From the NCBI GenBank assembly GCA_021804965.1, contig JAJZGG010000023.1:1-34754 (forward strand): a DNA stretch of 34,754 nucleotides. Reading direction: 5' to 3'. This document shows, in pieces, positions 1 to 34,754 of the stretch. This DNA is from Acidobacteriota bacterium (lineage in GTDB: Bacteria > Acidobacteriota > Terriglobia > Terriglobales > Acidobacteriaceae). The position numbers and the translations under genes are program-made. Position 1 is the first letter of the stretch. Every line of letters begins with the position of its first letter. A model generated the notes under the pieces. The model saw only the letters and a list, made by a program, of their open reading frames with translations. It was not told the DNA's origin and made no database searches.

Positions 1-1656
1 GACCAGAACGCGATACTTGCCCTGATTCTCGACGAAGAGCAGATAGTCCCCGGCCGAGCGTGCATGGTAGTAGCCCGTCCAGCGATCAAAGTGCTGCGGC
101 GCACCGCCGCCCATGAACATCTTCATCGTGTTGCTGTCGATGGTGTTGATGAGGTCGGCCATGTCGGGATCGGAAAGCGCCGACTTGCCGGAGTTCATGG
201 CCAGCTCATTGCGCGTGGCAATCGGCTTGCCGCTGAAGTCCGAGGAGGCAAAGGTCTCCACCGTCACGCCCGGGCGATAGACATCGGCTGCGGGGGTGAA
301 TCCGGTGGTCATAGCCAGAATGCTGAGCTTGGGCAACCCGCGATCCCAGGTGACCTGCCCCTTCAGGCCAAGACGGTCGCTGATTCCCTTCAGGATGCTG
401 ACGCTGTCAAAGGTGGGCACCATGCCGCTGCCGCCTGCCTCAGGATTGGCCGGGAAGGCATCCGGGCCGATGACGGCGATGTGCGTGGTGCGCGTCGGGT
501 CAAGCGGGAGCAGGTGGTTGGCGTTCTTCAGCAGCACGGCGCCTTCGATGGCCCCCTGCAGGGCAACCTCGCGTCCCTGCTGGTTATAGCGCGGAATCGA
601 GCGGTCGATCGGATCGTGATAGGTGCCATCGGGACCAATCCAGCCGAAGCGGTAGGCCACGTCGAGCAGATGGCGCACCTTGGCATCGATGGTGGCCTCG
701 GAGACTTTGCCCGCCTTGACGGCAGGAATCAGCGTCTGGGCATTCATATACCAGCCGAAGGGCATCTCCAGATCCAGACCGCCGTTGGCTGCCGCCACGC
801 CGTCATGGGTGGCCGTCCAGTCGGACATCAGCAGCCCGTCAAAGTGCCAGTCATGGCGCAGAATATCGATGTTGATGTGCGGATTCTGGGTGGCATGGAC
901 GCCGTTGATGAAGTTATAGGAGTCCATGACGGCACCCACATGCGCCTGCTTGACCGCTGCCTCAAAGGCCGGCAGATAGATCTCGCGCAGTGCCCGCTCG
1001 CTGACCACCGAATCCGACGTGAAGCGGGCGTACTCCGAGTTGTTGGCCACGAAATGCTTGATCGTGGCACTGACGCGCTCGGACTGGACGCCGCGAATGT
1101 AGCCCACGGCAATCTGGCCGGAAAGATAGGGGTCTTCGCCAAAGTACTCGAAGTTGCGGCCATTCATGGGGGCGCGATAGATGTTGACGCCGGGGCCGAG
1201 CAGGAAGCTGACTCCGCGCGAGCGGGCATCGCGGCCAAGCTGCACACCGATGCGGTGGGCCAGATCGCGATCCCAGCTGGCGGCCAGTCCGATGCCGGCT
1301 GCAAAGGCCGTGGATGGCGGCGGAATGTGTGCCCCGACCGGACCATCGCTCATGCGCAGGGCAGGAATGCCCAGGCGCGGAATGGGTGCCGAGTCCATCA
1401 TGCGCGAGCCGGAGAGCAGGGTGATCTTTTCCTCAAGCGTCAGCTTCTGGAGCGTCTGCTCGATCGAGCTTTGAATGCGGGCCTGGGTCTGTGCATCCGG
1501 AGCTGCGGAGCCAGATGCTGAGCCAGCAGCGTGGCCAGCCGAAGCCGGAGATGGAGCTTGCGCCTGGACAGCCACCGAGAACAGCAGCGCCAAGCAGGCA
1601 GCGGACACCACGGCCCGGCCAGGCAAACGGCGCAGAGAGATTGAATCGATCAACAC
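1..1656 (-). CDS. GH3 family beta-glycosidase with PA14 insert, exported (3' end cut by window)
   Basis: This gene runs off the window at position 1, so only the first 552 codons are present. The likely start is GTG at 1656, preceded by GGGAGG at 1662-1667; TTG at 1653 is an equally spaced alternative. The N-terminus has a basic stretch, a hydrophobic core and an AQA-type cleavage site near residue 32, so export is likely. Family hallmarks of glycoside hydrolase 3 are visible: a KITLLSG-like N-terminal motif, RNFEYFGEDPYL, the IKHFVANN motif, and the nucleophile Asp in LLMSDW at residue 279. The second alpha/beta domain begins after the VLLKN motif, and the last visible residues (FSARWTGYY-like) belong to a PA14 carbohydrate-binding insert typical of BglX/BglB-like beta-glucosidases. 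Substrate (beta-glucoside or xyloside) cannot be decided. It is transcribed away from the esterase and arabinofuranosidase genes, which fits a shared plant-polysaccharide locus. Confidence 0.9.
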   Translation of the reverse strand, partial: MLIDSISLRRLPGRAVVSAACLALLFSVAVQAQAPSPASAGHAAGSASGSAAPDAQTQARIQSSIEQTLQKLTLEEKITLLSGSRMMDSAPIPRLGIPALRMSDGPVGAHIPPPSTAFAAGIGLAASWDRDLAHRIGVQLGRDARSRGVSFLLGPGVNIYRAPMNGRNFEYFGEDPYLSGQIAVGYIRGVQSERVSATIKHFVANNSEYARFTSDSVVSERALREIYLPAFEAAVKQAHVGAVMDSYNFINGVHATQNPHINIDILRHDWHFDGLLMSDWTATHDGVAAANGGLDLEMPFGWYMNAQTLIPAVKAGKVSEATIDAKVRHLLDVAYRFGWIGPDGTYHDPIDRSIPRYNQQGREVALQGAIEGAVLLKNANHLLPLDPTRTTHIAVIGPDAFPANPEAGGSGMVPTFDSVSILKGISDRLGLKGQVTWDRGLPKLSILAMTTGFTPAADVYRPGVTVETFASSDFSGKPIATRNELAMNSGKSALSDPDMADLINTIDSNTMKMFMGGGAPQHFDRWTGYYHARSAGDYLLFVENQGKYRVLV

Positions 1657-2035
1657 AATAGCCTCCCGAAAATGCAAATCCGTCCGGAGGGAAAGATGCT
1701 GGGAAATGGCCCGCAGCAAACGAATGTCTGCGTTCCCGATGCTCCGCACAACCGTTTCCGGATCGCCTGCAAGCATACGCTCTGTGAGCATGGGCTGCCT
1801 ACTCCGAACCTGAGCCAGCCCGAAGCCCCGAATCGGTGGATGGCCTGCCCATGTCGCCAGCCCCGGCCGGCTGCGGCCGAAGAAAATCGAATCACTTGGC
1901 GCAAATGGACGTGTTGAGGGTAGAATTGCCGCCTATTCCCGGGGAAACCATTCGGCGTTCTGTGAGCGTATCCGGGACTGGACAACTGTTGCCATGCCGC
2001 ACTCTGCGGACGACTCTGCTGTGAGGTAAAAGGAA
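1657..2035. promoter_or_regulatory. Divergent intergenic region between GH3 gene and esterase
   Basis: This 379-base gap separates two genes read outward and must hold both promoters. For the rightward gene, TAGAAT at 1921-1926 is a good -10 candidate; the best -35 is TTGGCG at 1896-1901, with a long 19-base spacer, so the pairing is weak. AACCGTTT at 1750-1757 fits the central AANCGNTT core of LacI-family operators, but its flanks do not fit the full consensus. No convincing coding frame was seen here. Confidence 0.35.
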
Positions 2036-3310
2036 ATGAAAATGCATAAAGTGTGTGTGACTCTGGGAACTCTGATTGCAGGAGTGCTGCTGCTGGCCGG
2101 AAGCGCTCAGGCTCAGGTTCCCGCGGACTGTGTTCCCTCAGCGCTGAATATTCCAGGCGCCCCGTTTCCGTGTATCTTTCCGGATCATCGGGTCATGTTC
2201 CGGGTATCGGCACCGGAGGCCCATAGCGTGACCGTGCGGGTGGGCAAAGGCTTTCCGATGACGCATGAAGCCGATGGCCTTTGGTATGCAACGACCACGC
2301 CGCTGGTGGAGGGATTCCACTATTACATGGTCCAGATCGACGGTGCTTCGTTCTCCGATCCTTCGACGGCAACGTACTTTGGCGGAGGCATGTGGAGCAG
2401 CGCGATTGAGGTGCCGGCCTCCGATGCTGCCTTCTATAGCAACCAGCAGGTGCCGCATGGCGATGTACAGATTCGCTGGTACTACTCGACGGTTACCCGG
2501 AAGTGGCGGCGCTGCCTGGTCTATGTTCCGGCCGACTACAGCCAACACCCCAGGCAGCTCTATCCGGTGCTGTATCTGCTGCATGGCTGGGGCGAAAATG
2601 AGCTGGGATGGACCTTTCAAGGGCATGTGCAGCAGATCATGGACAATCTGATTGCCGCGCACAAAGCCAAACCGATGCTGATTGTGATGGATAACCTGAA
2701 TGCAGCGAAGCCGGGCGAGGATGGCCGCATTTATGATGCCCGGGGCGTGCTGACCGAGGCCAATCCCGAACCCCAGGCGCCCATGGGCGGAGCACCGGGC
2801 ATGCCGGGAGCCGGACCGGGCCACAAGCCAGGGACACCCGTAGCCAGGCGGCGACCGATGTTTCACCTGAGCAACACCTTCAGCGAGATGATGTTCACCG
2901 ATCTGATTCCGATGATTGAAAAGGAGTATCGTGTGGCTCCGGGACGTGACAACCGGGCGATGGCTGGACTGTCCATGGGCGGGATGCAGACATTCACGAC
3001 TGGTCTGCAGAATCTGGACAAGTTTGCCTACCTCGGTGGCTTCAGCGGAAATTGCAACGGCTTCTCCGGAAGCTTTGATCCGAAGACCAGCTGCTTTGGT
3101 GCCTTTGCCGATGCGGCCAGCTTCAATCAGAAGGTCAAGGTGCTGTTTCTTTCCACCGGATCGGTCGAGGGACCCCGCGTGAAGGCATTCAGCGATGCCC
3201 TGACCCAGGCCGGTATTCACAATGTGTACTTTGAATCCCCGGGTACGGCTCATGAGTGGCTGACGTGGCGTCGGGCGTTGGCGGATTTTGCCCCCAGGCT
3301 TTTCCGCTGA
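2036..3310 (+). CDS. Secreted CE1-type esterase with N-terminal E-set (CBM48-like) domain
   Basis: A 424-residue exported protein. Residues 1-26 form a signal peptide ending SAQA. Residues about 35-125 resemble the N-terminal immunoglobulin-like domain (CBM48/isoamylase-N type) that precedes many bacterial feruloyl or acetyl-xylan esterases. An esterase-D-like alpha/beta hydrolase fold follows: LYLLHGWGENE supplies the oxyanion region, GLSMGG carries the nucleophile Ser313, and the catalytic His is probably H406 in AHEWLTW. Residues about 245-275 are a Gly/Pro/Met-rich low-complexity insert. Two starts compete: ATG 2036, about 8-9 bases after GAGG at 2023-2026, and ATG 2042, 7 bases after AGGA at 2031-2034. 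It precedes the GH54 gene in the same direction by 125 bases, so release of ester side groups from arabinoxylan is a sensible but unproven role. Confidence 0.85.
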   Translation: MKMHKVCVTLGTLIAGVLLLAGSAQAQVPADCVPSALNIPGAPFPCIFPDHRVMFRVSAPEAHSVTVRVGKGFPMTHEADGLWYATTTPLVEGFHYYMVQIDGASFSDPSTATYFGGGMWSSAIEVPASDAAFYSNQQVPHGDVQIRWYYSTVTRKWRRCLVYVPADYSQHPRQLYPVLYLLHGWGENELGWTFQGHVQQIMDNLIAAHKAKPMLIVMDNLNAAKPGEDGRIYDARGVLTEANPEPQAPMGGAPGMPGAGPGHKPGTPVARRRPMFHLSNTFSEMMFTDLIPMIEKEYRVAPGRDNRAMAGLSMGGMQTFTTGLQNLDKFAYLGGFSGNCNGFSGSFDPKTSCFGAFADAASFNQKVKVLFLSTGSVEGPRVKAFSDALTQAGIHNVYFESPGTAHEWLTWRRALADFAPRLFR

Positions 3311-3325
3311 TGAAAATCGGCCAGC

Positions 3326-3352
3326 GGGGCAGCGCCTGGAGAGGCCTGCCCC
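3326..3352 (+). other. Intercistronic GC-rich hairpin
   Basis: GGGGCAG at 3326-3332 pairs with CTGCCCC at 3346-3352. Inside, GCCT (3334-3337) pairs with AGGC (3342-3345), giving an 11-bp stem with one bulged base and a GGAG loop. It lies just after the esterase stop and before the GH54 gene. No T-run follows, so it is more likely an mRNA-stabilising or attenuating structure than a classical terminator. Confidence 0.45.
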
Positions 3353-3435
3353 GCAGGCCACAAATGCATGGACGAAATGAATGCGCGGGCGAAGCTGGCC
3401 GGCTGCAGGCAGAGTGACAACATCGGGAGGATCGA

Positions 3436-6400
3436 ATGCAAGGTCTTGGAATCAAGCAGGGACGCACGGCAGGACGATGGGCGCTGGCGGCGGCCTGCCT
3501 GGCGATGACGATGGGGGCCGGCATGGCGCAGCAACGGCCACAGGGAGCATGCGATCTGTATGCCGCAGCGGGTGATGCCTGCGTGGCCGCGCACAGCACG
3601 ACGCGGGCGCTGCTGGCCAACTATCACGGGCCGCTCTACGAGGTGGTGCGGCAGTCCGACGGGAAAAGCCTGAAGATTGGAGTGGTGGAGCCGTCGGCAG
3701 CCGGCGATGGCGGCGGCTATGCCGATGCTGCCGCACAGGATGCCTTCTGTGCGCAGACCGTCTGCTGGATCACGCGTATCTACGATCAGACCGGAAGGCA
3801 CAATGACCTGACGCAGGCTCCGCGTGGAGGCTTCAGCGGTCCGGCGTTGGGCGGATTCAACAATGTGCCGCTGGCGGATATGGCCCCGGTCATGGTGATG
3901 GGTCACAAGGTGTACGGCGTCCTGATTGAACCGGGAATGGGCCTGCGGAATGATGATCCGCGCGGCACGGCGGTCGACGACCAGGCGGAGGGACAGTACT
4001 GGGTGATCAATGGACACCACTTCAACTCCGGCTGCTGCTTCGACTATGGAAATGCAGAGATTGACAGCCGCGACGACGACAACGGAACGATGGAGACCAC
4101 CTACTTTGGGGATGCTCCCTACTGGTATCACGGAACGATGCCAGGACCGTGGGTGATGACCGACCAGGAGAACAACCTGGTGGGATGCGTGAATCCGGAC
4201 GGCTCCAAGGAGTGCCGACTGCCCAATATCTCCTGGCGGTTTGTGACGGCGATGGCCAAGGGCAGGCCGCATGCCTGGAGTTCGCTGGGCGGCGATGCCC
4301 AGCATGGGGCACTGCAGACGATGTTTCGCGGGGAACGCGTGAATGCGACCTATGATCCGATGCGCAAGCAGGGCGCGATCCTGCTGGGCAACGGAGGCGA
4401 CAACAGCAATGGCTCCCAGGGCACCTTCTACGAAGGCGCAATGACGGAGGCAGGCAGCTATCCGAGCGATGCGACCGATCAGGCCGTGCAGGCCAATGTG
4501 GTGCAGGCACACTATGGCGAAGTGCCCTTGAGCGTGGCTGCGAACGTGGCTGCCCATGCGGAAAAGCCATCCGGAGTGCAAAGCTTTGTTCCCAGCCAGA
4601 CACGGCAGACGACGGTCACCTTCCGCAACACCCTGGGGCAGACGGTGACGGGAGTCAAGCTGAGCCTGGCGGTACCGCAGGGATGGTCTGCCAGGCTGGC
4701 GAGCGGCCAGTTGGAGGCCGCAACTCTGGCGGCTGAAGACAGTCTGCAGGCCACCTTTCTGGTGACTGCGGGAGCTGCACCGTGGAATGGCGACCTGAAG
4801 AGCGAAGCGACCTGGAACATGGGTGGGAAGCAGCATCGGATGGCGGCAGTGGAAAAGGCGCGCAGCAGCTGGCCGGTGAAGATCAATGAGTTTCGCATCC
4901 GCTCCGGACCGCCCATGAATGCGACGAATTCCTTCATCGAGCTGTACAACGCGGCAGATGCAGCAGTGGATCTTTCCGGATGGAGCCTGACAGTGCATCC
5001 CACGCAGCAGGCCGTGTTTTCGCGGATCACCATCCCGGCGAAAACCACGCTGAAGGCGCATGGATTCTATCTGCTGGGACTGGCAGACTCCGGACTGGCC
5101 GTGCAGGCAGCAGCCAGCAGCCGTACCCTCTTTGTCCGGGATGCGACGGGCATGAAGGCGGGAGATACCATCCAGATCGGATGGGGTTCCCATGCGGAAA
5201 GCCATCGGATTGCAAACGTGGGAACGGCAGCCAGCAACCCGACAACCGTGTGGCAGCCGCTGCCGGATGGCCCCGTGATTCACATTCCTGTGGGTGCTCG
5301 GAATCTGCCGGTGATGGATGTCTCCGGCTTTGCCGTGGGGCAGAAAATGGCCATTGGGTATGGCGCCACCTACCCGACAGTGCCGGAAGGCCGGGAACGG
5401 ATGGAAGTGGTGACGGTGACTGCGGTGGGCAAGCCCGGTTCGCAGCAGTATCTGGCGACGGATGCAGCAGCCGGAAGCCGAACTCTGCAGGTAACCGATG
5501 CGGACCGAATCTCCGCAGGTGACCACATCCGCCTGGATATTGCCAGCAAGGGGCATGGAATGGAAACGGTGACGGTGGCCAGCGTGGGAACCTCAGCCGT
5601 ACGCAGCAACCTGACCGCGGATGCGGCGGCAGGAGCCACGGAGATTCACGTCCGCAGCGCGAAGGGATTCCAGGCCAACAGCGGAATGCTGGTGGGTCGG
5701 CCTGGAGCCGTGGAACGGGTGAAGATTCAGGCCGTGTTCGCGGAAGGCATGCGCGGCGGCAGGATTCAATTCCAGCCTGCCCTGCAGTCCTCGCACATCC
5801 GTGACGAGGGCGTGGTGGAGCCAGGCACCGGCGTGGAGCTGACGGCTCCTTTGCGATTCGCGCATGCGGCAAATCTTCCGTTCAGTGATCGCGGAACCGG
5901 CATCCGCTTTACTCCGGCAACACGCTTTGCGCACGGGAGCAATGAACCGGTGCAGGCGCTGGGAACCGGCATCACGCTGGATGCTGCTCTGGGACAATCG
6001 CACGGGATCCACGCAGTGGTCCGGGATGCAGCCGTAACCACGGCGGGATACCAGGACAGTGCGAAACCGAACCAGTGGTTCGGCGGACCGGAACTGACGA
6101 CCGAATCCCCCCTGTTCGGACGCACGATTCCGGTCAGCGAAGGAAGTCTGATCCTGCGCGATGCCCGTGGCAACGTTGCCGACAGCTTGAACTATGGCGC
6201 ACTCGTTGACCCATGGGCCGCGGAGGGATACCAGTCAGCCTCCGGCGTTGGTCGCAGCGGATGCTTTGCACCCGCCCCCAGCGCAGCAGGAGCATGGCCG
6301 ATGGCCGCTGCTGCCGATGTGAGCACCGGGCGCTATCCGGATGGAGCAGATACCGACAGCAATTGCGAAGACTTCCGCAGCGCTCCGGCAACCCTGCTGT

Positions 6401-6855
6401 CACTGGCTGCCAAGGCGGGCGCAAGCAACCTCAAGGTGGCCAGCGTGAGTGGATTTTTCCCCGGGGAAACGGTGCGCGTTGACTCCGGCTCCGCGCTGGA
6501 GACGGCAACGATCGCATCGGTGGGCACGGCAGGAGGGACAACACTCACGAGTGCTGTGGAAGCCGGTGCGACCAGCCTGGCAGTCGGCAGTGCAGCAGGA
6601 TTTGAAGAGGGCGAAAGCATCCGGATCGGCAACGGACAGGAGACCGCTGTGATCGCCGCCGTACGCAGATTCCCTGTCGCTGCCATCCTGCTGCGAAAGC
6701 CGCTGACCAACCACTATGCCGCAGGCGAAACGGTGAGCGGAAGCGGCATTACCCTGAGCACGGCAATGCGCCACAGCCACGCCAGCAGAACCAACATCAC
6801 CGGCGACCTGGCAACGCCGGGCGCTCCGAACTCCTACCAGAGCAGCCAGCCGTAG
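3436..6855 (+). CDS. GH54 alpha-L-arabinofuranosidase with NEW3-like domain, interrupted lamin-tail domain and repeats
   Basis: A 1139-residue exported protein that would release L-arabinose from arabinoxylan or arabinan. The start follows GGGAGG (3425-3430) by 5 bases, and a signal peptide ends near residue 31. Residues about 37-365 match the catalytic domain of fungal arabinofuranosidase B (GH54): CDLYAAAGDACVAAHSTTRA, IYDQTGRHNDLTQAP and FNSGCCFDYGNAE. The nucleophile Glu is E245 (DQENN) and the acid/base Asp is D322 (GGDNSNG). The CBM42 arabinose-binding domain usual in fungal AbfB is absent. Instead come a NEW3-like beta domain (about 370-470), the first half of a lamin-tail domain (about 477-556), repeats (about 560-860), the second lamin-tail half (about 870-980), and further repeats to the C-terminus, which ends with an ATPGAPN lamin-tail-like motif. 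The catalytic assignment is strong; the role of the C-terminal half is unknown. Confidence 0.9.
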   Translation: MQGLGIKQGRTAGRWALAAACLAMTMGAGMAQQRPQGACDLYAAAGDACVAAHSTTRALLANYHGPLYEVVRQSDGKSLKIGVVEPSAAGDGGGYADAAAQDAFCAQTVCWITRIYDQTGRHNDLTQAPRGGFSGPALGGFNNVPLADMAPVMVMGHKVYGVLIEPGMGLRNDDPRGTAVDDQAEGQYWVINGHHFNSGCCFDYGNAEIDSRDDDNGTMETTYFGDAPYWYHGTMPGPWVMTDQENNLVGCVNPDGSKECRLPNISWRFVTAMAKGRPHAWSSLGGDAQHGALQTMFRGERVNATYDPMRKQGAILLGNGGDNSNGSQGTFYEGAMTEAGSYPSDATDQAVQANVVQAHYGEVPLSVAANVAAHAEKPSGVQSFVPSQTRQTTVTFRNTLGQTVTGVKLSLAVPQGWSARLASGQLEAATLAAEDSLQATFLVTAGAAPWNGDLKSEATWNMGGKQHRMAAVEKARSSWPVKINEFRIRSGPPMNATNSFIELYNAADAAVDLSGWSLTVHPTQQAVFSRITIPAKTTLKAHGFYLLGLADSGLAVQAAASSRTLFVRDATGMKAGDTIQIGWGSHAESHRIANVGTAASNPTTVWQPLPDGPVIHIPVGARNLPVMDVSGFAVGQKMAIGYGATYPTVPEGRERMEVVTVTAVGKPGSQQYLATDAAAGSRTLQVTDADRISAGDHIRLDIASKGHGMETVTVASVGTSAVRSNLTADAAAGATEIHVRSAKGFQANSGMLVGRPGAVERVKIQAVFAEGMRGGRIQFQPALQSSHIRDEGVVEPGTGVELTAPLRFAHAANLPFSDRGTGIRFTPATRFAHGSNEPVQALGTGITLDAALGQSHGIHAVVRDAAVTTAGYQDSAKPNQWFGGPELTTESPLFGRTIPVSEGSLILRDARGNVADSLNYGALVDPWAAEGYQSASGVGRSGCFAPAPSAAGAWPMAAAADVSTGRYPDGADTDSNCEDFRSAPATLLSLAAKAGASNLKVASVSGFFPGETVRVDSGSALETATIASVGTAGGTTLTSAVEAGATSLAVGSAAGFEEGESIRIGNGQETAVIAAVRRFPVAAILLRKPLTNHYAAGETVSGSGITLSTAMRHSHASRTNITGDLATPGAPNSYQSSQP

Positions 6856-6862
6856 TGGGACT

Positions 6863-6894
6863 GCGGCGGAACGGCAATACTGCTGTTCCGCCGC
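6863..6894. terminator. Hairpin between convergent GH54 and arsR genes
   Basis: GCGGCGGAAC (6863-6872) and GTTCCGCCGC (6885-6894) form a perfect 10-bp stem around a 12-base loop. It sits in the 71-base gap between two convergent stop codons. There is no strong T-run on either side, so it may act as a bidirectional terminator or a 3'-end stabiliser. Confidence 0.6.
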
Positions 6895-6926
6895 GTTCCT
6901 CATGCGGCAATTCCCTGCCCCGGACA

Positions 6927-7265
6927 CTACCGCGAAGAGCGGCGCTCTTCGATCAACTGCGACAGACGTTCCACTCGACGCTCCCAGAGCGTGCGATGGC
7001 TGCGTGTCCAAGCCTCCAGGAGATCGAAGCCGGCAATATGTAGACGACAAACTCGGACCCGACCAGATTTCTCACTGATTGCCAGTCCGGCAGACTCCAA
7101 TACAGCGAGATGCTGCCCGACTGCGGTGAGTGTGATCTCAAGCACGCGTGCCAGCTCCGAGACGGAAACCGGACCATGCGCAAGGCGCTCGACGAGTGCG
7201 CGTCGCGTGGGGTCACCGAGTGCAGTGAAGATTCGTTCGATATTTTCAGATTTATTCCCAGTCAT
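6927..7265 (-). CDS. ArsR-family winged-helix repressor
   Basis: A 112-residue cytoplasmic DNA-binding protein. The start of the ArsR fold is clear: FTALGDPTRRALVERL, then the recognition region VSELARVLEITLTAVGQHLAVLE and a basic wing SGRVRVCRL. No cysteine metal site of the ArsR/SmtB kind is present, which fits the SdpR-like subgroup that pairs with SRPBCC/AHSA1 proteins. It lies 36 bases after the SRPBCC gene on the same strand, so the two are probably co-transcribed. Autoregulation is suggested by repeated CTT[CG]AGTA boxes over the upstream promoter. No strong Shine-Dalgarno precedes this ATG, so translation may be coupled to the upstream gene. Ligand and other targets are unknown. Confidence 0.88.
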   Translation of the reverse strand: MTGNKSENIERIFTALGDPTRRALVERLAHGPVSVSELARVLEITLTAVGQHLAVLESAGLAISEKSGRVRVCRLHIAGFDLLEAWTRSHRTLWERRVERLSQLIEERRSSR

Positions 7266-7301
7266 GCTGCCGTTCCGTGCGTGTGTGGAAAATACCTGTG
7301 A

Positions 7302-7778
7302 CTAACGACCATGAACCAGCCGGACCAGTCGGTCAAGAAGAATATTCCAGCCCTGCTCACGCATGGCGGGGCCATCCGAGCCTTCCAGGAACACGCCCTG
7401 GTGGGTCAGGATCAGATCGGTCCCGGTGGCTGTTTCCTGCAGCTCAAAGGTCACCTGGGAGGCAGAAAACAAATGTTCTCCCAGTCGCATGGTGGAGACG
7501 ATGAGAATCCGTGAGTCCGGCACGATGTGCTGAAAGCAGCCATCGCTGGTGAGGATCTGTCCGGCGATTGGAGTCTCCGGACCCATTCGATACTGGAAGC
7601 GCTCGCTGCCGCCTTCGCGAAAGTCACAGGTGAAGTCGAGCAGTTCGGAGTGGTCATCGCCGCCCATCCACTGGCGAATCTGTTCCGGCTGGCTGAGCGC
7701 GGCAAAGACGACATGAGGCGGACGGGTAAAGCTACGCTCGACTGTGCAGGTGGCATGAATGATTGTGCTTTGTTTCAT
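7302..7778 (-). CDS. SRPBCC / AHSA1-domain protein
   Basis: A 158-residue protein of the START-like SRPBCC fold, AHSA1 (Aha1 C-terminal-like) branch. Typical features are the opening VERSFTRPPHVVFAALSQPE, the QWMGG motif, FREGGSERFQYRM, and the C-terminal helix HQGVFLEGSDGPAMREQGW. These proteins have a hydrophobic ligand pocket; in bacteria they are often paired with an ArsR regulator, as here, but ligands are rarely known. The start is well supported by AGGAGG at 7787-7792, 8 bases upstream. It is the first gene of a probable two-gene operon with arsR and has a near-consensus promoter. No signal peptide is present, so it is cytoplasmic. Confidence 0.87.
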   Translation of the reverse strand: MKQSTIIHATCTVERSFTRPPHVVFAALSQPEQIRQWMGGDDHSELLDFTCDFREGGSERFQYRMGPETPIAGQILTSDGCFQHIVPDSRILIVSTMRLGEHLFSASQVTFELQETATGTDLILTHQGVFLEGSDGPAMREQGWNILLDRLVRLVHGR

Positions 7779-7804
7779 TGCTGAATCCTCCTGGGCTGCA
7801 TTCT

Positions 7805-7866
7805 TACTGAAGCCACAACTTGAGTATTTGCCTTGTGCGAGCGTTTGTCAAGTCGCGACTTCAGTA
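7805..7866. promoter_or_regulatory. Putative ArsR operator: three CTT[CG]AGTA boxes
   Basis: CTTGAGTA occurs at 7819-7826 and CTTCAGTA at 7859-7866, both on the plus strand and 40 bases apart. CTTCAGTA also occurs inverted at 7805-7812. The boxes sit just downstream of the predicted transcript start, across the -10, and just upstream of the -35 of the SRPBCC promoter. This placement is what a repressor such as the adjacent ArsR protein would need; binding itself is inferred. Confidence 0.5.
7823..7851 (-). promoter_or_regulatory. Sigma-70-type promoter of the SRPBCC-arsR operon
   Basis: Read on the minus strand, TTGACA (7851-7846) is a perfect -35 and AATACT (7828-7823) is a 4/6 -10, separated by exactly 17 bases. 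The predicted transcript start is near 7816, about 38 bases before the SRPBCC ATG. Confidence 0.65.
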
Positions 7867-7951
7867 TTTATCAGAAATGCATGGCAACACATTTCCACCT
7901 CCCGGTCTGGCCGAAGAAACGTGTTCCAGATTTCGCCTATCGGGATGCGCA

Positions 7952-7978
7952 TAAAGATTGCCCATGCAGGACCGATGA
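7952..7978 (+). promoter_or_regulatory. Sigma-28 (FliA)-like promoter of the chemoreceptor gene
   Basis: TAAAGATT (7952-7959), an 11-base spacer, and ACCGATGA (7971-7978) closely follow the flagellar sigma-28 consensus TAAAGTTT-N11-GCCGATAA: 7 of 8 and 6 of 8 positions match, with the exact spacer length. It lies 19 bases before the chosen ATG of the chemoreceptor, a gene class commonly under this sigma factor. Confidence 0.6.
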
Positions 7979-7997
7979 AATAGGGGTGAGGCTGGAT

Positions 7998-9608
7998 ATG
8001 ACAAAGACAGGCGCGACAACTCCAGAAGATCTCAGGCTGAACAATGCATATCTGAAATGTGAACAATGCCTGGGAGACCGGGTGATGGCCTGCGTGTCGT
8101 GGAGTCTTTTGGGGCTGGCCCTCTGCCTGGCACCGGTGCATCATACCTGGGGATTGGCCGTACTGGTCGGGATGCTGCTGGCGGGATCGCTGCAGGTGCT
8201 GGTGCTGACGCACCGAGGCGCGAGGCTGACCCGTGTCTGGAGTGCCGTGGTGTTCATGGCATTTGCGGCCCTGCTGATCCAGCAGATGCACGGAATGATC
8301 GAGATGCATTTTTCGATCTTTGTGCTGCTGGCATTTCTGTTGTTCTACAACGACTGGTTGCCGCTGGTGGTGGGTGCGGGCGTGATTGCGGTGCATCATC
8401 TGGTCTTTCATCTCCTGCAGCATGCAGGATTTCCCGTTTGGGTCTTCCCTACGATGTGCAGCATCCGGATGGTGTTTATCCATGCGGCGTTTGTGGTGTT
8501 TGAGACCGGCCTGCTGGTGTCGATGGCGGTGCAGCAGGAACGCGCCAAACTGGAAACCGGCGAGGTGATGACCATGCTGGACGCGATGCTGGCCGATCAC
8601 CAGGTGGATCTTCGCGTGAGGACGCATATCGAAAGCGGATCGGCAGGAAAGTTTGGCAGGTTTGTCGCATTTCTGCGGGAGCTGGTGCAAGGGATTGTGG
8701 GCAATGCGGAACGCATTGCCACAAGCGGAGACGGGATCACGGCATCTGCCGCGGCAGTGGCGCAGGCAAGCAGTGAGCAGAAGCAGCAGATTGAGCATGC
8801 GGTTGTGGCCATGCACGAGATGCAGAGTGCCATTTCCGAGATCAGCCGCAACAGCCAGCAGATGGCAGCAAACATGGGCCAGTTGCGCGATGGGGCGCAG
8901 AGCGGTGGTCAGGTGGTGTCGGCAACCATAGCTGCCATTGAGGATGCGGCGCAGACGGTGCGCGAATCGGCGTTGATGATGGAGGAGCTGGAGCGTGCAA
9001 GCCAGTCGATCGGGCAGATTGTGGCCACGATCAACGAGATTGCCGAACAGACCAATCTGCTGGCTCTGAATGCTTCGATTGAAGCGGCGCGAGCCGGTGA
9101 ATCCGGTCGTGGCTTTGCCGTGGTTGCCGGTGAAGTGCGGCGGCTGGCCGAGCGCACCTCAAAGGCAACGCACGAAATCGATGGAATGATCACGAGCATC
9201 CAGGGCAAAACCGGAGAGACGATTCAGACGATGCGATCCGGCAAGGAAAAGTTCAGTCGGACGGTGGAGACGGCACAGGAAGCCGGTGTGGCCATGCGGG
9301 AGATTCTGGAAACTGCCGAACAACAGAGCCAGATGGTGGAGCAGATTGCCGGAGCCTCCACCGAACAGAAGGCCGTAACCGATCGGGTGAGCGAGATTAT
9401 GCAGAAGATCGTTTCGATGGCCGAACAGTCATCTGCCGGAGCCGCAGAATCCGCCGAGGCCAGCGCAGGCCTGCAGACCCTGGCCGTGGAACTGCACCGC
9501 ATGCTGGGCCAGTTCCAGACGGATGGCGCAAGAGAAGAAGCACCAGCCTACATTGGCAGATCGGGAGCGACATCGAGGATGGGATCGGCCGTGCCGCAGT
9601 TCTCCTAG
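7998..9608 (+). CDS. Methyl-accepting chemotaxis protein with histidine-rich membrane sensor
   Basis: A 536-residue chemoreceptor. An upstream in-frame ATG exists at 7833, but ATG 7998 is preferred because GAGG lies at 7988-7991 and a sigma-28-like promoter ends at 7978. Residues about 29-178 hold roughly six hydrophobic helices with almost no periplasmic domain, so sensing probably happens within the membrane. Histidines are concentrated there: H98 and H104 in HGMIEMHF, then H133, H134, H138 and H142 around [11 protein letters not shown]. Residues about 240-510 are a long coiled-coil signalling domain with the conserved hairpin tip [20 protein letters not shown], which contacts CheA and CheW. 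No C-terminal CheR-binding pentapeptide was seen. No che genes are nearby, so it must work with an array encoded elsewhere. The stimulus is unknown. Confidence 0.88.
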
Positions 9609-9668
9609 GGCGAGACGAAAGCAGATTGCACTTGCAGCGGGTGGCAGACCGGGCCATACACTCGGAGT

Positions 9669-10316
9669 ATGTGCAGCCGATTTCAAAGAGGCTCCGGAAC
9701 CAAGGCACTGGTCCATGCGTTTGCATCGGAGTTGCCAGCGGAGGCAATCGATGCGCTGGCCGTCGTCGATGACGGAAAGAGTGAGGCGGCGCCAGGCTCC
9801 GTTCAGCCGGTGGTGGTGAGCGACAGGGACGGTCGGCGCAAACTGCTGCCCATGCGCTGGGGATTTCGGCTGCCGGATCGCTTCCTGTTCAATACCCGAT
9901 CCGAAGGCGCGGAGAGTTCACGCTTCTGGAGGGATGCATTCCAACAGCGGCGCTGCCTGATTCCGGCAGATGCCTACTTTGAGTGGTCGCAGGGTGCTGA
10001 CGGCAGGACGAAGTATCTGCTGCAGGTTGAAGACGAAAAGCTCTTTGCGATGGCAGGACTCTGGTCATCGTGGGCGAACCCACAAAGCGGCAAACTGGAA
10101 GAAACATTCTCCATCCTGACATGCGAAGCTGCTGCCAACATCCGCCACATCCACGAGCGGCAGCCTGTGATACTGACGCCGGAAGAGTATGCGGCATACC
10201 TGACGCCGGAGATGCTCGAACCGATGCGACTGTTGCGTCAACGTCCGCGCCCCAGGCTGGTGGCGCGTGAAGCGGAGAAGCCCAGGCAGTATTCCCTCTT
10301 TGACGCAAAGAGCTGA
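9669..10316 (+). CDS. SRAP-domain (HMCES/YedK-like) DNA-protein crosslink protein
   Basis: A 215-residue SOS-response-associated peptidase fold. Family members bind abasic sites in single-stranded DNA and link covalently through the cysteine at position 2. The start at 9669 is fixed by this chemistry, because only this ATG leaves Cys2 (MCSRF) next to the initiator; the ribosome site is poor. Other conserved residues fall where expected: N75 in FNTRSEG, E105 in YFEW, and the catalytic His in IHERQPVIL (H162). PMRWGF and CLIPADAYFEW are further family motifs. The more usual H-x-R-M-P reads HERQP here, a mild variation. No lexA box was recognised, and the neighbours give no repair context. Confidence 0.92.
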   Translation: MCSRFQRGSGTKALVHAFASELPAEAIDALAVVDDGKSEAAPGSVQPVVVSDRDGRRKLLPMRWGFRLPDRFLFNTRSEGAESSRFWRDAFQQRRCLIPADAYFEWSQGADGRTKYLLQVEDEKLFAMAGLWSSWANPQSGKLEETFSILTCEAAANIRHIHERQPVILTPEEYAAYLTPEMLEPMRLLRQRPRPRLVAREAEKPRQYSLFDAKS

Positions 10317-10361
10317 GTGGCAGCGGTCGCAATCCGGCAAGAAAGAAATTCCATTTCAGGA

Positions 10362-10399
10362 TTGACTTTTTCTATTTGTACATTATACATATACAAATA
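10362..10399 (+). promoter_or_regulatory. Promoter and palindromic operator of the GntR operon
   Basis: TTGACT (10362-10367) and TATACA (10384-10389), spaced by 16 bases, form a plausible promoter. TATTTGTA (10373-10380) and TACAAATA (10392-10399) are perfect inverted half-sites 11 bases apart that straddle the -10. The predicted transcript start lies only a few bases before ATG 10403, which has no Shine-Dalgarno, so the message may be nearly leaderless. The geometry suggests autorepression by the encoded GntR protein. Confidence 0.6.
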
Positions 10400-10402
10400 A
10401 CA

Positions 10403-10795
10403 ATGAGACCCGAACCCAATCTCGTGATCGATCCTGCATCGCCTGTGCCGGTGTATCGGCAGGTTGTGGACAATCTTCGTTCCCTGCTGGTGGAGGGTGT
10501 GCTGCAGGCCGGGGATTCCCTGCCAACGGTGCGGGAACTGGGGATGGAGTTGGGTGTCCATTTCAACACCATTGCAGAGGCGTATCGACAACTGGCTGCC
10601 GAGGGCTGGCTTGAGTTGAAGCGAAGACGGGGTGCTGTCGTGATGGCGCGCTCGACGCCGGTGGAGCAGGCCGAAGTGGTCGAACAGTTCCAGCGCAATC
10701 TGCGGCAATTAGTGGCGCAGGGCAGAGCGGATGGCGTGTCCAACAAAACGATAACGCGGAAGTTGAAACAGATGATGGAGGAGTTGAGCGCATGA
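10403..10795 (+). CDS. GntR-family regulator, YtrA subfamily
   Basis: A 130-residue transcription factor starting MRPEPNLVIDPASPVPVYRQ. An in-frame TTG at 10376 would lengthen it by 9 residues but falls inside the palindromic operator and promoter, so ATG 10403 is preferred. The N-terminal winged helix is typical of GntR: LPTVRELGMELGVHFNTIAE, then YRQLAAEGWLELKRRRGAVV. The C-terminal part is only about 55 residues and helical, which marks the YtrA subfamily, whose members usually control adjacent membrane or ABC transporter genes. Its stop overlaps the next ATG by four bases (ATGA at 10792), so translation of the membrane protein is coupled. No ABC genes follow, unlike in classical ytr operons. 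Confidence 0.87.
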   Translation: MRPEPNLVIDPASPVPVYRQVVDNLRSLLVEGVLQAGDSLPTVRELGMELGVHFNTIAEAYRQLAAEGWLELKRRRGAVVMARSTPVEQAEVVEQFQRNLRQLVAQGRADGVSNKTITRKLKQMMEELSA

Positions 10796-11814
10796 GCAGC
10801 CCATGGCATTGGGGGATGGATCTGGGAGCGGTGGCAACCTATGGCGCGGTGGCAGGACTGAATGCCTACACTTCGCGCATGAATGCATTCTTCTTCTTTT
10901 CCAAGACGGTTCCGGAAGAGTTTCGTTCGACGGACGAAGCGCGAACGATTGAACGGAGATACAGGCAGGAGTTGCTGTGGGCCTTTGCGGTTGCGGTGGG
11001 ATTGTATCTGCTGCTGAAAATGGCCAGCCCATTCTCCTGGCTGCTGTGTTTGTGCGCGGGGATCATGGCGCAGACACTGGCAGCTTCCGTTGCCTTCGCT
11101 CGCGCAAACGGACAGGTGGGGCATGCGCTGCGCAGGATGACCAACGACAGTGAGTCGCTGGTGACGCAGCCAGTGAGCATACCGTTGCTGGAACAGCGCT
11201 CGACTGCGAAACACTCCGTGCTATGGATTCTGCTGGCTCCTGTTGCTGGACTGCTGGGAGTGTATGTTGCCTTTGCAGGCTCACACATGGGGTTGGGTGA
11301 GTTTCTGCAGGCGATGAGTCAGTCCCGTGCGGATGGCATGCTGGGATTGGGCGTCGGAATGGAGTTTGGCGCCATTCTGCTGTTTCTACAGTTGAAGTAT
11401 TTTTCCCGCTCGCGATCGGAGATGGGCCGGTTTACGCTGGAAGGCGCGAGATGGGTGGTCTGGCTTGGCGCACTGGCTGCCATCCTGAGCGCAACCACCG
11501 TTCCACTGCACTGGATGGTGACTTCGCAGATACGCATCGGCGTGCTTTGCGCTCTGTTGGCCGTGATTGCGACCCGCATACTCTACGCGTATGCACGTTC
11601 AAGCCGATTTGCTCCGCCGGCTGCCGAACGCGGAGGCGATGCATTCTGGCGATGGGGAATGTTCTATTACAACCCCACGGACCCGTCTGTTTTTATTCAG
11701 CATCGCTGTGGCCCAGGATACACCTTGAACTTTGCGCGGGCTGTTTCCTGGGTATTAGCGCTGGCATTACTGGCGGATCTTGGATTTGTACTCTGCCGGC
11801 ACCTGTGGAGGTGA
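10792..11814 (+). CDS. Multi-pass membrane protein with DUF5808-like C-terminus
   Basis: A 340-residue integral membrane protein of unknown function. About six to seven hydrophobic segments are visible, at roughly residues 60-80, 82-102, 143-163, 185-205, 222-242, 246-266 and 315-335. Between the last two, WGMFYYNPTDPSVFIQ followed by GYTLNFA matches the short DUF5808 motif found at the ends of some bacterial membrane proteins of the SdpI/DUF1648 environment. The N-terminal half was not recognised. The ribosome site GGAGG lies just upstream, inside the gntR gene, and the two frames overlap by four bases. Co-regulation by the YtrA-type protein suggests a role in envelope stress or antimicrobial response, by analogy with ytr operons only. 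Confidence 0.75.
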   Translation: MSSPWHWGMDLGAVATYGAVAGLNAYTSRMNAFFFFSKTVPEEFRSTDEARTIERRYRQELLWAFAVAVGLYLLLKMASPFSWLLCLCAGIMAQTLAASVAFARANGQVGHALRRMTNDSESLVTQPVSIPLLEQRSTAKHSVLWILLAPVAGLLGVYVAFAGSHMGLGEFLQAMSQSRADGMLGLGVGMEFGAILLFLQLKYFSRSRSEMGRFTLEGARWVVWLGALAAILSATTVPLHWMVTSQIRIGVLCALLAVIATRILYAYARSSRFAPPAAERGGDAFWRWGMFYYNPTDPSVFIQHRCGPGYTLNFARAVSWVLALALLADLGFVLCRHLWR

Positions 11815-11819
11815 AAGTC

Positions 11820-12086
11820 ATGTGTCTATGGAACAGGAGAACAACGGAGGAAGGTCCGGAAGCAGCGAGAGTGCGGCGGCGCGGGGCTGCGCTGGCAAGC
11901 ATGAGCGCTTCTCTTGCCGGGGTCTGGGCCATGGCCAGTACAGAGCATATGCACCGGCAACATTGGGTGATGGGGATTCTGCTTGGAGTCCAGATTGTGC
12001 TGCTGGTGAGCGCTCTGATATCGCTGCGACAGGCGAATCTGGCCAGGGAAAATAACCATACGGAAAATAGCGACGGAGTCATCTGA
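11820..12086 (+). CDS. Small membrane protein, unknown function
   Basis: An 88-residue protein. The start is well supported: GGAGG at 11807-11811 overlaps the upstream stop codon and lies 8 bases before the ATG. Residues 1-21 are strongly charged and basic, 23-40 are weakly hydrophobic, and 50-69 form a clear transmembrane helix followed by a polar tail. It is the third and last gene of the gntR operon. I do not recognise a family; it could be a small partner of the preceding DUF5808-like protein. Confidence 0.65.
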   Translation: MCLWNRRTTEEGPEAARVRRRGAALASMSASLAGVWAMASTEHMHRQHWVMGILLGVQIVLLVSALISLRQANLARENNHTENSDGVI

Positions 12087-12508
12087 ACGAGACGATGGGG
12101 ATTTCAGTTTGCCAACCAGAACCGGGGAAACTGTGCTGTTTGCTGTACGGTTGAGCTGCGGAATCATGCGATGGGAATGTCCATCCGATGGACACTTTGC
12201 AACTCCAATGGATTCCTTCTCAGAGATAGAACAGATGCCAGCCAACCGGTTTGATTGCGGTATTCCTGACAATACCTGCTGGCCTGAATGCCGGCTTCGC
12301 GCTTTGGTGTAGCGGTATTCTCATTCCCTGTCCTGCTTTGGACACCGCAGTGTCCACACCCGAAAAATGCACCCATGATATCCATAGGCGTACGCACGAA
12401 ATGGTGCGCCGGAATCGTCCACTTTGGACTTTTACGCACACGGAATCATCGTGAATGGCTGAAGATATTCAGAATTTTGCGGTGTGAGGGAATGCGGGGA
12501 AGTGAGGA
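12087..12508. other. Non-coding region with three GTCCA-core palindromes
   Basis: No convincing gene is seen in these 422 bases; short open frames have no ribosome sites or recognisable products. The notable content is three inverted repeats sharing a GTCCA/TGGAC core: TGTCCAT-CCG-ATGGACA (12178-12194), TGGACAC-CGCA-GTGTCCA (12339-12356) and GTCCA-CTT-TGGAC (12417-12429). The last is followed by TTTT and could terminate transcription. Confidence 0.45.
12417..12433 (+). terminator. Possible short terminator hairpin
   Basis: GTCCA (12417-12421) pairs with TGGAC (12425-12429) around a CTT loop and is followed by a short T-run. The stem is only 5 bp and the hairpin is over 300 bases after the last gene, so confidence is low. 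Confidence 0.3.
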
Positions 12509-12530
12509 ATTGGCTGCCCCCAGGGATTCG
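12509..12530 (+). repeat. Duplicated tRNA-Gln 3' end (putative att site, distal copy)
   Basis: These 22 bases repeat 17255-17277, the 3' part of the tRNA-Gln gene plus two flanking bases, in the same orientation. The only difference is one C fewer in the C-run (5 versus 6). No tRNA can be completed here, so this is a fragment. A complete tRNA at one end and a copy of its 3' end at the other is the classic footprint of tyrosine-integrase insertion. Confidence 0.75.
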
Positions 12531-13114
12531 TATACGTTGATTTTTACTGCAGCTTACCTCAATCTCTCGTCGTCATACCCTCTTCGATACCCCACCACAT
12601 GGTTGGCTTCGCTCGGGCGAAATCGGACCGCAACAAACGTCCTCATCCCTAGATGAACGCCAACACTTGAAATGAGACACTGACGTGCGCAGTGGGAATC
12701 GCGTGCTTCTGGCGCAAAACCTCGTCTTCAGGATCTACCTGAAATCTGCCCCGACATCATTCAGGATGAACGAGTGACGCGCTTCCTCCGTCTCTCCTGA
12801 TGAGTGTCCGAGATAGCGACTCTAAGGAGTTGAGCTTCGGCTACTGAGCTCTGTGACAATCGATGCCCTCTGCGCGAAAAAAGTCTCTCAGTCTCCCTGC
12901 TCCCAGCTCTTTGCGATGTGTAATACTGCATCCTGCACAACCTTATGATTTTAAAGTGCATCATATTTCCTGGCTCAACTGGACAATCCAATCAAGGCCA
13001 TCTTGAACCCCATTTCATGACTTTAGCCAAAAGTGTAGGAAGCGATGTGTCGGAGACCCAGTAGCCGGGGATCCCTGAGAGCGTCGGATATAGCACAGCC
13101 TAAGGAGTGTGAAG
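12531..13114. other. Apparently non-coding stretch inside the island
   Basis: About 580 bases with no supported gene. Open frames on both strands are short and lack ribosome sites and recognisable motifs. A minor palindrome TTCAGG-N5-CCTGAA lies at 12727-12743. The part around 12930-13030 is visibly richer in A and T than its surroundings and probably holds the promoter of the signalling genes, but no clear -35/-10 pair was found. Confidence 0.4.
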
Positions 13115-14113
13115 ATGCGTGCCACGGTGCTTGTTGTTGACGACGAGCTCAGTCAACGAGAACTTCTGACCGAGCTGCTCGAACTCGAAGGGCATGAAGT
13201 TTTTTCCGCAGGCGACGCTCTTCGGGCCAGCCAGATGATCGGCTCGCAGCCGCCGGATATCATCCTCCTCGATGTCAATCTGCCCTACAAGAATGGCCTT
13301 GAGCTTTGCCGCGAACTGAAAGCTCAGGAGGAGTTATGTCTGATCCCCGTGATTATGGTCACTGGGATGACCGAGGCGCAGGACCGGATTCGCGGCATCG
13401 AGGTCGGTGCGGACGATTTTCTCACCAAGCCAGTTGACCGCTTCGAACTGATTGCCCGGGTCCGTTCTTTGCTCAAGCGCAAGGAATACACGGACGAACT
13501 GGACCGTGCCGACAACGTTCTGATGGCATTGGGAAGCAGTATCGAGGCCAAGGACCCCTACACCGAAGGCCACTGCATGCGCATCGCCCTATACTCGCAG
13601 GAGCTGGGGCGCGCGATTGGCCTGCCGCGCGAAGACTTGCGCGCCCTGCGCATCGCCGGCTGCGTTCACGACATCGGGAAGATCGGCGTCCCCGACGCCA
13701 TCCTCCTCAAGAAGGGGCCGCTCACAGCCGCGGAGTGGGACATTATGCGCTCCCACACGCTCATCGGCGAGCGTATCTGCCGTCCGCTGCGCTCCTTCCA
13801 GCCGGTTCTGCCCATCATCCGCAACCACCACGAAAAGCAGGATGGAAGCGGTTATCCCGACGGCCTGCGCGGCAGCGAAGTCCCGCTGCTGGCGCGCGTC
13901 ATGCAGATCGCCGATATCTTTGATGCACTCACGACCGAGCGACCCTACAAGGCGGCGCTCAGCCTCGATGCCGCACTACAACAGATGCAGGTTGAGGTGG
14001 ATCGCAGCTGGTGGGATCCGACGCTGTTTTCGATCTTTTCCGAAATTGCCCACCTGGAGGGTTTGCCGCGTGTCGACCTGGCAGAGTTCAAAAATGATCA
14101 AGACCATGAGTGA
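13115..14113 (+). CDS. Response regulator with HD-GYP domain (probable c-di-GMP phosphodiesterase)
   Basis: A 332-residue cytoplasmic protein. ATG 13115 is chosen because AAGGAG (13102-13107) lies 7 bases upstream; the in-frame GTG at 13109 is too close. Residues 3-120 are a receiver domain with acidic pocket DDE, phospho-acceptor D53 (LLDVNLP) and the conserved Lys in TKP. Residues about 150-310 are an HD-GYP domain with H185-D186 in HDIGKIG, HHEKQDGSGYP with G246-Y247-P248, and the IADIFDALTT motif. Such proteins hydrolyse cyclic di-GMP under phosphorylation control, affecting motility and biofilm. It overlaps the downstream hybrid kinase gene by about 20 bases, so that kinase is the obvious partner. 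Confidence 0.92.
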   Translation: MRATVLVVDDELSQRELLTELLELEGHEVFSAGDALRASQMIGSQPPDIILLDVNLPYKNGLELCRELKAQEELCLIPVIMVTGMTEAQDRIRGIEVGADDFLTKPVDRFELIARVRSLLKRKEYTDELDRADNVLMALGSSIEAKDPYTEGHCMRIALYSQELGRAIGLPREDLRALRIAGCVHDIGKIGVPDAILLKKGPLTAAEWDIMRSHTLIGERICRPLRSFQPVLPIIRNHHEKQDGSGYPDGLRGSEVPLLARVMQIADIFDALTTERPYKAALSLDAALQQMQVEVDRSWWDPTLFSIFSEIAHLEGLPRVDLAEFKNDQDHE

Positions 14114-16349
14114 CCAGGTTGGCGGCACTGCCCACCCGGAACGCAACATCGGCATCGGAGCCATACTTGCCTTTGCGATCGTCGGGGCCGTCATGATCAC
14201 GGCAGTACACGGCATCGCGCGCATGGTCAACGATGCGAGATGGGTGGAACATACCCAGCAGGTCATCAATGTAATCAATCAGATCGATGGCCAGATTACG
14301 CGCCGGGAGGTTGCGTTGCGCAACTTCCAGCTCACCGGCTCCCCCGCGGCCCTGGCGCGGTTCCAAAACCTGGCGCAGGATGTGAATGAGACGCTGCGTC
14401 AACTGCAAAGGCTCACCGTCGACAATCCCAGCGAGCAGGATCGGGTTCGCCAATTCGACGATGTGCTGCGCCAGCGGGAGATGCAGATCTCGTCCAGCGC
14501 GGACCTGGCGGCCGCCCTCGAGCAGGCCCGCCGTCTTCCCCCGGTTCTGAGCGATCCTTTTCCGAAGAGGGTAGACGATGTGCTCAGCAGCATGCGCCTG
14601 GAAGAGATGCGCCTGCTGGTCATCCGGCGCACCGCGCAAATCAACGGTGTACATTTTACTTACGCCACGCTGATCGCTCTCGGCATTCTGCTGATGGGCC
14701 TGCTGGTAGGCACTTACGCGATCTCCCGGAACGCGCTCGTGGCCCGCCAACTAGCGCTGGAAAAGAGAGATCATCTCAACGCCGAGCTCGAAAAGGCCAA
14801 CGCCGCTCTCGAACTGAAAAGCGCCGAAGCCGACCATGCGAACAAACTCAAAAGCCAGTTCCTGGCCAGCATGAGCCACGAGTTGCGCACCCCCTTAAAT
14901 GCCATCAGCGGGTTCTCCGAGCTGCTCGCCGAACAGCTTGCCGGACCGCTCACCAACAAGCAGAAGCGCTTTCTTACCCACATTCGCGAAGCCTCGGCGC
15001 ACCTGCTGCAGCTGATCAACGACATTCTCGATCTTTCCAAGATTGAAGCCGGAGAGGTGCGGCTTGAGCTGACACCCATGACGGCGGCGCCGGTGGTGGA
15101 GGAGGTGATCGCGGGGCTGAGCGCAATTGCCCAGAACAAGGCGATCGCGATCCATTCCCAATGCCCTGCCGCATTTGTAGTGCAGGCCGATCGCCGGCGC
15201 TTGAAACAGATGCTCTATAACTTGTTGAGCAATGCGCTCAAGTTCACGCCCGAGAATGGGCGCATCGACGTAACTGTCGAACAACGAGAGGGCGGGTGCC
15301 TGTTCGAGGTGGCAGACACGGGACCGGGAATTGCAGAGGCTGACCAACAGATCATCTTTGAAGAGTTTCGCCAGGCGGCAGCACCCGCAAACGGGGTGAA
15401 AGAAGGAACCGGCCTGGGCCTCTCGATCACCAGGAAGCTCGTCGAGCGCCACGGGGGATACATGGAGCTCGAAAGCAAGTCGGGCGAGGGAAGCCGCTTC
15501 CGGTTCTGGCTTCCCGGCGCTATCTCGGAGAGGCACCGCGCCGCCACCGAGGCGAACCAGCCTCAACCTGTTCTTGCAAGCTACAGCCACCGGTCTTCGC
15601 CGCTCATCCTTGTGGTCGACGATGATGAGAACGCCTGCGAGCTCATCAAGAACGTTCTCGAGAGCGCCGGCTACGCCGTGGCGACGTCCAACTCCAGCGC
15701 CGGCGCCCTGCAGGCAATGCGCGAGCTCAAACCAGATCTCATCACCCTCGATCTGCTCATGCCGGGTTGCAATGGGTTCGGCACCCTTTACGAGTTAAAA
15801 GCAGCCCACAAGGATAGCCTGCCGCCGGTCGTCATCGTCTCCGTGGTCGACGACAAGGCGACGGGGTTTGCCCTGGGAGCTGCGGACTATCTGCTCAAAC
15901 CAGTCAGCCGGGACAACCTGCTCAACGCTGTCCACAAATATCTGCCCTCGGCCAGTGCTTCGGTCTTGGTCGTGGACGACGATCCCGCCGTGCTTGAGAT
16001 CGCCAGAGAGGTGTTCTCCCAGCCATCGCTTACCCTTCACCTGGCCGCCACAGGCAGAGAGGGGCTCGATATCCTTCTGACCTGTCCCGTCGACGTTATC
16101 GTGCTCGACCTGATCATGCCCGGGATGGATGGGTTCGAGTTTCTCACTGCGCTTCGCCAGCACGATCGCTTGAGCAGCATTCCCGTGGCGGTTCTGACGT
16201 CGAAGGATTTGAGCAAAAGTGAGCTGGAAAGTCTTAGAAGCAGGGTGCGTTCGGTGTTTCATAAGCACGACGACTGGCGCCCCGGTCTTGTGCTCGAAGT
16301 CGAGCGCATCCTCGGTCGTAACTTGCAGAAAGGAGCTTCGACATCATGA
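14094..16349 (+). CDS. Hybrid sensor histidine kinase with CHASE3-like sensor and two receiver domains
   Basis: About 751 residues from ATG 14094; ATG 14106 is an alternative start. Both overlap the end of the HD-GYP gene, showing translational coupling. A transmembrane helix (about 22-42) and a second one (about 185-207) enclose a mainly helical periplasmic domain resembling CHASE3 (LRNFQLTGSPAALARFQNL). A coiled coil leads to HisKA with phospho-acceptor H262 in SHELRTPLNA, then an HATPase with NALKFTPE, DTGPGI and GTGLGLSI boxes (about 375-480). Two receiver domains follow: REC1 with D553 (LDLLMPG) and REC2 with D672 (LDLIMPG). There is no Hpt domain, so the phosphorelay probably uses separate proteins, including the neighbouring regulators. 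The signal is unknown. Confidence 0.9.
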   Translation: MIKTMSDQVGGTAHPERNIGIGAILAFAIVGAVMITAVHGIARMVNDARWVEHTQQVINVINQIDGQITRREVALRNFQLTGSPAALARFQNLAQDVNETLRQLQRLTVDNPSEQDRVRQFDDVLRQREMQISSSADLAAALEQARRLPPVLSDPFPKRVDDVLSSMRLEEMRLLVIRRTAQINGVHFTYATLIALGILLMGLLVGTYAISRNALVARQLALEKRDHLNAELEKANAALELKSAEADHANKLKSQFLASMSHELRTPLNAISGFSELLAEQLAGPLTNKQKRFLTHIREASAHLLQLINDILDLSKIEAGEVRLELTPMTAAPVVEEVIAGLSAIAQNKAIAIHSQCPAAFVVQADRRRLKQMLYNLLSNALKFTPENGRIDVTVEQREGGCLFEVADTGPGIAEADQQIIFEEFRQAAAPANGVKEGTGLGLSITRKLVERHGGYMELESKSGEGSRFRFWLPGAISERHRAATEANQPQPVLASYSHRSSPLILVVDDDENACELIKNVLESAGYAVATSNSSAGALQAMRELKPDLITLDLLMPGCNGFGTLYELKAAHKDSLPPVVIVSVVDDKATGFALGAADYLLKPVSRDNLLNAVHKYLPSASASVLVVDDDPAVLEIAREVFSQPSLTLHLAATGREGLDILLTCPVDVIVLDLIMPGMDGFEFLTALRQHDRLSSIPVAVLTSKDLSKSELESLRSRVRSVFHKHDDWRPGLVLEVERILGRNLQKGASTS

Positions 16350-16705
16350 AGACCGTGCTGGTGGCAGAGGACAACGCGGTCAATCGGGAACTGGTTACGG
16401 AGATGCTGGAAATGCTGGGCTATGGTGTCCTTGAGGCGCGCGATGGCCAGGAGGCGCTGGAGCAGCTCGCTGCGCAGTTGCCTGACGTGGTGCTTCTCGA
16501 TCTGCAGATGCCCCGAATCGATGGTCGCGAAACCATCCGCCGCATTCGCGATAATCCTGCCTGGAGACATTTGCCGGTGATCGCCTGCACGGCATTTGCC
16601 ATGCAGGGCGACCGGGAAGAGATCCTGAACCTGAGTTTTGACGGGTATATCTCCAAGCCGGTCTCCTTCGCCGAGTTGATGGCGGTACTGCAACATGTGA
16701 TCTGA
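16346..16705 (+). CDS. Single-domain response regulator (DivK/CheY-like)
   Basis: A 119-residue stand-alone receiver. All pocket residues are present: E8-D9 (VAEDN), phospho-acceptor D52 (LLDLQMP), T82 in ACTAFAM and K104 (ISKP). The CTAFAMQGDR stretch is typical of DivK-like regulators. Its ATG overlaps the kinase stop by four bases (ATGA), and AAAGGAG lies about 10 bases upstream, so the three signalling genes form one coupled operon. With no output domain, it probably acts by protein contact or as a phosphate shuttle for the hybrid kinase. Confidence 0.9.
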   Translation: MKTVLVAEDNAVNRELVTEMLEMLGYGVLEARDGQEALEQLAAQLPDVVLLDLQMPRIDGRETIRRIRDNPAWRHLPVIACTAFAMQGDREEILNLSFDGYISKPVSFAELMAVLQHVI

Positions 16706-16771
16706 CCGCTTTGCTGCCTCTATGCCCCGTGGCGGCCTATTCCTGCAATCCTGTGCCGGTTACAATGCAAT

Positions 16772-17117
16772 GGGTTCTTCCTCGCTTTTGGTGAAGGGAG
16801 GTCCAGTACTTCATGTTGGTGCGGGATGATGTTCAAGCGGCATGAACGACGCGCAGGCGCAGCAGGTCGAAGTTGGCGCGGCCGTACATGGAGCGCTTAA
16901 TGAGCTTTAGCCGATGAACATTTCCTTCTAACGGGCCGTTGCTCCAGGGTTGTTGCATGGCGGCCAGCAACGCAACCTCGTCGCGGAAACTGGACACCCG
17001 TCGATGTGCATTGGGAACAATATCCGCAAGCCTTGAATTCGCGGAGTCGATATCCCCAAGACTACACCCAGAAATAGAAGGCTTCCAGACAACCATCGAA
17101 GACATCGTTTGGCGCAA
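16772..17117 (-). mobile_element. Remnant of an ISL3-type insertion sequence
   Basis: The transposase fragment below and about 60 bases after its stop appear to be the end of an insertion sequence. The stretch from 16772 (GGGTTCTTCC on the plus strand) resembles terminal inverted repeats of the ISL3 family, which begin GG-x-TCTT. No matching opposite end was found, so the left part of the element is lost. Confidence 0.45.
16833..17117 (-). pseudogene. ISL3-family transposase, C-terminal fragment
   Basis: About 94 codons remain of a protein normally around 400 residues or more. The last 70 residues are clearly transposase: WSNGPLEGNVHRLK contains the final catalytic Glu region of the DDE domain, followed by KRSMYGRANFDLLRLRV, a hallmark ending of ISL3-family (COG3464-like) transposases. 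Upstream residues lose similarity, and stops appear before any start-proximal domain. The fragment cannot be active. It lies within the putative island, about 140 bases from the tRNA 3' end, and may mark an event that removed the island integrase. Confidence 0.75.
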
Positions 17118-17254
17118 ATTGTGATGAGATCAGTGCTTTACCAGAGGAATGGGCGTTCTATCGTGCTGCTCCAATCACTTTTGGGAGCATTTTGGCTGCT
17201 ACACGGCATTCAAATTTGATACTGTAAGCTATTAATACTAAATTACTTAAGAAC

Positions 17255-17277
17255 ATTGGCTGCCCCCCAGGGATTCG
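17255..17277 (+). repeat. tRNA-Gln 3' end, putative att site (tRNA-proximal copy)
   Basis: This copy comprises the 3' part of the intact tRNA-Gln gene plus two flanking bases. It matches 12509-12530 at 22 of 23 positions, in direct orientation. It would be the insertion target of the integrase that brought in the island. Confidence 0.7.
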
Positions 17278-17330
17278 AACCCCGATAGACTGCTCCAGAG
17301 GCAGTTGTCCTACCATTGAACGAGAGGGCA
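17257..17330 (-). tRNA. tRNA-Gln (anticodon CTG)
   Basis: A complete 74-base cloverleaf read on the minus strand. The acceptor stem TGCCCTC pairs with GGGGGCA, followed by discriminator G and an encoded CCA. The D arm is GTTC/GGAC, the anticodon stem is ACTGC/GCAGT with loop CTCTGGA (anticodon CTG, reading CAG), the variable loop is CTAT, and the T arm is CGGGG/CCCTG with loop TTCGAAT. All stems close, with a few G-U pairs. It is the chromosomal anchor of the putative island. Confidence 0.95.
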
Positions 17331-17349
17331 GTATTCTGTTGACTTCCCC

Positions 17350-17379
17350 ATCATACTGGGAAGGTCGCGGTGCGGTCAA
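17350..17379 (-). promoter_or_regulatory. Promoter of tRNA-Gln
   Basis: On the minus strand TTGACC (17379-17374) and TATGAT (17355-17350) are separated by 18 bases, each a 5/6 match to the sigma-70 consensus. The predicted start lies about 13 bases before the mature tRNA, as expected for a tRNA gene. Confidence 0.7.
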
Positions 17380-17642
17380 CGGCTGGCATTGCGGAGTTGG
17401 GCCTGAATCCAAACGCAAGGAACTGCGGCCGTTGTTTGGGGCCGGATGGAAGATGCGAGGGCTGCAGCGAGCCGGAGACACAGTCCAGCGGAGCCTGCTC
17501 GAACGCTTCACTCCGCCCTGGATTTGCAATTGCGAAAACAGTCTGGAGCTGTCTGTCATTCCTATGGTTTGCTTATGGAAAACTTATCTGCGACATGGGA
17601 AGTTAAGGATACGAAATTCAATCTCAGGTAGAATCAGGGGAA

Positions 17643-18038
17643 ATGATGGAACTGATGCTCAATCTGGTGTGGGCAACCACGGCGCTGGCGATGCTGGTGG
17701 CGTGGCTGCGCATGCCAAGACATGAGCATGCCAGTCGGACGCGACAGATTCTGTGCCTGGGGATTGCGCTGCTTCTGCTGCTGCCGGTGATCTCGCTGAG
17801 CGATGATCTGGTGGCTGCGCAGACGACGACCGAAATGGACGGCTGTGTGCGACGTGCGCACGAGGCACACGCGCATCCGCCGCATCTCTGCACAGCGTCC
17901 TGTACGCAGGCGGCCACTGCGCCGTTCGCATTTGAGCTCCCGAGTCGTTGGGAGTTCCTGCCATTGCCGCAGGAATTCCGCTCCGCGCACTCGGCTTCCG
18001 TTCAGTTGCCTTTCAGCAGACCGCCGCCGGCGGCCTGA
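17643..18038 (+). CDS. Small membrane protein with Cys/His-rich periplasmic tail
   Basis: A 131-residue protein with no recognised family. ATG 17643 and 17646 both follow AGGGGAA closely; the second has better spacing. Hydrophobic helices at about 6-22 and 36-53 flank a basic, His-containing loop (RMPRHEHASRTR), so the positive-inside rule puts the tail outside the cytoplasmic membrane. That tail contains C68, H73, H76, H78, H81, C83 and C87 in about 20 residues, a plausible metal-binding patch, and ends in a Pro-rich stretch. It immediately precedes, by 76 bases and on the same strand, the genes of a metal RND efflux pump, so a role as periplasmic metal binder or accessory factor is an attractive inference. 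Base composition matches its neighbours. Confidence 0.65.
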   Translation: MMELMLNLVWATTALAMLVAWLRMPRHEHASRTRQILCLGIALLLLLPVISLSDDLVAAQTTTEMDGCVRRAHEAHAHPPHLCTASCTQAATAPFAFELPSRWEFLPLPQEFRSAHSASVQLPFSRPPPAA

Positions 18039-18114
18039 TCCTTCGCGCAAAACTTTATTTCATTCTTTCTGCATTCCTATCCGGCCGCTTTGTTGCGCGG
18101 CGAAGAAGGCGTAC

Positions 18115-19449
18115 ATGAAACGATCCCTGCATGTATGGGGCGTTTGTGGCGTACTGGGGGTTGCGATTCTGGCAATTCCTGGCGATGCGCAGACGACTGC
18201 CCCCAAAAGTTCCGCAGATGCAACCGCACCGAACAGCACACGGCAGACGATGACGTGGGAGCAGGTGAAGGCGCGGTTTGAGACTGCCAATCCCACGCTG
18301 AAGGCCGATGCCTTGAACGTGGATGAGATGAAGGCGAACGAGATTACGGCCAATCTGCGACCGAATCCCACGCTTTCCTTCACCGAGGATCAGACCTATC
18401 CCTTTGCGCCGCACATTGATCCCAACACCAACACGACCAACTATCGTCCGCTGACCGATGCACTGACCACAGGCTCCATCAGCTATCTGCACGAGCGGCA
18501 GCACAAGCGGGAGTTGCGACTGGAAAGCGCGAAGGAAGGGACGCGGATTGCCGGCTCCCTGCATGAGGACCTGCAGCGCAACCTGATGTACAACCTGCGT
18601 GTGGCGTTTGTGCAGACGCTGGAGGCCAAGGCGGTTCTGGATCTGGCGCATGCCGATCTGGACTACTACGACCACATCATTGCCATCAGCAAGGCGCGCT
18701 TCCAGGCGGGCGATCTGGCGCAGATTGATCTGGACCGGATTGAGCTGCTTCGCGTGCAATACGAAAGCGAGATTGAAGCGGCGACGGTGAACCTGCGATC
18801 ACAGAAGATTGCCCTGCTGCAGATGCTGGATGACCGCACGCCGGTGGATCGGTTTGACGTGACGGGGGCGTTTGATTTTGCGGATTCGATGCTGCCCTTG
18901 AATGATTGTGAGCAGTCTGCACTGCAGGCCAGACCGGATCTGGCAGCGGCGCTGCAATCCGTATTGCAGGCCAGGACAAACTACAAACTGGCAAAAGCAA
19001 ATGGCACGGCCGACCCGACGTTTGCCGTCGATTCGGGAGCCAATCCTCCGCTTCCAACCTATGTGGGCGTGAACATCAATATTCCGATTCGCATCTTTGA
19101 CCGCAATCAGGGAGAGAAGCAGCGCACGCAGATCGACATTGCTCGCAATCAGCAATTGACCGAGGCGGCACGCGCACAGGTCTTCAGCGATGTGGACAGT
19201 GCCTACGAACAGGTGCGCAGCGCACTGACCCTGCTGAAGCCCTATCGCAACCAGTATCGCGGACAGGCCACGCGGGTGCGCGATACGGTGACCTATGCCT
19301 ATCAGCATGGCGGAGCTTCGCTGATGGATTTTCTGAATGCGCAGAGTGATTATCGTGCCGTGCAACTGGCCTATCTGCAACTGGTTGGAACGTATTTGAC
19401 AGCAACGGCGCAGCTCAACCTGGCCGTGGGACGCGAGGTGATTCCTTGA
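18115..19449 (+). CDS. Outer membrane factor of metal RND efflux system (CzcC/TolC-like)
   Basis: A 444-residue exported protein. The open frame extends upstream, but ATG 18115 is chosen because it begins a clean signal peptide (MKRSLHVWGV to GDAQ) and has GAAGAAGG about 6 bases upstream. It carries the two-fold repeated helical pattern of outer membrane efflux proteins: LRPNPTLSFTEDQ, then long coiled helices, RFQAGDLAQIDLDRIELLRVQ, LQARPDLAAALQSV in the second half, and YQHGGASLMDFLNAQ near the end. These proteins form a trimeric channel joined to the adaptor and pump. No lipobox is present. The adaptor gene overlaps its stop codon, so the operon is tightly coupled. Confidence 0.88.
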   Translation: MKRSLHVWGVCGVLGVAILAIPGDAQTTAPKSSADATAPNSTRQTMTWEQVKARFETANPTLKADALNVDEMKANEITANLRPNPTLSFTEDQTYPFAPHIDPNTNTTNYRPLTDALTTGSISYLHERQHKRELRLESAKEGTRIAGSLHEDLQRNLMYNLRVAFVQTLEAKAVLDLAHADLDYYDHIIAISKARFQAGDLAQIDLDRIELLRVQYESEIEAATVNLRSQKIALLQMLDDRTPVDRFDVTGAFDFADSMLPLNDCEQSALQARPDLAAALQSVLQARTNYKLAKANGTADPTFAVDSGANPPLPTYVGVNINIPIRIFDRNQGEKQRTQIDIARNQQLTEAARAQVFSDVDSAYEQVRSALTLLKPYRNQYRGQATRVRDTVTYAYQHGGASLMDFLNAQSDYRAVQLAYLQLVGTYLTATAQLNLAVGREVIP

Positions 19450-20624
19450 AGCAAATTCTGACAAACTTCCGCAATCATGCGTGGGCACCCACGATCACAG
19501 TGACCCTGGCCTGCATGGCTTGTACCACAAGTCTTCTGCTGAATGGATGCAAGAGTGCTCCCAGCAAAAGCGCTGCCACCGGACCGCAGAAGGTGATCCA
19601 TCTTTCCGACATGAATCTGATTACGGTGGATCCCCATAAGGCAGATTTGTTTCCGCTGGCGGAGTCGCAGCCTTACATGACACCCGCGCTGCTGAATGCC
19701 ACGGGAACGGTGATGCCGGATGTCTCTCGCACAGTTCCGGTCATTTCTCTGGTAAGCGGTCGGGTGGTGCAGATCGGTGCGCATCTGGATGACACGGTGA
19801 CCAAAGGTCAGCTGATGATGCGTCTGCAAAGCCCGGATGCAACCGCTGCGCTGGATGCGTATCGACGTGCCGTGAACGACGAGTTGCTGACGCGCAGGAC
19901 ACTGGATCGAACCCAGCAGCTCTATGACCACGGAGCAGCGGCGAAGTCCGCACTGGAACAGGCACAAAATGGGGAACAGGATGCGCAATCGGTTCTGACT
20001 GCGGCGCAGGAACAACTGAAGACGCTGGGACTGGATGCCAGGCACCCGAGTGACATCGTCTCAGTCTATGCACCGGTAAGTGGCGTGGTGATTGCACAGA
20101 ATGTGACCAACGCCGCAGCGGCAGGTGTGACCTATGCCGGATCGGCAACGGCCTTTACAATTGCCGATCTTTCCACGGTGTGGGTGCTCTGCGATGTGTA
20201 TGAGAATCAACTTGCTGATCTCAAGCTGGGACAGGCTGCCACGATCCATTTCAATGCCTATCCGGATCGTACGCTGAGTGGAAAGATTGATGATATTGGT
20301 CCGGTTCTGGACCCCAGCATCCGGACAGCCAAGGTGCGGGTGGTTGTGCGCAATCCCGGCTATCTCCGGCTGGGCATGTTTGCGACGGCAACCTTTCGCA
20401 GCCTGCATCCGCGCACGTATACCGAGGTTCCAGCCAATGCCATTCTACATCTGCATGATCGTGCCTGGGTGTTTGTTCCGGCAGGTCCTGCGCAGTTTCG
20501 TCGCGTGGAGGTGCAGGCCGGCGACATGCTGCCTGGAGGCCAGCAGGAGATCACCGATGGCCTGACTCCAGGAACGAAAGTGGTGAGCAATGCGCTCTCA
20601 CTGGAAAGTGCGGTGAGCGAATAA
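19446..20624 (+). CDS. RND efflux periplasmic adaptor, probable lipoprotein (CzcB-like)
   Basis: A 392-residue membrane fusion protein. It starts with TTG at 19446, overlapping the upstream TGA; a GAGGTGA ribosome site a few bases upstream supports this non-ATG start. The N-terminus has a hydrophobic segment ending LLLNGC, so C35 is probably lipidated and anchors the protein to the inner membrane. The lipoyl-like half motifs VSGRVVQIGAHLDDTVTKGQ and VYAPVSGVVIAQNV flank a helical hairpin (about 135-200), followed by the beta-barrel STVWVLCDVYENQLADLKLGQ and a membrane-proximal domain. No His-rich metal-binding N-terminus was seen. It links the outer membrane channel to the pump. Confidence 0.88.
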   Translation: MKQILTNFRNHAWAPTITVTLACMACTTSLLLNGCKSAPSKSAATGPQKVIHLSDMNLITVDPHKADLFPLAESQPYMTPALLNATGTVMPDVSRTVPVISLVSGRVVQIGAHLDDTVTKGQLMMRLQSPDATAALDAYRRAVNDELLTRRTLDRTQQLYDHGAAAKSALEQAQNGEQDAQSVLTAAQEQLKTLGLDARHPSDIVSVYAPVSGVVIAQNVTNAAAAGVTYAGSATAFTIADLSTVWVLCDVYENQLADLKLGQAATIHFNAYPDRTLSGKIDDIGPVLDPSIRTAKVRVVVRNPGYLRLGMFATATFRSLHPRTYTEVPANAILHLHDRAWVFVPAGPAQFRRVEVQAGDMLPGGQQEITDGLTPGTKVVSNALSLESAVSE

Positions 20625-23600
20625 TGATTGCCGCCGTGGTGGATTTCGCACTTCGCAATCGATGGCTGGTGATGGGCGCGGTGATCGTGCTGACCATTGC
20701 CGGCATCCTGTCCTATCGGGCACTGCCGATTGAGGCGTATCCGGATGTGGCCAACAACTATGTCACCGTTATCACGCAATGGCCTGGGCGCTCTGCGGAG
20801 GAGATTGAGCGGCAGGTCACGGTGCCTGTGGAGATTCAGATGGCAGGCATCCCGCATCTGCAAAGTCTGCGATCCTTCACGCTGGCCGGCCTGTCCACTG
20901 TCCTGCTTACCTTCGACGACAGCTCAATTGACACCAAGAATCGCGAACTGGTGCTGGAGCGCATGCAACAGGTGACCCTGCCGCCCGGGCTGGTTCCACA
21001 GATGGGTACCGACTGGAGTCCGGTGGGACAGATTTATTGGTACACCGTGGAAAGCACCAATCCGGCCTACGATGCGATGGAAAAAAAATCGCTCGAAGAC
21101 TGGACGCTGGAGAAAACCTTCAAGCAGGTCCCCGGCGTTGTGGATGTGTCGAGCTTTGGAGGACCGACGCGGGAGTATCAGATCAAACTGGATCCGGACA
21201 AGCTGGTGAGCTATGGGCTGAGCCTGGCCCAGGTGGAACAGCAGGTGATCAACAACAACACCAACGCCGGCGGCAGCTTCATCGAACAGGGAGCGCAGCA
21301 GATCAACGTGCAGGCCATTGGCCTGTTTACGAGTATTCAGGATATTGAGAATACCGTCATCAAGACGCAGGCAGGAGCTGCCCTGCACATCCGCGATCTG
21401 GGCACGGTGTCGCAGGGATCCAAGATCCGCCTGGGCCAGATTGGCCGCACCTGGCACCATGCCGATGGAACCCTGGTGGATAATCCTGACACGGTGGAAG
21501 GAATTCTTGCACTGCAAAAGGGCGATGACTCGGATCCAGTTCTGAAGGGCATTGAAGCCAAGGTGGAGGAGCTGAACAACCACATCCTGCCCCATGGCGT
21601 GAAGGTGATTCCCTTCCTTGATCGTTCTGTGCTGGTGCACTTCACGGTGCATACGGTGGAACACAATCTGACGGAAGGCGTGATTCTCGTCTCGCTGATT
21701 CTCTTCCTGTTTCTGGGCAATGTGCGGGGCGCGATGATCGTCGCGCTGACCATTCCCTTCTCCCTGATGTTTGCCTCGATTCTGCTGAAGTTGAATCACA
21801 TTCCCGCCAATCTGCTCTCGCTTGGCGCTTTGGACTTTGGCATGGTGGTGGACGGAGCCGTGGTGATGATCGAAAACATTATTCGACATCTGAATCACAG
21901 CTCCGATCTGCATACACCGCAGCAGAAGATTCGGGACGCAGCCCAGGAGGTGCAACGCCCAGTCTTCTTCGCAATCGCCATCATCATCACGGCATACCTG
22001 CCGATCTTCACGCTGCAGGCGGTGGAGGGACGGCTGTTCCGCCCGATGGCGTGGACGGTTGCCTTTGCACTGCTGGGCGCGCTGACGTTTTCGATCATCG
22101 TGGCACCGGTGCTGGCGAGCCTGCTGTTCGGCAAAGGCGCAACGGAATGGGAGAACCCTTTGATGGGCTGGCTGGTTCGGCACTACCGCACCAGCGTCCG
22201 TTGGGCCATCACGCATCGCAGCGTGACGCTGACGGTTGCCTGCTGCATCTTTGCCCTGGCATTGTGGCTGAACTTCGGAGGCGTGATCGGATCGGAGTTT
22301 TTGCCGCACCTGGACGAGGGATCGATCTGGGTGCGCGGGTCGCTTGCCCCAAGTACGGGACCGGGCGCAAGCATTGACTTCACCAACAAGGCGCGGCTGG
22401 TCATGGCTTCGTTTCCGGAAGTGACACAGGTGGTAAGCCAGACAGGGCGTCCGGACGATGGCACCGACTACACCGGTTTTTTCAATACCGAATATTTCGT
22501 TGACCTGAAGCCAAAGGAGCAATGGCGACCGATCTTCCACCAGAACAAGGAGGAGTTGATCGCAGCCATGGATGCAGCGCTGGAAAAGTTTCCCGGGGTC
22601 ATCTGGAACTTCTCGCAACCCATTTCCGACAACATGGAAGAGGCCGTCTCCGGCGTGAAAGGGCAGCTTGCCGTGAAGCTGTATGGCAGCGATCTGCGCA
22701 CACTGGAGGCGAAGGCCGATGCCATTGCCGCAGTGATGCGCGGCGTTCCCGGCGTGGCGGATCTGGGCATTTTCCGCATCGTTGGACAGCCCAATCTGAA
22801 TCTTACGGTGGATCGGGAGGCAGCTTCGCGGTTTGGAATTAATGTGGCCGATATTCAGGATGCAATTCAGACTGCCGTGGGTGGCCAGCCGCTGACACAG
22901 GTCCAGCAGGGCGAAGCACGCTATGACGTCACGGTTCGCTACCAGCCGCAGTATCGCGACACCAAGGAAGCGATTGAGAACATTCGCCTGCTTTCACCCA
23001 GTGGGGAACGGGTTTCGCTTGCGCAGGTGACCCACATTACCGAGGATGATGGCGCGGAGGAGATTTATCGCGAAGGCGGAGAACGCTATATCGCCATCAA
23101 ATACTCCGTGCGCAACCGCGACCTGGGATCAACGGTTCGCGAGGCCATCGAAAAGGTGAATCGTCAGGTTGCGCTGCCGTCCGGATATCACCTGCAGTGG
23201 GCGGGCGAATACCAGAGCCAGCAGCGCGCGGACAAGCGTCTGGCGCTGGTGGTACCTGTGACGCTGGCGGGAATCTTCCTGATTCTCTACACCATGTTCG
23301 GATCGCTCAAGTGGGCGTCGCTGATCATGGCCAGTGTCTTCATGGCATCCATCGGAGGACCGCTGGCACTCTTCCTGACGCATACCAACTTCAGCGTCTC
23401 GTCCGGAGTGGGATTCCTGGCTCTGTTTGGAGTCTCTGTTCAGACGGGCGTGATCATGCTGGAGTACATCAACCAGCTGCGCGCGCGCCGCAAGGGAATG
23501 GAGGAGGATGGGAAGGACACAATCGTGGAAGCAGCGGTGGAGGGTGCTGTGCTTCGCCTTCGCCCGATCATGATGACCATGCTGGTGGCAACCCTCGGAC

Positions 23601-23782
23601 TGATGCCGGCTGCAGTTTCGCACGGCATTGGCTCGGACTCGCAGCGTCCGTTTGCCATCGTCATTGTGGGCGGACTGCTGGCCAATCTGGTGATCGGCGT
23701 CTATCTGCTGCCCACCCTCTATGTGCTCTTCGCTGGCGAGAAAGACCGCCTGCCAAAGGTGGATACGGCCGAGGAGTTCTAG
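20624..23782 (+). CDS. Heavy-metal RND efflux pump (CzcA/HME family)
   Basis: A 1052-residue inner-membrane proton antiporter, full length for the family. Its ATG overlaps the adaptor stop by one base (TAATG). The HME subgroup is shown by IEAYPDVANNYV near the N-terminus and by the helix-4 motif LDFGMVVDGAVVMIEN, where D404, D410 and E417 correspond to the proton-relay acids of CzcA. This DFG-xxx-DGAVV form is associated with divalent metals such as Co, Zn, Cd or Ni rather than with Cu/Ag pumps of the CusA type. The two large periplasmic loops and twelve helices are intact, including the second-half motif FGVSVQTGVIMLEYINQLR. The exact metal cannot be decided from sequence alone, and no metal-responsive regulator is adjacent. 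Confidence 0.92.
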   Translation: MIAAVVDFALRNRWLVMGAVIVLTIAGILSYRALPIEAYPDVANNYVTVITQWPGRSAEEIERQVTVPVEIQMAGIPHLQSLRSFTLAGLSTVLLTFDDSSIDTKNRELVLERMQQVTLPPGLVPQMGTDWSPVGQIYWYTVESTNPAYDAMEKKSLEDWTLEKTFKQVPGVVDVSSFGGPTREYQIKLDPDKLVSYGLSLAQVEQQVINNNTNAGGSFIEQGAQQINVQAIGLFTSIQDIENTVIKTQAGAALHIRDLGTVSQGSKIRLGQIGRTWHHADGTLVDNPDTVEGILALQKGDDSDPVLKGIEAKVEELNNHILPHGVKVIPFLDRSVLVHFTVHTVEHNLTEGVILVSLILFLFLGNVRGAMIVALTIPFSLMFASILLKLNHIPANLLSLGALDFGMVVDGAVVMIENIIRHLNHSSDLHTPQQKIRDAAQEVQRPVFFAIAIIITAYLPIFTLQAVEGRLFRPMAWTVAFALLGALTFSIIVAPVLASLLFGKGATEWENPLMGWLVRHYRTSVRWAITHRSVTLTVACCIFALALWLNFGGVIGSEFLPHLDEGSIWVRGSLAPSTGPGASIDFTNKARLVMASFPEVTQVVSQTGRPDDGTDYTGFFNTEYFVDLKPKEQWRPIFHQNKEELIAAMDAALEKFPGVIWNFSQPISDNMEEAVSGVKGQLAVKLYGSDLRTLEAKADAIAAVMRGVPGVADLGIFRIVGQPNLNLTVDREAASRFGINVADIQDAIQTAVGGQPLTQVQQGEARYDVTVRYQPQYRDTKEAIENIRLLSPSGERVSLAQVTHITEDDGAEEIYREGGERYIAIKYSVRNRDLGSTVREAIEKVNRQVALPSGYHLQWAGEYQSQQRADKRLALVVPVTLAGIFLILYTMFGSLKWASLIMASVFMASIGGPLALFLTHTNFSVSSGVGFLALFGVSVQTGVIMLEYINQLRARRKGMEEDGKDTIVEAAVEGAVLRLRPIMMTMLVATLGLMPAAVSHGIGSDSQRPFAIVIVGGLLANLVIGVYLLPTLYVLFAGEKDRLPKVDTAEEF

Positions 23783-23805
23783 GCCCAACCGACCGGGCAT
23801 ACCCT

Positions 23806-23834
23806 GCCGAGCTTCGCCAAGTGCGGGGCTCGGC
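23806..23834. terminator. Hairpin between convergent RND pump and permease genes
   Basis: GCCGAGC (23806-23812) pairs with GCTCGGC (23828-23834) across a 15-base loop, with TATTCTT following on the plus strand. It lies at the junction of two convergent genes and touches the permease stop. The T-run is poor, so termination is only probable. Confidence 0.4.
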
Positions 23835-26401
23835 TATTCTTCGCGCAGTATCTCCAGCGGACGAAGGCCCAAAATGCGGTGACTGGCCAACCACCCAGTG
23901 AGCGTGGCCAGCAGCGCCGTGGCCGCGATGGCAATCAGGGTGGGCAGCCACTCCATGTGCCAGTGGATCTGCAGACGATGCACGAGCACGCGGCTCAGGA
24001 TGTTCGCAAAGGTGACTCCGACAACTGCGGCAAGCGTACCCAGCATGCAGAACTCAATGGAGTAGACGGCGAGAATGGATCGCCGCGTGGCACCCAGAGT
24101 CTTGAGCACGACCGTCTCCCGCGTGCGCCGGAAGCGCGTGCTGGCAACCGAGGAGGCAAGGATCACCAGTCCGGCAAAGATGGAAAATCCGGCGAGGAAG
24201 CGGATGACAAAGGTGATCTGCCCGACGACAGACTCAATGCGCGAGAGCACGTCGGCGAGGTTGATCACGCTGACCGTTGGATACTGCTGAAAGAGCATGC
24301 TCTCGATCTGGGGAACACGCGCGGGATCAACTCGCGCAGCTCCGTACCAGATGGTCGGCTCGTTGCGCAGCAGCGCAGACGGAAGCAGAAATCCGGAACG
24401 CCCGGAGATATGTTCCCCGTCCTCGCGAAAGAAGGCCACCACAGAGAGATGCAGCGTACGGGAGCCAACGGCAAGGTCGACCGTGGAGCCGATGGACAGA
24501 TGCAGGCGATCCGCAATACCTTTGCTGACGGCGATTGAGTTACTGTCCGGCTGTGTCCACCACTGGCCGGCCGTCAGCTTGTCGCCTGCGGGAATCTGAT
24601 CAGCCCAACTGAGCGTTGCATTCTCCAGCATGCGATGCGGAAAGTGCTCGCCATGCATCTGCTCCAGCGGAGTACCGTTGATGGCCAGAAACCTGCCACT
24701 GACCACTGGCAACAACTCCAGCGTCTGCGGCTTCCCGGTCTGATTGCGGAAGAACTGCTTGATGCCTGCAAGCTGATCCGTGGTCATGTCCACTAGGAAG
24801 AGATTGGGCAGCGTGGGTGCGGCTGTCTGCTGAATCTCGGTGAGCACCTGGCTCTGCATCAGAAAGACGGAGAGGATCAGCATGACGCCGGTGCCAAGCG
24901 CAGCCAGCACCGCTGAGGACTGGTTCCCGGGCCGATAAAGATTGGCCAGGCCCAGGCGCAGAGCCTGCGGCAGATGCAGGCGAATGCGATTGAGCAGCGC
25001 GCGCAGCAGCCGCAGAAAGCCGGCTGAAACCGCCAGCAACACCGCCAGAACGGCAACCAGTGCCACGGCAAAGTCCCGCGCAACGGTGATGGAGTCTGTG
25101 AGCCACAAGGCGATCAACGCCAGTCCCAGCAGTGTCACAACCGCAGTCAGCAATTGCAGACGCCGCGCAGACAGCCGCTCAAGCAGGCTCCTGCGCTCCT
25201 CGGTTGCAGCCACGGTGCGGCGCAGAACCAGAATCGGGCGAATGCCGCGTACATCCAACAGCGGCGGAAGGCAGAAGAGCAGCGTCGTCAGGATTCCGGT
25301 TGCAAAACCGGAAAGCACAGAACGCCAGGGGATCGACAGGCTGGCATGGATGGGCAGCAGCGAACCGAAGACATAGGGCAGCATGGCCATCACGGCCAGC
25401 CCTGCAAAGACGCCCAGAAAGGCTCCCAGAAAGCCCAGCCCCAGTGTCTGCAGCAGGAAGATACGCAACAGATCCGAGGAGTCTGCGCCCAGCGATTTGA
25501 AGATTGCCAGAACCTCCATGCGCTGGCCCAGATGCGCGTGCATGGACATGGCCACACCGATTGCACCCAGCACCATGGCCACCAGGCAGATGAGGCTCAG
25601 AATGGCAGTGGCACGATCCAGCCCCTCGCTGAGAGCCGGATTGCCCTCGCGATAGTCGATAACCTGCGCCTGGGGAAGAATGGCTTCCAGCTTCTTCCGC
25701 AAGACCACCAGTTGCTCCGGAGACTGCAGCTCCTGCGGCACCTGAACCAGAAGGCGTTCCGTGGCCCGGCTGCCGGGAGCGAGCAGTCCTGTGGACTGGA
25801 AGGCGCGGCGCGAAATCATGACCCGCGGACCAAGGCCGGCGCTGGAGCTGATGCGATCCGGTTCCTGCTGCAGGATGGCGGCGATGCGGAAGAATTGACT
25901 GCCCAATTTGACGCGGTCTCCCACATGGGCATGCAGGCGGATCAGGAACTCTCCGGCGACAACGATCGAGTTGTCCGTGAGAGCCGCGGCAAGCGGCTGC
26001 GCCGGCTGCAGCTGGACGCTGCCATAAAACGGATACTTTGCCGGATCGACCACCTTGAGGGAGACCAGAAGCGGCACAGGATCCGAGGGAACGGACGCCA
26101 TGGAGACCATCTCCGTGACCCAGGTCGCACGAATCGACTGCTGCTGGAGCGCCCGTATCGCGGCAGCTTCCGCATCCGTGGGCTGCTGGTTGATGCGTGC
26201 GCTCAGATCCCCGGCCATCAGCGAGCGTGCCTCGCGGCTCAGCGTGGCGCGGAAGAGTTCGCTGAAGCCGCGAACCCCCACCAGTGCTGCCACTCCGATG
26301 GCGACGGAGAGAATGACGAAGAGAAACTTGCCCGGCGCCGAGCGCAGGTCACGCACGGCAATGGTGGCTGCGCGTCGCCAGGAAAGGGCATGGCTGGCCA
26401 T
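23834..26401 (-). CDS. ABC transporter permease, FtsX/MacB fold (YbbP-like)
   Basis: An 855-residue membrane protein. An N-terminal helix (about 27-47, FLFVILSVAIGVAALVGV) precedes a large extracytoplasmic domain, then a block of helices, a second periplasmic domain and a final block with the FtsX signature FRRTRETVVLKTLGATRRSIL. Two FtsX-type cores make it longer than MacB and similar in size to E. coli YbbP (about 800). Its ATG overlaps the ATPase stop by one base, so the two form a single transporter. Together with the divergent TesA-like esterase, this reproduces the conserved tesA-ybbA-ybbP neighbourhood. The substrate is not established for this family; lipid or lipoprotein handling has been proposed. 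Confidence 0.87.
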   Translation of the reverse strand: MASHALSWRRAATIAVRDLRSAPGKFLFVILSVAIGVAALVGVRGFSELFRATLSREARSLMAGDLSARINQQPTDAEAAAIRALQQQSIRATWVTEMVSMASVPSDPVPLLVSLKVVDPAKYPFYGSVQLQPAQPLAAALTDNSIVVAGEFLIRLHAHVGDRVKLGSQFFRIAAILQQEPDRISSSAGLGPRVMISRRAFQSTGLLAPGSRATERLLVQVPQELQSPEQLVVLRKKLEAILPQAQVIDYREGNPALSEGLDRATAILSLICLVAMVLGAIGVAMSMHAHLGQRMEVLAIFKSLGADSSDLLRIFLLQTLGLGFLGAFLGVFAGLAVMAMLPYVFGSLLPIHASLSIPWRSVLSGFATGILTTLLFCLPPLLDVRGIRPILVLRRTVAATEERRSLLERLSARRLQLLTAVVTLLGLALIALWLTDSITVARDFAVALVAVLAVLLAVSAGFLRLLRALLNRIRLHLPQALRLGLANLYRPGNQSSAVLAALGTGVMLILSVFLMQSQVLTEIQQTAAPTLPNLFLVDMTTDQLAGIKQFFRNQTGKPQTLELLPVVSGRFLAINGTPLEQMHGEHFPHRMLENATLSWADQIPAGDKLTAGQWWTQPDSNSIAVSKGIADRLHLSIGSTVDLAVGSRTLHLSVVAFFREDGEHISGRSGFLLPSALLRNEPTIWYGAARVDPARVPQIESMLFQQYPTVSVINLADVLSRIESVVGQITFVIRFLAGFSIFAGLVILASSVASTRFRRTRETVVLKTLGATRRSILAVYSIEFCMLGTLAAVVGVTFANILSRVLVHRLQIHWHMEWLPTLIAIAATALLATLTGWLASHRILGLRPLEILREE

Positions 26402-27087
26402 CAGTGCATCTCCCGGGAGAGAAGAACGTCTTCGACAATCCTGCCATCGCGCAGCGTGATGCGGCGATCGGCCAGCGCAGCGATCTGCGAGTCATGCGTG
26501 ACCAGAACCAGAGTGGTTCCGGCATCGCGATTCCGGCTGAGCAGCAGCTCAAGCACCCGCTGACCGTTGGTTGAATCCAGATTGCCGGTTGGTTCGTCGG
26601 CCATGACAATCGGCGGATCCAGAACAAAGGCGCGCGCCAGGGCAACCCGCTGCTGCTCGCCGCCGGAAAGCTGCACCGGATAGTGATCCATGCGCTGCTC
26701 CAGCCCCACCTGCGCCAGCAGGGAACGCGCACGGCTCAGTCCATCGCCGCTGGCATTCAGCTCGAAGGGCAGCAACACATTTTCCAGCGCCGTGAGCGTG
26801 GGAATCAACTGGTACGACTGAAAGACAAACCCAAGCTTGCGCCCACGAATGCGTGCCAGCGCAGCCTCGTCCAGCGATTGAATCGGAGTCCCATCAAGCA
26901 GAATTTCCCCTTCGCTGGGTGTGTCCAGGCCGGCAAGCAGACCGAGCAGGGTGCTTTTCCCGCTTCCGCTGGCGCCGATGATGGCAACAAACTGGCCGCG
27001 CGGAATGAGCAGATCAATGCCCTTGAGTATCTCCACGCGACGGTCGAGGTGCTGAATCCATTTGCGCACTCCGCGCACTTCTATCAT
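26401..27087 (-). CDS. ABC transporter ATP-binding protein (YbbA/LolD-like)
   Basis: All nucleotide-binding motifs are present: Walker [10 protein letters not shown], signature [14 protein letters not shown], Walker B IVMADEP followed by TGNLDS, and the switch His in VLVTHD. The [19 protein letters not shown]-loop region is typical of the MacB/LolD/YbbA group. Two starts are possible: ATG 27120 (239 residues, poor ribosome site) and ATG 27087 (228 residues), with AGAGGAGC at 27096-27103 upstream. The latter is preferred and widens the divergent gap to the tesA-like gene. It energises the following permease. Confidence 0.9.
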
Positions 27088-27163
27088 CGGTTGCTGCTCC
27101 TCTGCTGCATGGTCGGACATGGGGCAATGCGCACAGGCTCACGATACACTGAATTCCGTGACG

Positions 27164-27781
27164 ATGCTCCGCACCCGAATCCCATTCATCCTTGCCATCT
27201 GTCTTCTTTGGACGCAGGTGTCTGCACTCCGGACGCAAAAGACTTTGATCTGCTTCGGAGACAGCATCACGGCCGGCTATGGCGAACCGGAGAGTGTGAG
27301 TTATCCGGAGCGACTCAGCCAGTTGCTGGCCAGCCGTTCCCTTCCCTATCGCGTGGTGAATGCCGGAGTTCCGGGAGACACCACCACCGATGCGCTGACG
27401 CGATTGCCTTCCATACTGGCCCGGCACCCGCAGGTGGTGGTCGTGGAGTTTGGAGGCAACGACGGCCTGCGCGGCATCGATCTGAGCCATACGCAAAGCA
27501 ATCTGACTGCCGTGGTGCACCGGCTGCGCGCTGCCGGAATTCGCGTGCTGCTGGTTGGGATCACACTACCGCCCAACTATGGACCGGACTATATCCGCAG
27601 CTTCCAGCATGTCTTTGCGCAGGTGGCCCGCAGCGAGCACGTGCCGCTGATGCCGATGATTTATGACGGTATCTATACTGTTCCGGGCACGATTCAGGCT
27701 GACGGCATCCATCCCACCGCCAAGGGCTCGCAGATGATTGCCGAGCACATGCTGCCCTATCTGCTGCCGCTGCTTCGCTAA
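27164..27781 (+). CDS. tesA: SGNH-family esterase / lysophospholipase (TesA-like)
   Basis: A 205-residue exported hydrolase; GTG 27158 is an alternative start. A signal peptide covers residues 1-21 (ending VSA). All four SGNH blocks are seen: nucleophile S34 in FGDSITAG, G71 in NAGVPGDTT, N99 in EFGGND, and D180/H183 in DGIHPTAKG. Length and motifs agree with E. coli TesA, a periplasmic thioesterase/lysophospholipase. It is transcribed divergently from the ybbA-ybbP-like pair, the same association as in many proteobacteria. A GH3 gene follows on the same strand after 72 bases and may share its transcript. Confidence 0.88.
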   Translation: MLRTRIPFILAICLLWTQVSALRTQKTLICFGDSITAGYGEPESVSYPERLSQLLASRSLPYRVVNAGVPGDTTTDALTRLPSILARHPQVVVVEFGGNDGLRGIDLSHTQSNLTAVVHRLRAAGIRVLLVGITLPPNYGPDYIRSFQHVFAQVARSEHVPLMPMIYDGIYTVPGTIQADGIHPTAKGSQMIAEHMLPYLLPLLR

Positions 27782-27853
27782 TGTCCTTGTGTTAGTCTCA
27801 TCGGGAGTTGCAGATGGGGCTTTTCAAACGATTGTTTTCAGAAGGACAGGATC

Positions 27854-30121
27854 ATGCCGAGGAAACGATTTTCCCTGGTTGCCATGCTGGCGGCAACCTT
27901 GCTCTGTGCCATGCTGGCGGCAACCTTGCTCTGGTTGCCGGCACAGGCAGCCGTACGCACCGACTACCCGTTCCGAAATCCAAAGCTGGATCGCGAAGCG
28001 CGCATCCGTGACCTGCTGAGCCGAATGACCCTGCAGGAAAAGATTGCGCTGATGGGCGGACAGCCCCGGATTCCGCGGCTCGGACTCCAGTTCAGCGGTC
28101 AGGTGGAGGGTCTGCATGGACTTGCTCTGGGCGGCCCGGGACACTGGGAGGGACGCGGCAAAACAGTGCTGCCGACCACAACCTTTCCGCAGGAGCGCGG
28201 ACTGGGAAACACCTGGGATCCGGCGCTGATGCAGCAGGTGGGAGCGCTCGAAGGCTACGAGGCCCGGTACATGTATCAGAGCCCCCAATATGACCGCGGC
28301 GGACTGATTGTTCGCGCACCGAATGTGGATCTTGCGCGCGATCCACGCTGGGGCCGCAGCGAAGAGTCGATGGGGGAAGATCCTTACCTGGTGGGCACGA
28401 TGGCGGTTGCCTTCCAGCACGGATTACAGGGGCCGGATGCGACACACTGGCAGGCGTCCTCCCTGATGAAGCATTTTCTGGCCAATGAGAATGAGGATGA
28501 TCGCGAATCCTCCTCCTCAAACTTTGATGAAAGGCTCTTTCGCGAGTACTACTCCGTACCGTTTCGCATGGGCTTCCAGCTGGGTGGATCACGGGCTGTG
28601 ATGGCTGCCTACAACTCATGGAACGGCATCCCGATGATGATTCATCCCGTGCTCAAGGACGTGATGGTGAAGGAGTGGGGCAATGACGGCATCATCTGCA
28701 CCGATGGCGGCGCGCTGGGACTGCTGATCACGGCCCACAAAAGCTATGCCACCCGGGAGCAGGGCGCGGCGGCGGCCGTCAAGGCCGGGATCAATACCTT
28801 TCTGGACTCCTATCAGCCGGAGCTGACCGCAGCCGTGAAGGATGGTCTGATCAGCGAAGCGCAGATCGATGCCTCCCTGCGCGGGCTGCTGCGCGTCTTC
28901 TACCGGCTGGGTGAATTCGATGCGGTCTATGATGGCAGTTCTCCGACGGGAGTGCCGGCGGCCAATGATCCCTACGGACAGATTGGCCGGACACAGGATA
29001 CGCCGCCGTGGGAGCGGGAAAGCAGCAAAGCTCTGGCGCGCAAGGCCACCGATGAGTCGATCGTCCTGCTGAAAAACGAAGGACAGCTCCTGCCGCTGGA
29101 GAAAAGCTCCCTCCATACGATTGCCGTCATTGGTCCCTGGGCCGATCAGGTTTTGCTCGATTGGTACTCCGGCACTCCGCCCTACTCGGTCTCGCCGCTG
29201 GAAGGCATTCGCAAGGCGGTTGGCAGCGGAACCAGGGTGATCTTTGCCCGCGGCGACAACGATGCGGAAACGGTGGCTGCGGCCCGGCAGGCCGATGTCG
29301 CCATTGTGGTGGTGGGCAATCACCCCTACTGCAATGCAACGCGCTGGAAGCAGTGCGACACACCGAGCAATGGCCGGGAGGCAGTGGATCGTCGAACGAT
29401 TGCCCTCGAGCAGGAATCGCTGGTCAAGCTGGTGCTGGCAGCCAACCCGCATACGGTGGAGGTGCTGGTTTCCAGCTTTCCCTACGCGATTCCATGGAGC
29501 CAGCAGCACGTACCTGCGATTGTGCACCTGACGCAGAACAGTGAAGAGCTGGGCGATGGCCTCGCCGATGTCCTCTTTGGCGCATACTCGCCGGCTGGAC
29601 GACTGGTGCAGACCTGGCCCACAAGCGACTTCCAACTGCTGCCCATGATGGACTACAACCTGCGGCACGGTCGCACCTACATGTACAGCAACCTGAAGCC
29701 GCTCTATGCGTTTGGCTATGGGCTCAGCTACACCACCTTTGCCTACCGGAAGATGGCATCGAGTGCGGCCACCATGTCGCCCGATGGCTCCGTGGACGTG
29801 ACCGTAACGGTGGCCAACACCGGCAAGCGCGACAGCGACGAAGTGGTGCAGCTCTATGTGCAACACGAGCACTCCGCCGTCCCCCGGCCACAGCTGGAGC
29901 TGAAGGGGTTTGCCCGGATTCATCTTGCTGCAGGCCAGTCCGTCCCGGTCACCATGACGGTGCGAGCGCATGACCTGGCCTACTGGGATACAGCAGCGCA
30001 TGCATGGCGCGTGGAAGCCGAGCCGGTGAAGCTGCTGGCCGGCGGCTCTTCCGATGCCCTGCCCGTGAGCACGGTGGTCACCATCACCCAAAGCGGCAGC
30101 TATGGGCCTGAATCGCATTAA
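27854..30121 (+). CDS. GH3 family glycosidase, exported, with fibronectin III-like C-terminus
   Basis: A 755-residue secreted beta-glycosidase of complete family length. The signal peptide contains a 27-base tandem duplication that doubles the hydrophobic AMLAATLL core. Catalytic-domain motifs include KIALMGG, DPRWGRSEESMGEDP, LMKHFLANENE and the nucleophile-region IICTDGGALG, with D284 in place of the more usual SDW or SDCGA context. The second domain begins near VLLKNEGQLLPL and contains the cap region ELGDGLADVLFGAYSPAGRL. The last about 110 residues form a fibronectin III-like domain (VTVANTGKRDSDEVVQLYV). The motif context is closer to beta-xylosidase/arabinosidase-like GH3 proteins than to BglX, but substrate is uncertain. 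The start follows AAGGA by about 6 bases. Confidence 0.9.
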   Translation: MPRKRFSLVAMLAATLLCAMLAATLLWLPAQAAVRTDYPFRNPKLDREARIRDLLSRMTLQEKIALMGGQPRIPRLGLQFSGQVEGLHGLALGGPGHWEGRGKTVLPTTTFPQERGLGNTWDPALMQQVGALEGYEARYMYQSPQYDRGGLIVRAPNVDLARDPRWGRSEESMGEDPYLVGTMAVAFQHGLQGPDATHWQASSLMKHFLANENEDDRESSSSNFDERLFREYYSVPFRMGFQLGGSRAVMAAYNSWNGIPMMIHPVLKDVMVKEWGNDGIICTDGGALGLLITAHKSYATREQGAAAAVKAGINTFLDSYQPELTAAVKDGLISEAQIDASLRGLLRVFYRLGEFDAVYDGSSPTGVPAANDPYGQIGRTQDTPPWERESSKALARKATDESIVLLKNEGQLLPLEKSSLHTIAVIGPWADQVLLDWYSGTPPYSVSPLEGIRKAVGSGTRVIFARGDNDAETVAAARQADVAIVVVGNHPYCNATRWKQCDTPSNGREAVDRRTIALEQESLVKLVLAANPHTVEVLVSSFPYAIPWSQQHVPAIVHLTQNSEELGDGLADVLFGAYSPAGRLVQTWPTSDFQLLPMMDYNLRHGRTYMYSNLKPLYAFGYGLSYTTFAYRKMASSAATMSPDGSVDVTVTVANTGKRDSDEVVQLYVQHEHSAVPRPQLELKGFARIHLAAGQSVPVTMTVRAHDLAYWDTAAHAWRVEAEPVKLLAGGSSDALPVSTVVTITQSGSYGPESH
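27881..27934 (+). repeat. 27-base tandem duplication in signal peptide
   Basis: Two adjacent 27-base units (27881-27907 and 27908-27934) differ at only the last base. Each encodes AMLAATLL plus C or W, so the reading frame is kept and the hydrophobic core of the GH3 signal peptide is doubled. Confidence 0.9.
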
Positions 30122-30146
30122 GGGCTGCATCAAGCAGTTGCACAAG

Positions 30147-30190
30147 CAAATCCGGGGATGCATCGCATGGATGCATCCCCGGATTTGTTT
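30147..30190. terminator. Strong bidirectional terminator between GH3 and carB
   Basis: CAAATCCGGGGATGCAT (30147-30163) and its exact complement (30171-30187) form a perfect 17-bp stem with a 7-base loop. TTTGCTT follows on the plus strand and AAGCAAA-type sequence precedes, giving U-rich tails in both directions. It lies between convergent genes and should terminate both. Confidence 0.85.
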
Positions 30191-30205
30191 GCTTGAGAGC
30201 AGGTA

Positions 30206-33200
30206 CTATCGCGTGGTTGCGGCAGGCGGATGCAACTGCTGCAGCGAGAAGACCGTGGTCTGCTGCTGCTGCATGGCTGCAATGCCCTCCACAGCGGCGT
30301 AGGCCGCAGCGATGGTGGTGATGGTGGGCACACGCGCCAGCACAGCAGCACGGCGAATGGCCTTTTCGTCGAAGATCGTATCCTGGCCGCGCGGTGTGTT
30401 GATGATCAGCTGAATCCGTTCGCCCTTGATCAGATCGACCACGTTGGGACGGCCTTCCTTGACCTTGAAGACGCGTTCGACGGTCATGCCGGCTGCTTCA
30501 ATCACATCGGCAGTGCCTTCGGTGGCCACCAGCTGGAATCCAAGCTCCACATAGCGCCGAGCCAGCGTGACTGCTGCCGGCTTGTCATGATCGTTGACGC
30601 TGAAGAAGACCGTTCCGCCTGCGGGCAGCTTCTGGCCTGCAGAGAGCTGAGCCTTGGCAAAGGCTTCGCCAAACCCGGCAGCCACGCCCATCACTTCGCC
30701 TGTGGATTTCATCTCCGGACTCAGCACCGTATCCACACCGGGGAATTTGCCCCACGGGAAGACTGGCGACTTGACGTAGTAATGAGATCCCGGGTCCAGA
30801 TCCTTGCCCGAGGCAACCACATCCGGCAGAAACTCGCGGAGCTTGCGCCCGGTCATCAGGCGCGAAGCGATCCGTGCCAGTGGCACTCCGGTGGCCTTGG
30901 ATACATAGGGGACCGTGCGCGAGGCGCGAGGATTCACTTCAATCACATAGACGCGGTCTTCGCCTGCCTCATCGCGCTGGATGGCGAACTGGAGATTGAC
31001 CAGACCCACGACCTTGAGCGCAAGTGCCAATCGGCGCGAGTAGTCGCGAATCACGTTCAGTGTGGCAGGGCGAATGCTGACCGGAGGCAGCACGCAGGAG
31101 GAATCGCCGGAGTGAATGCCGGCCTCCTCAATGTGCTGCATGATGGCGGCAATCACCACATCGTCGGAGTCCGACAGAGCATCCACATCCACTTCAATCG
31201 CTGATTCAAGGAAGTGATCAATCAGCACCGGACGATCACTGGAGTACTCGACTGCAGTGCTCATGTAGCGGGCGACTTCCTGGGCATCGTAGGCGATGAC
31301 CATGGCGCGTCCACCGAGCACGTAGGAGGGACGAACCAGAACCGGATAGCCGACGCGGGCCGCAACGGCCAGCGCCTCATCCACACTGGTCGCCGTGCCG
31401 CCGGCAGGCTGGGGAATCTGCAGCTCTTCCAGCAGTTTGCCAAAGCGCTTGCGATCCTCGGCAAGATCAATCGACTCCGGCGAGGTGCCAATGATGGGCA
31501 CGCCTGCCTTGCGCAGCCGCTGCGCCAGGTTGAGCGGAGTCTGCCCGCCGAACTGGACGATCATGCCGATTTCAGCGCCGCTCGATGCCTCATGCTGGTA
31601 GACAGCGAGCACATCCTCCAGCGTCAGAGGCTCAAAGTACAGCCGGTCGCTGGTGTCATAGTCGGTGGAAACCGTCTCAGGATTGCAGTTGACCATGATG
31701 GTCTCGTAGCCATCCTCCTTGAGCGCAAAGGCGGCATGGCAGCAGCAGTAATCAAACTCAATTCCCTGCCCGATCCGATTGGGACCGCTGCCCAGAATCA
31801 TGATCTTTTTGCGATTGCTCGGGGTCGCTTCATCCTCTTCGTCATAGCTGGAGTAGAAGTAGGGAGTATAGGATTCGAACTCTGCGGCGCAGGTGTCCAC
31901 CAGCTTGTAAACCGGACGAATATCGTGCCTGCCGCGAAGCTCGCGCACGGTCTGCACTCCCTCGTGACCGGGAAGATTCCACTGGTTGGCAATCCGCTCA
32001 TCGCTGAAGCCCATGCGCTTCCAGCGACGCAGCTGATCGGGCGAAGTCTTTTCCATGCCCAGTTCGGTCATCTGCTTCTGTTCCAGCGCAATCTCGCGCA
32101 CATGGTGCAGGAACCAGGGATCCATGCCGGTGTAGCGGGCCACATCCCGCACGGACATGCCGCGCTCAAAGGCAAAGCGCACATAGTTCAACCGCTCCGG
32201 CTGTGGCGTCACAAGCCGCTGCAGCAGTCGGCGCGAATCCAACTCTTCGGTGCCGGTTTTCTTTCCCGTTTCCAGCGAACGCAGCGCCTTCATCAGGGAT
32301 TCCTTGAAGGTGCGTCCGATGGCCATCACTTCGCCGACGGATTTCATCTGCGGACCGAGTGTGTCATCGGCTCCGGGAAACTTCTCGAACTGCCACTTGG
32401 GAATTTTGGTGACGACGTAGTCGATGGTCGGCTCAAAGCAGGCCGGAGTCTTGCGCGTGATGTCGTTGGAGATCTCGTCCAGCGTGTAGCCAACGGCCAG
32501 CTTGGCGGCGATTTTGGCAATGGGAAATCCAGTCGCCTTCGAGGCCAGCGCCGAGGAGCGGGAGACGCGCGGATTCATTTCAATCACGGTCATGCGCCCA
32601 TCTACGGGATTGACGGCAAACTGGACGTTGGAGCCACCCGTCTCCACGCCGATCTCGCGCATCACGGCAATCGCTGCGTCGCGCATGCGCTGGTATTCCC
32701 GGTCCGTCAAGGTCTGCGCGGGAGCCACGGTGATCGAATCGCCGGTATGCACACCCATGGGGTCAAAGTTTTCAATGGAGCAGACGATGATGACGTTGTC
32801 TGCCAGATCCCGCATGACCTCAAGCTCGAATTCCTTCCAGCCGAGAACGCTCTCCTCGATCAGGCACTCATGCACGGGAGAAAGGTCAAGACCACGGGAA
32901 AGAATCTCCATCAGCTCTTCGCGGTTGTAGGCGATGCCGCCGCCGGAGCCACCCAGCGTGAAGCTGGGACGGATGAGAATGGGAAATCCAATTTTGCTGG
33001 CGAAATCCAGGCCGTCGCGCAGATTGTTCACCAGCACCGAGCGGGAGACCTCAAGCCCGATGCGCACCATCGCGTCCTTGAAGAGCAGGCGATCCTCAGC
33101 CTTCTTGATCGCCTCCAGGCGTGCGCCAATCATCTCGACGTTATATTTCTCAAGGATGCCGGAGTCGGAAAGCTCGACGGCAAGGTTGAGTGCCGTCTGG

Positions 33201-33499
33201 CCGCCGACCGTAGGCAGAAGGGCAAATTTGCCGGAGCCGGGAGGCATCATCGCAGACTCAACGCGGAGAATCTCCTCGACATAGGGAAGCGTCAACGGCT
33301 CAATGTAGGTGCGGTCGGCAAGTTCGGGATCGGTCATGATGGTGGCCGGGTTGGAGTTGACCAGCACCACTTCATAGCCGTCCTGCCGCAGAGCCTTGCA
33401 GGCCTGCGTGCCGGAGTAATCAAACTCAGCGGACTGACCAATGACGATCGGTCCGGAGCCGATGACAAGAATCTTCTGGATATCGTTTCTACGTGGCAT
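30206..33499 (-). CDS. carB: Carbamoyl-phosphate synthase large subunit
   Basis: A 1097-residue enzyme subunit, near the usual 1070. With CarA it makes carbamoyl phosphate from bicarbonate, glutamine-derived ammonia and two ATP, feeding pyrimidine and arginine synthesis. The two homologous halves are clear: the first begins [20 protein letters not shown] and the second [20 protein letters not shown], each with an ATP-grasp domain ([26 protein letters not shown]). The linker oligomerisation domain is around 400-550. The C-terminal about 140 residues are the MGS-like allosteric domain ([12 protein letters not shown]). The C-terminus adds a Gln-rich tail ([17 protein letters not shown]) beyond the conserved fold. 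It follows carA by 86 bases on the same strand. Confidence 0.97.
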
Positions 33500-33585
33500 T
33501 GCCCTGCTGCTACCTCAGCCTTTGGATGCCTGTCGCCGGTGGCGGCGAAGGGGTGAACCCAGCGCGAACTGTCGTCCGCGCCGAA

Positions 33586-34725
33586 TCAGTTTTTCTTCCA
33601 CTCGTCCATCATGCGGCGAAAGTCGTGGAAGAGATATTGACTATCATGCGGTCCGGGTGCTGCCTCCGGATGATATTGCACAGTGAACAGCGGCAGGGAT
33701 CGATGGCGCAGCCCCTCCACGGTATTGTCATTCAGGTCGACGTGCGTCAACTCCACATCGCCGACGCGAATGCTGTCGGGATCGACGGCAAAGTTGTGGT
33801 TATGCGCCGTGATCTCCACTTTGCCCGTGAGCAGGTTCTTCACCGGATGGTTGCCGCCGTGATGACCAAACTTGAGCTTGTAGGTTTTCCCGCCGAGGGC
33901 AAGACCCGTGAGCTGATGCCCCAGGCAGATGCCGAAGATCGGGACGCGTCCCATGATCTGTCGAATGGCCTGCACGGCATAGGTCACCGGCTCCGGATCG
34001 CCCGGACCGTTCGAGAGAAAGACGCCATCCGGCTTCAGCTCCAGCACCTGATCCGCCGTGGTCTGTGCCGGCACAACGGTAACGCGGCAGCCCTCGCGGG
34101 TGAGCATGCGAAGGATGTTGCGCTTAATACCGAAGTCGTAGGCCACCACATGCAGCTGCGGACCGTCGGCAGCTGCTGCAGGCAGCAGTGGATTGCCGGT
34201 TTCCGCCAACGCATCCTCCGGCGTGAAGGCATACGCCGACGGGGTGGAGACGACGCGGGCCAGATCGGTGCCATCCATCCGCGGAATGGAGCGCGCCTTG
34301 GCGACCAGCGACTCGGGATTGGAGTCCAGAGTCGAAAGGCAGCCACGCATCACGCCATGGGTCCGCAGATGACGAACCAGTGCCCGGGTGTCGATATCCG
34401 CCAGCACGGGAACCTTGTACCGCTCCATGTACTCGTCGGTTACGCGCTCCGAACGCCAGTTGGAACTGACCGGAGAAAACTCGCGCACAATCAGGCCCTC
34501 GATATAGGGCTTGTCCGCTTCATTGTCTGCTTCATTGGTGCCGTAGTTGCCAATCTGGGGATTGGTCATGACCACGATTTGTCCGGCATAGGAAGGATCG
34601 GTTGCAATTTCCTGATAGCCGGTAAGGGAAGTATTGAAGACCACTTCACCCAGGGCTTCGCCCGGAGCGCCGTATCCTTCGCCCGCAAAGATGCGCCCGT
34701 CTTCGAGCGCAAGAGTCGCTTGCAT
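33586..34725 (-). CDS. carA: Carbamoyl-phosphate synthase small (glutamine amidotransferase) subunit
   Basis: A 379-residue glutaminase subunit supplying ammonia to CarB. ATG 34725 is preferred, with GGAGA a few bases upstream; an in-frame TTG at 34749 would add eight unconserved residues. The N-terminal CPSase domain opens [18 protein letters not shown] with the conserved [12 protein letters not shown]. The class I amidotransferase domain has oxyanion motif [11 protein letters not shown], nucleophile C267 in GICLGHQ, and the H352/E354 pair in [12 protein letters not shown]. All catalytic residues are present. The promoter would lie outside the window. Confidence 0.97.
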
Positions 34726-34754
34726 CGCGTCTCCAAGGAGTGGATTCAATCGAT

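Follow-up and report, generated by a model that had tools for sequence, protein, structure and literature searches.

A signalling operon between two copies of a tRNA-Gln 3' end

The window, that is, the whole stretch of 34,754 nucleotides that was analysed, is one entire contig (C138) of a genome assembly of 2.97 Mb in 141 contigs that is 87.5% complete. The only tRNA gene found in it by ARAGORN is an intact tRNA-Gln(CTG). A second copy of the 3' end of this gene is present, and a three-gene operon lies between the two copies (Table 1). All three frames are open and each gene overlaps the next. The REC-HD-GYP protein matched Pfam HD_5 (1.1e-37) and Response_reg (3.7e-28); its HD and GYP motifs are intact behind the receiver, and the translation contains HHEKQDGSGYP, which we take to be the HD-GYP motif. 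No DNA-binding output domain was detected by Pfam in the three operon proteins. The kinase is predicted to sense via CHASE3 and to pass phosphate to its own receivers, to the lone receiver and to the REC domain of the phosphodiesterase. The predicted output of this phosphorelay would be lower c-di-GMP.

Table 1. Features of the island and its boundaries (positions in the window).
Feature	Position	Strand	Evidence
Outer left flank, like sequence 3' of tRNA-Gln in some relatives	12488..12510		alignments, shuffles
Left att copy, displaced tRNA-Gln 3' end minus one C	12511..12530	-	sequence match
Left margin without recognisable gene or integrase relic (GC 0.507)	12531..13114		Pfam/PHROGs/tblastn
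REC-HD-GYP response regulator, c-di-GMP phosphodiesterase domain, 332 aa	13115..14113	+	Pfam Response_reg, HD_5, HD
Hybrid sensor kinase: CHASE3, HisKA, HATPase_c, two receivers, 750 aa	14097..16349	+	Pfam
Single-domain receiver, 119 aa	16346..16705	+	Pfam Response_reg
ISL3 transposase relic, C-terminal part only	16833..17129	-	Pfam DDE_Tnp_ISL3 positions 191-240 of 240
tRNA-proximal island end, ~53 nt like G010 tRNA-Gln 3' flank	17130..17256		shuffle test
Intact tRNA-Gln(CTG); 17257-17277 = right att copy	17257..17330	-	ARAGORN

A sequence-only reading of this DNA had placed a c-di-GMP/two-component operon, a non-coding stretch and an ISL3 transposase fragment between the repeats, and Pfam bore this out with an HD-GYP protein, a hybrid kinase, a receiver and a C-terminal ISL3 fragment. 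The ISL3 relic has partial matches in congeners and in plasmids, with an ISL3 piece in 33 plasmid records. In a set of 61 genomes including its own, the right margin matched only ISL3-like pieces, in six other genomes, and the left margin had no counterpart beyond itself.

The left copy reads TGGCTGCCCCCAGGGATTCG and the right copy TGGCTGCCCCCCAGGGATTCG, in the same orientation. The left copy matches 20 of the 21 terminal bases of tRNA-Gln(CTG) and has one C fewer than the right copy; with the preceding AT on each side, 22 of 23 bases are common to both. Sequence and ARAGORN thus agree with the near-complete duplication, with one full tRNA at the right end, that had been described from the sequence. 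Nor is the repeat scattered: the pattern, with the extra base optional, occurs in the incomplete genome at these two sites only. Allowing up to two errors, the 21-mer gave two matches in the window versus none in 40 first-order random windows.

All 38 tRNAs of the genome were surveyed for such repeats (blastn-short, E 0.05, one strand, up to 10 kb per side where the contig permits). Same-orientation repeats of at least 15 nt consisting mainly of tRNA 3' bases were found at three of them, Gln-CTG, Pro-GGG and Ser-CGA. Tyr-GTA and Pro-CGG gave upstream matches of 16-17 nt (94%) that are almost entirely tRNA-downstream sequence. At tRNA-Pro(GGG), on contig C16, a 37-nt sequence comprising the tRNA 3' end and adjoining flank occurs twice, with 172 bp between the copies and a match of 95% (9195-9231 and 9367-9403 of the stretch L157), possibly the scar of a nearly wholly deleted island. 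At tRNA-Ser(CGA) there is a 15-nt repeat (100%) and a 41-nt repeat (93%), with ~9.7 kb between the copies (~9944-19813 of the segment C64:13300-33290) and two Phage_integrase genes in the interval; the genome of the window probably has here an island that carries integrases. A further Phage_integrase match (C132:102919-103733) lies ~200 bp downstream of tRNA-Asn(GTT) and points toward it; no displaced copy of this tRNA was found in the stretch examined.

The codon choice of the operon had been said to look different from that of its flanks. The pooled operon does deviate from them (excess KL 0.051, z 12.6), but a deviation of this size is also seen in 2 of the 13 flanking genes (g10792, 0.069; g30206, 0.052), and the GC content of the operon, 0.601, is like that of the flanks, 0.602 and 0.599. 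One ORF (64-1521) was left out of the second codon run, its base pattern suggesting a wrong frame. Only the gene-poor margins of the island are low in GC (0.507 and 0.512). Codon usage was rejected as proof of foreign origin; such proof is weak and the bias only mildly unusual.

The empty site and the polarity of the junctions

In the closest relative, G004, one contig of 3,045 bases matches the window at 10251-12047 (81%) and at 17255-18344 (81%). Homologues of both window flanks lie there 400 bp apart, with a single intact tRNA-Gln between them; from the end of the neighbour-gene match to the tRNA is 400 bp in G004 versus 5,445 bp in the window. The stretches examined from 14 congeners (less than 1 kb on the left side in G012 and G002) contained no further copy of the tRNA 3' end. 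The operon was absent next to tRNA-Gln in 13 congeners by tblastn and in G004 by blastn. Four of these loci (G005, G001, G011 and G003) gave tblastn matches to receiver, kinase or HD domains, at no more than 44% identity and kilobases away. The outer-membrane efflux gene of the right side lies near the tRNA at 11 of the 13 fetched loci, and also in G004 by DNA homology. Because the site is empty in G004, and the stretches examined from 14 congeners have neither a second copy nor the operon, the 4.7 kb are an insertion. The absence of the island from relatives, named beforehand as the check to make, was thus found, and conserved synteny of the signalling genes at this tRNA, named as what would speak against an island, was not seen in the congeners examined.

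The sequence-only reading had further expected 12087-12508 to lie directly next to the tRNA in relatives. This holds for roughly the last 20 bases, which are alike; 12048-12497 is unmatched in G004. Between the end of the homology with G004 and the tRNA-like flank lie ~440 bp (12048-12487), versus roughly 160 bp in G004, and nothing in that genome matches them.

The flanks of the two copies were compared with tRNA-downstream sequence of congeners. Left flank and core together align with G014 over 44 nt (91%), with G006 over 41 nt (85%) and with G004 over 34 nt (88%). The 23 bases of the outer left flank, without the core, are similar to what lies 3' of the tRNA in G014, a likeness reached in 0 of 500 and 2 of 1000 mononucleotide shuffles; the support from G004, G013, G008 and G006 is weak taken singly. 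The inner flank of the right copy showed no likeness to tRNA-downstream sequence of G014, G004, G013, G008 or G006. The likeness found there, in one of 20 comparisons, was to another congener, G010: ~53 nt of the inner right end align with its tRNA-Gln 3' flank at score 44, a likeness reached in 0 of 1000 mononucleotide shuffles. Unanchored blastn at E 0.01 did not list this match. Inspected by eye, the G010 flank has the look of an old element end, and the operon is not at tRNA-Gln in that genome. From these likenesses it follows that the left copy is the displaced original end and that the right end arrived with the island. The right end perhaps derives from an element type that touched G010 too.

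Integrases at tRNA-Gln and relatives of the operon

Between the two copies no integrase or recognisable relic of one was found by Pfam (10 stop-to-stop margin frames), PHROGs (six) or tblastn, as the sequence had suggested. The frames scanned were chosen from 59 listed, of at least 30 aa, many of them in neighbouring genes. In tblastn against the island, eight integrases of the same genome gave a best E of 0.54, and the integrase of the viral contig L169 (IMG/VR IMGVR_UViG_3300015241_000015) gave a best E of 0.028, within the tRNA-derived stretch itself. This last integrase is a 477-aa Phage_integrase ORF at 2614-4047 of L169. In its 3' part, 31 nt from the 3' end of tRNA-Gln are translated as protein, and no tRNA gene was found in the 14.6 kb of L169 examined. 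This is how an attP should look, and the tRNA-derived stretch would be an attP-like site within the integrase gene.

Relatives of the L169 integrase (E 1e-55 or better) were found in 15 of 398 genomes of the family, at 17 loci. Eleven of these loci have a tRNA beside the integrase, within ~1.5-kb flanks: seven Met, three Gln(CTG) and one Lys. The three genomes with this Phage_integrase clade beside tRNA-Gln(CTG) are G028, G035 and G470, and a displaced copy was found in G028 only. No integrase of the clade was detected, at E 1e-55 or 1e-60, in 15 genomes of the host's genus. The integrases of G028 and G035 directly adjoin tRNA-Gln, on the side that the ISL3 relic occupies in the window. Judged by these sequence comparisons, tRNA-Gln(CTG) is an integrase target in this family.

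The G028 locus (L177, 756-6429), from another genus of the same family, is a 5.6-kb island with both tRNA copies. It is like the window island in the tRNA used, in its similar size, in its displaced 3' copy and in carrying c-di-GMP-linked PilZ and receiver proteins. It differs in its recombinase genes, four ORFs that match Phage_integrase (the tRNA-adjacent one only partially), in an HTH_17 gene, in its other cargo proteins and in the length of its repeat, 46 nt at 97.8%. The G035 locus has an integrase, an IS21-type ATPase, a resolvase and five ORFs without a family at tRNA-Gln; no displaced copy was found up to the contig end ~8.1 kb past the tRNA, and no signalling family was detected in the 8 of 11 ORFs of at least 150 aa that were scanned. 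The parallel between G028 and the window rests on two cases and is suggestive. That tRNA-Gln(CTG) might be a docking site for very small c-di-GMP/receiver islands, through which control of sessility would be exchanged as a minimal mobile module, is an idea we hold to be doubtful, and it is weakened because G035 showed no signalling gene.

The REC-HD-GYP, hybrid kinase and receiver genes occur in the same order in two other genomes, G006, of the same genus (53, 39 and 39% identity), and G025 (55, 45 and 54%). These operons have the same three genes and differ from that of the window in sequence (39-55% identity). They lie on contig C92 of G006, 5.4 kb from a tRNA-Ser, and on contig C20 of G025, in a stretch with no tRNA; G051 has the first two genes only. 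Among 399 genomes of the class the best relative of the HD-GYP protein has 60% identity, and the nearest homologues (55-60%) are mostly in other families of the class. The best relatives of the kinase are in G032, at 44% over almost the full length, and in G025, at 49% over the final two thirds. No match to the HisKA-HATPase core longer than 110 aa was listed in the 1.5-kb flanks of 19 non-self HD-GYP loci; therefore HD-GYP proteins of this type do not generally come with the three-gene order. Among 84,980 named species, a narrow peptide-pattern scan gave eight loci with kinase relatives, with best segments of at most 39%, one of them labelled Acidobacteriaceae. In plasmid records, the kinase core has relatives at ~39-40% that span two thirds of the protein, among the 10 examined of 137 matches, and DNA matches cover at most 9% of the island among the 10 examined of 143; four records carry short pieces at 90-95% identity.

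The island DNA had no match in 50,697 phage records, and IMG/VR, scanned with a narrow peptide pattern, yielded nothing related to the HD-GYP protein. A prophage or phage satellite was rejected, there being no phage DNA match and PHROGs on six margin frames giving only a transposase.

To judge by its relatives, the cargo is a divergent form of an operon that the genus and family are known to have. The sequence-only reading had considered a signalling-only cargo on so small an element unusual. It is less so, because other members of the genus and family have operons of this type and a second small tRNA-Gln island, that of G028, carries PilZ and receiver genes.

Origin and significance of the island

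We think it likely that the locus is a small island that was targeted to tRNA-Gln(CTG) by a tyrosine integrase and that later lost its integrase while the cargo stayed intact. The earlier proposal of tRNA-directed insertion is strengthened by the empty site in G004, the lack of conserved synteny and the confinement of the repeat to two sites. The likeness of the outer left flank to tRNA-downstream sequence, the integrases next to tRNA-Gln(CTG) in the family, contig L169 and the G028 island also speak for it. A tyrosine integrase would have inserted the island at the 3' end of tRNA-Gln(CTG). The element's own tRNA 3' end would have restored the gene and is now the right copy; the original 3' end, displaced by 4.7 kb, would be the left copy, later worn by one base. 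As no remnant was recognised inside, we infer the former presence of an integrase gene. Because the integrase of G028 and G035 occupies the same side of the tRNA, the gene was most likely lost by deletion where the ISL3 relic now sits, and the island is now probably stuck. Its kinase would phosphorylate the phosphodiesterase and the lone receiver and so turn an outside signal into lower c-di-GMP. That the three reading frames are open although the island is worn suggests that the cargo has been retained. Four observations count against this explanation, namely the lack of a recognised integrase remnant, the length of the core (20-23 nt in the window versus 46 nt in G028), the absence of detected integrases of the clade from the 15 genomes of the genus at the thresholds given above, and the G010-like inner right end, which would also fit transfer by homologous recombination.

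The lack of a recognised relic would also suit an island that never had an integrase, a non-autonomous element, its att sites derived from the tRNA, that another element's integrase moved in trans, and the host does have tRNA-linked integrases elsewhere (at tRNA-Asn on C132 and tRNA-Ser on C64). We regard this as unlikely: a second copy of the left margin was not found in the 61 genomes and the right margin recurs only as ISL3-like pieces, the left att copy is worn, and the ISL3 relic sits where cousins keep their integrase. The resemblance of the ~53 nt to the G010 flank, with the score and the one-in-20 standing given above, is what speaks for capture independent of any integrase, in which a donor fragment would have recombined in tRNA-Gln by homology and its other end been joined by microhomology at the 3' tRNA bases. 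However, the junction falls exactly at the duplicated tRNA 3' end, the usual mark of an integrase, tRNA-Gln hosts integrase genes in the family, and G010 lacks the operon there and has a flank that resembles an old element end; such a capture is unlikely. An assembly artefact, with the contig falsely joining the operon to the tRNA neighbourhood, comes to mind with an incomplete genome in 141 contigs. It would require two wrong joins made independently of each other, each at a tRNA 3' end, both flanks match the G004 locus on the correct sides, and tRNA-downstream-like sequence continues outside the left repeat, so that we consider it extremely improbable.

The island insertion at tRNA-Gln is a genuine and fairly ordinary decayed tRNA island without an integrase, of a known kind. 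As described in PMC4383910, tDNA islands of the Islander class share with it the direct repeat of a tRNA 3' end in the proper orientation, the intact tRNA at one end and the empty site in a relative. According to the same paper the Islander class requires an integrase gene, which the window island is without, and Islander sizes peak at 13.6 and 39.9 kbp, so that an island of 4.7 kb is far under these peaks. The c-di-GMP enzymes of the Vibrio VPII island and of SXT/R391 elements that we cite from PMC10672970 are diguanylate cyclases. Like these, the window island is a case of mobile c-di-GMP turnover; it differs in carrying a phosphodiesterase with its own kinase.

With its empty site, the locus is a well-bounded case of an island persisting without an integrase. 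It also shows a complete sensor-to-output c-di-GMP module moving as a single unit. Island finders that depend on an integrase would miss it. Together, the tRNA-Gln site, the integrase clade and the viral contig L169 make a tractable system in this family.
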